From contig NZ_CP144918.1 of the NCBI RefSeq assembly GCF_036700095.1, forward strand, positions 2,233,001 to 2,297,000: 64,000 nt of DNA, written 5' to 3'. The stretch is from Pelagerythrobacter marensis (GTDB lineage Bacteria; Pseudomonadota; Alphaproteobacteria; Sphingomonadales; Sphingomonadaceae). A program made the translations under genes and the position numbers. The notes beneath the pieces were generated by a model. The model did not search any database and was not told the origin of the DNA. It saw nothing but the letters and a program-made list of their open reading frames with translations. Position 1 is the first letter of the stretch. Every line of letters starts with the position of its first letter. Shown piece by piece: positions 1 through 64,000 of this stretch.

Positions 1-82
1 AATACTGGATCAGCGTGCCCGGTTCGGGGCCCTCGTAAAGAATCTTGGCCTTGCCTTCGTAGATCTGGCGGCGACGGGGCAT
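1..82 (-). CDS. purC: SAICAR synthetase, N-terminal fragment (cut by window edge)
   Basis: Only the first 27 codons are in the window. The reverse strand reads [18 protein letters not shown] and continues off the left edge, which is the characteristic beginning of phosphoribosylaminoimidazole-succinocarboxamide synthase in alphaproteobacteria. The enzyme joins aspartate to CAIR in purine synthesis in the cytoplasm. The call rests on recognition of the N-terminal strand-loop motif alone. The gene is transcribed leftwards, the same way as proA and proC, but about 145 bases separate it from proA. Confidence 0.8.
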
Positions 83-227
83 GGGAAATTCCTAGCGCGC
101 AAAATAACGGTGCCCCGGCGGACGAAGCATGGTGCGCTCCGCCGATGCCGGGGCAGGAAGCCGCCCATACCGCGAAAGCCCGCCGAAGGCAATTGCGCCC
201 CGGAAGGGCGAGGGCGGGGCGGCGCGT

Positions 228-1493
228 TCAGGGCCGCGTCTGGCCGTCGCCGTGAACGAGATACTTGAAGCTGGTGAGCTGCTCCAGGCCGACCGGTCCG
301 CGGGCGTGCATCTTGCCGGTCGCGATGCCGATTTCCGCGCCCATGCCGAACTCGCCCCCGTCGGAGAACTGGGTCGAGGCATTGTGCATCACCACCGCGC
401 TGTCGATTGCGGTCATGAACCGGCGCGCGGCCTCCGCATCTTCGGTCAGGATGGCGTCGGTATGGTGGCTGGAATGCCTGTCGACCCAGGCGATCCCTTC
501 GTCGAGCCCGTCGACGATCTTCACGCTGGCGATGGGGTCGAGATATTCGGTATCCCAGTCCTCTTCGGTCGCGGGCTTGATCCGGCTGTCGAGCGCGACG
601 GCTTCCTCGTCGCCGCGCAGCTCGCAGTCCGCCGCCATCGCGTCGGCCAGCTTCGGCACCACCTGGTCGGCGATCTTGCGGTCGATCACGATGCTTTCGG
701 TCGCCCCGCAGATCCCGGTGCGGCGCAGCTTGGCGTTGCGGATGATCTGCACCGCCTCGTCCACTTTCGCCGCCTCGTGAACATAGCTGTGGCAATTGCC
801 GTCGAGGTGCAGCAGCGTGGGCACGCTTGCCTGATCGCGCACCAGCTCGACCAGGCCGCGGCCGCCGCGCGGGATCACCAGATCGACGAACTGGTCCGCC
901 TTCAGCAGCGCGGCCACGGCCTCGCGGTCGGTGGTCTGCACCGTCTGCACGGCATCTTCGGGCAGGCCCGCGGCCTTCAGGCCGGCGCGCATCGCGGACA
1001 CGATTTCGCGCGTCGAATGGCGGCTTTCCGATCCGCCCCGCAGGATCACCGCATTGCCGGACTTGAGGCACAGCGCACTGGCGTCCGCGCCCACGTTGGG
1101 CCGCGATTCGTAGATCATGCCGATGACACCGATCGGCACCGCGACCCGCTCGATCTTCAGGCCATTGGGGCGGTCGAACTGCGCCAGCTTGCGCCCCACC
1201 GGGTCGGGCAGCTCGGCGATCTCCTCGAGCGCGCTGGCCATGCCCTCGATCCGGTCTTCGGTCAGGCGCAGGCGGTCGACGAAGCTGTCGGGCTTCTTGC
1301 CTTCGACGCTGGCGACGTCGGCCTGGTTCGCCTCGATCAGCGCGGCCGAGCCTTCCCGCAGCGCCTTGGCCGCTTCGCGCAGCGCCGTGTTCTTCGCCTC
1401 GGTGCTGGCCGACAGGAGCCCCCGTGCCGCTTCGCGCGCGCGGCGGCCCAGCTCGTGAATGTGAATTTGCGGGTCGAGTGTCTGATCGTTCAT
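228..1493 (-). CDS. proA: Gamma-glutamyl phosphate reductase
   Basis: Second step of proline synthesis: NADPH reduction of glutamyl-5-phosphate to glutamate semialdehyde in the cytoplasm. The 421-residue protein has the family length, and the catalytic cysteine lies in [11 protein letters not shown] near residue 262. I chose the ATG at 1493 because GAGGA sits 7 bases before it; a GTG five codons earlier at 1508 is possible but has no such site. The gene follows proC on the same strand with a 46-base gap, so the two are probably cotranscribed. proB lies divergently on the other side of proC, so all three proline genes are together. Confidence 0.95.
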
Positions 1494-1539
1494 AATGTCC
1501 TCGTACACGTTCGTGTTAACGGCGGGAACGGCGCAATGG

Positions 1540-2328
1540 TCAGCGCAGCTCTACCGCCCGGTCGTAAGCGGCCTGTAGTGTGGAACGCATCAGGCGCGTC
1601 AATGTGTCGTCGCCGTTGAGGGCATCGAGCCCTGCGGCAGTGGTTCCCCCCTTGCTGGTCACCGAATTGCGCAGCGTTTCCAGATCGCCGTCGTCGTCGG
1701 CCTGTGCCATCGCGACCGTCCCGGCCATCGTACCCAGAACCATGGCGCGCGCTTCTTCGAGCGAGAAGCCCAGTTCCTGCGCTGCGGCGACATAGGTGCG
1801 CGCGATTTCGAAGACATATCCGGGGCCGGAGCCGGCAACCGCGGTCACGCGGTCGAGCTTGTCCTCGCTGTCGACCGTGATCGCGGTGCCGGTGCGGGCC
1901 ATCATGGCCTCGGCATGGGCGCGCTGGTCGTCGCTGACGCCGGGTGCGGGGCAAATGCCGCTGACGCCCTGGCCCACGGCGGCGGGCAGATTGGGCATGA
2001 CGCGGACCACCGGGGCGCCGTTCATGGCCTGCGAAATGCGCTCCGCCGAACAGCCGGCCGCGATCGACAGCACATAGCCGCCCGGCGCCAGCCGACCGGC
2101 GTGCGCGGGCATGATATCGGCGATCATCTGCGGCTTGATGGCGACCACGATCACATCGTACCTGTTGTCGCCCAGTTCGCCGGCATCCGCCACCAGCCGT
2201 GCCGGGTCGGGAACCCGGTCGAGTGCCGGATCAACTATAGTGAAGTGATCGCCCCCCGACATCCAGTGTTCCAGCAAGGCGCCGCCCATTTTTCCGCAAC
2301 CGATCATAAGGATGTTTTTAGTGCTCAA
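1540..2328 (-). CDS. proC: Pyrroline-5-carboxylate reductase
   Basis: Last step of proline synthesis, reducing pyrroline-5-carboxylate with NAD(P)H. The 262-residue protein starts with a Rossmann glycine motif (GCGKMG, residues 9-14) and ends with the helical dimerisation region containing [12 protein letters not shown], typical of the family. It leads a two-gene unit with proA. Upstream is an AT-rich region shared with the divergent proB gene. Confidence 0.95.
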
Positions 2329-2507
2329 GCTCTATCCCTCTATAACAGAAATATTTTTCATCGGTTTTTAATGTTTCATACCTGAATTGTTCACCCTTCC
2401 GGGGGAAGAGTATGAAAGTATAAATTTTTCGGCGCGTCCACGGTTGTGCGTTGCACAATTCCTACCTAGATAGCGTCGGGAAAATTGCAAGAAATGGATA
2501 TTTTGTC
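2329..2507. promoter_or_regulatory. Divergent promoter region between proC and proB
   Basis: About 180 bases separate the two divergent proline genes. The stretch is clearly richer in A and T than its surroundings, with T-runs near 2350-2370 and TATAAATTTTTC near 2419-2430. I see no classical palindromic operator. It most likely holds promoters for both transcripts, but I cannot place -35 and -10 boxes with confidence. Confidence 0.4.
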
Positions 2508-3656
2508 GTGGCCGAGAATCGAAGCATCGTCGTCAAGATTGGTTCCGCTCTCCTCGCCAACCCCGACCTGCTCACCCCGCGCTTCAGCTTCATTCAGCGC
2601 CTGCTCGAAGACGTGGCGCAGTTGCGGAGCGAAGGGTGCAATGTGATCCTCTGTTCGTCCGGTGCCGTGGCGCTGGGCCTCAAAACGGTCGGCGAGACAC
2701 CCGAAACCGCCGGGGTGAGCGACAAGCAGGCCGCTGCCGCCTGCGGGATGCCGCTCCTGCTCAACGCCTACAAGCAGGTCGGGCACGAATACGGTTTCGA
2801 GATCGCCCAGGTCCTGCTGACTCTGGGGGACTTCGAGCATCATCGCCGTTTCCTCAACACCCGCAACACCGTCCACCGCCTGCTCGAAGCCGGGGTGGTG
2901 CCGATCGTGAACGAAAACGATTCGATCACGACGGAAGAAATCCGCGTGGGCGATAACGACCGGCTGGCCGCGAAAGTGGCGCAGATGGTGGGGGCCAAGG
3001 AATTCGTCATCCTGACCTGTGTGGAGGGCCTCTACGACCGCAACCCGGACGAACCGGGCGCGCAACTGGTCGAAGAGGTCGGCGACGTGGGCGAGTATAT
3101 GGAGGCGACGGTCGGCAAGAGCGCGCTGGGCACCGGCGGCATGACGACAAAGCTGAAAGCCGCCAATATGGCGCAGGAAGCCGGCTGCACGACCTATATC
3201 GCCAATGGCGAGCACGAACGCCCGCTCTCGGCCGTTCTCAGCGGCGAACGGCGCTGCACCAAGTGCCTGCCGCATCCCAATCCCCTGTCCGGCAGGGACA
3301 GCTGGATCGCCAACCGGCTCCAGATGGCGGGCAGCATCGAAATCTCGAAAGAGCTGGCCGACGCGCTGGTCGAGGAGAAGCGTTCCATCCGTCGCGAGGA
3401 CATCCTGGCGATGGACGGCGATTTCACGCGCGGCGACGTTCTGCACCTCTACGACAGCGAGGGGGTCGAGCGGGCGCGCGGCCTGAGCGACTTCACCTCG
3501 GAGGAAATCCGCGTGATGACCTTCAATCCCGACACGCCCGAAGAGCAGCTGCTGGGTTACAAGACCAAGGGCGAAGTGATCCGGGCGAACAATCTCGTCA
3601 TGCTGGAAAACCGGCATCTGTTGTGGGACGCGCCGGAAGGGATGACGCCCGCCTGA
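2508..3656 (+). CDS. proB: Glutamate 5-kinase with C-terminal PUA domain
   Basis: First step of proline synthesis, phosphorylating glutamate. The amino-acid kinase fold starts with VVKIGSALL, followed by SSGAVALGL, NENDSITTEE and GDNDRLAAKVA; the last 80 or so residues form a PUA domain. The start is uncertain: the open frame reaches a TTG at 2451, while the GTG at 2508 places the kinase motif at the usual distance from the N-terminus and gives 382 residues, close to family length. Neither start has a strong ribosome site. The gene is divergent from proC-proA, so the pathway is split between two transcripts. Confidence 0.93.
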   Translation: MAENRSIVVKIGSALLANPDLLTPRFSFIQRLLEDVAQLRSEGCNVILCSSGAVALGLKTVGETPETAGVSDKQAAAACGMPLLLNAYKQVGHEYGFEIAQVLLTLGDFEHHRRFLNTRNTVHRLLEAGVVPIVNENDSITTEEIRVGDNDRLAAKVAQMVGAKEFVILTCVEGLYDRNPDEPGAQLVEEVGDVGEYMEATVGKSALGTGGMTTKLKAANMAQEAGCTTYIANGEHERPLSAVLSGERRCTKCLPHPNPLSGRDSWIANRLQMAGSIEISKELADALVEEKRSIRREDILAMDGDFTRGDVLHLYDSEGVERARGLSDFTSEEIRVMTFNPDTPEEQLLGYKTKGEVIRANNLVMLENRHLLWDAPEGMTPA

Positions 3657-3723
3657 CGGACCCGGGGCCGCCGGCGCCAACTTCACTTGGCGTTCAGCGA
3701 GGGCAAGGCTATAGGCCCGGTCC

Positions 3724-4527
3724 ATGATCACTCGCTCGCGTTCGCCGCTCAAGCTCGCTCTCGCCGTTACCGCATCGGCGGCCGCTCTGTTCACTGCCGG
3801 TTGCGCGGGGCGTTCCGGCGGGCCCGAAGACACGGCCTACGTCGCGCGCGACGTCGAAACGCTCTATTCGGAAGCCAAGCGCCGGCTCGATGCGGGCAAT
3901 GCCAAGTTTGCCGCCGCGCTGTTCGACGAAGTCGAACGCCAGCACCCCTATTCGCCCTGGGCGCGCCGGGCGCAGCTGATGAGCAGCTTCAGCTATTACG
4001 TCGCGCGCGATTACAACAAGGCGATCCAGAGCGCGCAGCGCTTCCTCTCGATCCATCCGGGCAACAAGGACGCGCCTTACGCCTATTACCTGATCGCGCT
4101 CAGTTATTACGAGCAGATCAGCGACGTGCACCGCGACCAGGCGATCACCGACCAGGCGCGCACCGCGCTGAACGAGATCATCCGCCGTTTCCCGCAGACC
4201 GAATATGCCTCGGATGCCCGCCTCAAGCTCGATCTCGTCAACGATCACCTTGCCGGCAAGGAAATGGAAATCGGCCGGTTCTACGAGCGCAGCGGCAAAT
4301 GGCTGGCGGCGCAGATCCGGTTCCAGAACGTGGTGGAAAACTTCCAGACCACCAGCCACACGCCCGAGGCGCTCTATCGCCTTACCGAAACCAGCCTGGC
4401 GCTCGGCATTCCGGAGGAGGCGGTGAAATACGCCGCGGTCCTGGGCGCGAATTACCCGGGCAACGAATGGTACGAGAAGGCTTACAAGCTGGTGCAGAAT
4501 CACGCCAGCGGCGTCACGGCGAGCTGA
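3724..4527 (+). CDS. bamD: Outer membrane assembly lipoprotein BamD
   Basis: A 267-residue lipoprotein. A basic N-terminus and hydrophobic stretch end in the lipobox FTAGC with Cys27 as the lipidation site. The rest is tetratricopeptide-like helices, including the family pattern DEVERQHPYSPWARRAQL and HPGNKDAPYAYYLIALSYY. BamD helps BamA insert beta-barrel proteins into the outer membrane. It is followed by recN on the same strand after 75 bases, a pairing common in alphaproteobacteria. Confidence 0.93.
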   Translation: MITRSRSPLKLALAVTASAAALFTAGCAGRSGGPEDTAYVARDVETLYSEAKRRLDAGNAKFAAALFDEVERQHPYSPWARRAQLMSSFSYYVARDYNKAIQSAQRFLSIHPGNKDAPYAYYLIALSYYEQISDVHRDQAITDQARTALNEIIRRFPQTEYASDARLKLDLVNDHLAGKEMEIGRFYERSGKWLAAQIRFQNVVENFQTTSHTPEALYRLTETSLALGIPEEAVKYAAVLGANYPGNEWYEKAYKLVQNHASGVTAS

Positions 4528-4602
4528 AGGTCGATTCTGTTCGCAAGCGTTGCCGCGGTTGGTGACGCGCCATCCCATTCCGGCTAGGGAATCGGGTCAG
4601 AT

Positions 4603-6267
4603 ATGCTGACCCGCCTGTCCATTCGCAACGTGGTGTTGATCGAGGCGCTCGATCTCGATTTCGGGCGCGGCCTCGGCGTGCTCACCGGCGAAACGGGGGC
4701 GGGCAAGTCGATCCTGCTCGACGCGCTCGGCCTCGTGCTTGGAAACCGCGCGGAAACGATGCTGGTGCGGGCGGGGGAAGATCGGGCGAGCGTCACCGCC
4801 AGTTTCGAGTTCGCGCGACTTCCGGCGCCCGTTGCCGAAGCGCTCGACGATGCCGATATCGTGCTGGAGCCGGGCGAGCCGCTGATGATTCGCCGGCAGG
4901 TGCGGGCGGACGGCGGCAGCAAGGCATTCGTCAACGATCAGCCGGCCAGCGTGGCGTTGCTGCGCACGCTGGCGCCTGCCCTGGTCGAACTGCACGGGCA
5001 GCACGACGATCGCGGGCTCGTGAACCCGCGCGGCCATCGCGCCTTGCTCGATCGCTATGCCGGAGCGGACGTCGCCGCCGTGGCCGCCGCCTGGGAGACC
5101 TGGCGCGCCGCGGAGGACCGGTTGCAGTCAGCGCGCGCGGCGATCGCGCAAGCCCGTGAAGACCAGGACCTGCTGCTCGCCCACCTCGCCGAACTGACCG
5201 CGCTAGCGCCGCAGGCGGGGGAAGAGGCTCGCCTGGCCGAAGCGCGCGCGGCGATGCAGAAGGGGGAGCGCCTCTCGAGCGACCTGGAGGAACTGCGTCA
5301 TGTCTGGGACGGTTCGGATTCGCCGCTTGCCGAGCTGCGGGTCGCGGCGCGGCGGCTCGACCGCATCGCGCCCGAGCATCCGCTCCTCGTAGAAGCGCTG
5401 TCGGCGCTCGACCGCGCCGTGATCGAGGCGGGGGAGGCCGAAGCGAAGCTGGAGGAAGCGGCAGCGGCCCTGGTCCACGACCCGGCTGCGCTCGAAGAAG
5501 CCGAAACGCGGCTGTTCGACTTGCGGGCGCTGGCCCGCAAGCATCGCTGCGAAGTGGACGATCTGCCCGAAAAAATGCGCGAATTTCGCGCCGCGCTCGA
5601 CAAGATCGAAGGGGGCGAGGCCGAACTCGACGCGCTCGAGGACGCGGCGAAGAACGCTGGCCGCAATTACCGCGAACGGGCGCAGGCGTTGCATGCGGCG
5701 CGGGTGGAGGCTGCCGGCCGGCTCGACGCCGCGGTGGCGGGCGAACTCGCGCCGCTGAAGCTGGATGCGGCGCGATTCCGCACGGCGGTCGAGCCCCTGC
5801 CGGAAGAACGCTGGGGGCCGCACGGCAGCGACAGTGTGGAATTCGTGATCGCGACCAATCCCGGTGCGGATTTCGCCCCGCTGGCCAAGATCGCCAGCGG
5901 CGGGGAGCTGTCGCGCTTCATTCTTGCACTCAAGGTCGCGCTGGCCGAACAGGGCGGGGCGGCGACCGTGATTTTCGACGAGATCGACCGCGGCGTGGGC
6001 GGCGCCGTGGCGAGCGCGATCGGCGAACGGCTCGCCCGGCTGGCGGGCGACGGGCAATTGCTCGCGGTGACTCACAGCCCGCAAGTCGCCGCGCGCGGAC
6101 GGACGCATTACCTGATCGCCAAGTCGAGCGAAGGCACGGTCACGAAAACTTCGGTCCGCCTGCTCGACGAGCGGGAGCGGCAGGAGGAAATCGCCCGCAT
6201 GCTCTCGGGCGCCGAAGTCACGCCCGAGGCGCGGGCCCAGGCCGACCGGCTGTTGGAGGGGGTGTGA
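4603..6267 (+). CDS. recN: DNA repair protein RecN
   Basis: An SMC-like ATPase used in double-strand break repair. Walker A is GETGAGKS (residues 29-36), coiled-coil-rich glutamate and arginine stretches fill the middle, and the ABC signature ASGGELSRF and Walker B VIFDEIDRGVGG lie in the C-terminal quarter. At 554 residues it has the usual length. Its TGA overlaps the GTG of the next gene, so the downstream lipoprotein hydrolase is probably translated from the same transcript. Confidence 0.95.
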   Translation: MLTRLSIRNVVLIEALDLDFGRGLGVLTGETGAGKSILLDALGLVLGNRAETMLVRAGEDRASVTASFEFARLPAPVAEALDDADIVLEPGEPLMIRRQVRADGGSKAFVNDQPASVALLRTLAPALVELHGQHDDRGLVNPRGHRALLDRYAGADVAAVAAAWETWRAAEDRLQSARAAIAQAREDQDLLLAHLAELTALAPQAGEEARLAEARAAMQKGERLSSDLEELRHVWDGSDSPLAELRVAARRLDRIAPEHPLLVEALSALDRAVIEAGEAEAKLEEAAAALVHDPAALEEAETRLFDLRALARKHRCEVDDLPEKMREFRAALDKIEGGEAELDALEDAAKNAGRNYRERAQALHAARVEAAGRLDAAVAGELAPLKLDAARFRTAVEPLPEERWGPHGSDSVEFVIATNPGADFAPLAKIASGGELSRFILALKVALAEQGGAATVIFDEIDRGVGGAVASAIGERLARLAGDGQLLAVTHSPQVAARGRTHYLIAKSSEGTVTKTSVRLLDERERQEEIARMLSGAEVTPEARAQADRLLEGV

Positions 6268-7171
6268 GGCATGTCGCGCTCGGGATCGCCTTGCTGATGG
6301 CGGCGGGCTGTCAGCCGATGCCGGGCGGTGGAGAGGTTCTTCGCGTTCCGGTCGCCAGTGGCGATACCTTCGGCGCCGACGCGCATCTTGCGCCGTCGCG
6401 GCCCGACGCGGTGCTGCGCTATGCCGATCATCCGCGCGGCTTTGCCGAACTGCGATTGCCCGCGGGGGAGGGGCCGTTCCCTCTGGCGGTGATCTTCCAC
6501 GGTGGCTGCTGGAAGGCGGGAATCGCCAACCAGGCCTATATGGCGCCTCTGGCGACGCGGTGGCAGCAGCTCGGCATCGCGACGCTGAATGTCGACTACC
6601 GCGAAGTGGGCGACGGCGGCGGCTGGCCGGGCAGCTTCGAGGACTGGGCGGCGGCGGGCGATCTGGTCATGCAGGTCGTGGCGGACTACCCGGTGGATCG
6701 CGCACGCGTCACGCTTGTCGGCCATTCGGCGGGCGCCTTGCCTGCCCAGTGGCTGGCGATGGAGCAAGGGAGCGACGGCCCGCTGGGCGCGCGCGACCCG
6801 TTGGCGGTGCGCGCGGCGATCGTGCTCGACGGACCCGCGGACGTCGGGGCCGAGCGTGATGCGTTCGACGCCCTGTGCGAATTTTCCGCGGTCGATCCGT
6901 TCATCGGCGCTGCTCCCGGCGCTGCGGCGGACCGCTACGCCGCCATCGCCCCCGGCGGCCATGCCCCCCAACTGGAAGAACTGCTGTTCGTTCAGGCCGT
7001 TCTTCCACCTCCGCCCCAACCGGCACAGACCGCAATCCGCGCGGGCGGCGCGCGAGTGGAAGTCCGCGCGAATCCGGGTGCAAGCCACTTCGCGATTCTG
7101 ACGCCTGGCTCGCAGTCTTACATCGCGAACGAACCCGCTATGCTGACGGTACTGCGTGGGGAGGCGGCGGA

Positions 7172-7175
<4 letters not shown>
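6264..7175 (+). CDS. Alpha/beta-hydrolase lipoprotein
   Basis: A 303-residue protein of the esterase/lipase-like alpha/beta-hydrolase fold. The N-terminus is a short signal ending in the lipobox MAAGC (Cys16), so it is probably anchored in a membrane facing the periplasm. The oxyanion motif HGGCW and the nucleophile elbow GHSAG are present, and a histidine in GASHF near the end can complete the triad. The start is a GTG overlapping the recN stop and preceded by GGAGGGG. Its stop overlaps the ATG of the next gene. The substrate is unknown. Confidence 0.75.
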
Positions 7176-9858
<2,683 letters not shown>

Positions 9859-9861
9859 AGC

Positions 9862-9883
9862 CGCTTTCAGCAAGGCTGAAGCG
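9862..9883. terminator. Hairpin between convergent ligA and the next gene
   Basis: CGCTTTCAGC and GCTGAAGCG pair across a three-base loop with one bulged T. The hairpin lies in the 36-base gap between the ends of ligA and the opposite-strand gene, a place where a two-way terminator is expected. There is no T-run, so intrinsic activity is doubtful. Confidence 0.4.
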
Positions 9884-9894
9884 ACGCCGGCGCG

Positions 9895-10584
9895 TTACTC
9901 CACCCACTTCATCACCCCGCCGGCGAACGGGGTCCACCACCCGGTGCGCACGCCGGCGGCGGCCAGGGTGTCGCTCGTCCACTGGTTGCAGGTATTGCCC
10001 AGGTGGTAAGTGCCGGGCGCGTCGTAGAACACGTCCCAGTCCGCATATCCGCGATAGACCTCGCGGCGTTCCGGGGGGAGGACCTGCGTTTCGATCCGGC
10101 GGACAAGGCGGGCATATTCTTCCGGGCGCAGACGCAGCACGCGGGCATTCTCGCCGGGGGCGGGGCGGACGTAGTGGGCGACGTGGAGCAGCCCGTCGCC
10201 GCCGACGATTGCTCCGACGGCGGTTGCCGGCGAAAGGTCGGCCCACGTCGGCGTGTGAAGGAACACCTCGCGTTCGCCCCAACTGACCGAGACGTGGGTA
10301 TAGGGCCGCTTGGCGGCCCCCGCGGGCAGATCGCCGGCGGGAAAATCGCGTCGCCAGTCCTTCTGCGCCGACACCAGCGGCATGACGATCGCGGTATGGA
10401 TTCCGTTCGCTTCTACCATGATGTCGATACCGCGGGCAGGCTCGCGCCAGTCGGCGTTTCGCGGGATCGACGAGCCGACCCAGGCGGCAAGCATGAACAG
10501 CCCGATGGCGAGCGCGAGCCAGGCAAACGCCCGGCCCGCCCACCGCGCCAGGCGCTTCAGGATTGCAGGCGCTTGCGCAGCCAC
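9895..10584 (-). CDS. DUF2459/TIGR02117-like membrane-anchored protein
   Basis: A 229-residue protein with one N-terminal membrane segment (FAWLALAIGLFMLAAWVG) and a periplasmic body containing GIHTAIVMP, WGEREVFL, and a late NTCNQWTSDTLAAAG segment with cysteine and asparagine. I recognise the pattern as the TIGR02117/DUF2459 family, whose function is not established; the cysteine context resembles papain-like enzymes. The GTG at 10584 is the best in-frame start that keeps the membrane segment; it lies inside the end of prmA, a 28-base overlap, so the two are probably translated together. Confidence 0.65.
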   Translation of the reverse strand: MAAQAPAILKRLARWAGRAFAWLALAIGLFMLAAWVGSSIPRNADWREPARGIDIMVEANGIHTAIVMPLVSAQKDWRRDFPAGDLPAGAAKRPYTHVSVSWGEREVFLHTPTWADLSPATAVGAIVGGDGLLHVAHYVRPAPGENARVLRLRPEEYARLVRRIETQVLPPERREVYRGYADWDVFYDAPGTYHLGNTCNQWTSDTLAAAGVRTGWWTPFAGGVMKWVE

Positions 10585-11468
10585 AGGATCGACCAGTCGC
10601 CATTGACCATGCGCGCGGCGAGGCGGAATCCGGCGCGGCGGCAGGCGGCGCGCACGGCGGGTTCCTGGGTTTCGAGCAGCCCGGCGAGCAACAGGTTGGC
10701 GCCGGGAACCGTCGCGCGTGCGAAGTCCGGCGCCAGTTCGATCAGCGGCCCGGCGAGAATATTGGCGATCAGCAGGTCGTAGGGGGCGCGGGCCAGGAGC
10801 AGGGCGTCGTCCATGCCATCGGCGATCGTCATCGCCAGTTGGCCCGGCCCGCCGCCCAGGCGCACGCCGTTCGTCGCGGCATTGAGTTCGACCACCCCGC
10901 GGCAGACCGGGTCGATGTCGCTCGCCGTCGCCAGCGCGCGCGGCCAGAGCGCGAGCGCGGCGAAGGCGAGCAGGCCGGTGCCGGTGCCGATATCCGCGCA
11001 ATTGCGCACGATCGTGCCGCGCCGCTTCATCGCGTCGAGCATCGCAAGGCATCCGGCGGTCGTCTCGTGCTGGCCGGTGCCGAAGGCCTGGCTGGCGGGG
11101 ATCGCGAAGTTGACGATGCCCGGTGCCGTGTCGGGGGCATGGTCGGGCGTGTGGACGTGGAAGCGGCCGGCGCGGATCGGGTCGAGACCCTGCTGGCTTT
11201 CGGCCACCCAGTCGGTATCCGGCAGCTTTTCGGCGCTCAGGCGAGGGGCCTTGCCCGCGAAGAGCGCTGCAACCATGGCGCGGTCCGTGCGGCTCGGCTT
11301 GCGGGGCAGATAGACGTCCAGTCGCCAGTCGTCCGGCCGGTCGTCCGCCACTTCGAAGCCCGCGATCACCAGCTCGCTATCCCAGTCCTCGGCATCTTCC
11401 TGCGCCACCAGCGCGGCCTGGACTGTCGCCTTGTCGGCAAAGGCGGTCAGCTTCCAGCTATCGGACAT
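10557..11468 (-). CDS. prmA: Ribosomal protein L11 methyltransferase
   Basis: Trimethylates L11 using S-adenosylmethionine. The SAM motif is CADIGTGTGLLAFAAL and the family signature IANILAGPLIELAP follows. The frame extends to 11486, but ATG 11468 (MSDSWKLTA) is the expected beginning. The start overlaps the end of the upstream SDR gene by 11 bases and the 3' end overlaps the DUF2459 gene, so the three form one leftward operon. Confidence 0.9.
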   Translation of the reverse strand: MSDSWKLTAFADKATVQAALVAQEDAEDWDSELVIAGFEVADDRPDDWRLDVYLPRKPSRTDRAMVAALFAGKAPRLSAEKLPDTDWVAESQQGLDPIRAGRFHVHTPDHAPDTAPGIVNFAIPASQAFGTGQHETTAGCLAMLDAMKRRGTIVRNCADIGTGTGLLAFAALALWPRALATASDIDPVCRGVVELNAATNGVRLGGGPGQLAMTIADGMDDALLLARAPYDLLIANILAGPLIELAPDFARATVPGANLLLAGLLETQEPAVRAACRRAGFRLAARMVNGDWSILWLRKRLQS

Positions 11469-12168
11469 AGCTGGCCCCGTTCGCATCGATCGTCGCCCCG
11501 GTCATGCTTTCGGGCGCATCGAGCGCGCAGAATACGGCGATCCGGGCGATCTCCTCCGGCTCCGCCACGCGGCCCAGGGGAATGTCGGCCAGCAGACCCG
11601 GCCCGCCGCGGCTGGCGAGGTAGCCCTCGCCCATTGCGGTGTCGGTGAAGCCCGGTGCGATGGCAAAGCTGCACAGGCCCTGACCGGCATAAGCGCGCGC
11701 GATCGTCTTGTGCAGGGCCAGCATGCCGCCCTTCGCTGCGGCGTAATGCCAGTGTGCCGGCGAATCGCCGCGGTGCCCGGCGCGGCTGGCGATGTGGACG
11801 ATACGCCCCGGCACGCCGCGTTCCAGCCAGTGCCGCACCGCAAAGCGCGAAAGCTGCGCGGCCGAGGTCAGGTTGATGCGCAGCGTATCCTCCCACGCAT
11901 CGAGCCATTCGATGTCCGATCCATCGACCGGATTGGCATCGAACAGCCCGGCATTGTTGACCAGCACGTCGATGTTCCCGCCGGCGCGCGACAGCGCCTC
12001 TTCCCACAGCATCTGCGGAGCGGTCGGCTGCGACAGGTCGGCGCCGATCGTCTGTTCGTCGTGATCGGTGCTGCCGTGGCCGATCACGCGGACGTTGCGC
12101 GTTTCGAGCAGTTCGCGGATCGCGGCGCCGATGCCGCGGCTGGAGCCGGTGACGAGGACAGTGGGCAT
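11458..12168 (-). CDS. Short-chain dehydrogenase/reductase
   Basis: A 236-residue classical SDR. The cofactor motif TGSSRGIG is at residues 7-14, NNAG follows, and the catalytic tyrosine and lysine are in HYAAAKGG near residue 150. It ends MTGATIDANGASYVR, the usual SDR C-terminal strand. This is a cytoplasmic NAD(P)H oxidoreductase, most like the FabG-type branch, but the substrate cannot be inferred. It leads the SDR-prmA-DUF2459 operon, divergent from sdhC. Confidence 0.85.
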   Translation of the reverse strand: MPTVLVTGSSRGIGAAIRELLETRNVRVIGHGSTDHDEQTIGADLSQPTAPQMLWEEALSRAGGNIDVLVNNAGLFDANPVDGSDIEWLDAWEDTLRINLTSAAQLSRFAVRHWLERGVPGRIVHIASRAGHRGDSPAHWHYAAAKGGMLALHKTIARAYAGQGLCSFAIAPGFTDTAMGEGYLASRGGPGLLADIPLGRVAEPEEIARIAVFCALDAPESMTGATIDANGASYVR

Positions 12169-12340
12169 TCGCGCGGTCTAGATTATCGGTGCCGATCCGT
12201 CATCCCCGGGCGGCGCGGCGGCGCGCTTTGCACGGGCGCGTATATTCGCGGGCGCGAACAAAAGAGATGGCCGCCCGCCTTGTCTCGCATCGTCATTGCG
12301 CTAAGGGAGAGCGCAAATCGAAGGACGGAACAGACACGCC

Positions 12341-12721
12341 ATGGCCGAAAGACCGCTTTCTCCGCACCTGAGCATCTGGAAATGGGGCCCGCACATGCTG
12401 GTCTCGATCCTCCATCGCATCACCGGCGACGGCATGGCCCTGGTCGGCCTGGGTGTGCTGCTGTGGTGGCTCGGCGCCCTGGCGAGCGGCCCGGCGGCTT
12501 ACGAAACCTTCGCCGGCATTGCCACGGCCTGGTACGGCTACGTCGTGCTCGTCGGCCTGTCCTGGGCATTCTTCAACCACATGACCTCGGGCCTGCGCCA
12601 TTTCGTGCTCGATATCGGCGCCGGATACGAACTCGACACCAACAAGGCATGGTCCACCGCCTCGCCGATCATCGGCATCGCGCTGACGGCGGCGTTCTGG
12701 GCCGCGATACTCTATCTCTGA
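12341..12721 (+). CDS. sdhC: Succinate dehydrogenase cytochrome b556 subunit
   Basis: Membrane anchor of respiratory complex II. The 126-residue protein has the family start RPLSPHLSIWKW, the quinone-site motif LHRITGDG, three membrane helices and the haem-ligand region NHMTSGLRHFVLD. It is followed after 11 bases by sdhD and then sdhA. The 170-base region upstream, shared with the divergent SDR operon, should hold its promoter. Confidence 0.94.
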   Translation: MAERPLSPHLSIWKWGPHMLVSILHRITGDGMALVGLGVLLWWLGALASGPAAYETFAGIATAWYGYVVLVGLSWAFFNHMTSGLRHFVLDIGAGYELDTNKAWSTASPIIGIALTAAFWAAILYL

Positions 12722-12732
12722 GGACTTGAACC

Positions 12733-13119
12733 ATGGGTAATGGAACCTCGATCGGCCGGGTGCGCGGCCTCGGATCGGCGCACGAAGGCGTGCACCACTG
12801 GTTGCTGCAACGCTTCACCGCGGTCGGCAATCTCATCCTGGTCCTGTGGCTGGCCGGCTCGATCGTGCTGCTGCCCGACCTCTCGTATGCGACTGTCAGC
12901 GGCTATCTTTCCGCGCCGATCCCGGCGCTCGCGATGGCGCTGCTGATCGTCAGCACGTTCTGGCATGCGCGGCTGGGGCTGCAGGTGATGATCGAGGATT
13001 ACGTCCACACCCCGGGCAACAAGTTCGCCGCCATCGTGCTGCTCAATCTGGCGGTGGTTGCGGGGGCCGGCTTCGGGATCCTTTGCGTCGCCCGCCTCGC
13101 GCTGGGAGGAGCCGTCTGA
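12733..13119 (+). CDS. sdhD: Succinate dehydrogenase hydrophobic membrane anchor subunit
   Basis: The 128-residue second anchor of complex II. It begins with a [14 protein letters not shown] amphipathic stretch, then three membrane helices; [17 protein letters not shown] holds the haem ligand histidine and the quinone-site aspartate and tyrosine. The stop TGA shares its last base with the sdhA ATG, so translation is coupled. Confidence 0.93.
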
Positions 13120-14978
13120 TGTCCAATCCGGCACCCGAAACCGCCAGCAACGCCTCCACCGGCCCCGCCTATGCGATCGTCGATCACACCTACGATGTGG
13201 TCGTCGTGGGCGCGGGCGGCTCCGGCCTGCGTGCGACGATGGGCGCGGCCGAGGCGGGCCTGAAAACGGCCTGCATCACCAAGGTTTTCCCGACCCGTTC
13301 GCACACCGTCGCGGCGCAGGGCGGGATCGCCGCCAGCCTGGGCAACAACACGCCCGATCACTGGTCGTGGCACATGTACGATACCGTCAAGGGCTCCGAC
13401 TGGCTCGGCGACCAGGACGCGATCGAATACATGGTGCGCGAGGCGCCGCAGGCGGTCTACGAGCTGGAACACGCCGGCGTGCCGTTTTCGCGCAACGACA
13501 ACGGCACGATCTACCAGCGGCCGTTCGGCGGGCACATGCAGAACATGGGTGAAGGCCCGCCGGTCCAGCGCACTTGCGCAGCGGCCGACCGGACCGGCCA
13601 TGCCATGCTTCACGCGCTTTACCAGCAAAGCCTGAAGTACGACGCGGATTTCTTCATCGAATACTTCGCGCTCGACCTGATCATGGAAAGCGATTCCAGT
13701 GGCGTGCCCCAGTGCCGCGGCGTGATCGCCATGTGTCTCGATGACGGGACGATCCATCGCTTCCGTGCCAAGGCGGTCGTGCTCGCGACCGGCGGCTACG
13801 GCCGGTGCTATTACACGGCGACCAGCGCCCACACCTGCACCGGCGATGGCGGCGGCATGGTGCTGCGCGCCGGCCTGCCGCTGCAGGACATGGAATTCGT
13901 CCAGTTCCACCCGACCGGCATTTACGGCGCGGGCGTGCTCATCACCGAGGGCGCGCGGGGCGAGGGCGGTTACCTGACCAATTCGGAAGGCGAGCGCTTC
14001 ATGGAGCGTTACGCGCCGAGCGCGAAGGACCTCGCCAGCCGCGACGTCGTCAGCCGTTCGATGGCGCTGGAGATGCGCGAAGGGCGCGGTGTCGGGCCGG
14101 AGAAGGATCATATCTTCCTCCACCTCGATCACATCGATCCCAAGGTCCTGGCCGAGCGGTTGCCGGGCATTACCGAAAGCGGCAAGATCTTCGCCGGCGT
14201 CGACCTGACGCGCCAGCCGCTGCCAGTGACGCCGACCGTGCACTACAACATGGGCGGCATTCCCTGTAACTATCACGGCGAAGTGGTGACCATCGGGCCG
14301 GACGGCGACCCGGAAACCGTGGTGCCGGGCCTGTTTGCTGTCGGCGAGGCGGCCTGCGTTTCGGTCCACGGGGCGAACCGCCTCGGTTCCAACTCGCTGA
14401 TCGACCTCGTGGTCTTCGGCCGGGCGACCGGCCACCGGCTGAAGGAACTCATTGAGCCGGGCACGAGCCACGACGAACTGCCCAAGGACAGCGCCGATCT
14501 CGCGCTCACCCGGCTCGACCATTTCCGCCACGCCAGCGGCGGCTCGCCCACCGCGCAAATCCGCGCGGAAATGCAGAAGACCATGCAGAAGCACGCCGCC
14601 GTGTTCCGCGACAGCAAGCTGCTGTCGGAAGGGGTCGAGCTGCTGAAGCAGGTGAACAAGCGGATGGAGGACATCCATGTCTCCGACCGCTCGCTGATCT
14701 GGAACAGCGACCTGGTCGAGACGCTCGAGCTCGACAACCTGATGGCCCAGGCCAATGTGACAATCGCATCGGCCGAAAACCGCAAGGAAAGTCGCGGCGC
14801 CCACGCGCACGAGGATTACCCCGATCGCGACGATGCGAACTGGATGAAGCACACCGTCGCCTGGTTCGACGGGTGGGGCGGCAATGGTGGCGCGGTGAAG
14901 ATCGACTATCGTCCGGTCCACGAATATACGCTCACCGACGATATTGCGTATATCGAACCGAAGAAGCGGGTGTATTGA
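13119..14978 (+). CDS. sdhA: Succinate dehydrogenase flavoprotein subunit
   Basis: Oxidises succinate to fumarate with covalently bound FAD. The dinucleotide motif [12 protein letters not shown] is followed by [11 protein letters not shown], whose histidine binds [12 protein letters not shown] and the C-terminal DDANWMKHT and DYRPVH segments are typical. I start at ATG 13119, just after GGGAGGA. At 619 residues it is full length. The iron-sulfur subunit gene sdhB, often next, is absent here: an amidohydrolase gene follows after 25 bases. Confidence 0.96.
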
Positions 14979-15003
14979 ACCCGACCGCGCGGGGCAGAGT
15001 GCG

Positions 15004-15852
15004 ATGAAGCGTCTTCTTTTCCCGATAATCGCGCTGCTTCTGGGCGCCGGTCCGGCCCTGGGCCAGGACGAGGTGTTCGATTCCCACGTGCATCTGCATG
15101 CCGGGGCGGAATCGCTCGACGCCTACCACGCGCAGAATGCGGCCGACGGGGTGGAAGCGACCGGATTCGCCGCGATGTGGTTCGGGGGGCCGAACCAGGC
15201 GCGCGCCGGCGATGTCGCGGCAATGCGTGCAGCTCACGATGCCACGCTCGAACTGGCGTCAGCCAATCCGCGGATGCTGCCCATCGCGACCGTCCATCCC
15301 TATGATGGGGACGCCGCGCTGGCCGAACTCGACCGCGTGGCGGGTTTGGGCTTCAAGGTGCTGAAAATCCATCCCCATACACAGCGTTTCGACCTTGCCG
15401 ATCCGCGCGTGGGAACACTGGTCGAAAGGGCCGGCGCACGCGGGATGGTTGTCCTGATCGACAATGCCGGGATCGTGCCGAACGACACCGTCCACCTGTT
15501 CAATCTCGCGCTCGCCCATCCCGGCACGCGCTTCATCTTTGCGCATATGGGCGGGCTGGATTTCCGTGCGTGGAACATTCTTCCCCTTGCGCGCACTGCG
15601 GACGGATTGCTGGCGGACAACATCTATTTCGATATTTCGGGCACTGTCCTGCTCGCTGCGGATTCTCCGCTGGAGGAGGAATTCGTCTGGACGATGCGCA
15701 ATGTGGGGATCGATCGGCTCCTGCTCGGTTCCGATTTCCCGCAGCTCTCGCTTGCGCGCACGCTGGCGGCGCTCGACGCGCTCGATCTTGGCGAGGAGGA
15801 AGCGGCGAAGATCCGTTACGGCAACGCCCGGCGCCTGTTCGGGCTGGACTAG
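15004..15852 (+). CDS. Secreted amidohydrolase-family protein
   Basis: A 282-residue protein with a Sec signal (hydrophobic residues 4-20, cleavage near ALGQ). The metal-binding HxH is FDSHVHLH (H28, H30) at the start of a TIM-barrel-like fold; later histidines in FAHMGGLDF and an aspartate in GSDFPQ match the metal and catalytic sites of the amidohydrolase-2 branch. It is probably a periplasmic hydrolase or decarboxylase-like enzyme with an unknown substrate. It follows sdhA closely, and the next gene starts 13 bases after it. Confidence 0.75.
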   Translation: MKRLLFPIIALLLGAGPALGQDEVFDSHVHLHAGAESLDAYHAQNAADGVEATGFAAMWFGGPNQARAGDVAAMRAAHDATLELASANPRMLPIATVHPYDGDAALAELDRVAGLGFKVLKIHPHTQRFDLADPRVGTLVERAGARGMVVLIDNAGIVPNDTVHLFNLALAHPGTRFIFAHMGGLDFRAWNILPLARTADGLLADNIYFDISGTVLLAADSPLEEEFVWTMRNVGIDRLLLGSDFPQLSLARTLAALDALDLGEEEAAKIRYGNARRLFGLD

Positions 15853-15865
15853 GGACGGGTCGGTC

Positions 15866-16747
15866 ATGGCCGGAAAGGCTGTCGCTCTGGCGGTCGCCTG
15901 TTCGATCGCCGCGCTCCCGCTCGCGGGCTGCACGGCCGGGGGACAGGCGCCACCGGCGCACCTGGGGCTCGATCCGTTCTATGTCCGGTATCGCGATGCC
16001 GGTGGGATCGCGGTCGTCTCCTCCGCACGGGTGGAGAGCGAAGCCCTGGCGAAGGCGTCGCGGATGATCGACGATATGCTCGCCCACCGCCCCGACCTGC
16101 GCGCCGTGCTGTCGCAGCGCGGTTACCGCGTCGCCATCATGGCGGAGAGCGAAGCGATTACCGACCTTCCCGAAAACGCGCACTGGACGAAGCCGGCAAA
16201 GGACGATCCACGCCTCACGCGCTGCGAACGCAAGCATTACGAGGAACGGATCGGGCGGTTGTCGGACCGCGAATACTGGAACGCCCGGGCGCGGGGAATC
16301 GGGGGCAGGTTCACCGTCGCGGCGGAGGAGGACGTGCTGGGCAGGCCGACCAGCCGCTATTACGGCGAGACCATTCTGGTCCACGAATTCGCCCACAACG
16401 TGCTCGACGCGATCCAGGCGGCCGATCCCGCGCTCTATGGCCAAATCGAGCAGGCCTATGCCGCGGCGCTCGACGAAGGGCTGTGGAAGGACGAATACGC
16501 CAGCACCACGGTGCAGGAATACTGGGCCGAAGGCACGCAGTTCTGGTTCAATTCCAATCGCCTCGCCGTGTTCGACGGGCGGCGGATTTTGAACCATGCG
16601 GATCTGGCGGCATACGATCCGCGCCTGGCCGCGGCGCTCGCCCAGGCCTATGGCAAGCGGCACCGTCTCGCCGCCGATCCGTTTTACCGCCATCCGGCCC
16701 GCGTGCCGCCCGGGCCGATCCCGGAGAACACTGCGGAAGTGTGCTAG
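15866..16747 (+). CDS. Putative zinc metallopeptidase lipoprotein
   Basis: A 293-residue protein with a signal ending in lipobox LPLAGC (Cys22). In the second half, VHEFAHNVLD (HEFAH at residues 173-177) is a canonical HExxH zinc motif, and EYWAEGTQFWF (E222) about 45 residues later supplies a plausible third ligand, the layout of gluzincin peptidases. TVQEYWAEG resembles the lethal-factor-like group, but I cannot assign a named family. It is probably attached to the outer membrane. Its stop overlaps the stop-side of the converging thioesterase gene by four bases. Confidence 0.65.
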   Translation: MAGKAVALAVACSIAALPLAGCTAGGQAPPAHLGLDPFYVRYRDAGGIAVVSSARVESEALAKASRMIDDMLAHRPDLRAVLSQRGYRVAIMAESEAITDLPENAHWTKPAKDDPRLTRCERKHYEERIGRLSDREYWNARARGIGGRFTVAAEEDVLGRPTSRYYGETILVHEFAHNVLDAIQAADPALYGQIEQAYAAALDEGLWKDEYASTTVQEYWAEGTQFWFNSNRLAVFDGRRILNHADLAAYDPRLAAALAQAYGKRHRLAADPFYRHPARVPPGPIPENTAEVC

Positions 16748-17184
16748 GCTTCGGTTCCGGCGTCCCCGGTGCCGGCCATCAGGACGTTCATCACGGCGGT
16801 CGCGACCGGGCGCGATCGGTCGTCCTGCCAGGCCTCGACCTCGATATGGGCATTCCGCCGGCCCAGACGCAGCACCCGGCCGCGCGCATAAGTCGGCTTG
16901 CTCTTGGCAGCGCTGAGAAACTGCACGGTGACGTTGATCGGCTTCAGCCGGTGTTCGCGCCCTTCGCGGGCAAGTTGCGCCCGCAAGGCGGCATAGCCGG
17001 CGTTTTCCAGCAATCCGCTGGTCGCTCCGCCGTGAAATACGGTGGGACGGCCCTCGACGATCTCGCCGAAGGGGATGACGAGAACCGGGCTGCCGTCTTC
17101 CATCGCATCGATCGCGATACCCAGCGAGCGAGCATAGGCGGGAAGCTCGCGCTCCAGCGCGGAGATCGCGGGCTCGCGGGTCAT
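16744..17184 (-). CDS. PaaI-family hotdog thioesterase (downstream copy)
   Basis: A 146-residue hotdog-fold protein. The pattern GRPTVFHGGATSGLLENAGYAA matches the PaaI-type active site (a glycine-rich helix after the histidine), with a later TVQFLSAAKS strand. Such enzymes hydrolyse acyl-CoA or aromatic acyl-CoA esters. ATG 17184 is preceded by GGAGGAG and overlaps the stop of the upstream thioesterase gene by four bases, so the two are translated as a pair and may form a heteromer. Confidence 0.8.
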   Translation of the reverse strand: MTREPAISALERELPAYARSLGIAIDAMEDGSPVLVIPFGEIVEGRPTVFHGGATSGLLENAGYAALRAQLAREGREHRLKPINVTVQFLSAAKSKPTYARGRVLRLGRRNAHIEVEAWQDDRSRPVATAVMNVLMAGTGDAGTEA

Positions 17185-17624
17185 CGGCTCCTCCAGGGAA
17201 TGAACATGAACACGCCCGCCACATGGGCCACCGGATCGTCGGGGTCCCCATCGTGGGCAATCCCGCGGACGAAAGCGGCGGACCGGGTGACGCGATAGCA
17301 TTCGACGCGCCCGTTCACCGCCGTGCCGGAGCGCGCGGGCCGCATGTAATCGACCCTGAGGTCGAGCGTGGCGATAGCGCGGAATGCCCTGGTGGCCGTC
17401 CAGATCGACATGCTGGCGGCCATGTCCATCAGGCTGACGATCGGCCCGGTGGCGAGGACGCCGCTGTCGGTTTCGCCCACCAGATCCTCGCGCCAGGGCA
17501 GAGCCAGCTCCACCCAGTCCGCGCCATGGGCGACATAGCGCAGGCCCAGCCAGCCGGGATGGGCGCGGCCAAGCATGAACGGCGCGGCCGTGGCGGGATC
17601 GAACGGTGGCAGGTCGTCGGCCAT
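17181..17624 (-). CDS. PaaI-family hotdog thioesterase (upstream copy)
   Basis: A 147-residue hotdog-fold protein with GVLATGPIVSLMDMAASMSIW, the central helix that carries the catalytic acidic residue in PaaI-like enzymes, and LRVDYMRPARSGTAV, the strand pair that follows. The start is set at MADDLPPFD; the frame extends ten codons further without an obvious ribosome site. It is the first gene of a two-gene leftward unit and is divergent from the peptide gene at 17743. Confidence 0.78.
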   Translation of the reverse strand: MADDLPPFDPATAAPFMLGRAHPGWLGLRYVAHGADWVELALPWREDLVGETDSGVLATGPIVSLMDMAASMSIWTATRAFRAIATLDLRVDYMRPARSGTAVNGRVECYRVTRSAAFVRGIAHDGDPDDPVAHVAGVFMFIPWRSR

Positions 17625-17710
17625 CGCCCCGGCTCTAGGGCGGCGGGCAGGCATTGCAATGTTCTAATTCACGGTTCGTCCGGCCCGCGCTGCATCCTGG
17701 TGGAGCGGGC

Positions 17711-17746
17711 ATGACTGCGCCCGCGCAGCGGAGAAACGCACGATGA
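17711..17746 (+). other. Possible 11-codon leader ORF before the peptide gene
   Basis: ATG 17711 opens MTAPAQRRNAR and stops at TGA 17744-17746, whose bases overlap the ATG of the 55-residue peptide (ATGA). GGAG lies six bases before this ATG, a better site than the peptide's own. It could couple translation into the peptide gene or be chance; nothing else supports it. Confidence 0.3.
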
Positions 17747-17910
17747 ACTTTCCGAAGATCGATATTGCTTCCTTGCCCGCGCTCGAGACCGCGGCGGGCA
17801 TGTTCGGCAGCCTTTCGGATGCGGCAACCGCCGCTTCGGACGACCGGGCCGTGATCATCATGGTCTATCTCTACGAAACCTCGTCGACATTGCCCGATCT
17901 GCTGTTCTGA
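17743..17910 (+). CDS. Small peptide, 55 residues, first gene of a three-gene unit of unknown function
   Basis: Too short for many gene finders but well supported by context: it ends 10 bases before the next gene, has GGAG 9 bases before its ATG and codon use like its neighbours. The peptide starts MNFPKIDIASLPALE, has an acidic serine/alanine middle (SDAATAASDDR), a hydrophobic VIIMVYLY stretch and the tail TSSTLPDLLF. It has no cysteine, no double-glycine leader cleavage site and no obvious signal peptide. I recognise no family. It could be a ribosomally made precursor peptide acted on by the two following proteins, or a small structural partner of them. Confidence 0.6.
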   Translation: MNFPKIDIASLPALETAAGMFGSLSDAATAASDDRAVIIMVYLYETSSTLPDLLF

Positions 17911-17920
17911 GGTCCGGCGG

Positions 17921-18892
17921 ATGCAGGTCGACCGTTCGATTTGCGCCCTGCGCGGCGATCGCGTCGCCCAGCGCAGGGCGCAATCCGCCGTCGAGGCCGC
18001 CACCGGAGGCTGGCGCGCGTCGCCCCCGGTGGCGGCTGCGCTCGACGAACTGGCGCCCTATGGCGAGGGCGCCGCGCTGGGCGACTGTCCCCGGTTGCAG
18101 GCGCTGGTGCGCGATCCGGCCGGGGCCGGCGGGTTCGTGGGCACCCTGATCGCGCCGATGGTGCAGGCGCTGGGGCGGCAATGGCTGGCTCAGGTGCCGT
18201 TCCGGCATCAAGTCGCCGAAGGGATGACAACGCTGCAACTCGCGCGGGCAGGCCGGGCGACATTGTCGCTTGTCCGCTACGAGCCAGCGGCACGACCGCG
18301 ACCGGCCGTCACCGTCGGTTTCGCAGACGGGGAACGGCATGAAATCTGCCTGACGGGCGCGGCCTCTGCCCGGCGCGTTTCGGTCAAGGGAACGCATGGC
18401 GACACGGTGGATCTGGCCTTCGCGCCGCTCGCGCTGTTCCCGGGCCGCAGGCTCCGCTTCGCCGCGCGGCGTGCGACCAAGCTGGTCGATGGCGCGCACG
18501 GCGGGCTCGTGCTCCTGCGCCTCGCGCGGCAGGCGCGCAGGCCGCTGCCAAGCCTGGAGTACCGGCTCGCCGACGGGGTGCTGGTCCATCGCGCAGCGGG
18601 CGATGCGCGCGAAAGCCGGGCGGAACTGATGCTGGCCCTGCTCGGCCGGATGGAACGGCGCGACGCCGCCCGTGCGATCGAGGCGGTCCTGCGCCGTGGC
18701 AGCGACAGCTTGCGCTGGCAGGCGCTGCGCGAATATCTGGCGCTGGACAGCGGGGCCGGGTTCGATGCCTTGTCGCGGATCGCCGACAACGCGGCGGACC
18801 CGCTGGCGAGCGCGGCGGACGCGCTGCGCCGCGACCTGCTCGACCGCTATCCGCAGCTCCGATCCGCCCGGGCGGCGCCATGCCCTGCATAA
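17921..18892 (+). CDS. Unknown protein of the peptide-linked unit (HEAT-like C-terminus)
   Basis: A 323-residue protein I cannot assign. It is arginine- and alanine-rich and has no membrane segment or signal. The first half contains FRHQVAEGMTTLQLARAG and a strand-rich part around GERHEICLTG. The last 80 residues (ERRDAARAIEAVLRRG, then LRWQALREYLALDSGAGFDA) look like paired helices of an armadillo/HEAT type. GAGG overlaps the stop of the peptide gene and precedes ATG 17921, and the 3' end overlaps the next gene by 13 bases, so all three genes are coupled. Confidence 0.7.
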   Translation: MQVDRSICALRGDRVAQRRAQSAVEAATGGWRASPPVAAALDELAPYGEGAALGDCPRLQALVRDPAGAGGFVGTLIAPMVQALGRQWLAQVPFRHQVAEGMTTLQLARAGRATLSLVRYEPAARPRPAVTVGFADGERHEICLTGAASARRVSVKGTHGDTVDLAFAPLALFPGRRLRFAARRATKLVDGAHGGLVLLRLARQARRPLPSLEYRLADGVLVHRAAGDARESRAELMLALLGRMERRDAARAIEAVLRRGSDSLRWQALREYLALDSGAGFDALSRIADNAADPLASAADALRRDLLDRYPQLRSARAAPCPA

Positions 18893-19833
18893 TCGAATGC
18901 GGCGATCCGCCGCCCGCCACGCTGGATCGGACCGTCGATGCGCTGGACGAACGGGGGTTCGATCCGCGCGACGCGGCAAGCCGCGACCATGCGGCGCGGT
19001 GGCTGGCGCGCCTGGGCCGAAACCGTGAATTCCTGGGCGATCTGATGATCGACCGGTTGGCGGAGCAGCACGCGGACGAGAGCGCCGATGCGGGCTATGG
19101 GCCGCAGGCGATCATGCTCTCGAAACCGCGCGGCGGCTATTTTCTGCGCGCCAACCTGTGGCCGGCCAGCAACGACCACGCCTGTCGCACCAGCGGCGCG
19201 CAGGCCTTCGTCTACGACCTGCCGCACGATCACAATTTCGATTTCCTGACTGTCGGTTATTTCGGCCCCGGCTATATCAGCGACTATTACGAATACGATT
19301 ATCGCGCGGTTGCGGGCTGGCGGGGGGAGAAGGCCGGCTTGCGCTTCGTCGAGCGCAGCATCCTGTCGCCGGGCAGGATGCTGCACTATCGGGCCCATCG
19401 CGACGTCCACCGCCAGTTGCCGCCGGCCAGCCTTTCGGTGTCGCTCAATATCGTGGCCGCCGATCCGGCCTGCGGTTGGTTCGACCAGTACGCCTTCGAC
19501 CTCCGCGCCGATTGCGTGCGCCGTGTCCTCAACCCCGGTTCGACCGAAGCTTTCCTGCGTATCGCCGTGGGGCTGGGCGGGGCGGAAGCGATCGACCTTG
19601 CCGAACGGTTCGGGCGTTCCCATCCCAGCGACCGCCTTCGCCTCGCCTGTTTCGAAGCGCGCGCTGGCCTCGCCGCCTCGCAGCAAGCGGCCGACGAAAT
19701 CTGGCGCGAGGCGGAACGATCGGGCAGCCGGCTCGTCGCGGCAGAAGCGCGATTGCGGCGCGCGGCATCGGCCCCTTCGGCAGGGTCGAATGCGGATCGT
19801 CCCGCTGGGCCTTCCAAGCGGGCCGACGCTTGA
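18880..19833 (+). CDS. Cupin-like protein of the peptide-linked unit
   Basis: A 317-residue protein. PHDHNFDFLTVGYFGPGY (H116, H118) followed by SPGRMLHYRAHRDVHRQLP (H169, H173, H177) has the spacing of the two histidine motifs of a metal-binding cupin, such as the cysteine-dioxygenase-like branch. The last 90 residues are helical and repeat-like. It could be an iron-dependent oxygenase that modifies the peptide encoded two genes earlier, but this is inference from motif spacing and position. It starts inside the end of the preceding gene. No characterised family comes to mind. Confidence 0.6.
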   Translation: MPCIIECGDPPPATLDRTVDALDERGFDPRDAASRDHAARWLARLGRNREFLGDLMIDRLAEQHADESADAGYGPQAIMLSKPRGGYFLRANLWPASNDHACRTSGAQAFVYDLPHDHNFDFLTVGYFGPGYISDYYEYDYRAVAGWRGEKAGLRFVERSILSPGRMLHYRAHRDVHRQLPPASLSVSLNIVAADPACGWFDQYAFDLRADCVRRVLNPGSTEAFLRIAVGLGGAEAIDLAERFGRSHPSDRLRLACFEARAGLAASQQAADEIWREAERSGSRLVAAEARLRRAASAPSAGSNADRPAGPSKRADA

Positions 19834-19927
19834 TTCGCCCGGCGTCGTGAGTGTCGGCCGGTGTCGTCTGAGCCGGGAGGGGTTGTTGCGGATATTTCCG
19901 TTCGCCGGTGGCAAACGCAATGTCGCG

Positions 19928-20015
19928 TGTCATCCCCGCGGAAGCGGAGACCCGGGGGCAGTGGCCGTTCCGGTCGTGGATTCCCGCGTCCGCGGCAATG
20001 ACGGGAAAATCGCTG
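19928..20015. repeat. Intergenic palindromic repeat
   Basis: Imperfect inverted arms of about 28 bases, left near 19929-19956 (GTCATCCCCGCGGAAGCGG...) and right near 19978-20014 (...CCGCGGCAATGACGGG), form one long hairpin between the cupin-like gene and the end of cmk. It belongs to the common class that starts GTCATCCCCGC. It may stop or stabilise transcripts from both sides. Confidence 0.65.
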
Positions 20016-20061
20016 CAGGCTCCAGCTCAGTCCCTCCACGCCCTCCGCGAGCGCGAACCGC

Positions 20062-20700
20062 TCACCGCCTCCGCAGCGCGCTTTCGACTGCCTCGATCGC
20101 GGCGGCGACAGCCTCGTCCCGGTCGAGGGCGGAGGTGTCGATCACCCGCGCATCGGGCGCGGCGCGGAGCGGCGCGTCCTTGCGCTGCGTGTCGCGTTCG
20201 TCGCGGCGGCGCAAGTTGGCGGCGATTTCCTCCAGCGAGACCTCGACCCCGCGATCGCGCATTTCCTTCCAGCGGCGCTCGGCGCGCGCCTGCACGCTGG
20301 CGGTGACGAACAGCTTCACCTCCGCCTCGGGCGCGATCACCGTGCCGATGTCGCGCCCGTCGAGCACGGCGCCGCCCGGCTGGGTGGCGAACGCCCGCTG
20401 GCGCTCGAACAGGGCCTCTCGCACGACGGGGTGGATCGAGACGCGGCTGGCGAGCCCGCCGGTCTCCTCGCTGCGCAAGTGCGGATCGGCCAGCAGCGTG
20501 TCGGGAAAGCGCGTCGCGGCCAGCGCATCGGCGGGGTCGTCCGGGTCGCCGCCGTCGAGCAGCACCTGGCGCCCGACCGCGCGGTAGAGCAGCCCGGTGT
20601 CGAGGTGCGGCAGCCGGTAACGCTCGGCCAGCGCGCGGGCGATCGTGCCCTTGCCCGATGCGGTCGGCCCGTCGACGGCGACGATCATTCGCTCGCCCAT
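20062..20700 (-). CDS. cmk: Cytidylate kinase
   Basis: Phosphorylates CMP and dCMP. The P-loop is GPTASGKGT (residues 11-19), followed by HLDTGLLYRAVG, the NMP-binding signature, and LDGRDIGTVIAPEAEVK, the LID-side motif. At 212 residues it has the family length. The start could be ATG 20700 or the internal ATG at 20688 (MIVAVDG). It overlaps the end of the upstream serine hydrolase gene by 16 bases. Confidence 0.93.
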   Translation of the reverse strand: MGERMIVAVDGPTASGKGTIARALAERYRLPHLDTGLLYRAVGRQVLLDGGDPDDPADALAATRFPDTLLADPHLRSEETGGLASRVSIHPVVREALFERQRAFATQPGGAVLDGRDIGTVIAPEAEVKLFVTASVQARAERRWKEMRDRGVEVSLEEIAANLRRRDERDTQRKDAPLRAAPDARVIDTSALDRDEAVAAAIEAVESALRRR

Positions 20701-21842
20701 TCGACATCGCCATATTCCCAGCGCCAGGGAGCGCCGGTTTCGCCCAAAATCATGCGCACTATGCGCGGATAGATTCGTTCGGCGCGCACGTCATTGCCCA
20801 ACAGCATGACGCAGCGCCGTCCGTCTTCCAGGCAGACCCAGATATTGCCGGTCCATTCATTGTGCCCGCCCTTGAGGATGCCCGGTCCCTGCGGTCCGGT
20901 GAAGGCGACCACGCCAAGCCCGGCGGCGAGGCCGGGCGTGCGCCGTTCAACCGGCGCGTCGCCTGCGAGAGTGGGGAATTGCGAGGCGGAGAGGATCGGC
21001 AATTGCGGTCGCGCCATCTCCCGCCAGAGATCCTCCGGCCCGCCCATTATGCCCGCAGAAAAGCGCGCCATATCGGCGATGGTGGTGTCCAGCGACCCGG
21101 CGGCGCGCACGCGGCTGCGTTCGTCATGCGCGACGGGTTCGCCATTCTCCCGCCAGCCGTCGGCGAGGTTTTCGCGGAACGAGTCCCGCCAGATCAGGCT
21201 GCTGCGAGTCATGCCGAAGGGGCCGAAGACGCGGCGTTGCAGTTCCGCCTCCACATCCAGGCCGAGTCCTTCGGCGAGCACGAATTGCAGCAGGGTGACG
21301 CCGTCGCCCGAATAGGCGTAGCGGGTGCCGGGATCGAAGTGAAAATGCAGCCTTTCCCCTTCGTTGAGCCAGTAGAAATTGGCGAAGCCGGAGGAATGGT
21401 TGAGCAGCATCCGCGGCGTCAGCGCCCGCCAGCGTTCATCGCCCGCCAGATGGTGCCAAGGGGCGTAACCCTCTTCCGCATCGGCATATTCGGGCAGGGG
21501 ACGGGGCAGATAGGCGGCGATCGAACGATCGAGATCGATGCGCCCTTCCGCCGCCAACTGGACGACCAGATAGGCGAAGACGGCCTTGGTCAGCGATGCG
21601 CCATACATCACGGTATCCTCGGTAAGCGGATCGCCGGCCGCATTGCGATCCCCGAAGGCGCGCACCTGGCGTATTTCGCCGCCTTCGGTGACGGCAAGCG
21701 CCATGCCGCGCACGCCGTTTTCGCGCATCAGTGTTTCGATCCGGTCTTCGATGGCGGCGGGCGGCATGGCTGGTTCCTCCGCATGGGCGCCGGATGCGCA
21801 GGCGAGTGCGGCGGCGAGGGCGAGACCCGCGCGGTGCATCAT
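20685..21842 (-). CDS. Serine hydrolase of the class C beta-lactamase family, exported
   Basis: A 385-residue protein with a signal peptide (residues 1-21, cleavage near AHAEE). The nucleophile motif is SLTK (S83, K86), the second motif YSGD lies near residue 187, and LKGGHNEWTG near the end replaces the KTG box. It is more likely a periplasmic esterase or D-aminopeptidase/carboxypeptidase-like enzyme than a resistance enzyme. The start MM at 21842 overlaps the stop of the upstream membrane protein by four bases. Confidence 0.8.
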   Translation of the reverse strand: MMHRAGLALAAALACASGAHAEEPAMPPAAIEDRIETLMRENGVRGMALAVTEGGEIRQVRAFGDRNAAGDPLTEDTVMYGASLTKAVFAYLVVQLAAEGRIDLDRSIAAYLPRPLPEYADAEEGYAPWHHLAGDERWRALTPRMLLNHSSGFANFYWLNEGERLHFHFDPGTRYAYSGDGVTLLQFVLAEGLGLDVEAELQRRVFGPFGMTRSSLIWRDSFRENLADGWRENGEPVAHDERSRVRAAGSLDTTIADMARFSAGIMGGPEDLWREMARPQLPILSASQFPTLAGDAPVERRTPGLAAGLGVVAFTGPQGPGILKGGHNEWTGNIWVCLEDGRRCVMLLGNDVRAERIYPRIVRMILGETGAPWRWEYGDVEWASE

Positions 21843-22114
21843 GCCTCCGGCCTTTCGATCCGGCCCTGCCGGCGGCCCCGCGCCGCTTTCGCCAGGCCGT
21901 AGATCGCGATCGCGGCCCAGAAGCCTTCGAGCACCAGGCTCGGCCAGTTGGTGTGGACGAGCAGCGATACCGTCAGCAAAGCGGCGCCCAGCAGGTTGGT
22001 GCCGTGGAGCACGAACGGGTTCGGCGCTTCGTTCCAGGTCAGGTAGGCATAGGCGGCGATAATGCAGCCCATGCCGACGAAGCCGACGAGCGTGGCCCAG
22101 TCGAGCCCGATCAT
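21839..22114 (-). CDS. Small CBU_0592-like membrane protein
   Basis: A 91-residue protein with three predicted membrane segments (WATLVGFVGMGCIIAAYAYL; FVLHGTNLLGAALLTVSLLV; LVLEGFWAAIAIYGLA). The pattern, with the asparagine between the first two helices, resembles the CBU_0592 domain family of unknown function. ATG 22114 is preferred over the frame opening at 22132. It leads the leftward unit with the serine hydrolase and cmk. Confidence 0.65.
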   Translation of the reverse strand: MIGLDWATLVGFVGMGCIIAAYAYLTWNEAPNPFVLHGTNLLGAALLTVSLLVHTNWPSLVLEGFWAAIAIYGLAKAARGRRQGRIERPEA

Positions 22115-22138
22115 GGCGCGATCTCCGCGCACTCGCGC

Positions 22139-22232
22139 CCGTCACCCTGAACTTGTTTCGGGGTCCATCGCGCGATCTGCACCGCCTTCGCGTACTGCGT
22201 GACGGATGCTGAAACGAGTTCAGCATGACGGG
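22139..22232. repeat. Intergenic palindromic repeat
   Basis: Left arm near 22139-22168 (CCGTCACCCTGAACTTGTTTCGGGG) and right arm near 22205-22232 (GATGCTGAAACGAGTTCAGCATGACGG) are imperfect complements of about 26 bases. The element lies between the 3' end of aroA and the start of the small membrane protein gene. Its sequence family differs from the elements at 19928 and in ligA. Confidence 0.6.
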
Positions 22233-22250
22233 AGAGGATCAGGGGGCAGG

Positions 22251-23579
22251 TCACGCCTGGCATCGGTCCAGCAGGCTCTCGAAATCGGGGAAGCTCGTGC
22301 CGATCGGGCGGGTGTCGTCGATTTCCACCCCCTTGCGGCTGGCAAGGCCGGCAACGGCCATGCTCATCGCGATGCGGTGGTCGAGGTGGGTGACGACCGC
22401 CGCGGCCTCGCCCGTGCCGGCCAGCGGGTCGCCGCCGGTGCCCTCGACAATCAGGCCGTCCGCGGTCTCCTCCACCCGCGCGCCGGCGGCGGTGAGCGCG
22501 GCGGCCATCGCGGCGATGCGGTCACTTTCCTTGACGCGCAGTTCCTCCAGCCCGCGCGTCACCGTGCGGCCCTGCGCGAGCGCGGCGGCGACGAACAGCA
22601 CGGGGAACTCGTCGATCATGCTCGGCGCAATCGCCGGGTCGACCTCGATCCCGGTGAGCGATGCGTGGCGCACGCGCAAGTCCGCGACCGGCTCGCCGCC
22701 GACTTCGCGCGCATCCATTTCTTCGATGCTCGCGCCCATCTGGCGGAGCACCGCGACCAGGCCGGCGCGGGTTGGATTGAGACCGACGTTCTCGATCGTG
22801 AGATCGCTGCCTTCGACCAGGCTCGCCGCGACGAGGAAGAACGCGGCCGAGGAGGGGTCGCCCGGAACTTCGATCGTCTGCGGGCGCAGCTCGGCCTCGC
22901 CATGAATGCGGATCACCCGCTCTCCGCCCAGTTCCTCGACCTCCAGCTCCGCGCCGAAGCCGCGCAGCATTCGCTCCGAATGGTCGCGCGTCGGCACCGG
23001 CTCGATCACCGTCGTCACGCCCGGCGTGTTAAGCCCTGCGAGCAGCACCGCGCTCTTTACCTGCGCGCTGGCGACGGGCAGGCGGTACTCGATCGGCACC
23101 GCCGGGCAGAGGCCTTCCATCGTCAGCGGCAGCGTGCCGCCGGGGGAAGGCGTGAAGCTTGCGCCCATCCGGCTCAACGGTTCGATCGCGCGGCCCATCG
23201 GGCGTTTCGACAGGCTGGCGTCGCCGATCAGCACGGCGGTGATGGCGTGGCTCGCGAAAAGGCCCATGAGGAGGCGAGTGGAGGTGCCCGAATTGCCCAT
23301 GTCGAGCGCGTTTTCGGGCTGGAGCAGGCCGCCGACGCCGACCCCGTGGATCGACCAGGTATCGCCCTGCTTCGCGATCGTCGCCCCGCAGGCGCGCAGC
23401 GCGGCCGCGGTGGCGAGCACGTCCTCGCCTTCGAGCAGCCCGCTCGCGCGCGTCTCGCCCACGGCCAGCGCGCCGAGCATCAGCGCGCGGTGGCTGATCG
23501 ACTTGTCGCCCGGCACGCGAATCCGCCCGCGCAACGGGCCGGACGGCAGGAAGCGGCGGGGGCGGGGCAAGTCGTTCAA
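22251..23579 (-). CDS. aroA: 3-phosphoshikimate 1-carboxyvinyltransferase (EPSP synthase)
   Basis: Transfers enolpyruvyl from PEP to shikimate-3-phosphate in aromatic amino acid synthesis. [17 protein letters not shown] near the N-terminus and [12 protein letters not shown] are the PEP-site motifs; [15 protein letters not shown] and [13 protein letters not shown] follow. The start is a TTG at 23579 with AAAGGA nine bases before it; this gives 442 residues, the family length, while ATG codons further out would add unrelated sequence. It is divergent from the FYDLN-acid gene. Ala in GNSGTSTR-type motifs defines class II enzymes, but I did not classify it. Confidence 0.94.
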
Positions 23580-23760
23580 GGAAAACGGTCCTTTACCGGA
23601 GAGGGGGCGGATCGGTCGCGGCTTTTGACAGCGGCATTGCCCTATGGCAAGGCGCGCGCCGCATGCGGTGCGCTCTTGATTCCCGGCGCGGCCGCACCCA
23701 TCACGTTCCACTTTCGGATTTCTGCCCCGTCGTGGCGGCGGGCGACGTTAAGGATTGACA

Positions 23761-24087
23761 ATGGCCAAGCCAGAATGGGGCACCAAGCGTATGTGCCCGA
23801 AGTGCGGTGAACGCTTCTACGACCTCGGCAAGGACGAGCCGGTGACCTGCATCGAATGCGGGGAGGAATGGACGCCCGAGCCGGTGCTGAAGACCAAGCA
23901 GCCGATTCCGTTCGAGGAAGAGGAAAAGAAGGACAAGGAGCCCGACAGCGACCTGGGCGGCGGCGACCTGGAGGATATCGACGTCGACGACGACGACGAT
24001 TCGCCCGACAACGAAGTGGACCTGGGCGGCGACGACGACCTGGGCGTTGCGAAGGGCAAGGGCGACGACGAGGAAGAGGACACCTGA
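23761..24087 (+). CDS. FYDLN-acid (TIGR02300) protein
   Basis: A 108-residue protein. Two CxxC pairs (CPKCGERFYDLG and CIECGEEW) form a small zinc ribbon at the N-terminus with the diagnostic FYDLG; the rest is a long acidic aspartate/glutamate tail with glycine. This is the alphaproteobacterial TIGR02300 family of unknown function. The start is ATG 23761. The gene is divergent from aroA and is followed by two hairpins and tRNA-Ala. Confidence 0.88.
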   Translation: MAKPEWGTKRMCPKCGERFYDLGKDEPVTCIECGEEWTPEPVLKTKQPIPFEEEEKKDKEPDSDLGGGDLEDIDVDDDDDSPDNEVDLGGDDDLGVAKGKGDDEEEDT

Positions 24088-24115
24088 TTTTCCGTCAGAT
24101 CGCACTTGCCAAGCC

Positions 24116-24156
24116 GGGCCGCTCTCAATAAAGGGCGGCCCTCCCGCTTCGGCGGG
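24116..24156 (+). terminator. Double hairpin after the FYDLN-acid gene
   Basis: GGGCCGC (24116-24122) pairs with GCGGCCC (24135-24141), and CCCGC-TTCG-GCGGG (24143-24156) follows at once with a stable UUCG-type tetraloop. The position between a short gene and a tRNA fits a terminator, but no T-run follows the second stem. Confidence 0.45.
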
Positions 24157-24198
24157 GGCCGGTTCGCCGCCCAGTGCGCGCCGGAACACGATTGGAAC

Positions 24199-24274
<76 letters not shown>

Positions 24275-24384
24275 ATCGACGGATATATGTGGTGAAAGCC
24301 GCACGCTGGCCGACGAGGTTTCGTCCGCCGGCGTTTTTCGCGTTTGGCCGATCGTTCGGCCGCAAGTTGCGTTTGGAGTAGGCG

Positions 24385-25815
24385 ATGTTCGACAATCTGT
24401 CCGACCGGCTCGGCACCGTGTTCGACCGCCTGCGCGGGCGCGGGGCGCTCAGCGAGCAGGAGGTGCGCGACGCGATGCGCGAAGTGCGCGTCGCGCTGCT
24501 CGAGGCGGACGTCGCGCTGCCGGTCGTGCGCCGCTTCATCGATGCGGTGACCGAAAAGGCGATCGGCGCCGAGGTCCTGAAATCGGTCACGCCGGGCCAG
24601 CAGGTCGTCAAGATCGTCAACGACGAACTGGTCGAGATGCTGGGCGGGGAGGCGGTCGAGGGGCTGAACCTCGACGCCCGGCCGCCGGTCGTGATCATGA
24701 TGGTCGGCCTCCAGGGCTCGGGCAAGACGACCACCACCGCCAAGCTCGCCAAGTTTCTCAAGGAGAAGCACGGCAAGAAGGCGCTGATGGCCTCGCTCGA
24801 CGTCAACCGTCCGGCTGCGCAGGAGCAGCTGGCGGTTCTGGGCGAGCAGGTCAGCGTCGCGACCCTGCCGATCGTGCAGGGCCAGCAGCCGGTCGATATC
24901 GCCCGCCGGGCGATGGAATCGGCCAGGCTGCAGGCCGCCGACGTGCTGCTGCTCGACACCGCCGGCCGCCTGCACGTCGACGAGGCGCTGATGGCGGAGA
25001 TGAAGGCGGTCGCCGGCATCTCCTCGCCCAACGAAGTGCTGCTGGTGGTCGATTCGCTGACCGGCCAGGACGCGGTCAACGTCGCCAGGAGCTTCACCGA
25101 GGAAGTGCCGCTGACCGGCGTGGTGCTCACCCGGATGGACGGCGATGCCCGCGGCGGCGCGGCGCTGTCGATGCGGCACGTCACCGGCAAGCCGATCAAG
25201 TTCGCCGGCACGGGCGAGAAGCTCGACGCGCTGGAAGCCTTCGATCCCAAGCGCGTCGCCGGCCGCATCCTCGGCATGGGCGACGTCGTCAGCCTGGTCG
25301 AGAAGGCCGCGGCGACGATCAAGGAAGAAGACGCCGAAGCGCTCGCCAGGCGCATGGCGAAGGGGCAGTTCGACCTCAACGACCTGCGCATGCAGCTGCG
25401 CCAGATGCAGAGCATGGGCGGGCTGGGAATGCTGGCCGGCATGTTGCCGGGCATGAAGAAGGCCAAGGCCGCGCTCTCGCAGTCGGGCGCGGACGACAAG
25501 GTGCTGGTCCACATGGATGCGATCATCGGCTCGATGACGCCCAAGGAACGCGCCAACCCCGCGCTGCTCAACGCCAAGCGCAAGAAGCGCGTCGCGGCGG
25601 GCAGCGGCCTGCAGGTGCAGGACGTGAACAAGCTGCTCAAGATGCACCAGGAAATGAGCCGCGCGATGAAGCAGATCAAGAAGATGGGCGGCCTCAAGGG
25701 CCTCGGCGCGCTGCTGGGCGGCGGCGGCATGGGTGCCGCGATGCCCGGGCTCGGCGGGCCCGGCGCGGGCGGCATGCCGCCGGGGCTGCCCGGTCTTCCC
25801 GGTTCGAAGAAATAA
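24385..25815 (+). CDS. ffh: Signal recognition particle protein (SRP54/Ffh)
   Basis: GTPase that targets nascent membrane and secreted proteins. An N domain precedes the G domain with P-loop GLQGSGKTTT (residues 108-117), DTAGRLHVDE, and TRMDGDARGGAAL; the C-terminal M domain is methionine-rich (LRQMQSMGGLGMLAGMLPG). It ends in a glycine/proline/methionine-rich tail. At 476 residues it is full length. It begins the ffh-rpsP-rimM-trmD-rplS run. Confidence 0.96.
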   Translation: MFDNLSDRLGTVFDRLRGRGALSEQEVRDAMREVRVALLEADVALPVVRRFIDAVTEKAIGAEVLKSVTPGQQVVKIVNDELVEMLGGEAVEGLNLDARPPVVIMMVGLQGSGKTTTTAKLAKFLKEKHGKKALMASLDVNRPAAQEQLAVLGEQVSVATLPIVQGQQPVDIARRAMESARLQAADVLLLDTAGRLHVDEALMAEMKAVAGISSPNEVLLVVDSLTGQDAVNVARSFTEEVPLTGVVLTRMDGDARGGAALSMRHVTGKPIKFAGTGEKLDALEAFDPKRVAGRILGMGDVVSLVEKAAATIKEEDAEALARRMAKGQFDLNDLRMQLRQMQSMGGLGMLAGMLPGMKKAKAALSQSGADDKVLVHMDAIIGSMTPKERANPALLNAKRKKRVAAGSGLQVQDVNKLLKMHQEMSRAMKQIKKMGGLKGLGALLGGGGMGAAMPGLGGPGAGGMPPGLPGLPGSKK

Positions 25816-25854
25816 CTTAAATATTAAACATTTAACGTTGGAAGGTAATCTACA

Positions 25855-26361
25855 ATGGCAATTGCACTCCGTCTCTCGCGCGGTGGCGCGAAGAAGCGCC
25901 CCTACTACCGCATCGTCGCGGCCGACAGCCGCAAGCCGCGCGATGGCAAGTATCTGGAGCAGATCGGCACCTACAACCCGCTGCTCGCCAAGGACGACGA
26001 GAAGCGCGTTCAGCTGAACGAGGATCGCGCCCGCTACTGGCTCGGCGTCGGCGCCCAACCGAGCGACCGCGTCGCCCGCTTCCTCGACGCCGCCGGCATC
26101 CGCGAGCGCGCCGCGCGCAACAACCCGAACAAGGCCGAACCGGGTGAGAAGGCCAAGGAACGCGCCGAAGAGAAGGCCGCCAAGATCGCCGAAGCCGAGG
26201 AAGCCGCGAAGGCCGCCGAGGAAGCGACCGCCGAAGCGCCTGCGCCGACCACCGACGAGCCGGCCGAAGGCAGCGAAACCCCGGCGACCGGCGACGAGGC
26301 AGCGGTCGAGTCGACCGCGGACGAGCCGGCCGAGGGCGGCGAAGACAAGGCCGAAGGCTGA
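25855..26361 (+). CDS. rpsP: Ribosomal protein S16 with a long acidic-alanine tail
   Basis: The first 80 or so residues are a standard S16 ([20 protein letters not shown], then [14 protein letters not shown]). A further 85 residues rich in alanine, glutamate and lysine follow, ending in repeats such as [15 protein letters not shown], doubling the usual length. The tail begins as a probable helix ([21 protein letters not shown]) and becomes disordered. S16 helps assemble the 30S body; the tail's role is unknown. Confidence 0.95.
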
Positions 26362-26370
26362 TGCTCCTGC

Positions 26371-26470
26371 CTCCCCTCCCGCTTGCGGGAGGGGCCGGGG
26401 GTGGGCGCGTGAAGCGATGACGCGCCCGGCCAGGCCCACCCCTGACCCCTCCCGCACGCGGGAGGGGGAC
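26371..26470. repeat. Palindromic repeat between rpsP and rimM, overlapping the rimM start
   Basis: The hairpin at 26373-26394 (CCCCTCCCGC/GCGGGAGGGG) and a second near 26447-26468 (CCCCTCCCGC...GCGGGAGGGG) flank a longer inverted pair (GGGGTGGGC near 26398 and GCCCACCCC near 26434). This is a compound palindrome like those in ligA and trmD. The rimM ATG at 26417 lies at its centre, so its right half is translated. Confidence 0.8.
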
Positions 26471-26956
26471 CTGCGGGACAAGCCGGTCACCCTCGCGGCC
26501 GTCATCGGCGCGCACGGGGTGACGGGCGAAGTCCGCCTCAAGCTTTTCGGCGAGGGGCTGGAGAACCTGCAGGCGCACAAGGCCTACAACGGCGGCGCGC
26601 TGACGCTGTCGAAAGTGCGCGGCGACAACAAGGGCGGCGCGATCGCCCGCTTCGCCGAAGTGACCGACCGCGCCGCGGCCGAGAAGCTGCGCGGCACCAC
26701 GCTCACCGTGCCGCGCGCCGCGCTCCCCCCGCTGGAGGAGGGCGAATACTACCACGTCGACCTGATCGGCCTTCCCGCCGTGACCGACGCGGGCGATCCT
26801 GTGGGCACGGTCGTAGCGGTCGAGAACTACGGTGCCACCGACGTGGTGGAAATCGAAAAGCCCGACGGGAAGCGCTTCATGGTCCCGATGACCGAGGTCG
26901 CGGTGCCCGGATGGGACGACGAGCGGCTGATCGTGAACCGCGATTTCGCCGAGTAG
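26417..26956 (+). CDS. rimM: 16S rRNA processing protein RimM
   Basis: Assists maturation of the 30S head with S19. The core begins DKPVTLAAVIGAHGVTGEVR, with a PRC-barrel C-terminus (GEYYHVDLIGL, DGKRFMVPM). The only start codon in reach is ATG 26417; the first 18 or so residues (TRPARPTPDPSRTREG) are therefore the translated right half of a palindromic repeat, and homologues normally start at about the DKPVTL position. It follows rpsP by 55 bases. Confidence 0.9.
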   Translation: MTRPARPTPDPSRTREGDLRDKPVTLAAVIGAHGVTGEVRLKLFGEGLENLQAHKAYNGGALTLSKVRGDNKGGAIARFAEVTDRAAAEKLRGTTLTVPRAALPPLEEGEYYHVDLIGLPAVTDAGDPVGTVVAVENYGATDVVEIEKPDGKRFMVPMTEVAVPGWDDERLIVNRDFAE

Positions 26957-27132
26957 AATCGCTTTCGTCGGGCCGAGGCCGCTTTCCGCTTTTCCGCGGT
27001 TGGTCGTGTGGAATTGATCTCGTGCCGGAATCGTGACCAGCAATGCGGCCGATTTTGCGGACGTTCCGGGGCTCAGGCTCGAGAACTGGAGCTTGCCGCA
27101 ACCGATGTTCGATGCGGCTTGGGGTTCGCCCT

Positions 27133-28041
27133 CTACCGCCGGATCGGCCGATCGTCCGCTAGGTGGTTGCGGATCGCGGTGGCGGCGACCCCGGCCTGGC
27201 CCATGGCGTGGCTGATCTGGTCGAGGCCGATCACCACGTCGCCCGCGGCGAAGAGGCCGGGGACGGTGGTTTCGAGATGGTCGTCGACCGCCACGCAGCC
27301 ATCCTCGTTCGTCTCCGCCCCGGCGAGCTGCGCCAGTTCGGAGCGGACCGTCGTGCCAAGCGCGGGATAGACGCTGTCGAAGGCCATGCGCCTGTCGGCG
27401 GTGTCGAACGCCAACCGCTCCCCCTCGATCGCGAAGCCGCCGCACGGTCCGGCGACGCGGGCAATCCCCGCCTCTTCGAGCTGCGCCGAACATGCGCGGT
27501 CGAGATCGTGGTCGCCGTGCGGGCTGACGAGCGTCAGGTCCGCGGTATAGCCGCGCAGGAACAGCGCTTCCGCCGTTCCATGCCTGCCGGTGCCGATCAC
27601 GGCGATCCGCCGGTCGGTGACCTCGTAGCCGTCGCAGACCGGGCAGTAGCGCAGCAGCCCGCGCGCGAGCGCCTCGTCGTGAACCTCGTCGGGCAGGGTA
27701 TCGGGACGGCGATTGACGACGCCCGTGGCGAGCAGGACGGTGCGCGCGGTGTAGGTCCCGCTGTCGGTGCCGACGGTGAAGTGCGCCCCGGCCCTGGCCA
27801 GATGCTCGACCCGCTTCTCTTCGCGCAGAGCGCCGTACTTGCGCGCCTGCTCGCGCATCCGGCGCAGCAGCCCGTTGCCCGCGATGCCGTCGGGAAAGCC
27901 GGCGTGGTTGCGGGTGCAGGGTATCCACGCCGCCCGGCTGGTGCCGCAGTCGAACAGCCGGATCGAGAGGTGATAGCGCGCGAGATAGATCGCGGCGGTC
28001 AGGCCGGCGGGTCCGGCGCCGATGATGATGCAGTCGTCCAT
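27133..28041 (-). CDS. NAD(P)/FAD-dependent oxidoreductase of the thioredoxin-reductase family
   Basis: A 302-residue two-domain flavoprotein. FAD motif [18 protein letters not shown] lies at the start; the redox pair CPVC in [11 protein letters not shown] is in the second domain, with a second Rossmann motif [14 protein letters not shown], and [20 protein letters not shown] near the end. This resembles thioredoxin-reductase-like proteins used by separate thiol partners. I start at MDDCIII; a start ten codons earlier is possible. It is divergent from trmD with only about 40 bases between them. About 175 bases downstream towards rimM hold no gene. Confidence 0.8.
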
Positions 28042-28081
28042 TGGCTTGCTATCGCCCTCCCGGTTGCGCATGGGCGAGAGG

Positions 28082-28945
28082 ATGACCTTCGCCGCCACCA
28101 TTCTAACGCTCTACCCCGAGATGTTTCCCGGGCCGTTGGGCGTTTCGCTGGCCGGGCGGGCGCTGGAGCGGGGGGACTGGACCTGCGAGACGGTGCAGAT
28201 CCGCGACTTTGCGACCGACAGGCACCGGACAGTGGACGACACGCCGGCCGGCGGGGGTGCGGGCATGGTGCTCAAGGCGGACGTGCTGGCGAGGGCGTTG
28301 GATTCGGTGATCCTCCCCGGGACGGGGAGGGGGACCGCCGCCGGAGGCGGGGGTGGAGGGGCCCCTCGCTCGGCTCAGAACCCCAGATGTCCGGAACATC
28401 CGCCCGTGCCCCTCCACCAGCCTGCGGCTGGTCCCCCTCCCCGTTCCGGGGAGGATCGACCTGTCCTCGCCATGACCCCGCGCGGCAGGCCGATCACCCA
28501 GGCGCGCGTCCGCGAGCTGGCGGCGGGGCCGGGCGTGGTGATCCTGTGCGGCCGGTTCGAAGGGTTCGACGAGCGTCTGTTCGAGGCGCGGCCGCAGATC
28601 GAGCAGGTCAGCCTGGGCGACATCGTCCTGTCGGGCGGGGAGCCCGCCGCCCTGGCGATTCTCGATGCTTGCATTCGCCTGCTTCCCGGCGTAATGGGCG
28701 CGGCTTCGAGCGGGGCCGAGGAATCCTTCGAAGAAGGGCTTCTCGAATATCCGCAATATACCCGACCTCAGGAATGGGAAGGGCGCATGATCCCTGAAGT
28801 GCTGCGATCGGGGGATCATGCGAAGATCGCGGCGTGGCGCAAGCAACGCAGCGAGGAAGACACACGGTCACGCAGGCCGGACCTTTGGGAGCGCTACAGT
28901 GGCGCTCGGGACCGATCTGCCTCTGGCGCGCGGCAAAAAGACTAG
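28082..28945 (+). CDS. trmD: tRNA (guanine-N1)-methyltransferase with an in-frame palindromic insertion
   Basis: Methylates G37 of several tRNAs; essential for reading-frame maintenance. The N-terminal [11 protein letters not shown] and [11 protein letters not shown] are standard, as is the trefoil-knot SAM site ([15 protein letters not shown], then [15 protein letters not shown]). At 287 residues it exceeds the usual 240 or so; the excess of about 48 residues lies between LDSV and [11 protein letters not shown] and is encoded by the palindromic repeat at 28310-28456. The frame is intact, and the insert falls just before the knot. Confidence 0.93.
28310..28456. repeat. Palindromic repeat inside trmD
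   Basis: Terminal stems CCTCCCC/GGGGAGG occur at 28312-28330 and again near 28437-28455; between them GGTGGAGGGGC near 28351 pairs with GCCCCTCCACC near 28408. The whole is a nested inverted repeat of about 147 bases, a multiple of three, translated as a glycine/proline-rich insert without a stop. Confidence 0.82.
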
Positions 28946-28958
28946 GAAGACCAGGCAG

Positions 28959-29333
28959 ATGAACCTGATCCAGCAGCTCGAGGCCGAGGCCATCGAAAAC
29001 CTCGGGAAGGACATTCCCGATTTCCGCGCCGGGGACACCGTGCGCGTCGGCGTGAAAGTCGTTGAGGGCACGCGCGAGCGTATCCAGAATTTCGAAGGCG
29101 TGGTGATCGCCCGTTCGAACCGCGGCATGGGTTCGAACTTCACCGTGCGCAAGATGAGTTTCGGCGAAGGCGTGGAGCGCGTGTTCCCGCTCTATTCGCC
29201 GGTGGTCGACAGCATTACCGTCGTTCGCCGCGGCGTCGTGCGCCGGGCGAAGCTCTATTACCTGCGCGGCCGCACCGGTAAATCGGCCCGCATTGCCGAG
29301 CGCCGCGACAATCGCCCGACCGAGAAGGCCTGA
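28959..29333 (+). CDS. rplS: Ribosomal protein L19
   Basis: A 124-residue protein at the 30S-50S interface. [20 protein letters not shown] and the conserved [14 protein letters not shown] and [19 protein letters not shown] segments are diagnostic. It follows trmD by 13 bases and is the last gene before the terminator at 29365. Confidence 0.95.
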
Positions 29334-29364
29334 TCGCCTCTCCACCGGGAACGAGACAAGCGAA

Positions 29365-29399
29365 GGGGCGCTCCGGCACAGGGTCGGGGCGCCCCTTTT
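29365..29399 (+). terminator. Intrinsic terminator after rplS
   Basis: GGGGCGC (29365-29371) pairs with GCGCCCC (29389-29395) and TTTT follows directly. The position about 30 bases past the rplS stop fits the end of the ffh-rplS operon. Confidence 0.75.
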
Positions 29400-29483
29400 G
29401 CTTGGCCGGTCACAAAATCAATTACGGTTGCGCAGGCGCGGTGGCGCGCTAGGCACGCGGCCTGAACAAGCGAGGAGTTGCAG

Positions 29484-30509
29484 ATGGGTTATCGGGTGGC
29501 AATCGTCGGCGCGACCGGGAACGTCGGGCGCGAGATGATGCAGATTCTCGCCGAACGCGAATTCCCCTGCGACGAGGTGGCCGCGGTCGCCAGCTCCCGC
29601 TCCGTCGGCACGGAGGTCGAGTTCGGCGACACCGGCAAGATGCTCAAGTGCAGGAACATCGAGCATTTCGATTTCACCGGGTGGGATATCGCCCTGTTCG
29701 CCGCCGGTAGCGGCCCGGCGAAGGAATATGCGCCCAAGGCGGCGGCGGCCGGCTGCGTGGTGATCGACAATTCCTCGCTCTACCGCATGGAGCCCGACGT
29801 GCCGCTGATCGTGCCCGAGGTGAACCCGGACGCGATCGACGGCTATGTGAAGCGCAATATCATCGCCAACCCGAACTGCTCGACCGCGCAGCTCGTCGTC
29901 GCGCTCAAGCCGCTGCACGACGCGGCGACGATCACGCGCGTGGTGGTGAGCACCTACCAGTCGGTTTCGGGCGCCGGGAAGGCGGGGATGGACGAGCTGT
30001 TCGAACAGAGCCGCGCGATCTTCGTCGGCGATCCGGTCGAACCGCGGAAGTTCACCAAGCAGATCGCCTTCAACGTCATCCCGCATATCGACGTCTTCCT
30101 CGACGATGGATCGACCAAGGAAGAGTGGAAGATGATGGTCGAGACCAAGAAGATCCTCGACCCGAAGATCAAGCTCAACGCCACTTGCGTGCGCGTGCCG
30201 GTCTTCGTCGGCCATTCCGAAGCGGTCAATATCGAGTTCGCAAACGAGCTGTCGGCCGAAGCGGCGCAGGACATCCTGCGCGAGGCGCCGGGCGTGATGC
30301 TCGTCGACAAGCGCGAGGACGGCGGATATGTCACCCCGGTCGAAAGCGCGGGCGACGGCGCGACCTACATCAGCCGCGTGCGCGAGGACCCGACGGTGGA
30401 GAACGGGCTGACCCTGTGGTGCGTTTCCGACAACCTGCGCAAGGGCGCGGCGCTCAACGCGGTGCAGATCGCGGAACTGCTCGGCCGCAGGCACCTGAAG
30501 AAGGGGTGA
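29484..30509 (+). CDS. asd: Aspartate-semialdehyde dehydrogenase
   Basis: Reduces aspartyl phosphate to the semialdehyde, the branch point to lysine, diaminopimelate, threonine and methionine. The NADP motif is VGATGNVGREM, the catalytic cysteine is in NPNCSTAQL near residue 131, and VSTYQSVSGAGKAGMDEL follows. ATG 29484 has GAGGAG six bases upstream. At 341 residues it is full length. Confidence 0.95.
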   Translation: MGYRVAIVGATGNVGREMMQILAEREFPCDEVAAVASSRSVGTEVEFGDTGKMLKCRNIEHFDFTGWDIALFAAGSGPAKEYAPKAAAAGCVVIDNSSLYRMEPDVPLIVPEVNPDAIDGYVKRNIIANPNCSTAQLVVALKPLHDAATITRVVVSTYQSVSGAGKAGMDELFEQSRAIFVGDPVEPRKFTKQIAFNVIPHIDVFLDDGSTKEEWKMMVETKKILDPKIKLNATCVRVPVFVGHSEAVNIEFANELSAEAAQDILREAPGVMLVDKREDGGYVTPVESAGDGATYISRVREDPTVENGLTLWCVSDNLRKGAALNAVQIAELLGRRHLKKG

Positions 30510-30516
30510 TTGCTGC

Positions 30517-30539
30517 GATGATAGCATGATGCTATCATC
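30517..30539. promoter_or_regulatory. Operator palindrome before the toxin-antitoxin genes
   Basis: A perfect inverted repeat: GATGATAGCAT (30517-30527) and ATGCTATCATC (30529-30539) around one base. It ends seven bases before the antitoxin ATG. Ribbon-helix-helix antitoxins bind such sites to repress their own operon, so this is very likely the vapBC operator, overlapping the promoter or leader. Confidence 0.8.
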
Positions 30540-30545
30540 TGCGGC

Positions 30546-30803
30546 ATGGGACAGGTCCTGATCCGCAACCTCGATGAAGAGACGCTCGCCGACTATCGCG
30601 AAGCGGCCGAGCGCAACCGACGCTCGCTGGAGGCGGAACTGCGCGATGCGCTGAAGCTTGCGCGGCCGGTTTCGCGCCGGCGCAAGGAGGAGTTGCTCGA
30701 AATCTCGCGCCGTATCCGCGCCATGACGCCGGAGGGCGTGAAGCAGACGCCATCGGAACTGCTGGTTCGCGAAGATCGCGACGGATACCGCGACGCCGGA
30801 TGA
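30546..30803 (+). CDS. FitA/VapB-type ribbon-helix-helix antitoxin
   Basis: An 85-residue protein starting MGQVLIRNLDEETLADYREA, with a beta strand and two helices typical of the Arc-like DNA-binding antitoxins, then a charged tail that would wrap the toxin. It overlaps the toxin gene by four bases (ATGA). A perfect palindrome lies directly upstream. Confidence 0.85.
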   Translation: MGQVLIRNLDEETLADYREAAERNRRSLEAELRDALKLARPVSRRRKEELLEISRRIRAMTPEGVKQTPSELLVREDRDGYRDAG

Positions 30804-31198
30804 AGCTCGTCGATACGAGCGTCGTGGTCAAATGGTTCGTGGCCGAAGCGGGGCAGGCAGAGGCGGAATTGCTGATCGGCGAGCCGCTCGCCGCGCCCGA
30901 TCTGTTGGTCGTCGAGGTATCCAACGCGCTTTGGAAAAAGTGGCGCAAGCGGGAACTGGAGCGTGAGCATGCGACCACGGCACAGACGATGGTGGGCTCA
31001 TTCGTCGAACTGCGGCCTTCGCGCCCTTTCGCGGAGCAGGCATTGGCCATTGCGTTCGAATTGGGCCATCCGGTCTACGATTGCTTCTATCTGGCAATGA
31101 GTGAATCGCTGGATGTCCCGATTGTGACTGCGGATGCTCGGCTGAAGGCCCGCTGCAAGGGCACACGTTTTGAACGGTTGCTCGAGGTGCTGCGATGA
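30800..31198 (+). CDS. VapC-type PIN-domain ribonuclease toxin
   Basis: A 132-residue PIN domain. The four acidic residues that bind metal can be read: D5 in LVDTSV, E39 in VVEVSNALW, D94 in VYDCFYLA and D112 in TADARL. VapC toxins cut RNA, often initiator tRNA or rRNA, when the antitoxin is degraded. Its stop overlaps the ATG of the next metabolic gene by four bases, which is unusual. Confidence 0.88.
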   Translation: MKLVDTSVVVKWFVAEAGQAEAELLIGEPLAAPDLLVVEVSNALWKKWRKRELEREHATTAQTMVGSFVELRPSRPFAEQALAIAFELGHPVYDCFYLAMSESLDVPIVTADARLKARCKGTRFERLLEVLR

Positions 31199-31845
31199 CG
31201 ACCCTTGCCGCCGATCTCTATTTCAGCTTTCGCAGCCCCTACAGCTATCTTGCCGTCGGGCGCTATCGCTCGCTGGCGGAGCAGTACACGGTCGATATCG
31301 CGTTGCGGCCGGTCTATCCGCTGGCGATCCGGCAGCCCGATTTCTTCGAACGCAATCATCCGAACTGGTTGCGCTATACCTTCCTCGACATGGCGCGGGT
31401 GGCGCAGTTTTACGGCATTCCGTTCGGCGTGCCGCGGCCCGACCCGATTCTGCAGGACATCGCGACGCGCAAGATCGCGGCCGAGCAGCCCTATATCCAC
31501 CGGATCACCCGGCTGGGGCAGGCCGCGGCGCGGCGGGGGCACGGCCTTGCCTTCGCGCACGAGGCCGGACAGTTGATCTGGGGCGGGGCGGAAGGCTGGC
31601 ACGAAGGCGATCATCTCGCCGGCGCGGCGGAACGGGCCGGGCTCGATCTCGCCGAGCTGGACGCGGAGATCGCGGCGGAGGCGGGCGAACTCGACAGCGA
31701 GATCGCCGCCAATCAGCAGGCGCTCGAGGATGCGGGCCACTGGGGCGTGCCCACGCTGGTTGTCGACGGGGAGCCGTTCTTCGGCCAGGACCGGATCGCA
31801 ATGGCGCAATGGCGGATGGAACAGAAAGGGCTGGTGGAACGGTGA
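31195..31845 (+). CDS. 2-hydroxychromene-2-carboxylate isomerase-like DsbA-family protein
   Basis: A 216-residue thioredoxin-fold protein of the kappa-GST/HCCA-isomerase branch. FSFRSPYSYLA shows serine where DsbA has the CxxC cysteine, as in glutathione-dependent isomerases; GHWGVPTLVVDGEPFFGQDR is the conserved cis-proline region. It probably acts in the cytoplasm on an aromatic or glutathione-linked substrate. It is coupled to vapC upstream and to the next gene by four-base overlaps. Confidence 0.78.
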   Translation: MTTLAADLYFSFRSPYSYLAVGRYRSLAEQYTVDIALRPVYPLAIRQPDFFERNHPNWLRYTFLDMARVAQFYGIPFGVPRPDPILQDIATRKIAAEQPYIHRITRLGQAAARRGHGLAFAHEAGQLIWGGAEGWHEGDHLAGAAERAGLDLAELDAEIAAEAGELDSEIAANQQALEDAGHWGVPTLVVDGEPFFGQDRIAMAQWRMEQKGLVER

Positions 31846-32273
31846 AAGCGGCGCTGGTCGACCATCCGCCCCGCCGCCTGGCGGGAATGGCGTGGGAAGG
31901 AACCTATGCCGAAGCCGCCGACGGCGCGGTCCGCCGCCTGATCGAGGAGCTTTGCCGCAGGCTGGATGGCCGGCCCGAGACGCTGTGGGGCGTTTCCTGG
32001 GAAGATCGCCCCGACGGCTTTCGCCATTTCGCAGGGATCGAAGCGGCCGAGGCCGTGCCCGGCCTCGAGCGGCTCGACCTGCCTGCCCTGACCAGCCTGA
32101 CCGCCGATCATACCGGCGGCGATGCCACCGGAGTCTATGGCGCGTTGCAGGCTTTGCGCGACCGGCGCGGGATGGCGCGACGGCCGGGCGGCCCCGATAT
32201 GCTGGACGAACATCGCCGCGACGGAAGCCCGCCGATGCGGGCGCATCTGGTGGTCGCGGAGCAGAACGGTTGA
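31842..32273 (+). CDS. GyrI-like small-molecule-binding domain protein
   Basis: A 143-residue protein beginning with a GTG. LAGMAWEGTYAEAADGAVRR and later WEDRPDGFRHFAGIEAAE match the AraC-effector-binding/GyrI-like fold; such stand-alone domains bind amphipathic small molecules or act as hydrolases. The C-terminal part is short. It overlaps the isomerase gene by four bases, so both probably share a substrate class. Confidence 0.55.
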   Translation: MKAALVDHPPRRLAGMAWEGTYAEAADGAVRRLIEELCRRLDGRPETLWGVSWEDRPDGFRHFAGIEAAEAVPGLERLDLPALTSLTADHTGGDATGVYGALQALRDRRGMARRPGGPDMLDEHRRDGSPPMRAHLVVAEQNG

Positions 32274-32292
32274 CGAAGGGAAGCAGGCCACG

Positions 32293-33054
32293 ATGAGCGG
32301 CCCCACAGAACAGACGATCGCCTCGTTCGACGGCACCGAACTGGCCGTGCACCGGATGGGTGCCGGCCGGCCCGTGGTGCTCCTCCACGGCCTGTTCTCG
32401 AGCGCGGAGATGAACTGGGTCCGCTTCGGCCACGCGGGCAAGCTGGCGGACGCGGGGTTCGAGGCGATCATGCCCGACTTGCGGGCGCACGGGTCGAGCG
32501 GAAAGCCGCACGACCCGGAAAGCTATCCGCCCGGCGTGCTGGCGCGCGATGCCGCGGCGCTGGTCGCGGCACTCGACCTCGACGATTACGATCTCGTCGG
32601 CTTCTCGCTCGGCGCGCGCACCGCCGCGCGCGCGGTGATCGAAGGCTTGAGCCCGCGCCGCCTGGTGCTGGCGGGGATGGGGCTTGAGGGGCTGGCCGGC
32701 TGGAGTGGTCGCTCGGCCTTCTTCATCGATGCGATCGACCGTTTCGACGAGGTGAAGCGCGGCGATCCGGCGTTCATGCCGGTCAGCTTCATGAAAACGA
32801 TGAAGATCGACCGCGTGGCGGCGCGCCTGCTGTTGCAGGCGGTGGACGATACCGATCCGGCGGAACTGGCGAAGATCGCCATGCCGACGATGGTTCTGTG
32901 CGGCGACAAGGACGACGACAACGGCTCCGCCACAGGGCTGGCCGAAGCGTTGCCCGATGGCCGCCATGTCGAAATTCCCGGCACGCACATGGGTTCGGTG
33001 ACCGAGGGAGCGCTGGGCGACGAACTGGTGCGGTTCCTTCGCAACAGCGGGTGA
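32293..33054 (+). CDS. Alpha/beta-hydrolase
   Basis: A 253-residue cytoplasmic hydrolase. VVLLHGLFSSAEMNW holds the oxyanion residues, GFSLGARTA is the nucleophile elbow (serine), MVLCGDKDDDNG the acid and PGTHMGSV the histidine. There is no signal peptide. It follows the GyrI-like gene by 19 bases and probably belongs to the same unit. Confidence 0.82.
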   Translation: MSGPTEQTIASFDGTELAVHRMGAGRPVVLLHGLFSSAEMNWVRFGHAGKLADAGFEAIMPDLRAHGSSGKPHDPESYPPGVLARDAAALVAALDLDDYDLVGFSLGARTAARAVIEGLSPRRLVLAGMGLEGLAGWSGRSAFFIDAIDRFDEVKRGDPAFMPVSFMKTMKIDRVAARLLLQAVDDTDPAELAKIAMPTMVLCGDKDDDNGSATGLAEALPDGRHVEIPGTHMGSVTEGALGDELVRFLRNSG

Positions 33055-33159
33055 TCGTTTGCGCGCCCCGACGCGCATCGGCTTGATTCGCCTCGAACTG
33101 CGGTTCACAAACCGGTATCTCGGGAAACCGCATGACAGTTTGAGAGGATCGCTGCCGCC

Positions 33160-35013
33160 ATGAAATTCGCATCCGTCGCGCTTGCCGCGCTCGCCGTATC
33201 GCTTGCCACGCCTGCTGTCGCGCAGGCCGGCGCAGCAGGAAACGACAGCGAGGCGACCGCCGGCCAATATCCGATGACTCCCGAGGGCGCGGCGGCCTGG
33301 GTCGCGATGGTCGAGAAGGACCTGTTCGACTATTCGGTCGAGGCGAGCCGGATCTACTGGGTCAACGCCACCTATATCACCGACGACACCGATGCGCTCG
33401 CGGCGCAGGCCGGCGCGAAAGGAACCGAGAAATCGGTCAAGTACGCGCTGGAAGCGGCGAAATACGCGCAAGTGGGCGGCCTGGACCCGGACGTGTCCCG
33501 CAAGCTCGACATCCTGCGCAACGGCATCGTCCTGCCCGCGCCGACCACCGAGGGCGCGGCAAGCGAACTCAACCAGATCGCGACCGATCTGCAGAGCCAG
33601 TACGGCAAGGGCAAGGGCACGCTGAACGGCGCGCCGATTTCCGGCTCCGACATCGAGGCCGAGATGGGCAATCTCGATCACACGCCGGAAGAATATGCCG
33701 AGATGTGGGCGAGCTGGCACGACAATGTCGGCGCCCCGATGAAAGAGGATTACGCGCGCCTGGTCGAAATCGCCAACGAGGGCGCGGCGGAGCTGGGGTT
33801 CGACAACGTCGGCGCCATGTGGCGTTCCGGTTACGACATGGAGCCGGAAGAATTCACCGCGATGACCGAGCGCCTGTGGGAAGAAACGCGGCCGCTCTAC
33901 GAGGCGCTCCACACATATGTGCGCTGGAAGCTCAACGAGAAGTACGGCGATGCCGTCCAGCCCGCGACCGGGCCGATCCGCGCCGACCTGCTCGGCAATA
34001 TGTGGGCGCAGGAATGGGGCAATATCTACCCGCTGGTCGCGCCCGAGGGGGCGGGCGATCTCGGCTACGACATCGGCGAGCTGCTGGAAGCGCAGGGCAA
34101 GGGGCCGCTCGACATGGTCAGGACGGGCGAAGGCTTCTTCTCCTCGCTCGGCTTCGCGCCGCTGCCCGAAACGTTTTACGAGCGTTCGATGTTCACCAAG
34201 CCGGCCGACCGCGAGGTCGTCTGCCATGCCAGCGCGTGGGATATCGACAACAAGGACGATATCCGCATCAAGATGTGCATCAAGGTGAACGCGGACGACT
34301 TCGTCACGATCCACCACGAACTGGGGCACAACTATTACCAGCGCGCCTACAAGGATCAGCCCTACCTCTATCTCAACGGCGCGAACGACGGGTTTCACGA
34401 GGCGATCGGCGACATGATCGCCCTGTCGATCACGCCCGAATATCTGGTGCAGATCGGCCTGCTCGATCGCAGCCAGGTCCCGGGGGCCGACAAGGATATC
34501 GGTCTGCTTTTGCGCCAGGCGATGGACAAAGTCGCCTTCCTGCCCTTCGGCCTGCTGGTCGACAAGTGGCGCTGGGGCGTGTTCGACGGGTCGATCAGCC
34601 CAGCGGAATATAACACCGCCTGGGTCGACCTGAAGCGCGAGTACCAGGGGATCGAGCCGCCGGTGGAACGGCCGGCCGACGCTTTCGATCCGGGCGCCAA
34701 GTATCATATTCCGGGCAACACGCCCTACATGCGCTATTTCCTCGCGCGTATCCTGCAGTTCCAGTTCTATCAGGCCGCCTGCGAGCAGGCGGGGTGGGAA
34801 GGCCCGCTGCACCGGTGCAGTTTCTACGGCAACGAAGACGTGGGCCGGAAGCTCAACGCCATGCTCGAAATGGGGGCCAGCAAGCCCTGGCCCGACGCGC
34901 TCGAAGCCTTCACCGGCACGCGCGAGATGAGCGCGCGCCCGATGCTCGAATATTTCGCGCCGTTGAAGGCGTGGCTCGACGAACAGAACAAGGGCAAGCC
35001 GACCGGATGGTAA
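33160..35013 (+). CDS. M2-family peptidyl-dipeptidase (ACE-like), exported
   Basis: A 617-residue zinc peptidase homologous to angiotensin-converting enzyme. A signal peptide (residues 1-22, cleavage near AQAG) directs it to the periplasm. The zinc motif HHELGHNYY lies near residue 385 and the third ligand glutamate in GFHEAIGDM. It removes dipeptides from the C-terminus of peptides and probably serves nutrition or envelope turnover. Confidence 0.9.
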   Translation: MKFASVALAALAVSLATPAVAQAGAAGNDSEATAGQYPMTPEGAAAWVAMVEKDLFDYSVEASRIYWVNATYITDDTDALAAQAGAKGTEKSVKYALEAAKYAQVGGLDPDVSRKLDILRNGIVLPAPTTEGAASELNQIATDLQSQYGKGKGTLNGAPISGSDIEAEMGNLDHTPEEYAEMWASWHDNVGAPMKEDYARLVEIANEGAAELGFDNVGAMWRSGYDMEPEEFTAMTERLWEETRPLYEALHTYVRWKLNEKYGDAVQPATGPIRADLLGNMWAQEWGNIYPLVAPEGAGDLGYDIGELLEAQGKGPLDMVRTGEGFFSSLGFAPLPETFYERSMFTKPADREVVCHASAWDIDNKDDIRIKMCIKVNADDFVTIHHELGHNYYQRAYKDQPYLYLNGANDGFHEAIGDMIALSITPEYLVQIGLLDRSQVPGADKDIGLLLRQAMDKVAFLPFGLLVDKWRWGVFDGSISPAEYNTAWVDLKREYQGIEPPVERPADAFDPGAKYHIPGNTPYMRYFLARILQFQFYQAACEQAGWEGPLHRCSFYGNEDVGRKLNAMLEMGASKPWPDALEAFTGTREMSARPMLEYFAPLKAWLDEQNKGKPTGW

Positions 35014-35053
35014 GAATGGCGAAGGGCGCTCGCGGCAGTCGGGCGAACCGGGT

Positions 35054-35518
35054 TTGAGCGGCGCGAAATCGCCGATGGCGACGGTGGGCTGGCGCGAGCT
35101 GGTCCACCTGCCCGAACTGGGCCTGCACAATGTCCCGGCCAAGATCGACACCGGTGCGCGCACCTCCTCCCTGCACGGGGTGGTGCTGGACAAGTTCGAA
35201 CGCGACGGGGCCGAATACGTGCGCTTCGCGGTCGATTTCGAGCGCCAGCATGTACGCCAGGTGTGCGAGGCGGTCCATGTCGACCGGCGCGGAATCACCA
35301 GTTCGAACGGCGAGACGCAGTTTCGCTATGTCATCAAGACGCCATTGAGGATCGGTAGTCTCGAATTCCGCGCCGAGATCAGCCTTGCCGATCGATCGGA
35401 CATGAAATTCCCGATGCTTATCGGCCGTTCTGCGCTAAGGCGCAGGTTCGTCGTCGACTCGGGGCATTCGTGGCTTCAGACCCCCGGGCTCGAGGTGGAA
35501 AAAGGCTACAAACCATGA
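35054..35518 (+). CDS. rimB: RimB-like retropepsin-fold protease (ATP-dependent zinc protease family name)
   Basis: A 154-residue protein with the aspartic-protease signature [12 protein letters not shown] and the strand pair [12 protein letters not shown]. Members next to rimK are called RimB and are reported to remove glutamates that RimK adds. The start is uncertain: TTG 35054 or ATG 35075 (MATVGWREL). It lies 10 bases before rimK, so the ligase and its proposed reversing protease are together. Confidence 0.75.
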
Positions 35519-35528
35519 TCTTGCAGCC

Positions 35529-36434
35529 ATGAAAATCGCCATGCTCGCGCGCAATGCGAACCTCTATTCGCATCGCCGCCTGGTCGAGTCTGCCGAAGCG
35601 CGCGGGCATACGCTCGACATTCTCAACACCTTGCGCTGCACCGTCCATATCGCCAGCCACCGGCCGACGGTCAGCTATAACGGCGAAACGGTGAGCGGAT
35701 ACGATGCCGTGATCCCGCGCATCGGCGCCTCGATCACCAACTACGGCCTGGCGATCCTGCGGCAGTTCGAAATGGCGGGCGTCTGGCCGCTGAACGAAAG
35801 CGTCGCCATCGGGCGCAGCCGCGACAAGCTGCGCTCGATGCAGATCCTTGCCAAGCACGGACTGGGCCTGCCGCTGACCGCTTTCGCGCACGACCCGAAG
35901 CAGACCGAGGAAGTCATCCGCTCGGTCAAGGGGCCGCCGGTCGTGATCAAGCTGCTCGAAGGGACGCAGGGGATCGGCGTCGTCCTGGCGGAGACGGAAG
36001 CGAGCGCCAAGTCGGTGATCGAGGCGTTCCGCGGCGCCAACGTCAACATCCTGGTGCAGGAATTCATCAAGGAAGCCGGCGGCACCGATATCCGCGCGCT
36101 GGTGATCGGCGGCAAGGTCGTCGCCGCGATGCAGCGCACCGGCGCGCCCGACGATTTCCGTTCCAACCTCCACCGCGGGGGCAGCGCCAAGCTGATCAAG
36201 ATCACGCCCGAGGAGCGCTCGACCGCGGTACGCGCGGCGCGCAAGATGGGCCTCAACGTCTGCGGCGTGGACATGCTGCGCAGCAACCACGGCCCGGTGA
36301 TCATGGAGGTGAACTCCTCCCCGGGGCTGGAGGGGATCGAGGCGGCCACGGGCAAGGACATCGCCGGCATGATCATCGATTTCATCGCCACCAACGCCAA
36401 GGCGTGGAAGACGAAGACGAAGGGGAGGGGGTGA
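35529..36434 (+). CDS. rimK: RimK-type alpha-L-glutamate ligase
   Basis: A 301-residue ATP-grasp enzyme. [20 protein letters not shown], then [20 protein letters not shown] (ATP site) and [14 protein letters not shown] (metal-binding acidic and asparagine residues) match RimK, which adds glutamates to the C-terminus of ribosomal protein S6. rpsF itself is 3.4 kb downstream in this window on the other strand. Confidence 0.92.
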
Positions 36435-36460
36435 CGACAACCGGTCATCCCATCACTCGC

Positions 36461-36494
36461 CCGTCACCCCGGGCTTGACCCGGGGTCCCGCTGC
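36461..36494 (+). repeat. Left 34-bp inverted repeat of the GIY-YIG unit
   Basis: Starts CCGTCACCCCGGGCTTGACC. It is an exact complement of 36817-36850 and begins 27 bases after the rimK stop. Confidence 0.9.
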
Positions 36495-36510
36495 CTTTCA
36501 GTTCGACGGT

Positions 36511-36810
36511 ATGGACAGGGAACGACGTGGTGGCTGGGTCTACATCATGGCGGACCGCTATCGCGGGACGATGTATGTCGGCGTCACATCCTCGATCGCC
36601 GACCGTGTATTCCAGCATCGCAAGAGAACCGGTTCATCCTTTTGCGCGCGCTATGGGCTGAATCGGCTGGTCTGGGCCGAACGAGGGGACTCGATAGAGG
36701 ACTGCATCGCGCACGAGAAGCGGTTGAAACGCTGGAGGCGTGAGTGGAAATTTGCGCTTATCGAGAAAGGGAACCCGGACTGGCAGGATCTTTTCGATAC
36801 GCTCGTGTAG
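36511..36810 (+). CDS. GIY-YIG nuclease-family protein
   Basis: A 99-residue single-domain protein. The signature residues can be read: VYI (10-12) for GIY, YVG (22-24) for YIG, R32, H36, catalytic E69 in AHEKRLKRW and N88. This is the minimal UvrC/YhbQ-like nuclease fold, which cuts DNA with one metal. The frame stays open upstream through a TTG within the left arm, but ATG 36511 is the natural start. It is bracketed by a perfect inverted repeat. Confidence 0.88.
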   Translation: MDRERRGGWVYIMADRYRGTMYVGVTSSIADRVFQHRKRTGSSFCARYGLNRLVWAERGDSIEDCIAHEKRLKRWRREWKFALIEKGNPDWQDLFDTLV

Positions 36811-36816
36811 CGCGCA

Positions 36817-36850
36817 GCAGCGGGACCCCGGGTCAAGCCCGGGGTGACGG
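36817..36850 (-). repeat. Right 34-bp inverted repeat of the GIY-YIG unit
   Basis: Exact complement of the left arm. It begins six bases after the GIY-YIG stop codon and ends 29 bases before the stop-side of the acetyltransferase gene. Confidence 0.9.
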
Positions 36851-36879
36851 TGGCGTGAGTGCACGCGAATGGCGGCGCG

Positions 36880-37404
36880 CTATAGCGTGCGAAACATCAC
36901 CAGGGCATCGATATAGCCGAGCCTGGGATGGTCGAACGCCTGGGGCAGGCGGCCGACGATATCGAAACCCATCGATTGCCAGAGCTGCACGGCGCGCTCG
37001 TTCGAACCGACGACGAAGTTGAACTGCATCGCGCGGAAGCCTTGTCCCCGCGCGTGATCGAGCGAGTGGCGGCACATCAGCCGCGCTATCCCGCGGCCTG
37101 CCGCATCGGCAGCGGTTACATAGCCGCAGTTGCAGACGTGGCTGCCGCCGCCGGCCTGGTTCGGGCGGATGTAATAGGTTCCGAGAATGCGCCCGCCTTC
37201 GTCGGCGACGAAAGCCCGCGTGCGGCCCCCGGTCCAGTAGGCAAGCGCCGCCTCCCTGCTCATGTCGCGATCGAAGGCGTACGTCTCGCTTGCGCGGATT
37301 ACCGGCTCGAGGATGGACCAGATGGCGTCGTGGTCGCCGGGGCCGGCCGGGCGCACATCGACGGCCGTCTCTCGCGGCGGTGGAGGCGCCCCGGTTTCCT
37401 TCAC
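36880..37404 (-). CDS. GNAT-family N-acetyltransferase
   Basis: A 174-residue acyl-CoA-dependent acetyltransferase. DVRPAGPGDHDAIWSI opens the fold, NCGYVTAADAAGRGIARLMC is the acetyl-CoA pyrophosphate loop and SNERAVQLWQSMGFD the last helix. The substrate is unknown. It begins with a GTG overlapping the stop of amn by four bases. Confidence 0.85.
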   Translation of the reverse strand: MKETGAPPPPRETAVDVRPAGPGDHDAIWSILEPVIRASETYAFDRDMSREAALAYWTGGRTRAFVADEGGRILGTYYIRPNQAGGGSHVCNCGYVTAADAAGRGIARLMCRHSLDHARGQGFRAMQFNFVVGSNERAVQLWQSMGFDIVGRLPQAFDHPRLGYIDALVMFRTL

Positions 37405-38840
37405 CGGAACGGCGGCTCGTTGAACGCCCGCAGCTTGCGCGAGTGCAGGCGATTGCCTTCCTCGCGCAGAAGGCGGCAGGTGGTGACGCCGATCTGCATG
37501 TGGGCGGCAATGGCCTCTTCGTAGAACCTGTTCGCCTGCCCCGGCAGCTTGATCTCGCCGTGGAGCGGCTTGTCCGACACGCACAGCAGCGTGCCGTAGG
37601 GGACGCGGAACCGATATCCCTGGGCGGCGATGGTCGCGCTTTCCATGTCGATCCCGACTGCACGGCTGAGCGACAGACGGCGGGCCGACTGGCTGTAGCG
37701 CAGTTCCCAGTTGCGGTCGTCGGTGGTGACCACGGTGCCGGTGCGCATCCGCCGCTTGAGGTTGGCGCCGTGGGTCCCGCTGACATCCTCCGCCGCCCTG
37801 GCCAGCGCCTGCTGCACCTCGGCAATCGCGGGCAGGGGGATTTCGGGCGGGAGAACGGGATCGAGGACATGATCGTCGCGCAAATAGGCGTGGGCGAGCA
37901 CGTAGTCGCCGATCTTCTGGCTGGGGCGCAGGCCGCCGCAGTGGCCGATCATCAGCCACGCCTCGGGCCGCAACACGGCGAGGTGATCGCAGATCGTCTT
38001 GGCGTTCGAGGGGCCGACGCCGATGTTGACCAGCGTGATCCCGCCGCGGTTCTTCCCGATCAGGTGATAGGCCGGCATCTGATGCCGCCGCCAAGCCGTG
38101 TCGGACAGTTCGACGCGCGCGTTCTCGCGCGGGCTATCGAGATAGAGGCCGCCGGCCCCGGCGAGTGCGGTGCAGTCGTCGCTGCCCAGTTGCTCGCCCG
38201 CCCAGTCCACGAACTCGTCGACGTAGCGGTGATAGTTGGTGAACAGGATGAAGCGCTGGAAATGCGCCGGATCGGTGCCGGTGTAGTGCGCCAGCCGGGC
38301 GAGGCTGAAATCGGTCCGCAATCCGTCGAACAGCGACAGCGGAAACGGGTCGCCGGGCGCGCCGAGTTCGTATCCGTCGGCGATCTCGTCGCCGATATCC
38401 GCCAGCTCGGTCGCGGGGAAATGACGCGCCAGCTCGTTCGGGCTGATCCCCGCCAGCTCCGCCCCGGCCTCGCCATCGAGCACATAGGGGAAGGGGATTT
38501 CCTGCCGCGACAGCGCGACTTCGCAATCGACGTCGTAATCGCTGGCGATCAGGCGCAGCTGTTCGGCCAGATAGTCGGCGAAAAGGCGGGGCCGGGTCAC
38601 CGTGGAGGCGTAGATCCCCGGGGCATTGAGGCGGCCATAGGCGCGGCTGCTGTCGGCAGGGCGCGTGCCGCCGCGAAAGCGCAGCCGGATTTCGGGATAG
38701 GCGTAGCTGCCGTCGCTGCGCTTTTCCGGCTTGGGCAGGGTGCCTTCGCGGGCGAAGGCAACGATGTCGGCGCGCAGGCGGTCGACCGATTCGCCATAGA
38801 GGCGGATCAGGTCTTCGATGATTTTTTCAGGTGATTCCAT
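37401..38840 (-). CDS. amn: AMP nucleosidase
   Basis: Cleaves AMP to adenine and ribose-5-phosphate. The N-terminal regulatory part precedes a purine-nucleoside-phosphorylase-like domain with GGITLVNIGVGPSNAKT, MIGHCGGLRPSQKIGDYVLA and VGIDMESATIAAQGYRF. ATG 38840 (MESPEK) is preferred; the frame allows ATG 38870. At 479 residues it matches the family. It may share a transcript with the ribosomal operon upstream but has its own 135-base gap. Confidence 0.93.
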   Translation of the reverse strand: MESPEKIIEDLIRLYGESVDRLRADIVAFAREGTLPKPEKRSDGSYAYPEIRLRFRGGTRPADSSRAYGRLNAPGIYASTVTRPRLFADYLAEQLRLIASDYDVDCEVALSRQEIPFPYVLDGEAGAELAGISPNELARHFPATELADIGDEIADGYELGAPGDPFPLSLFDGLRTDFSLARLAHYTGTDPAHFQRFILFTNYHRYVDEFVDWAGEQLGSDDCTALAGAGGLYLDSPRENARVELSDTAWRRHQMPAYHLIGKNRGGITLVNIGVGPSNAKTICDHLAVLRPEAWLMIGHCGGLRPSQKIGDYVLAHAYLRDDHVLDPVLPPEIPLPAIAEVQQALARAAEDVSGTHGANLKRRMRTGTVVTTDDRNWELRYSQSARRLSLSRAVGIDMESATIAAQGYRFRVPYGTLLCVSDKPLHGEIKLPGQANRFYEEAIAAHMQIGVTTCRLLREEGNRLHSRKLRAFNEPPFR

Positions 38841-38975
38841 CGGCGGCAGATAGCGCCGCTCGCATGACATTTCAAAGTCCGGCGTGCCGTGTGGACAACG
38901 AAAAAGGGCGCGACCTCCAGACGAGGCCGCGCCCTTCGCGTGTTTCTTCCGGCTCGCGCCGGCCGTGCTCCGGGA

Positions 38976-39626
38976 TCAGCTTTCGCGGCTATCTTCCCCG
39001 GCATCGGCATCGGCCGCGTCGCCTTCGGCGTCCGACTGTTCGAGCATGTCGGCCGGGATTTCGCCCGGTTCGAGCGTCGGATCGACGGCATTGGCCTGGG
39101 CCATTTCCTCGATTTCCTTCTGCTCGTCTTCGAACATCTGCGCGAGCACGTCGATGCCCTGGCTCTGCAGTTCGGCCTCGTCTTCCGAGCGGGCGACATT
39201 GGCCTTCACGGTGACGTTGACTTCGGGGTGCAGCGCGATCGTGACGTCGTGCATGCCGATGGTCTTGATCGGATGCCCCATGACGACCTGGCGCTTGTCG
39301 ATCTCGTGCCCCTTGTCGGCGAGGCCCGCGACGATGTCGCGCACATTGACCGAGCCATAGAGCTGGCCGGCATTGGACGAGGCGCGGATCAGGACGATCT
39401 CGACGCCGTCGATCGTTTCGCCCTGCTTTTCGGCTTCGCCGCGACGTTCCGCGTTTTCCTTTTCCAGGCGTTCGCGGTTGGCTTCGAAGACCTTGCGGTT
39501 CGCCTCGTTGGCGCGCAGCGCCTTCTTCTGCGGCAGCAGGAAGTTGCGGGCGTAGCCGTCCTTGACCGAGACCACATCGCCGATGTTGCCCAGGTTGCCG
39601 ATGCGTTCGAGGAGGATAATGTCCAT
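38976..39626 (-). CDS. rplI: Ribosomal protein L9
   Basis: Begins [19 protein letters not shown], the diagnostic N-terminal domain, followed by the long helix and C-terminal domain. It has a longer acidic tail than usual (216 residues against about 150), ending [15 protein letters not shown]. It is the third gene of the rpsF-rpsR-rplI unit. Confidence 0.95.
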
Positions 39627-39639
39627 GTCTATTCTCCTC

Positions 39640-39864
39640 TCACTTCACGACGTAGGGCAGCAGGCCGATGTGACGCGCGCGCTTGATCGCCTTGGCGAGT
39701 TCGCGCTGCTTCTTGGCACTGACGGCGGTGATACGGCTGGGGACGATCTTGCCCCGTTCGGACATGAAACCCTGGAGCAGGCGCACGTCCTTGTAATCGA
39801 TGGTCGGCGCGTTCTTGCCCGCGAAAGGGCAGGACTTGCGGCGGCGGAAAAACGGACGGGCCAT
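39640..39864 (-). CDS. rpsR: Ribosomal protein S18
   Basis: A 74-residue protein, [20 protein letters not shown], with the conserved [19 protein letters not shown] segment. It binds S6 on the 30S platform. Its ATG shares one base with the stop of rpsF, so translation is coupled. Confidence 0.96.
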
Positions 39865-40229
39865 CAGTCGCGCTCCTCGCGGTCGGCGCGACGCTTGCGG
39901 TCGCGGTCGCTCTTGCGCATCATCACGCTGGGGCCGCTTTCGTGCTCGTCGACGCGCACGGTCATGTAGCGGATGATGTCTTCGTTGATACGGGTCTGGC
40001 GCTCCAGCTCCTCGACAACGGAGCCGGGGCCCTCGATGTTGAGCAGGACGAAATGCGCCTTGCGGTTGCGGTCGATCTTGTACGCGAGGCTCTTGAGGCC
40101 CCAGGTCTCGGTCTTGGTGACCTTGCCGTCGTTCTTCTCGACGATTTCGGTGGCGGTTGCCGCCAGCGCGTCGACCTGGCTCTGGCTCAGGTCCTGCCGC
40201 GCGAGAAAGACATGCTCGTAGAGAGCCAT
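39864..40229 (-). CDS. rpsF: Ribosomal protein S6
   Basis: A 121-residue protein starting [15 protein letters not shown], with [18 protein letters not shown]. The C-terminus is basic and ends REERD, unlike the acidic glutamate-ended tail of E. coli S6 that RimK extends. A full rimK-rimB pair is nearby at 35054-36434. The promoter probably lies in the 218-base gap shared with the divergent DUF808 gene. Confidence 0.95.
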
Positions 40230-40447
40230 GCTTCGCTTCCTTCACTCTGCAATGCCGATCGCTGGCTGATCCGCGGGATTGCGGGGCCCCTCCGGCTTTC
40301 TTCGTTTCCCTGCCCGGGCGGATTCGTCCGGGGCGGGGAAGGCGGGCACATAGCGCCGTGGGCGGGGAATGCAAGGCAAAGGTTGGGCTTGTGCGACATG
40401 CGCGCCCGCGGCAGTGCGGCACAAAGGCTTGCAAAGCAGGAGGTTCG

Positions 40448-41392
40448 ATGCCCGGCGGTCTTGTCGCTCTGCTCGACGATGTTTCGGTAATCGCCCGCAC
40501 CGCGGCGGCCTCGATCGACGACGTGAGCGTCGCGGCGAGCCGTGCGGGGACCAAGGCGGCGGGCGTGGTGATCGACGATGCCGCGGTCACCCCGTCCTAC
40601 GTCACCGGCCTTTCCCCGGCGCGCGAATTGCCGATCATCTGGAAGATCACCAAGGGCAGCCTGAAGAACAAGCTGCTGATTCTCCTGCCCGGCGCCTTGC
40701 TGCTCAGCGAGTTCCTGCCCGCCGCGATCATCTTCGTCCTGATGCTCGGCGGCGCCTACCTCAGTTACGAAGGGGCGGAGAAAGTCCTGGAGAAGCTGGG
40801 CGGCAAGAAGCACGGCGAGACGCTGGCCGATCCGATCGCGGACCCGGCCGCGTTCGAGAAGAAGCGCGTTTCGGGCGCGATCCGCACCGACCTGATCCTC
40901 TCGGCCGAAATCATGGCGATCACGCTCAACGAAGTGGCGGTGGAAACTTTCTTCACCCGGGCCGCCGTGCTCGCGCTGGTCGGGGTGGCGATCACCATGG
41001 TGGTCTATGGCGCGGTGGCGCTGATCGTGAAGATGGACGACGTCGGCCTGCACATGGCGGGACGGGAATCCTCGTTCTCGCGCCGGATCGGGCGGTTCCT
41101 GCTGGCGGCCATGCCCAGGCTGCTGACGGCGCTGTCGGTGATCGGCACGATCGCGATGCTCTGGGTCGGCGGCGGGATCATCCTCCACGGACTGCACGAG
41201 GTGGGCCTGCATGGCCCGTCAGACTGGGCGCACGGCGTGCAGCAGGCGGTCGAGCAGGCAACCGGCGACCTGTCGGGCATTCTGGGCTGGGCGACCTATG
41301 CCGCGCTGTCGGCGCTGTTCGGGCTGGCGCTGGGCGCCGCGATCGCCTTCGTGCTGCACAAGGTGTTGCGAGTGGGGGCCGGGGGGCATTGA
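40448..41392 (+). CDS. DUF808 family membrane protein
   Basis: A 314-residue protein starting [20 protein letters not shown], the recognisable DUF808 opening, with several membrane helices ([80 protein letters not shown]). The function is unknown. AGGAGG precedes ATG 40448 by 6 bases. It is divergent from rpsF. Confidence 0.88.
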
Positions 41393-41451
41393 AACCGTCG
41401 CGATTTCCGGCGCGGGCTGGACCTTTCAGAAACCATAATGGTGTTTTTTGC

Positions 41452-41480
41452 TTGACATCGTGACGCTATTTGGTTAGAAA
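41452..41480 (+). promoter_or_regulatory. Strong promoter-like sequence between convergent genes
   Basis: A perfect TTGACA (41452-41457) and TAGAAA (41475-41480) are separated by exactly 17 bases. Transcription would start near 41487 and run rightwards, antisense to the end of the Mur ligase gene. No gene lies in front of it. The CGGGAC-G-GTCCCG palindrome just downstream (about 41505-41517) could be part of a short transcript. Confidence 0.45.
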
Positions 41481-41528
41481 ACCGGAACATCGCGATAGTG
41501 CGATTCGGGACGGTCCCGTTCCGCCGCT

Positions 41529-42956
41529 CTACCCCAGCCTTTCCAGCAGATCGCGCGCGAACCCGCTCAGCGTGTCGTCGCGTGCGCCCATGATCACCAC
41601 CCGGTCGCCGGGGCGGGCGATGCAGGCGATGCGATCGCCGCAGGCCTTGCGGGTGGGGATATATTCGGCCTGGCCGCCGGCGTCCTCTATCAGGCGCACG
41701 ATCCGCTCGCTGCCCTCGCTGCGATCGACCGTCCCGCCGAAATAGACCGGATCGCACAGGATCGTGCGATCGTCCGGGCCAAGCTCGCGCGCGAAAGTTT
41801 CCGCCAGTTCCGCCCCCATCTGGCGCAGGGGGCCGTAGCCGTGGGGCTGGAAGAAGGCGATCACCCGCCCTTCGTGCGCCTTCAGCGTGCGCAGGGTGGC
41901 AGCGCACTTTTCGGGATTGTGCCCGAAGTCGTCGATCACCGTGATGCCCGCGGCGGAGATGCCGACCAGGTCGAACCGGCGGGCAAGGCCGCGGAAGTCG
42001 GCCAGGGCGGCGACCGCCGCACTCACCGGCACGCCTGCCGCCGCTGCGGCGGCGATGGCCGCCAGCGCGTTCGACAGGTTGTGCCGCCCCGGCATATGGA
42101 GGGTTAGTGCATGTTCGCTGCCATCGTGCCGGTCGATCACCAGCGCCGCCTGGCGGATCGGCCCTTCGGCGACCGAACCGGACACGACCCCGATCTGCGC
42201 CTTTTCCTGCGCGATCCCGAAGGTGATGACCTCGTTCGCGCGCGGCAGCAGGGCCAGCGCCTCGGCATTGTCGGCATTGATCACCGCGATCCGGCTGCGG
42301 GCGAGGAAATCGCCGAACAGCTGGCGCAGCTCGTCCATCCCCTTGTGATCGAGGCTGACGTTGAGGAGCACGCCGATGGCGGGGCGGTAAAGCGCGATCG
42401 AGCCGTCGCTCTCGTCCACCTCGCTGACATAGATGCTTTGCCCGCCGACCAGCGCGCTGGCGTTGGGCCGCTCGGCGGAGACGAAATTCTTCATCACTGC
42501 GCCGTTCATCACCGTCGGGTTGCGGCCTGCGGCGTGCATGATCCAGCCGAGCATCCCGGTGACGGTCGACTTGCCGCTGGTGCCCGCCACGGCGAGACCG
42601 GCGCCGGCGGTGTTGAACAGGATCGAATTGAGCTGCGCGCGGCTCATCCGCAGGCATCCCAGTTCGGCCGCCCGGACGATTTCGGGCACGGTGTCCTCTA
42701 CCGCGGCCGAGGCGACCAGGATCTGGCGGTCGGACACGATCCCGCTGCCGTCCTGCGGGTGAAGCGCGAAACCCTGGGCTTCGAGCGCGGCGAACTTGCC
42801 GGGCGTGCGCCCCTGGTCGCGGCTGCGATCGCTTCCCGCGACGTCCGCCCCGCGCCCTTTCACGATCTGGGCGAGCGGCAACATGCCCGATCCGCCGATG
42901 CCGCAGAAATAGAACGGCCGGGCGAAAAGTTCTTCGGTGGTGGGGATTTCCTGCAT
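41529..42956 (-). CDS. Mur ligase family protein (MurC/Mpl-like)
   Basis: A 475-residue ATP-dependent ligase. The N-terminal FYFCGIGGSGMLPLAQIV is the UDP-binding motif of MurC-type enzymes, AGTSGKST (residues 124-131) the P-loop, and DDFGHNPEKCAATLRTL the C-terminal domain motif. It is either a second MurC or Mpl, the ligase that recycles murein tripeptide. It is not in a division/cell-wall cluster here, which favours a recycling role. Divergent from secG. Confidence 0.78.
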   Translation of the reverse strand: MQEIPTTEELFARPFYFCGIGGSGMLPLAQIVKGRGADVAGSDRSRDQGRTPGKFAALEAQGFALHPQDGSGIVSDRQILVASAAVEDTVPEIVRAAELGCLRMSRAQLNSILFNTAGAGLAVAGTSGKSTVTGMLGWIMHAAGRNPTVMNGAVMKNFVSAERPNASALVGGQSIYVSEVDESDGSIALYRPAIGVLLNVSLDHKGMDELRQLFGDFLARSRIAVINADNAEALALLPRANEVITFGIAQEKAQIGVVSGSVAEGPIRQAALVIDRHDGSEHALTLHMPGRHNLSNALAAIAAAAAAGVPVSAAVAALADFRGLARRFDLVGISAAGITVIDDFGHNPEKCAATLRTLKAHEGRVIAFFQPHGYGPLRQMGAELAETFARELGPDDRTILCDPVYFGGTVDRSEGSERIVRLIEDAGGQAEYIPTRKACGDRIACIARPGDRVVIMGARDDTLSGFARDLLERLG

Positions 42957-43146
42957 CGGGCGGGTTGGTATTCAGTTGTGCGAACCGATACAAGCGCGCT
43001 TGCCCCTGCGACCGCCGGCGCCGCCGGGACGGCCGCTGCCGGCGGGCCGGGCCAATCCCCGGCTTGCCCCCGCGCGCCACAGTCCCTAGATGCCCCGCCA
43101 GAATGTGCCGCGCGCTGAACGCCGGCAAACGGATCGAGATTGATAG

Positions 43147-43524
43147 ATGTCCCTGTTCATTTTCCTTTTCGTGCTTCAGGCGATGGTCGCCGCGGGTCTG
43201 GTCGGCGTCGTGCTGATGCAGCGTTCCGAAGGCGGCGGCCTCGGCATCGGCGGCAGCCCGACCGGGCTGATGAGCGCGCGCGGGGCGGCCGATTTCCTGT
43301 CGCGGGCGACCAAGTGGCTGGCGATCGTCTTCGTCGCTCTGTCGATAGCGCTGGCCGCGATCGCTGCCGAATCGGGCGGACAGGACAGCATCACGTCCAC
43401 GCTCGACCGTTCGGTTCCGGCCGATCCGCTGGGCCAGGCGGCTGGCGAAACGCCGGCCCCTGCCGCACCCGCCGCGCCGCCTGCCGAAACGAGCGACGAC
43501 CCGCTGGCCGGCGCGACCGAATAA
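43147..43524 (+). CDS. secG: Preprotein translocase subunit SecG
   Basis: A 125-residue inner-membrane protein. The first helix is followed by VLMQRSEGGGLGIGGSPTGLMSARGAADFL, too long to be coincidence for the SecG cytoplasmic loop (only part shown as family pattern: QRSEGGGLGIGG), and a second helix WLAIVFVALSIALAAIA. The tail is rich in alanine and proline. It precedes pyrG, a common arrangement. Confidence 0.92.
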   Translation: MSLFIFLFVLQAMVAAGLVGVVLMQRSEGGGLGIGGSPTGLMSARGAADFLSRATKWLAIVFVALSIALAAIAAESGGQDSITSTLDRSVPADPLGQAAGETPAPAAPAAPPAETSDDPLAGATE

Positions 43525-43616
43525 CCCTTCCGATTGCGGTAAATGTGGATTGCGGGCGCCGGCCCGCCGCATTCCGCTTGCCTCGACTCCACTCGCACGC
43601 TTAAGGCCCGACTCCC

Positions 43617-45251
43617 ATGGCGCGGTACATATTCATCACCGGCGGCGTGGTTTCTTCGCTCGGCAAGGGTCTGATGGCGGCGAGCCTCGGCGCACTGCTG
43701 CAGGCGCGCGGCTACAAGGTCCGCATCCGCAAGTTCGATCCCTATCTCAACGTCGATCCGGGGACAATGAGCCCCTATCAGCACGGCGAAGTCTATGTGA
43801 CCGACGACGGGGCCGAAACCGATCTCGATCTGGGGCATTACGAACGGTTCACCGGCGTTTCGGCGCGGCAGAGCGACAACGTCACGTCCGGCCGAATCTA
43901 CCAGCAGATCATCGCGCGCGAGCGGCGCGGCGATTATCTGGGCGCGACGGTGCAGGTGATCCCGCACGTGACCGACGCGATCAAGGAATTCGCGCTCGCC
44001 GATCAGGACGATCACGATTTCATTCTGTGCGAGATCGGCGGAACGGTGGGCGACATCGAATCGCTGCCGTTCATGGAAGCGATCCGCCAGCTCAGGAACG
44101 AGCTGGAGCCCGACCAGACGCTCAGCGTCCATGTCACGCTGGTGCCCTATATCGCCGCAGCGGGCGAGCTGAAGACCAAGCCGACGCAGCATTCGGTGCG
44201 CGAGCTGGCGAGCCTGGGCATCAAGCCCGACGTGCTGCTGTGCCGCTGCGAGCATCCGTTGCCCGACAGCGAGCGGCGCAAGATCGCGCAGTTCTGCAAC
44301 GTGCGGCAGGAAGCGGTGATCCCGGCGCTCGACGCATCGTCGATCTACGCCGTGCCGCTACAGTATCATGGCGAAGGGCTCGACAGCGAGGTCCTGCGCG
44401 GCTTCGGCATAACCGACGCGCCGGAGCCCGATCTTGCCGCCTGGCACGATATCGTCGACCGGTACGAAAACCCCGAAGGCGAGGTGACGATCGGGGTCGT
44501 CGGCAAGTATGTCGGCCTGCCCGATGCGTACAAGTCGCTCAACGAAGCGCTTGTCCATGGCGGCCTGGCCAACCGGGTGAAAGTCAATATCCGCTGGATC
44601 GACGCCGAGATCTTCGAGGAAGACGATGCCGAGATCGCTGCCCGGCTGGAACCGCTGCACGGCATCCTTGTGCCCGGCGGTTTCGGAGAGCGCGGATCGG
44701 AAGGCAAGATCGCCAGCGTCCGTTTCGCCCGCGAGCGCAAGGTGCCCTTCTTCGGTATCTGCCTGGGGATGCAGATGGCCTGTATCGAGGGCGCCCGCAG
44801 CGCCGGCCACCATTCCGCCTCCTCGACCGAATTCGGCGAGACCGACGAGCCGGTTGTGGGCATCATCACCGAATGGATGAGCGAAGAAGGGCTCCAGAAG
44901 CGCGAAGCCGACGGCGATCTGGGCGGTACTATGCGGCTTGGCGCCTATGATGCCAGGCTGGCGGACAACAGCCGCGTGTCGCAGATCTACGGCGGTGCAA
45001 CGCAGATTTCCGAACGCCACCGCCATCGCTACGAGGTGAATTCAGCCTATCGCGAGCCGCTGGAGCAGGGCGGGCTGATCTTTTCCGGCATGTCGCCCGA
45101 TGGCCTCTTGCCCGAAATCGTCGAGCGCCCCGACCATCCCTGGTTCGTTGGCGTCCAATTCCATCCGGAGCTGAAATCGAAACCGTTCGACCCCCATCCG
45201 TTGTTCGCCGGATTCGTCGCGGCGGCGCTGGATCAGTCGCGCCTCGTGTGA
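43617..45251 (+). CDS. pyrG: CTP synthase
   Basis: Makes CTP from UTP, glutamine and [23 protein letters not shown] opens the synthase domain; the C-terminal class-I glutamine amidotransferase domain has [17 protein letters not shown], whose cysteine is the nucleophile, and [12 protein letters not shown] with the catalytic histidine and glutamate. At 544 residues it is full length. Confidence 0.97.
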
Positions 45252-45724
45252 TCGGCCGCTGCGGCGCGTTTCGTGCTTGTCATCGGTAGATTGCGCAGCA
45301 AGCGTTCCCGGCGCGTCGCGCAATTTCCCGTGCCGTTCTGGCACATCGGGCGAAGCATCCTTGCGCCGCGACTTTACATTTGTTGATTTTGGCGCATGAT
45401 ACGCTGCGACATTCGCGATTTTTCGCGGCTCGAGTCGTGCACATGAACGGTCAGGCAACTCGGCTTGACTCGGGAGTGATCGTCTTCTGCGACCCGGACG
45501 ATCACACCTCGGGACAAGGCGGCGTACGCGCCGCGGGGGCGGGCTTTCGGGTTCGCCCCCAATTGCACGAGGCCGGGCCGATCACATGAAATCGGGGAGG
45601 CGTCGTCCTTGCCGCCTTGCTTGAAACCGGATCGGGAACCCGCCCCCGCTTCGAAAATCGAAAAACGGGGGGCGAGGTCCCCTCGCTGGGCCGTCCCGCC
45701 GATATTACCGCGGGACGCAGCGGA
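45252..45724. other. Gap of 470 bases without a supported gene
   Basis: The region between convergent pyrG and hsp20 holds only short unconvincing open frames on both strands. It includes a TTGTTGATT...GATACG promoter-like stretch near 45378-45405 and a GC-rich hairpin around 45530-45560 (GGGGGCGGGCTTTCGGGTTCGCCCCC type). I see no tRNA, no known RNA motif and no protein. It might hold a small RNA. Confidence 0.35.
45661..45686 (-). terminator. Possible terminator after hsp20
   Basis: On the minus strand, about 40 bases after the hsp20 stop, GCGAGG pairs with CCTCGC (45672-45686), followed by CCCCCCG and then TTTTT (45665-45661). The T-run is separated from the stem by seven bases, which weakens the call. 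Confidence 0.35.
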
Positions 45725-46222
45725 TCAGGCCGCGTCGGCCTTCTTCTCCGCCTCGGCGCCATCGTCCGCATCGTCGTCGCGCACGACCTCGAGCGTCTTC
45801 TGGCCGTTTATGGCGATTTTCTTCGGCCGCATGGCGTCGGGCACTTCGCGCACGAGGTCGATCGCAAGCAGGCCGTCTTCGAGGCGCGCGTTCTCCACAC
45901 GGACGAAATCGGCCAGTTCGAAACGTCGTTCGAACCCGCGATTGGCGATGCCCACGTGCAGCATCTCGCCGTCGTCATCGCCGTCCTCACGCTTCTTGCC
46001 CTGCACCACGAGCAGGTTCTGCTGCGCCGTGATGTCGAGGTCGCCCGGCCTGAAACCGGCGACGGCAAGCGTGATGCGATAATTGTCTTCGCCGCGGCGT
46101 TCGATGTTGAACGGCGGATAGTTGTCGCCCGAATTCGTGCGGGCCTGTCTTTCGAGCAGGTCGAACAGACGGTCGAACCCGACGGTCGAGCGGCGATAGG
46201 GAGTAAAATCGAAACGGTTCAT
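45725..46222 (-). CDS. Small heat-shock protein (Hsp20)
   Basis: A 165-residue alpha-crystallin-type chaperone. MNRFDFTPYRRSTVGFDRLF is the usual start of the class A (IbpA-like) proteins; YRITLAVAGFRPGDLDI and LADFVRVENARLEDGLLAI are crystallin-domain strands. It holds unfolding proteins in the cytoplasm. ATG 46222 has AAGGAGG upstream, sequestered in a ROSE-like hairpin. The acidic tail (DDDADDGAEAEKK) is longer than in E. coli IbpA. Confidence 0.9.
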   Translation of the reverse strand: MNRFDFTPYRRSTVGFDRLFDLLERQARTNSGDNYPPFNIERRGEDNYRITLAVAGFRPGDLDITAQQNLLVVQGKKREDGDDDGEMLHVGIANRGFERRFELADFVRVENARLEDGLLAIDLVREVPDAMRPKKIAINGQKTLEVVRDDDADDGAEAEKKADAA

Positions 46223-46270
46223 CGAAACAAATCCTCCTTGGAGCAATTTGACATAAAGCAGGGCCCGCAA
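46223..46270 (-). promoter_or_regulatory. ROSE-like RNA thermometer at the hsp20 start
   Basis: On the minus strand the 17 bases at 46247-46231 read ATTGCTCCAAGGAGGAT. The TTGCTCC half can pair with the ribosome site GGAGGAT, leaving the unpaired or G-G position that defines ROSE hairpins of alphaproteobacterial heat-shock genes. At low temperature this would block translation. The longer upstream helices of a ROSE element were not modelled. Confidence 0.65.
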
Positions 46271-46390
46271 GCGGCGCCCGGCAATATTTCGGAGAACGCG
46301 TCCATTGCGGCACGCGCCTCCATTCGTCAGATAGGATGCGCTGCGATCGGTTCAAGTGTCCCATGCAGCAGAAAAAATAGAGGTTATTCA

Positions 46391-46654
46391 ATGGCAAAGC
46401 CCCAAGTCGATATCTATACCAAGTTCGGGTGCGGTTATTGCTATCGCGCGAAACGCCTGCTCGACGGGAAAGGTGTCGACTATGCCGAGCACGATATCAC
46501 GATGGGCGGTCCGAAACGCGAGGAAATGATCGCGCGCGCGCCCGGCGCCCGGACGGTGCCGCAGATCTTCATCGGCACGACCCACGTCGGCGGGTCGGAC
46601 GAACTTCACGCGCTCGAACGCGAGGGCAAGCTGGACGCCCTGCTCGCCGGATGA
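46391..46654 (+). CDS. grxC: Glutaredoxin 3
   Basis: An 87-residue thioredoxin-fold protein with the redox pair CGYC (C14, C17) in KFGCGYCYRAK, a cis-proline in RTVPQIFIG and the GGSDEL glutathione site. It reduces disulfides using glutathione. Its stop overlaps the next ATG (ATGA). It is divergent from hsp20. Confidence 0.93.
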   Translation: MAKPQVDIYTKFGCGYCYRAKRLLDGKGVDYAEHDITMGGPKREEMIARAPGARTVPQIFIGTTHVGGSDELHALEREGKLDALLAG

Positions 46655-47481
46655 CGCGGATCGCCGTTCTTCAGATGACATCGGGCATCGTGCCGGCAGA
46701 CAATGCCGCCGCGATGGCGGACGCTGCACGGGAAGCGAAGGGCGAAGGGGCGGAAATGCTCTTCACACCCGAGATGTCGGGCCTGCTCGACCGCGATCGC
46801 GGCCGGGCGGCGCAGAACATTGCGCGGGAGGAGGATGACCGCGTGCTCGCTGCGATGCGCGAGGCGGCGGCGGAGCAGGGCCTGTGGATCGCTCTTGGAT
46901 CGCTCGCCGTCGCGCTGGACGAGGGCGGCGACGACGGGGCCCGATGGGCCAACCGGAGCTTTCTGATCGGGCCGGACGGGGCCGTCGCGGCGCGCTACGA
47001 CAAGATGCATATGTTCGACGTCGACCTCGCCAGTGGCGAAAGCTGGCGCGAATCGAACGCCTATCGACCCGGAAACGCGGTCGTGACCGCCGCGACGCCA
47101 GCGGGCCGGCTGGGCCTTGCCATCTGTTACGACTTGCGTTTCCCCGCGCTGTTCGAAGCGCTGGGCAGGGCGGCGTGCGACGTTATCGCCATACCCGCGG
47201 CCTTCACTGTCCCGACCGGCCGGGCGCACTGGCATGTCCTTCAGCGCGCCCGCGCGATCGAGGCGAGCGCCTTCGTCGTTGCCGCGGCGCAGGTGGGGCA
47301 GCACGCCGACGGGCGGCGCACTTACGGGCACAGTCTGGTCGTCGACCCCTGGGGCGAAGTCCTGCTCGACATGGGTGGCGAGCAGGCGGGGGTGGGTTTC
47401 GCGGACATCGATCGCCAGCGGATCGCCGACGTCCGGCGCCAGGTGCCGAGCCTTGCCAATCGCCGCAAAATGCCTGACTAG
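46651..47481 (+). CDS. Carbon-nitrogen hydrolase (nitrilase superfamily)
   Basis: A 276-residue enzyme with the Glu-Lys-Cys triad E41 (FTPEMSG), K118 (RYDKMHMFD) and C159 (LAICYDLRFP). The YDKMHMFDVDL pattern is like the Nit1/deaminated-glutathione amidase branch, which would fit with grxC next door, but this is a family-level inference. Translation is coupled to grxC by a four-base overlap. Confidence 0.88.
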   Translation: MTRIAVLQMTSGIVPADNAAAMADAAREAKGEGAEMLFTPEMSGLLDRDRGRAAQNIAREEDDRVLAAMREAAAEQGLWIALGSLAVALDEGGDDGARWANRSFLIGPDGAVAARYDKMHMFDVDLASGESWRESNAYRPGNAVVTAATPAGRLGLAICYDLRFPALFEALGRAACDVIAIPAAFTVPTGRAHWHVLQRARAIEASAFVVAAAQVGQHADGRRTYGHSLVVDPWGEVLLDMGGEQAGVGFADIDRQRIADVRRQVPSLANRRKMPD

Positions 47482-47490
47482 CGCGCCGCC

Positions 47491-47952
47491 ATGATCGTAT
47501 TCGACCTTTCCTGCGCCGAAGGCCATCGTTTCGAAGGCTGGTTCGGCTCGTCTGGCGAGTTCGCCGAACAGCAGGCGCGCGGCCTGGTGGTTTGCCCGCA
47601 ATGCGGATCGGCCGATGTCGCGAAAGCGCCGATGGCGCCAGCCGTTCCCGTGAAAGGGAACCGGCGTGCGGCGGAGCCCGGGCCGAAGCGCCAGGTCGCC
47701 GGGGGCAAGATTCCCGCCGAAGTCCGCAAGGCGATGGAGGCGCTGGCCCGGGCGCAGGCCAAGGCGCTCGAAAACAGCAAATGGGTCGGCGACGGCTTCG
47801 CCGAAGAATCGCGCGCCATGCACTATGGGGAGAAGGATCTGGAAGCGATCCACGGCAAGGCCACGCTCAAGGAAGCGCAGGAACTGCTCGACGAAGGGAT
47901 TTCGGTCGCCCCCCTGCCGTTTCCGGTGACGGAGCCGGACGAACTCAACTGA
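47491..47952 (+). CDS. DUF1178 family protein
   Basis: A 153-residue protein starting MIVFDLSCAEGHRFEGWF, with CPQCGSADVAKAPMAPAV, so that cysteines near residues 8, 36 and 39 can form a zinc ribbon. The rest is helical with a conserved IHGKATLKEAQELLDEG. This is the alphaproteobacterial DUF1178 family of unknown function, often next to the nitrilase gene as here. Confidence 0.9.
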   Translation: MIVFDLSCAEGHRFEGWFGSSGEFAEQQARGLVVCPQCGSADVAKAPMAPAVPVKGNRRAAEPGPKRQVAGGKIPAEVRKAMEALARAQAKALENSKWVGDGFAEESRAMHYGEKDLEAIHGKATLKEAQELLDEGISVAPLPFPVTEPDELN

Positions 47953-47991
47953 TTGCCAGCGCCGGCCGGGTCCCCTAAACGCCTGCCGCGT

Positions 47992-48068
47992 GCGCCCGTA
48001 GCTCAGTCGGATAGAGCATCGGATTCCTAATCCGGGGGCCACAGGTTCGAATCCTGTCGGGCGCACCA
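47992..48068 (+). tRNA. tRNA-Arg (anticodon CCT)
   Basis: A full 77-base cloverleaf with encoded CCA. Acceptor GCGCCCG/CGGGCGC, D arm GCTC/GAGC, anticodon stem TCGGA/TCCGG around loop TTCCTAA giving anticodon CCT, T arm AGGTTCGAATCCT. A recombinase remnant ends directly against its 3' side, so this is the probable integration site of the island to the right. Confidence 0.96.
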
Positions 48069-48071
48069 TTC

Positions 48072-48969
48072 TCGAACAAGCGAGAAGCTGCGGGCGTGGT
48101 TTTGGCCACGCCCCCTGCGGCACTCCGGGCCAGCACGGCTTTCGAGCCGCCGATGCGGGTTTCTCTGTCTTCGACTCGGACTTCGCTGAGTAGTAGGCGG
48201 ACATATGCTTGACGCAGATCGGGCGGGCCATGATGCAGCTTCTCGCGCAGAAGCAGAGCTAACTTCTCGATTTTGTCCGTCGTGACCACTGGCTCCGCCA
48301 TGGCGAGGCGGCGCGTCAGGTCTGAAATCTGCTCGGCTAGCTCGTCCCGCCGGAATCACAGATTGATCAGACGCTCGCGCATCAACGCGTCTCCAGCATC
48401 CATCAACCCTTTCTCGACTAGCTCCAGCAGCCGGGTGATGCCTGCTTCGGCTTCCTTGTGGTCCTGTCGCATCTGCCGCAGTCGTTCGCGATTGCGATCC
48501 TCGCGTTCGAGCGCGGTACGCAGGTAGTCGCTGAGCAGGCCAACGAGATGATCGGGTTGCAATATCTGCTTCGTCACCTCGCCGATCACGATGCCATCGA
48601 GCTTGTCCATCGGCATGCGCAGACCCTTGCAGCCGAAGGGACCTTCCTTGAGGCGGGTGGAGCAGCAGTAGTAGCGATACTGCCCGCCCTTTCCGGTGTT
48701 CTCAATCAGAGCCGCTCCGCAATTGCCGCAGCGCGCTACACCCGCCAGCAGTGTCGGCGAGTAGACGATACGCGGCGCGACCCGCTTTGGCGACCTGCTC
48801 TGGAGCAGCGCCTGCACGGCGTTGAAAGTCTTTTCTTCGATGATGGCAAGAACCTCGAAGGGCACCCATTCGAAGGGCGGACGAGGCCAACCGTTGCGGC
48901 TGTCAGTGCGGTTAAAATGATGCAGACCGTGATAGGTAGTGGAGGTCAGAATATCGTGAACGCCGCCCG
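48072..48969 (-). pseudogene. Large serine recombinase remnant, 5'-truncated and interrupted by a stop
   Basis: The minus strand encodes the middle and end of a resolvase-type recombinase: GGVHDILTSTTYHGLHHF (Recombinase domain), a zinc ribbon (CGNCGAALIENTGKGG ... YYCCSTR) and a coiled-coil. The frame stops at TGA 48356-48358 and continues in the same frame through RRDELAEQISDLTRRLAM and DLRQAYVRLLLSEVRVEDR. The catalytic N-terminus is missing: the sequence ends at 48969 where the IS3-type element begins. It is not functional as it stands. Confidence 0.85.
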
Positions 48970-49054
48970 TGGTTGCTCTGCCACCTGAAAACTGGACCGC
49001 TTGGAAGTAGAGTTTTCTGCCGTATGTTCCTTCGGCTGGGCGAGGAGTTGTGGC

Positions 49055-49321
49055 ATGAAGGCATCGAAGTTCACGGACGCGCAGAAGGCATTCGTGGTCA
49101 AGCAGGGTGAGGAGGGCACGCCGGTTGCGGAGATCTGCCGCAAGGCGGGGATCAGCCAGGCGACGTACTTCAACTGGAAGAAGAAGCACGCCGGGTTGCT
49201 GCCATCGGAGATGCGCCGGCTGCGGGAGCTCGAGGATGAGAACGGACGGCTGAAGAAGATCGTGGCGGATCTGACGCTGGATCGTGAGATGCTGCAGGAT
49301 GTCATCAAACGAAAGCTCTGA
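49055..49321 (+). CDS. IS3-family transposase OrfA
   Basis: An 88-residue helix-turn-helix protein (MKASKFTDAQKAFVVKQGEE, then AEICRKAGISQATYFNWKKK) ending in a leucine-zipper-like coiled coil with LRELEDENGRLKKIVADLT. It binds the IS ends and is normally joined to OrfB by frameshifting. Confidence 0.9.
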   Translation: MKASKFTDAQKAFVVKQGEEGTPVAEICRKAGISQATYFNWKKKHAGLLPSEMRRLRELEDENGRLKKIVADLTLDREMLQDVIKRKL

Positions 49322-50187
49322 GGCCGGATCGGAAGCGCGAGATCATCGACGAGGTTCGGCAGGACTGGCAGGTGACGATCCGCAGGGCATGTGCCGCACT
49401 GCACTTCGATCGTTCGACCTATCACTACCGGTCCCGCCGCACCGATCCGGCCTTTTTGAAGAAGCGTATCAAGGAGATCTGCGAGACGCATGTCCGCTAC
49501 GGCTATCGACGCGTGTACTACATTCTTCGCCGCGACGGTTGGGTTGTGAACATGAAGAAGGTCTATCGCCTTTACAGGGAGTTAGATCTCCAGCTCAGGA
49601 ACAAGACGCCCAAGCGTCGGGTCAAAGCGAAGCTGCGGGAGGATCGCACGATGGCGATCCGGCCGAACGATGTGTGGGCGATGGACTTTGTTCATGACCA
49701 GCTGGCGACTGGCCGCAAGCTGCGTATCCTGACGGTGGTCGATACGTTCTCGCGTCTGTCACCGGTGATCGACCCACGGTTCAGTTACCGGGGCGAAGAT
49801 GTGGTTGCGACGCTGGAAAGGGCTTGCCGGAAGATCGGCTATCCAAAGACGATACGGGTGGACAATGGCAGCGAGTTCATCTCGCGCGACATGGATCTGT
49901 GGGCTTACCAGCGCGGTGTGATCCTGGACTTCTCCCGCCCAGGTAAGCCCACAGATAACGCGTTCATCGAAGCGTTCAACAGCAAGCTACGGAGCGAATG
50001 CCTGAACGCGCACTGGTTCCTGTCGCTGCAAGATGCTTGCGAAAAGCTGGAGGCATGGCGTAGACACTACAACGAAGAGCGACCGCACAGCGCGATCGGG
50101 AATATCCCCCCGATCTTGCTGGCAAACTCAGCCGGTGCAACCAGCCCACCGGACCCGAGAAAGGCGGAAAACTCCAGGCCCGAGTGA
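49318..50187 (+). CDS. IS3-family transposase OrfB (DDE catalytic part)
   Basis: About 290 residues from the shared AAAGCTCTG region; an internal GTG at 49372 is the first start codon in this frame, so a -1 frameshift from OrfA is expected. DVWAMDFVHDQL gives the first aspartate, IRVDNGSEFIS the second and PTDNAFIEAFNSKLRSECL the glutamate of the DDE triad. It appears intact, so the element may still be mobile. Confidence 0.9.
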   Translation: MRPDRKREIIDEVRQDWQVTIRRACAALHFDRSTYHYRSRRTDPAFLKKRIKEICETHVRYGYRRVYYILRRDGWVVNMKKVYRLYRELDLQLRNKTPKRRVKAKLREDRTMAIRPNDVWAMDFVHDQLATGRKLRILTVVDTFSRLSPVIDPRFSYRGEDVVATLERACRKIGYPKTIRVDNGSEFISRDMDLWAYQRGVILDFSRPGKPTDNAFIEAFNSKLRSECLNAHWFLSLQDACEKLEAWRRHYNEERPHSAIGNIPPILLANSAGATSPPDPRKAENSRPE

Positions 50188-50221
50188 TCCAAGGTTGGGT
50201 AGCAGTGCAACAACCGCCCGG

Positions 50222-50534
50222 CTCTAATCCCAGCTGGAGGAAAGCTGGGGGTCACGTCAACCTTGCTACACTTCCCCTGCAGCACCCGCTGCGTACGGTG
50301 TGCTCGCAGATTACCCACCTGCGAGTGGCGAGACCGGGCCTGCACCTGACCATGACTGGAGACCATGAACCGCGATGCCGATGGGAGCGAGGCGGCACCG
50401 GAACGGTGCCGGATCGAGCCGCTGGGGGTGCCGTCAGAACCGCCGCTAATGATGTGCCGGGGAGGGATATTCGGCGCGGTCAGTGCCAGCGCTTCTATCT
50501 TGCTGTGGCCCCAAATCCAAAGGAGCGGCATGTT
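50222..50534. other. Gap of about 310 bases without a supported gene
   Basis: No convincing coding region. On the minus strand a frame reads KCSKVDVTPSFPPAGIRAG near the IS end, and it looks like the edge of an older mobile element rather than the missing recombinase part. It separates the IS from the last immunity-type gene of the RHS locus. Confidence 0.3.
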
Positions 50535-51005
50535 TCAATCGGCTTGTGGAACATCGCGGATTTCCCCTTCGATAGAGAAGTTTCCTTTAACGACCACACC
50601 GCCGCGCAGGTCTGGCACCCTGCCGTAGATTCCCGGCGTTTCGGATTTGCTACCCTCAAACGACACGCGAAGTATCTTTTCGCGCGGCGAATCAAGCAAC
50701 GCGCTAACTTCGTCCGGCGGAGTATCTAAAAAATCCAGCGAGTAGGCACTTTCGATTGACCCACGCTCAAGGTCTTCTTTATTTAGAAAAAGCAAAGAAG
50801 TATCGAAATCGACCAACCAATACCCATTCATCTGCTCAGTTTTGAACTGAGCCACGCATTCCGGAGTTCCATAAAACACCGTCTTGCCGGCAGATTCTAC
50901 CGTGCAGTCTTTGCCTTGACCTTTTTCCGAATTTTCCGTGCAACCAGCGAAGAATAGCACCTCGAGCAAAAGGGTGTATGTGACTGAGGCTTTCGTTGTG
51001 CTCAT
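50535..51005 (-). CDS. Putative lipoprotein, candidate immunity protein for the bare RHS tip
   Basis: A 156-residue protein with a hydrophobic N-terminus ending in lipobox FFAGC (Cys22). It is acidic and lower in GC than the core genome. The start overlaps the stop of the JAMM-type tip by four bases (ATGA). Being directly downstream of a toxin-like tip, and a different protein from the other three small genes in equivalent positions, it is the candidate neutralising partner, acting at a membrane. I recognise no family. Confidence 0.6.
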   Translation of the reverse strand: MSTTKASVTYTLLLEVLFFAGCTENSEKGQGKDCTVESAGKTVFYGTPECVAQFKTEQMNGYWLVDFDTSLLFLNKEDLERGSIESAYSLDFLDTPPDEVSALLDSPREKILRVSFEGSKSETPGIYGRVPDLRGGVVVKGNFSIEGEIRDVPQAD

Positions 51006-51430
51006 TTGCAGACGCGCTCCGTGCCGACAACTACGTTGCCAAGCTCCCGTCCGTTATCGCCACCGATAAACGAGAGATATCCTCGACGCTCTGCCGTGAT
51101 GCCATCCATGGACGAGGGGTATAACCGATTACCTGGATGCGTATGAAAACCTCCGACAAGGCGGTCACCATACTGCTGGGCGGCTCTGTTATATACGATC
51201 TGGTCAAGTCTGCCCGTGTTGGCCGAGTTGCCCGCATAAATATCTGTTGCCCCAAACCCACCGTCTGCCAATCGAACTATGAAAAAGAAATGCTCATTCC
51301 CTGTCTGCGCGGTTCGACCAATTGCCAGACGGGCCGCAAGGTGAAAGAGATTGCTGCGCTGAATTTCATCGGAAAGCTGGGCATCAGAGCCACTGAGGGG
51401 CACCCACGAGCACGGCGGATCATTTTGCGG
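51002..51430 (-). CDS. Orphan RHS C-terminal tip with a JAMM metalloprotease motif
   Basis: Counting from the GTG at 51403, a 133-residue domain contains FHTHPGNRLYPSSMD (H87, H89, S97, D100), an exact HxH-x7-SxxD JAMM zinc motif, with E37 as possible upstream glutamate; the fold resembles DUF4329/JAB domains found at toxin tips. In the same frame it begins directly after the stop of the preceding small gene with PQNDPPC, the seam sequence that joins core to tip in the longer RHS copies. It has no RHS core, and whether it is translated alone is unclear. Confidence 0.65.
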   Translation of the reverse strand, partial: PQNDPPCSWVPLSGSDAQLSDEIQRSNLFHLAARLAIGRTAQTGNEHFFFIVRLADGGFGATDIYAGNSANTGRLDQIVYNRAAQQYGDRLVGGFHTHPGNRLYPSSMDGITAERRGYLSFIGGDNGRELGNVVVGTERVCK

Positions 51431-51775
51431 CTATCCTTCAGACGGCAACTCCTTAGCTATGTACCAATAAACCACTCCAACAAGAATGGCATTGATTGGT
51501 ATAAGAAGTACGAACGGAAAACCTGGCACCAGTATTAAAAAGGCAGCCATTACAACCGTCGCAGGCAGCATGAACATCGCGAGAATTCTGATGATGTCCC
51601 CTCTTGGTTTTCGCTTCTTATGATCTTGATAAGTGTAGAAGGATAAAGCCAATGCTAGTAAGAGCGAGGCTGTGAGGTCAGTTTCAACTTCGCCCATGCC
51701 AACGGCGATGGGTACAACCAGATAGAAAGCGGCCATGCTTATGAGCACTATCGCCGTTACAGCGCGATCACTCAT
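51431..51775 (-). CDS. Small membrane protein, candidate immunity protein of RHS copy C
   Basis: A 114-residue protein with four predicted membrane helices (about residues 7-26, 34-49, 62-82 and 87-106) and a basic loop DHKKRKPRGD. Its ATG overlaps the stop of RHS copy C (TAATG). A polytopic immunity protein suggests the copy C tip acts on the inner membrane. No family recognised. Confidence 0.6.
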   Translation of the reverse strand: MSDRAVTAIVLISMAAFYLVVPIAVGMGEVETDLTASLLLALALSFYTYQDHKKRKPRGDIIRILAMFMLPATVVMAAFLILVPGFPFVLLIPINAILVGVVYWYIAKELPSEG

Positions 51776-53136
51776 TACGAGCCGCTCCGGCACTGCACAA
51801 AGCGATTCCCGATTTTCTGCCCTTCGTACAGGATCCCAGCTGCCGCTGTAACTCCGCCCCCGACCTTGGCGCCGCGCGCGAATGCACTGCCTACAGACGC
51901 TATGCCTCCGGCGTTCGCAGTTCCCTTGCCTGCCAAGGAAATGACGCCGCCAATCCCATCCTTTGTTGCAGCAGAGTAACCCAAGGCGGCGACACTGACG
52001 GTCCCTCCGACTAGCGCTCCGACAATTCTCGCTTTCGTAGATAGGACAAAAGCTGCTCCGCCAAGCACAGCCAAAGCCGCACCTGTTGGGTCTTCAGCGA
52101 CTGCATCATAAGCGCAGGAGGAGATTGAGGGCTCCTCCTCCCTTTGCGGCGGCAGACGTCCACCGCCGAAACCATCTTCGGGTGAGGGTGAGGGGGCTGG
52201 CCCGCTGGGAGGAATGATGCCTTCACCTCCGTTGTCTTTGCCTCCGCTCCCTCCACCACGGCCAGTGTCAGCGCAGACCACAACATGGTGGTCCCATTGC
52301 TTTGTTTCCGAGTTCCAGACCCATTCGACCCCGCTTTTGCAAAGCCCCAGCGGATCGACGAAGTTAGCCGGATCGCTGCCCACATAGTTGTAGAGGTTCA
52401 TCCCGTCGGCATATCCGATGGGATCGGTCTGGAGGAACCGGCCGAGGGTGGGCGAGTACATACGCGCCTTGTAGTAGTAGAGGCCCGCTTCCTCCAGCCA
52501 CACCTGCCCGGTGTACTGGAACCGCCCGAGGTTGTCGTCGGCAGGGATGCCATACTCGTCGTAGGCATTGGCCCCGAGCAGCGCTCCGCTCGCATTCGAC
52601 ACCGCGATGATCGAGCCACGCTCGTCGGCGTGGAGGAACCGGCGGTTCGTCGTGCCTGAGCCTTCGTACCACACGATCGGGCTGTCGATCCCGGGGCCGT
52701 GGACATAGCGCCGCAGCAGCTGGTTCGAGGTATTGTACTCCCCGATCATCGCGATCCCGTCATAGCCGAACCGCGTGGTCGGGCCACCGCTGGTGAGGTC
52801 GTCCACCTGCCACAACCGCCCGAGCGGATCGTAGGCCAAGCTCGCTGCACCCGTGACCCCGGTCAGCAGGTTCTCGCTGGTATAGGCGAACGTATCGGTC
52901 CCCGAGTTGGTCAGGTTGCCGCGCGTATCGTAGGACAGCGTAACGCCGCCTGCGCTGGTCAACTGGTTGCGACCGTTGACCGTGTAGATCCGGTCGACAT
53001 TGTAGAGCCCGTCGAACGCATAGGCATCGTTCGACTGTGTGGCCTGCGTTCCCCATGCAGCTCCTGCTGCGTAGGTTGTGCTCGATAAACTCCATAATTC
53101 GCGGGGATGATCCGGTTTCTGAACCCGATCGTTCAA
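51775..53136 (-). CDS. Displaced RHS core plus tip, copy C
   Basis: A 453-residue frame that is the end of an RHS protein, not a whole one. It contains YD repeats, the core end NLYNYVGSDPANFVDPLGL, a glycine/proline linker shared with copy B, the seam GFGGGRLPPQ and then a tip of about 110 residues rich in glycine and alanine (VLSTKARIVGALVGGTVS, KVGGGVTAAAGILYEGQKIG) ending with cysteine. The first 30 residues (NDRVQKPDHPRELWS) come from unrelated sequence. There is no signal peptide or clear promoter. Probably silent unless recombined with the intact gene. Confidence 0.75.
   Translation of the reverse strand: MNDRVQKPDHPRELWSLSSTTYAAGAAWGTQATQSNDAYAFDGLYNVDRIYTVNGRNQLTSAGGVTLSYDTRGNLTNSGTDTFAYTSENLLTGVTGAASLAYDPLGRLWQVDDLTSGGPTTRFGYDGIAMIGEYNTSNQLLRRYVHGPGIDSPIVWYEGSGTTNRRFLHADERGSIIAVSNASGALLGANAYDEYGIPADDNLGRFQYTGQVWLEEAGLYYYKARMYSPTLGRFLQTDPIGYADGMNLYNYVGSDPANFVDPLGLCKSGVEWVWNSETKQWDHHVVVCADTGRGGGSGGKDNGGEGIIPPSGPAPSPSPEDGFGGGRLPPQREEEPSISSCAYDAVAEDPTGAALAVLGGAAFVLSTKARIVGALVGGTVSVAALGYSAATKDGIGGVISLAGKGTANAGGIASVGSAFARGAKVGGGVTAAAGILYEGQKIGNRFVQCRSGS
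52150..53042. repeat. Direct repeat of RHS core, copy C
   Basis: About 893 bases almost identical to 54081-54973 in the same orientation; I noticed only about three base differences. It begins at the tip seam and stops abruptly at 53042. Confidence 0.88.
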
Positions 53137-53171
53137 AGGGGAAACGAAGTTGAGCCAGCGACAGATGGGGT
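53043..53171. other. Non-RHS junction segment
   Basis: Between the break of copy C and the lipoprotein gene, this stretch matches neither RHS core nor immunity genes. It reads in frame into copy C but with no recognisable protein. It is probably a scar of an insertion or deletion. Confidence 0.35.
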
Positions 53172-53666
53172 CTAATTTTCGCCGCAGGGATTAGCATCAG
53201 TTTCAGCGGCAGAGCGGTTCAGTTGTACGCCCTCCATCGTTTCCAAGCCTGTTACAACCGCGCGGTGGAAAGCCGAATCCTTGCCTTCGTTCTTATGATA
53301 AAAGAGGCTTACGCGGAGGTCTTCACCAACGCTGCCAAAGTTCGACGCTATGAGCAGAACCTTCCCATCACCATTCTGAATGTCAGCCTGTATCGGCTTG
53401 CCTTCAGGAATGACCGCAGGATTTGCGTCAATGGTTTCGAGGTCAGCTTTCGCCTGCCCTCCATATTCGCGAAAGCGATAGCCAAATCGATCCGATATGC
53501 CGCGAAGCAAGCCCATCGCTCGATCAGCTTCGCCCGAGCGATCAAAACATACATACAGAGTCTGGTCCGCGCGTTTACTGCCCTCACAAGCTTGTAAAGC
53601 AAGAATTCCCATCAGAAGCGCGATGAGAGCGGCAATTCGACGTGCCTCGAGAGGTCGATCGATCAT
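53172..53666 (-). CDS. Putative lipoprotein, candidate immunity protein of RHS copy B
   Basis: A 164-residue protein with signal and lipobox ALQAC (Cys27). It starts three bases after the stop of RHS copy B. A lipoprotein immunity suggests a toxin acting in the periplasm. No family recognised, and it is unrelated by eye to the lipoprotein at 50535. Confidence 0.6.
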   Translation of the reverse strand: MIDRPLEARRIAALIALLMGILALQACEGSKRADQTLYVCFDRSGEADRAMGLLRGISDRFGYRFREYGGQAKADLETIDANPAVIPEGKPIQADIQNGDGKVLLIASNFGSVGEDLRVSLFYHKNEGKDSAFHRAVVTGLETMEGVQLNRSAAETDANPCGEN

Positions 53667-53669
53667 CTC

Positions 53670-55382
53670 TTACCTCTTGAGATTAGGAGTGCCATTCTTC
53701 GCAGCGCAATAGTTGGCCACAGCATGTGCCATGCCTCCGAAAATAAGTGCCCCAACCAGATTATTGAACGTCGGGTTATCTCCTGACCCCGTTCCGGTTA
53801 TGTTGATGGATGAATATCCTCCGCCAAGATCATTGACTCGAATCTCCACCCTCCCAGGATGGAACCGATGATCAGGCCCAGTGACATTGGTGATCGTGCG
53901 ACTTCTAGGATCGACTGTCTGGGTTATAGGATCGCCAAGGGGCGCGAGAGTGAGATCGTGAGTGCCAGATCGGGCGAAAGGCGCTCCGGGTGCTGAATTT
54001 CCGGCACCTCTAACGGCCCCAAAAGCGCTGTCGGCTGAACACTGGGTGACCACGCTGATATTATACCGATGCGTATTTTGCGGCAGACGTCCACCGCCGA
54101 AACCATCTTCGGGTGAGGGTGAGGGGGCTGGCCCGCTGGGAGGAATGATGCCTTCACCTCCGTTGTCTTTGCCTCCGCTCCCTCCACCACGGCCAGTGTC
54201 AGCGCAGACCACAACATGGTGGTCCCATTGCTTTGTTTCCGAGTTCCAGACCCATTCGACCCCGCTTTTGCAAAGCCCCAGCGAATCGACGAAGTTAGCC
54301 GGATCGCTGCCCACATAGTTGTAGAGGTTCATCCCGTCGGCATATCCGATGGGATCGGTCTGGAGGAACCGGCCGAGGGTGGGCGAGTACATACGCGCCT
54401 TGTAGTAGTAGAGGCCCGCTTCCTCCAGCCACACCTGCCCGGTGTACTGGAACCGCCCGAGGTTGTCGTCGGCAGGGATGCCATACTCGTCGTAGGCATT
54501 GGCCCCGAGCAGCGCTCCGCTCGCATTCGACACCGCGATGATCGAGCCACGCTCGTCGGCGTGGAGGAACCGGCGGTTCGTCGTGCCTGAGCCTTCGTAC
54601 CACACGATCGGGCTGTCGATCCCGGGGCCGTGGACATAGCGCCGCAGCAGCTGGTTCGAGGTATTGTACTCCCCGATCATCGCGATCCCGTCATAGCCGA
54701 ACCGCGTGGTCGGGCCACCGCTGGTGAGGTCGTCCACCTGCCACAACCGCCCGAGCGGATCGTAGGCCAAGCTCGCTGCACCCGTGACCCCGGTCAGCAG
54801 GTTCTCGCTGGTATAGGCGAACGTATCGGTCCCCGAGTTGGTCAGGTTGCCGCGCGTATCGTAGGACAGCGTAACGCCGCCTGCGCTGGTCAACTGGTTG
54901 CGGCCGTTGACCGTGTAGGTCCGGTCGACATTGTAGAGCCCGTCGAACGCATAGGCATCGTTCGACTGTGTGGTCTGCATCAGCTGCCCGGCGGGGTTGT
55001 AGGTAAAGCCGCGCGTGTTGTCGGCCGATGTCCCTGCAAGGTTGGCCGCAATCGACGACAGCCGCCCCACAGGATCGAACGCCAGCGACTGGCTTGCACC
55101 GTTGGCGAACGTCACCCCGGTCGGCTCGCCTTGCGTATTGTAGCCGTAGCTTGCCAGCACGGTGGAGCCGTTCTCGCGGATGGCCTTGATCGATCCGTCG
55201 GTGTGGTATTCGTAGGTGACATAGAATCCGTCAGGCCAGGTCATCCGCGTGCGGCGACCGGCGGTGTCATACTGATAGCCGACCGTCCCCAGCGGTCCCG
55301 ACTGGCCGGTGTTGCGCCCCAGCGCATCGTGCGCGAACGCCAGCGTCTGGCCGCCTTGCACCGCGCTCGTCAGCCGGTTCAT
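53670..55382 (-). CDS. Displaced RHS core plus tip, copy B
   Basis: A 570-residue frame starting inside RHS YD repeats (MNRLTSAVQGGQTLAFAHDA) and ending in a tip different from copies A and C. The core end reads DPANFVDSLGL, with serine for the proline of the other copies (one base change). After the seam GFGGGRLP the tip is about 135 residues, with PDHRFHPGRVEIRVNDLGGG and PTFNNLVGALIFGGMAHAV. It has no signal or own promoter that I can see, and its 5' end is an abrupt homology break at 55413. Confidence 0.75.
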   Translation of the reverse strand: MNRLTSAVQGGQTLAFAHDALGRNTGQSGPLGTVGYQYDTAGRRTRMTWPDGFYVTYEYHTDGSIKAIRENGSTVLASYGYNTQGEPTGVTFANGASQSLAFDPVGRLSSIAANLAGTSADNTRGFTYNPAGQLMQTTQSNDAYAFDGLYNVDRTYTVNGRNQLTSAGGVTLSYDTRGNLTNSGTDTFAYTSENLLTGVTGAASLAYDPLGRLWQVDDLTSGGPTTRFGYDGIAMIGEYNTSNQLLRRYVHGPGIDSPIVWYEGSGTTNRRFLHADERGSIIAVSNASGALLGANAYDEYGIPADDNLGRFQYTGQVWLEEAGLYYYKARMYSPTLGRFLQTDPIGYADGMNLYNYVGSDPANFVDSLGLCKSGVEWVWNSETKQWDHHVVVCADTGRGGGSGGKDNGGEGIIPPSGPAPSPSPEDGFGGGRLPQNTHRYNISVVTQCSADSAFGAVRGAGNSAPGAPFARSGTHDLTLAPLGDPITQTVDPRSRTITNVTGPDHRFHPGRVEIRVNDLGGGYSSINITGTGSGDNPTFNNLVGALIFGGMAHAVANYCAAKNGTPNLKR

Positions 55383-55413
55383 CAGATCGTAGCCGTAGGT
55401 CGCATCGGGCTCG
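54081..55413. repeat. Direct repeat of RHS core, copy B
   Basis: Homologous to 56209-57486 over its whole length and near-identical to copy C over 54081-54973. The match to copy A ends at GCATCGGGCTCG (55402-55413). Same orientation as both, so recombination can swap tips. Confidence 0.85.
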
Positions 55414-55517
55414 TGCTCTGCGCTCGCAATTCCTTGAGCCTGGCTTGGATGTCGTCAGCAAGTCCTTCATAATAGCCCTGCACCTGTGCGAAGCCCTCCG
55501 AAGCAGAAAAGCAGCAT
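55414..55517. other. Fragment between copy B and immunity gene A
   Basis: About 100 bases that are not RHS. On the minus strand, FAQVQGYYEGLADDIQARL can be read without a start, suggesting the tail of a lost tip or partner gene. No function assigned. Confidence 0.3.
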
Positions 55518-55754
55518 TCAGTCCTCTATGAAAGATTCGATGATCTTCTCTTTTATGAACTTCATCGCCAAATATACGATGTAAGAGAGGAATAGAAAGC
55601 CTCCAAAAAGGGCTAATAGAACAGGGAGCGACGGAGCGCTCGGATCGTCGGTGAATGCGACAATCGCAATAACTACGACGCCTAGGGAAAGCACGCCGAC
55701 CATGATTGCGAGCGTCCATTTCCAAATGGCTTCAGCGAGCGCCCTTTTAACCAT
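55518..55754 (-). CDS. Small membrane protein, candidate immunity protein of the full-length RHS
   Basis: A 78-residue protein with two predicted membrane helices (about 13-34 and 43-64) and a charged C-terminus. It starts directly at the stop of the large RHS gene. Its position is that of an immunity gene; no family recognised. Membrane location hints that the cognate tip attacks the inner membrane. Confidence 0.55.
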   Translation of the reverse strand: MVKRALAEAIWKWTLAIMVGVLSLGVVVIAIVAFTDDPSAPSLPVLLALFGGFLFLSYIVYLAMKFIKEKIIESFIED

Positions 55755-58700
55755 CTACTGACATCCAAGCTGTGGCGTTGATATAGTACCGGAAAACCGT
55801 TGTCCTACTGCACCATAGGCTCCCGCAGCAAGTCTGCCTCCGGACCCACTCCAGTCAGCGGGCTTGTCGTTGAGGGGACGAACAATCTCAACGCCGAGAC
55901 CATCACCAGCCCCACCTTGCAAAACAGTGTCCGAAGAGCCGCTGAGAATATTTGCGGGACCATCACTTCCGCTCATGCCGAAGTTTGGGCCAGCTCCTGC
56001 AAAAAGCCCTAATCCAGCGAGAGGGGTGATCGAGCCTGAAATCGAGAGCTGTGACCCTCGAAGGCTTGGCCTCCCATTGGCATCGGTCGGTATATTAATA
56101 GCCCCGGAAACGCCTAGGGATAAACCGACAATTCCTAGAAAGCCCGTTGCTCCCGTACCAACATCGAGTTTCAGACCAGGTCTGGTAGGACATGGCTCAT
56201 CCCTTTGCGGCGGCAGACGCCCGCCACCGAAGCCGCCGCCAGAGGGTGAAGGGAAAGAGTGCCCCGAAGACCACGGCCAGATTGATGGCCTTCTTTTTGG
56301 AGCCGTTACGCAAATTTGTCCTTCGTGCGGGGGTGGGCAGTTCTCCAACCCCAACGGATCGACGAAGTTGACCGGATCGCTGCCCACATAGTTGTAGAGG
56401 TTCATCCCATCGGCATATCCGATGGGGTCGGTCTGAAGGAACCGGCCGAGGGTGGGCGAGTACATACGCGCCTTGTAGTAGTACAAGCCCGCTTCCTCCA
56501 GCCACACCTGCCCGGTGTACTGGAACCGCCCGAGGTTGTCCGAGCCAGGGATGCCATACTCGTCATAGGCATTGGCCCTGAGCAGCGCTCCGCTCGCATT
56601 CGACACCGCGATGATCGAGCCACGCTCGTCGGCGTGGAGGAACCGACGGTTCGTCGTGCCAGAGCCTTCGTACCACACGATCGGGCTGTCGATCCCGGGG
56701 CCGTGGACATAGCGGCGTTGCAGCTGGTTTGCGGTGTTGTACTCCCCGATCATCGCGATCCCGTCATACCCGAACCGCGTGGTCGCACCGCCGCTGGTGA
56801 GATCACCCACCTGCCACAGCCGGCCGAGCGGATCGTAGACCATGCTCGCTGCACCCGTGACCCCAGTGAGCAGGTTCTCGCTTGTATAGGCGAACGTATC
56901 GGTCCCCGAGTTGGTCAGGTTGCCGCGTGTATCGTAGGACAGCGTGACACCGCCCGCACTGGTCAACTGGTTGCGGCCGTTGACCGTGTAGACCCGGTCG
57001 ACATTGTAGAGTCCGTCGAACGCATAGGCATCGTTCGACTGTGTGGTCTGCGTCAACTGCCCGGCGGGGTTGTAGGTAAAGCCGCGCGTGTTGTCGGCCG
57101 AAGTCCCGGCTAGGTTCGCCACGATCGACGACAACCGCCCCACCGGATCGAACGCCACCGCCTGGCTTGCACCGTTGGCGAACGTCACCCCGGTCGGCCG
57201 GCCTTGCGCGTTATAGCCGTAGCTTGCCAGCACGGTGGAGCCGTTCTCGCGGATCGTCTTGATCGAGCCATCGGTGTGATACTCGTAGGTGACATAGAAT
57301 CCGTCAGGCCAGGTCATCCGCGTGCGGCGACCGGCGGTGTCATACTGATAGCCGACCGTCCCCAGCGGTCCCGACTGGCCGGTGTTGCGCCCCAGCGCAT
57401 CGTGCGCGAACGCCAGCGTCTGGCCGCTTTGCACCGCGCTCGTCAGCCGGTTCATCAGGTCGTAGCCGTAGGTCGCATCGGGCTCGCTGCCGGGCAGGTT
57501 CTTGGAGATCAGCCGGTTCAGCGCATCGTAGCCATAACCGATCGTCTGCCCGTCGCGCAGGCGGCGCGCGGTGACGTTGCCCGCTGCATCGTAGGTCAGC
57601 TGTTCGTAGTCCGAGGCGTTGGACGTGTTCTTCGTCGTCGGATGCGGATAGCGCGTCTGCCGCAGCCGGTCGTGCCCGTCGTAGATATAGGTCGTGCGGT
57701 TGCTCTCGCCATCGGTGAGAGTCTGGGTACGTCCGTTGGGCGTGAACGTCGCCACGAACTCGTTCGAGACCGCGGTGCTTCCCACGCCGCTCTCGACACG
57801 AACGACACGGTCATCGCCATCGTAGTGGTTTCTCGTGATCCGGTCGGGCCCGTTCGCCCCCGTGGTCGACATCGTGCAGGCCGAAGCCGGGAGCGAGGCC
57901 CACACCGCCGGGTTCATCCGAACGGCCGTGCAGGTCAGGCGATTCTGCGTGTCGTAGCTGTATTGAGTAAGCTGGTAGATTACACCACCCGACACCAGCT
58001 TCTGCACCGCCAGGTTGCCCTTCGTGTCGTAGACGTTCTCGACCGACTGGTTGACTGTCATCGCGTTCAGGGCTGCCTCGGTCGTGCCGGAAGCGGTGCC
58101 GAACTCGCCTTTGATCAGTCGGTTGCCGGAATCGTACGTGTAACGTGCTGCCCCACGTCTGATGGCGCCCGAGCCATCGGGATCAGGACCAATAATGCCG
58201 CGGCGGCGATCCAGCGTGTCGTAGAAATAGTGCGTCGTGTCCGCCGACCCGGGCAGGGGCCCGTCCTCGCTGATCAGGTTGTCGCGCCCATCGTACGCGA
58301 ACGCGGTCGTTGCGCTGATTGCGCCATCGCCCGATGACACCGTCACGCTGCTCGGCAGAAGGTTTGGGGTGTCGTAGGCGATTGCAACGCGCTGCTCGTT
58401 CGCCGTGCCCGAACAAGTCGCGGCGGTGGCGCACGTGCGGATCAGCGTCATCTTCCATTGCGGCGTCAACTGATTAAGAAGACTCCCGCCTGAGCCCCTC
58501 TTTTTCGCATAGAGCGATGAATAACTGTAATCGATCGTAGGGCGAGGTTGACCCGAAGCCGGGGCAGGCCGCTGAACCCGCGTCACCAGACCATGCGCAG
58601 CACCGTAAGTGTAATCGGTCCGTTTGCCGCGCTCGTCGATCGTGTAGTTCGGCTTGTTGCATTTCAGGGGGTTGGTGCAGGTCGCATCGAACCCGGCACT

Positions 58701-60023
58701 GCTGACAATATTGGCCACACCCGAACCAGGTTTGCCAACCCGGGTCGTGGTTGTGATATTCCCTCGCGCGTCGCGTGCGTACTCGACATAGTTGCCTTCC
58801 TCGAACGTGATTCGGATCAAGCGGCCGTTTGCATCGTAATCGAACTCTGTCGTACTGCCTGAAGCATCGGTGATACTCGTCGGCCTTCCGGTATTGGGAT
58901 CGGATATGACTTCGCCATCCGAGCCGCCCGCATCGCCCATGTCGACGACGGTGTCTCCGCCGCTCGAACTCCAGCTGTATGACTTTGTCTCGCCATCGTC
59001 CGTAATCGACGTGACGCGGTTCGAAGTGTCGCGGGTGATGATCAGCGAGTCCGTACTGTGTCCCGGCTTCCGCACGGAGAGGCCCGAAGCGGTGCTCGTG
59101 ATACGCCAGTTGCCGGCCCGGCTGTTGTTGATCTCGAGAACGTTTGCCGAGGGGCGATTGTAGGTCACCTTCGGCCAGGTCGAAGCGACGGTTCCGCATC
59201 CAAACGTAGAGCATGTCTCTTGCGAAGTATCGACGAACGTAACCGATTCTCGCTCGAACCAGTCTGGCGCGGGGAATCCGCCATTGTAACTCGATTGATC
59301 GGACTTGAAATCGACCAGCATCGCGTAGCTGGAATTGCTCATGACCGATTTCATGCGGATCGGAGCGAAACAGGTGTAGTTACCGCTGCCGTCGGGGATA
59401 ACCAACTGCCCGTTCCTGTAGCACCTAACCGGCACGTCCCAGTTTAGGGTATAAACGGTCCCGTCCGGCCGCGAGATCGACACGGGCAAACCGCAATCTG
59501 CGTTTGAGTTGCACCCGGCCCCGCCGTACTGCATACCCGGTTCTCCGAACCCATATCCAAGGTTTTCCGGCTTTGAATAGTTGATCTGGGTTCCATCAGG
59601 CGCCGTATATCTCCAGCCCTCGGTTGTATTAACCAATGTGCCGCCATTCGCCTTAACAGCTGTCCAGGAGCCACCTTGCTGAATAAATTTGTCGGCAATC
59701 TTCCCCAGGCTGATGGTCGCACTGGATTGGCTGCCGGAAGTCTGGACCCGAAGCGTACCCGTCCAATTGTCCTGGAGGCCGCTCTGCCCGTAGTAGCGCA
59801 CCAGCGCGACGCCGCCATCCTCGGGACCGATCCGTCCTTCAACAATATCGAGATAGTACCTTCCCGTAACGAGATCGACGCCGTGCTCCTCCGTATTGAC
59901 GTATGGGTCGGGTGTAGCTGCCTCCTGTTGCGCCAGTGCCGGCGCCGCAAGGCCTGCGCAAAGCACGGTCGTGGTATAAAGAACTGCGCGCTGCAGTGCG
60001 CGAAATCTGCGCCCCCTGTACAT
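55755..60023 (-). CDS. Full-length secreted RHS/YD-repeat protein, copy A
   Basis: A 1,422-residue protein. A Sec signal (basic start RGRRFRALQR, hydrophobic residues to about 31, cleavage near ALAQQ) exports it. DPYVNTEEHGVDLVTGRYYL opens the mature part; tens of YD repeats form the shell; the core end NLYNYVGSDPVNFVDPLGL is followed by a linker, the seam GFGGGRLPPQ and a glycine-rich tip of about 150 residues of unknown activity. No PAAR or VgrG part is present. ATG 60023 has a G-run before it. Likely a polymorphic toxin used against neighbouring cells. Confidence 0.9.
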   Translation of the reverse strand: MYRGRRFRALQRAVLYTTTVLCAGLAAPALAQQEAATPDPYVNTEEHGVDLVTGRYYLDIVEGRIGPEDGGVALVRYYGQSGLQDNWTGTLRVQTSGSQSSATISLGKIADKFIQQGGSWTAVKANGGTLVNTTEGWRYTAPDGTQINYSKPENLGYGFGEPGMQYGGAGCNSNADCGLPVSISRPDGTVYTLNWDVPVRCYRNGQLVIPDGSGNYTCFAPIRMKSVMSNSSYAMLVDFKSDQSSYNGGFPAPDWFERESVTFVDTSQETCSTFGCGTVASTWPKVTYNRPSANVLEINNSRAGNWRITSTASGLSVRKPGHSTDSLIITRDTSNRVTSITDDGETKSYSWSSSGGDTVVDMGDAGGSDGEVISDPNTGRPTSITDASGSTTEFDYDANGRLIRITFEEGNYVEYARDARGNITTTTRVGKPGSGVANIVSSAGFDATCTNPLKCNKPNYTIDERGKRTDYTYGAAHGLVTRVQRPAPASGQPRPTIDYSYSSLYAKKRGSGGSLLNQLTPQWKMTLIRTCATAATCSGTANEQRVAIAYDTPNLLPSSVTVSSGDGAISATTAFAYDGRDNLISEDGPLPGSADTTHYFYDTLDRRRGIIGPDPDGSGAIRRGAARYTYDSGNRLIKGEFGTASGTTEAALNAMTVNQSVENVYDTKGNLAVQKLVSGGVIYQLTQYSYDTQNRLTCTAVRMNPAVWASLPASACTMSTTGANGPDRITRNHYDGDDRVVRVESGVGSTAVSNEFVATFTPNGRTQTLTDGESNRTTYIYDGHDRLRQTRYPHPTTKNTSNASDYEQLTYDAAGNVTARRLRDGQTIGYGYDALNRLISKNLPGSEPDATYGYDLMNRLTSAVQSGQTLAFAHDALGRNTGQSGPLGTVGYQYDTAGRRTRMTWPDGFYVTYEYHTDGSIKTIRENGSTVLASYGYNAQGRPTGVTFANGASQAVAFDPVGRLSSIVANLAGTSADNTRGFTYNPAGQLTQTTQSNDAYAFDGLYNVDRVYTVNGRNQLTSAGGVTLSYDTRGNLTNSGTDTFAYTSENLLTGVTGAASMVYDPLGRLWQVGDLTSGGATTRFGYDGIAMIGEYNTANQLQRRYVHGPGIDSPIVWYEGSGTTNRRFLHADERGSIIAVSNASGALLRANAYDEYGIPGSDNLGRFQYTGQVWLEEAGLYYYKARMYSPTLGRFLQTDPIGYADGMNLYNYVGSDPVNFVDPLGLENCPPPHEGQICVTAPKRRPSIWPWSSGHSFPSPSGGGFGGGRLPPQRDEPCPTRPGLKLDVGTGATGFLGIVGLSLGVSGAINIPTDANGRPSLRGSQLSISGSITPLAGLGLFAGAGPNFGMSGSDGPANILSGSSDTVLQGGAGDGLGVEIVRPLNDKPADWSGSGGRLAAGAYGAVGQRFSGTISTPQLGCQ
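56209..57486. repeat. Direct repeat of RHS core, copy A (inside the full-length gene)
   Basis: The 3' part of the intact RHS gene, strongly similar to 54081-55413 with scattered base differences, more than copies B and C differ from each other. The linker region between the core end and the seam is the least alike part. Confidence 0.8.
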
Positions 60024-60089
60024 ATTTCCCCCCTGCGATATTATTCGATTATGCGCTTCGCCCACTGCTTCCAGGGCGTCGATTGCAGA

Positions 60090-60302
60090 TCAGGCCGATG
60101 CCCCGGTGGTCTTTACGCGCTTCCGGTTATCGGCCTTGTCGTGCTGGTATTCTGTATCGACACCGTTATTCACCGTGCCCGACCGTTCGACCTTAACGAG
60201 GCGCCCCTTCGCATCGTAGGTGTAGGTCACTGTCTCGGTTGCCTGTGCCGCGATCGGCAACATGGCCAGGATGGCCCCTGCCAGCGCACCGATTCCCCGC
60301 AT
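60090..60302 (-). CDS. Mini secreted protein with one YD repeat
   Basis: A 70-residue protein: signal peptide (MRGIGALAGAILAMLPIAAQ, cleavage about residue 21) followed by one YD repeat (TYTYDAKGRLVKVERSG) and a charged tail. It lies 66 bases upstream of the full RHS gene on the same strand. It might be a shell cap, chaperone or remnant of an RHS N-terminus. The stretch 60303-60430 upstream contains an AT-rich segment that may hold the promoter of both. Confidence 0.7.
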   Translation of the reverse strand: MRGIGALAGAILAMLPIAAQATETVTYTYDAKGRLVKVERSGTVNNGVDTEYQHDKADNRKRVKTTGASA

Positions 60303-60430
60303 CGCTCCATCCCCCTTTGCTTGCGACTCGACAAGTTTTGCATGGAAGCGAAAAGGTGTGAAGAGGTAATTTAACACTATTGTCAAACTTGGTGCCGGAT
60401 CAGGGAAATCTCATCATAATTTCGGTAACA

Positions 60431-61399
60431 TCAGTCTTTGATGAGCACCTCTGCAACTCTCCGCCGCCCTTCGCGTCTTTCAAGCTGCACGAACACATCG
60501 ACACTTTCGCGCACGTAATGCCGCACATCGTCGCGAGCGAGGCGTGATCCGGCTTGCAGAACCAGCAGCGTCAGTTGCTCGATCGCGCGCGTCGGCGTGT
60601 CAGCATGGATCGTCGTCATCGAGCCGGGATGGCCGGTATTGACCGCGCGCAGGAATGTGAACGCCTCGCTGCCGCGCAACTCGCCGAGGATGATCCGGTC
60701 GGGCCGCATACGGAGTGCGGCAATCAGCAAATCCTCGGCACCGATCTCGGCCTCGGACAGTTGTCCGCGCGCGGCGATCAGTCCGACCGCATTTTCGTGC
60801 CGGACCTTCATCTCCTCGGTATCTTCGATCAGGATCAGACGTTCGTCGCGCGGGATCTCGGCGAGCAGGGCGTTGAGGAAAGTCGTCTTGCCGGTGCTGG
60901 TCCCGCCCGAGACCACGATATTGCGCCGCTCACGCACGGCAGTGCGCAGGAAGCTTGCCGCCTCGGCTCCGCTCAGGGTACGCCAGTGATGCTCGCGATC
61001 GATCTCCGCCGTGCCGCCTTCGAGTTGTGCGAACGCATCTTCCTCCTCCCAGTCGGCAAGCGAGAGGTCGGCCGAGACGTGGCGGCGGATTGCAAAGACA
61101 TGTCCGCCACGGGTCGCAGGCGGGCCGACCACCTGGACGCGCGAGCCGTCGGGCAGACTCGCGGCGAGAAGCGGCTGTGCGCGGCTGATCCCTTGCGAGG
61201 AATGCGCCGCGACCTGCCGTGCAAGCCGCGCCAGGAGCCGATCGTCGAGCGCGGGCTCCTCGACGCGCTCGATCGTGCCACCCAGGGTTTCGATCCAGAC
61301 CTCGCCCGGACGGTTTATCCAGATGTCGGTGACATCTTCACGCGTGAGCCACGGCGCCAGCGGAGCCAGAAAGCTGTCGAGATAGTAGCCGGCTTCCAC
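60431..61399 (-). CDS. virB11: Type IV secretion ATPase VirB11
   Basis: A 322-residue hexameric ATPase of the secretion channel base. Walker A is SGGTSTGKTT (residues 164-173), LILIEDTEEMKV the Asp box, LIAALRMRPDRIILGELRG the Walker B, and TGHPGSMTTIHADTP the His box. It is the last gene of the leftward virB unit, two bases after virB10. Confidence 0.93.
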   Translation of the reverse strand: MEAGYYLDSFLAPLAPWLTREDVTDIWINRPGEVWIETLGGTIERVEEPALDDRLLARLARQVAAHSSQGISRAQPLLAASLPDGSRVQVVGPPATRGGHVFAIRRHVSADLSLADWEEEDAFAQLEGGTAEIDREHHWRTLSGAEAASFLRTAVRERRNIVVSGGTSTGKTTFLNALLAEIPRDERLILIEDTEEMKVRHENAVGLIAARGQLSEAEIGAEDLLIAALRMRPDRIILGELRGSEAFTFLRAVNTGHPGSMTTIHADTPTRAIEQLTLLVLQAGSRLARDDVRHYVRESVDVFVQLERREGRRRVAEVLIKD

Positions 61400-61401
61400 G
61401 C

Positions 61402-62463
61402 TCAGGAATCGACGGTCGAGAAGTCGAGATCGCGCGCGACGAACACCGAGACGCTCGCGCCGTGCTTGACCTTGAGCGTCCGCTGCACCTGGTCGCCCTG
61501 AGTAACGTCGATATTCTGCGTGGAGCCCGGCAGGGCAACGACCACCCCATCGGTTGCCTTGCGCGTGGCGACGCCCACGCCGATGTCGAGAACGGACTGG
61601 AGGATCGCCCCGCCGAAGCGCTGGAAGAACTTGCCGTCGACTTTCCCGCGAACGCCGGCACGGCCCAGCGGATCGGACGCGGGAGAGTCGAGCGCGATGG
61701 TCACGCCGTCAGGCCGCAGCAGCCGCGTCCAGCGTACGAGCGCGCGGTTCTGGCCCGCCTGGAGGCCGGCTTCGTACTCGCCATAGAGCCTGCTCCCACG
61801 CGGAACGAGCACGCGCGAGCCGTCGAACCCGTAGACATCTCGCTGGACGAGAGCGCGTACGCCGCCGGGCCTCGTCGAATCAAGTGCGGTTTCGAGCACC
61901 GCCGGAATGACAGTGCCTTGCGGCACGGTGAGCGAAGGATTGGCGAGACGACCGGCTCGTACGCGCGCATCGCTCCCGGGCCTGTCGGCGGCGGACGAGG
62001 GCAGCGCCGGCGCTGCCCTCGCTTCGTCGAATACGACCGCTGGCGGCGATGGCGGAGGCGCATAGGGTTCGATCGGTTCGCGCGGAACTTCGACGATACG
62101 CACCTGGGCAGGTGGAGGGGTGAGTTGCGGCTGCGGCCTCGGTGCTGGAGGTGTCGTTGGTGCATCTGCAAGCCGGTCGGGCTCGACCGGGCCGGGATCG
62201 AGAAACTCGCGCGGCAGCGCGAGCGGCGGCGGGGACGAGATACGTGATGCGGAGTCCGGCAGATTGGCGGTTATCGTCGCCCGTTCGATATCGGCGCGGT
62301 TGGCGCTCATGACCGAGAACAACCAGAGGCCGCCGATCAGCAAGGCGGCAAGGAAGAGCCAGAGGCCCAGGTTGCCGGGGCTGGCCCGCGCTACGATCGG
62401 GCGGATATCTTCGCCCGGGCTTTCCTCGATCGGATCCTGAGGGGCCGTCGCGGAATCAGCCAT
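61402..62463 (-). CDS. virB10: Type IV secretion protein VirB10
   Basis: A 353-residue protein that spans both membranes: a helix near residues 34-52 (LWLFLAALLIGGLWLFSVM), a long proline-rich region, then the TrbI-type C-terminal beta barrel (LTVPQGTVIPAVLETALDS, RVLVPRGSRLYGEY, GDQVQRTLKVKHG). ATG 62463 is chosen; the open frame extends 26 codons further within virB9. It overlaps virB9 by eight bases. Confidence 0.93.
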   Translation of the reverse strand: MADSATAPQDPIEESPGEDIRPIVARASPGNLGLWLFLAALLIGGLWLFSVMSANRADIERATITANLPDSASRISSPPPLALPREFLDPGPVEPDRLADAPTTPPAPRPQPQLTPPPAQVRIVEVPREPIEPYAPPPSPPAVVFDEARAAPALPSSAADRPGSDARVRAGRLANPSLTVPQGTVIPAVLETALDSTRPGGVRALVQRDVYGFDGSRVLVPRGSRLYGEYEAGLQAGQNRALVRWTRLLRPDGVTIALDSPASDPLGRAGVRGKVDGKFFQRFGGAILQSVLDIGVGVATRKATDGVVVALPGSTQNIDVTQGDQVQRTLKVKHGASVSVFVARDLDFSTVDS

Positions 62464-63169
62464 CGTGCCTCTCCGGCCTGGTGGAGCGCACGGCGGTCGC
62501 CTTCTCCTTGTCGATCCGGAAGACGAGTTCCTGCCACACACGGTCGATCTCGTAGACGTCCCCGCGCATATAGCCGTTCACGACCTGCTCTTCGCCCGAA
62601 GGCCCGATGGCGAACACGGCGGGCAGCGCCTGGTCGGGGCCGAACACGATCCGCGTGCGCACGCCGTCGTCGCTGATGGATACCGGTCGTACCTCCCGGT
62701 CCCCCTTGATGCGGTAGGTCCAACGCGCACCCGTCGGCTCGGTCGCAGGCTCCGGTATCTGTTCGAAGGCAGGCTCCTGCTCATATCCGTAGAGGAACCG
62801 CACCAGATAGGCGGCCATCAGGCCCGTTCCGGTCTGCAGCCGCATGCGGTAATTGCGCTGGTCGGTCGCGACCAACACCGTGCCGGCGGCGTCCTGTACT
62901 TGCGGGATCACGAACAATCCATCGCGCTCGGCCGAGACCTTCACCTCGAACGCCCTTGTCGCATCGAGCGTGACGCGCTGGACTTGTTCGCCCGGCTCGA
63001 AAAGCACGGTGAGACCCGTCATCGGGAGTGCCGTCAGCAGGTATTCCCCGTCGGGAGTCCAGTGCACCGTCTGGAGACGCGGGTTCTCGGCGCCGGGCTG
63101 CGGCATGACCTGCGCCTGCAACGGTGCTGCAAGCGCGATTATAGAGACGAGGAAGGCGGGTGCCCTCAT
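62456..63169 (-). CDS. virB9: Type IV secretion protein VirB9
   Basis: A 237-residue periplasmic/outer-membrane component with a signal peptide (residues 1-20, cleavage near LQAQ). Family motifs are VKVSAERDGLFVIP, DQRNYRMRLQTG, and a C-terminal domain with VFGPDQALPAVFAIG and NGYMRGDVYEIDRVWQELVF. With VirB10 it forms the outer-membrane core complex. Overlaps virB8 by four bases. Confidence 0.9.
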   Translation of the reverse strand: MRAPAFLVSIIALAAPLQAQVMPQPGAENPRLQTVHWTPDGEYLLTALPMTGLTVLFEPGEQVQRVTLDATRAFEVKVSAERDGLFVIPQVQDAAGTVLVATDQRNYRMRLQTGTGLMAAYLVRFLYGYEQEPAFEQIPEPATEPTGARWTYRIKGDREVRPVSISDDGVRTRIVFGPDQALPAVFAIGPSGEEQVVNGYMRGDVYEIDRVWQELVFRIDKEKATAVRSTRPERHDG

Positions 63170-63912
63170 GGTGTCCCAGCGCCGTCTACATCGCGAGCGG
63201 CTTCATCGGTCGTGCGCCGGGTCTCGATCACTTCGGGCAACGTCTCGGCATCGCGCCGGTAGCGCGTCACCTGAAATCCCAGCGGGTTGAGCAGCCGGTC
63301 GGCCTCGCTCATCTCCGCAGGTGAGAACCCGTAGTTGACCACCGCTGCCCAGTACTCAGGTGCCTGCGGCTGCGCACCCGGATCGTTTCGGATCGTGGTG
63401 AAACGCACCAGCGAGCTGTCGGCCGAGAGCGACGAGACGCTGCGTATTTCGACCGCGATCGTTCCGCCGCGCGGCATGAAGCTGAGCGGGCTCGCCGGAT
63501 TCGATGCCTGCATCCGCGCGATATAGCGCTGGCGCGCCTCGGGCGCGCTCCACAGCGCGACCTTGCGGTAATCGTTCTGGAGACTGTCGGCATCGAAGCT
63601 CTCGCGCGCGGTGACGTACTGGACGAGGAACGAACGGGTGAGCGCCGCATCGGGCGCGATCACCTGCTCGTCGAGCGGCGCCAGCGCTTCGACATTGCCT
63701 GTCTGGCGGTCGACCAGCAGCGTATAGGGCTCGACCGTCTTGAGCGGCAACAGGATGACCAGCGCGATCGCCAGGAGCAGCGCGATCACGCTCGCGACTG
63801 CGGCCACGATCCATGCCGTACGGCGCGAGCGCTCGAGCGTCTCGGTGACGCTGGTCGCCCAGCTGTCGGCGATCTCGATATCTTCGTGATCGAAGGGTTC
63901 GGGCGCGTTCAC
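63166..63912 (-). CDS. virB8: Type IV secretion protein VirB8
   Basis: A 248-residue inner-membrane bitopic protein: a short cytoplasmic segment, one helix near residues 33-57 (IVAAVASVIALLLAIALVIL) and an NTF2-like periplasmic domain with RSFLVQYVTARESFD and NPLGFQVTRYRRD. It starts with GTG 63912, overlapping the stop of the upstream gene (GTGA). Confidence 0.9.
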   Translation of the reverse strand: MNAPEPFDHEDIEIADSWATSVTETLERSRRTAWIVAAVASVIALLLAIALVILLPLKTVEPYTLLVDRQTGNVEALAPLDEQVIAPDAALTRSFLVQYVTARESFDADSLQNDYRKVALWSAPEARQRYIARMQASNPASPLSFMPRGGTIAVEIRSVSSLSADSSLVRFTTIRNDPGAQPQAPEYWAAVVNYGFSPAEMSEADRLLNPLGFQVTRYRRDAETLPEVIETRRTTDEAARDVDGAGTP

Positions 63913-64000
63913 GATTGTTGTCCCTCCCGGCGCCGCGCAACCATCGAAGCACGGTGCGCGGTGCGGCGATACGAACTGCCCAGCCTTTCACCGGGGCCGA
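63909..64000 (-). CDS. C-terminal end of the gene upstream of virB8 (probably virB6)
   Basis: The last 29 codons of a gene running off the right edge, ending MVARRREGQQS and stopping at 63909-63911. Its basic, non-hydrophobic tail and its position before virB8 in the usual virB order suggest VirB6, an inner-membrane channel part, but 29 residues are too few to be sure. Confidence 0.4.
   Translation of the reverse strand, partial: GPGERLGSSYRRTAHRASMVARRREGQQS

Follow-up and report, generated by a model that had tools for sequence, protein, structure and literature searches.

A Conserved Peptide Gene beside Two Predicted Cupin-Fold Proteins in Pelagerythrobacter marensis: A Likely RiPP-Type System

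Introduction

Three genes follow each other closely on one strand of the Pelagerythrobacter marensis genome (contig NZ_CP144918.1), a 55-codon gene (A) and the genes for proteins of 323 (B) and 317 residues (C). They lie in a stretch of 64,000 nucleotides (positions 2,233,001 to 2,297,000 of the contig), which is called the window hereafter. The question raised by this locus is what a peptide of 55 residues does beside two larger proteins. A preliminary description of the window had proposed a peptide-modification (RiPP-like) or peptide-chaperone system, and had placed none of the three products in a described family. The latter point held in Pfam and NCBIfam, where no match was obtained for A or B and no relevant match for C; no described family emerged either for 25 C proteins in both collections or for 25 B proteins in Pfam. 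PADLOC gave no match for the two B and two C proteins submitted. No description of A-B-C was found in the open-licence literature, which does not imply absence from print, nor was any paper on a RiPP combining a cysteine dioxygenase with a precursor peptide found there; neither cysteine dioxygenase nor thiol dioxygenase occurred among the matches listed in the open-licence search.

Gene Order and Conservation of the A-B-C Locus

The features of the locus, in window coordinates, are the following.

16744..17301, − strand: TE1, second hotdog thioesterase, conserved neighbour
17181..17654, − strand: TE2, PaaI-type (hotdog) thioesterase, Pfam 4HBT, divergent conserved neighbour
17655..17742, no strand: intergenic gap of 88 bases from TE2 to the divergent gene A, presumably holding the A-B-C promoter
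17743..17910, + strand: gene A, putative precursor peptide of 55 residues, conserved frame with a ribosome-binding-like GGAG upstream
17743-17811, + strand: leader-like part of A (residues 1-23), with a variable linker after it
17839-17877, + strand: hydrophobic/acidic core of A (residues 33-45), with a variable tail after it
17921..18892, + strand: gene B, 323 residues, metal-free paralogue of C by profile comparison, predicted thiol-dioxygenase-type cupin with a HEAT-like C-terminal part
18880..19833, + strand: gene C, 317 residues, predicted three-histidine cupin of the thiol-dioxygenase fold, putative Fe(II) oxygenase
19147..19149, + strand: codon of R90 of C, arginine invariant in two of three alignments and placed 26 residues before HxH
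19225..19233, + strand: codons of H116-D117-H118 of C, the HxH with predicted metal ligands; H116 and H118 invariant
19408..19410, + strand: codon of H177 of C, predicted third metal ligand, invariant

The coordinates, lengths and common strand of A, B and C agreed with the preliminary description, as did the 10 bases between the stop of A and the start of B and the 13-base overlap of B with C. When starts were chosen by script, 75 of the 76 other loci had an A-B gap between 4 and 35 bases long, and the 13-base overlap recurred in 54 of the 75 loci in which both starts could be set. A cytidylate kinase gene lies downstream of C in convergent orientation. A consensus scan of the 88-base gap upstream of A found no sigma-70-like site, and promoter and terminator scans at the locus gave no result. 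In the stretch separating C from the cytidylate kinase gene, at 19928-20003, facing inverted-repeat copies were noticed which resemble a short intergenic palindromic repeat and fold only slightly better than shuffled sequences (z −1.3).

Of 397 genomes sampled from the window's family, 135 contain a long relative of C, and these are distributed over 46 of 96 genera. A separate search of 98 relatives matched 43 genomes, of which 20 showed a 55-residue stretch only and were left out, so that 23 with long relatives were used. In the 24 places fetched from 23 genomes of the family (window included) B preceded C without exception, and a short peptide gene preceded B in all 24, recognised by phmmer in 19 and by eye in five. 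In a second collection 293 places encode a relative, and a profile found A upstream of B-C in 79 of the best 80 loci, the 80th of which starts inside B at a contig end; the two sets have several contigs in common and their counts are not additive. The short gene thus kept the same neighbours, B and C, elsewhere. The locus is syntenic across genera, as read from simple gene calls after 14 of 123 rows lacking a C call had been left out; B is split over two frames in L068, L078 and L114, and C in L085. A-B-C is a real, widespread and apparently undescribed three-gene system.

TE2 was present in 18 of the 24 places (window included), the thioesterases being missing in the other six, and TE2 is probably not part of the A-B-C unit; a functional role for the thioesterases is possible. 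No gene for a leader protease or an exporter was recognised beside the window unit or at the other loci of the family whose gene order was read, and in the window B and C were the only candidate enzymes recognised next to the putative precursor. One of 58 genomes (G023, locus L209) has an A-like frame beside the thioesterases with neither B nor C in the fetched stretch, probably the leftover of a deletion.

Conserved Parts of Peptide A

The dN/dS ratio of A was 0-0.38 in those 19 of 22 chosen locus pairs that had a finite dS, a range like that of B and C, and purifying selection acts on A. Random drift or frameshifting of the 55-codon frame among homologous loci, which would have spoken against the earlier proposal, was not what was seen: the frame is conserved. 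The leader-like N-terminus and the distinct hydrophobic, acidic C-terminal part noted beforehand are both conserved in the main clade, with the consensus MNLPKIDLSSLPxLDxxTGxFGS for residues 1-23 and DDxxVxIMVYxYE for residues 33-45, while linker and tail vary. P4, G22 and D34 are invariant in 41 rows. Conservation of the core within the main clade is unlike what is found in many RiPPs; taken together, the clades share no residue of the core. The window peptide has no leader ending in GG, and its own genome contains A once. With a main-clade peptide model no A was detected in G028, G032 and G033, where B-C is accompanied by divergent peptides, and G080 gave a weak match (E 0.004).

Over 54 loci the pairwise distances of A tracked those of B (r 0.70) and C (0.63) more than those of TE2 (0.43). 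For C, the correlation with TE2 (r 0.71) was nearly as high as that with B (0.73), a pattern that mostly vertical inheritance would give, so that co-inheritance alone accounts for much of the correlation.

Cysteine is absent from 75 of the 79 main-clade peptides and occurs once each in those of L067, L095, L097 and L102. Thiol oxidation of A as a general explanation was rejected because of these 75 cysteine-free peptides. Cysteine is found in the peptides of a separate clade of the window's family (L155-L159, L165), in which an EVGG leader is followed by a hydrophobic stretch containing this residue, and in two of the three peptides of L201, a locus from a proteobacterium of another class; in both cases thiol oxidation is possible.

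Protein C, a Predicted Thiol-Dioxygenase-Type Cupin

C was modelled confidently as a thiol-dioxygenase-type cupin, and the best fold matches of the model were thiol dioxygenases. Three alignments, of 22, 71 and 25 rows, were inspected, the last being made of diverse C members down to 21% identity. H116, H118 and H177 were invariant in all three; R90 was invariant in the 22- and 25-row alignments and at least 90% conserved in the 71-row one. The preliminary description had proposed a metal site drawn from five histidines, H116/H118 and H169/H173/H177. All five are present at these positions and three are invariant, but H169 is not conserved, and H173 reaches at least 90% in the 22- and 71-row alignments and not in the broadest one, so that the site contracts to three predicted ligands. 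With its cupin fold and conserved predicted three-histidine site, the model of C has the putative cupin metal site whose absence would have counted against the earlier reading, and the view that C looks like a metal-site cupin is supported. An invariant predicted metal site argues for catalysis.

PF05995 (CDO_I) gave no match for C up to an E value of 1, for 25 members up to 0.01, or in C's own genome, and a PDB sequence search with C returned five rows with E values of 0.11 to 0.52, none of them convincing. The Ser-His-Tyr motif of small-molecule thiol dioxygenases is absent from C: at the corresponding position, set by eye beside T-L-H-I-Y of the CDO_I protein of L171, C reads S188-N190-V192 (Ser-Asn-aliphatic). 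R90 stands 26 residues before H116, and in L171 an arginine stands 27 residues before HxH, a comparison by spacing only; in CDO, Arg60 is the substrate-binding arginine before HxH. R90, invariant in C, looks like the arginine with which small-molecule thiol dioxygenases bind a carboxylate, and it fits a small-molecule substrate equally well. Residues 205-259 of C are weakly similar to 3-hydroxybutyryl-CoA dehydrogenases, in the C-terminal part of the latter; this was dropped as homology, as it was seen in one of 25 members only, and it is the source of the 20 short matches left out above.

Relationship of Protein B to Protein C

B had been listed beforehand as an unknown protein. It remains without a described family, but it is not unrelated to its neighbour: a first, narrower profile comparison of B with C was weak (Prob 51), and a broader one gave strong evidence of homology. 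The B model shows the same predicted fold, so that the structure predictions proposed earlier for the 317- and 323-residue proteins both returned a thiol-dioxygenase-type cupin. No histidine is conserved in the B alignments and no metal site was found; judged from these comparisons, B is a metal-free paralogue of C. Loss of the metal site in a constant companion argues for a partner role.

Both proteins have a HEAT-like C-terminal part, a region of either model which was barely probed by the fold searches. The PDB sequence search with B gave nothing, and neither B nor C had a Pfam match to a PqqD-like RiPP recognition element. DUF692 was recognised neither by Pfam nor by NCBIfam in B and C of the window or in 25 C proteins, nor by Pfam in 25 B proteins.

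Distribution of the B-C Pair outside the Window's Family

In a sample of the order the pair was found in 56 of 196 genomes, all of the window's own family. The class sample gave five of 385, one of them outside that family, in a second family which yielded three of 96; the phylum sample gave 15 of 398 with two outside the class, around which six of 119 and four of 118 genomes were positive. Among 72,556 plasmid records two carried the pair, from Alteromonas stellipolaris (L173) and Vibrio sp. ED002 (L174).

On the Alteromonas plasmid the gene order is Yip1, HlyD, MacB ATPase, MacB permease, two short peptides, B, C, ABC ATPase and ABC-2 permease. L201 has a core layout like this one: HlyD (E 2e-17), ABC ATPase, MacB permease, three tandem peptides, B, C, ABC ATPase and a sub-threshold ABC-2 frame (E 3e-4). 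In L202 the strand opposite to B-C carries HlyD and MacB genes ahead of the pair.

To scan 5159 frames of 14 distant loci, three peptide models were built from sequences of the window's family alone. The three L201 peptides were the top three matches of each model, with E values of 5e-10, 6e-9 and 2e-6 for the divergent-clade model (the best), 6e-6, 7e-6 and 2e-4 for the all-sequence model, and 2e-4, 2e-3 and 2e-3 for the first model. In L202 the best model found a peptide downstream of C and not before B (E 8e-4). The Alteromonas peptides reached a best E value of 0.24, which is not significant, and apart from L201 and L202 the candidate peptides of the distant loci had no significant match to the models. 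The leader pattern is thus recognised from the window's family to L201, with differing cores, and has no significant match in L173 or the other distant loci.

The distant candidates were mostly picked by eye from position, a ribosome-binding-like site and a hydrophobic end. Among them, L207 and L208 have a microcin-like GG leader, L190 and L206 the candidate core LDPVFVIPIII, and L203 a repeated FIFAA motif; L149 and L168, of the second alphaproteobacterial family, have one peptide in common. Neither L204, before B-C, nor L174, upstream, showed a recognisable leader-like peptide; in L174 the sole candidate is a downstream frame of 59 codons. The locus L169 is cut by its contig. Within the window's family, L154 has two tandem B-C copies and several peptides.

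Some further observations were made at these loci. RND (AcrB-type) efflux genes lie upstream of peptide-B-C in both genomes of one family (L190, 5231-8428; L206, 2755-6048). The FIFAA motif of L203 belongs to a 63-codon frame at 10002-10193 which adjoins B-C and holds two FIFAA[RQ] copies, possibly a two-core precursor. The 59-codon frame of L174 (12392-12571) directly follows a shortened B and C, and the plasmid also carries restriction-modification genes. A 293-residue protein is encoded after B-C in L207 (10638-11516; no Pfam match for this copy) and in its L208 counterpart, and further upstream in L208 an NRPS-like frame was seen by eye.

Proposed Function and Alternative Explanations

Leader-bearing hydrophobic peptides, multiplied beside a constant protein pair and in places accompanied by exporters, have the look of a RiPP system, and a RiPP-type function of A-B-C is likely. 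A short conserved precursor gene stands next to B-C, and the pair would modify its product. We regard A-B-C as probably a minimal system of this type, in which C oxidises the core and B is its metal-free, leader-holding heterodimer partner. A would be the precursor, with residues of about 1-23 as recognition leader and the hydrophobic stretch with conserved acidic residues, of about 33-45, as core. C would be a mononuclear Fe(II), three-histidine oxygenase using O2 to oxidise the core, and B, its metal site lost, would pair with C and hold the leader; this division of tasks is inferred by analogy with MbnA-MbnB-MbnC. In the window's family the product would be a conserved and usually single peptide, probably with a physiological role, which either stays inside the cell or leaves it by general export routes. 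Certain bacteria of another class would use this pair to make exported, diversified peptides. The earlier RiPP-like proposal is strengthened by genes that stay together, by the cupin-like C and by relatives with several precursors per pair, GG-type leaders and exporter genes; it is weakened by the window unit itself, beside which neither exporter nor protease was recognised.

That weakness gives weight to a different view of A, in which it is a small subunit of a B-C oxygenase acting on a small molecule, serves a structural or regulatory purpose, such as that of a lid or a beta-strand donor, and stays unmodified. The single A copy of the genome and the invariance of R90 suit such a subunit, R90 resembling the substrate-binding arginine of small-molecule thiol dioxygenases, which according to PMC8503633 is absent from the peptide-oxidising ADO. 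Since no gene for export or cleavage is seen beside the unit, and since both the chromosomal place and the core of the peptide are conserved in the main clade, this explanation stays serious. A subunit would hardly be expected in several dissimilar forms per B-C pair, as in L201, L173 and L154, or with GG-type leaders and exporter genes as found elsewhere, and the C-terminal half of the peptide varies between clades whereas the site of C does not; on balance we think it unlikely.

More improbable is that the peptides are unmodified and bacteriocin-like, B and C being chaperone or immunity proteins and not enzymes. The HEAT-like repeats in B would be compatible with this, and so would the distant relatives, in which GG leaders, clusters with two types of peptide, and transporters of the HlyD/MacB and ABC-2 kinds are found, but HxH...H and R90, invariant in 25 C members, point to catalysis, and no exporter was recognised next to the window unit. 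Finally, that A is a translated leader (an attenuator-type upstream frame) controlling B-C by coupling, its peptide having no role, would agree with the position of A 10 bases before B and with the similarly short gaps elsewhere, but is barely credible in view of its conservation at the amino-acid level (dN/dS 0-0.38), the tandem peptides of L201 and the L202 peptide frame downstream of C.

Comparison with Known Systems

Among characterised proteins, the thiol dioxygenases (cysteine, 3-mercaptopropionate and mercaptosuccinate dioxygenases, ADO and the plant cysteine oxidases) come nearest to C, which is predicted to have the same cupin fold and three histidine ligands. C differs from them in having no CDO_I match, a Ser-Asn-aliphatic sequence (by eye) in place of the Ser-His-Tyr motif described for the small-molecule enzymes in PMC10966181, an extra HEAT-like C-terminal part, a metal-free partner, and a peptide gene alongside which lacks cysteine codons in most main-clade loci (75 of 79).

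The layout of precursor, iron oxidase and partner is shared with the MNIO (DUF692) systems and the methanobactin proteins MbnA-MbnB-MbnC; according to PMC12141560 the partner MbnC binds the MbnA leader, and the oxidase MbnB acts as a heterodimer with it. A-B-C differs in having no DUF692 match, a predicted mononuclear cupin, and a partner, B, which is by profile comparison a paralogue of the enzyme C. Another oxygenase of cupin fold whose substrate is a ribosomal peptide is PbsQ of the biphenomycin-like RiPPs; PMC12257519 describes it as a relative of a JmjC-type protein that acts later than other enzymes, whereas in the window no candidate enzyme other than the cupin pair was recognised beside the precursor. 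In the part available of PMC12710340, on RiPP recognition elements, the word cupin does not occur. With the double-glycine-leader bacteriocins and microcins the distant relatives share GG leaders and exporter genes, but the window peptide has no GG leader and no exporter was recognised beside it.

Conclusions

The evidence leaves evenly balanced the wider proposal that A-B-C represents a new RiPP class, present in at least two proteobacterial classes, in which a heterodimer of active and metal-free proteins of the thiol-dioxygenase fold oxidises mostly thiol-free hydrophobic cores, with a largely vertically inherited, modified housekeeping peptide in the window's family. If this is true, a fold known for small thiols and N-terminal cysteines would have been recruited, as an active/inactive pair, for peptides that mostly lack thiols, and a minimal two-protein machine would carry out new peptide chemistry. 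The exporter-associated versions in distant bacteria, of which one is plasmid-borne, would then be leads to new peptide natural products missed by the family models searched. In the window's own family, a large environmental one in which about a third of the genomes examined have C relatives (135 of 397), the peptide shows the conservation of a housekeeping product, and the question arises of its role.
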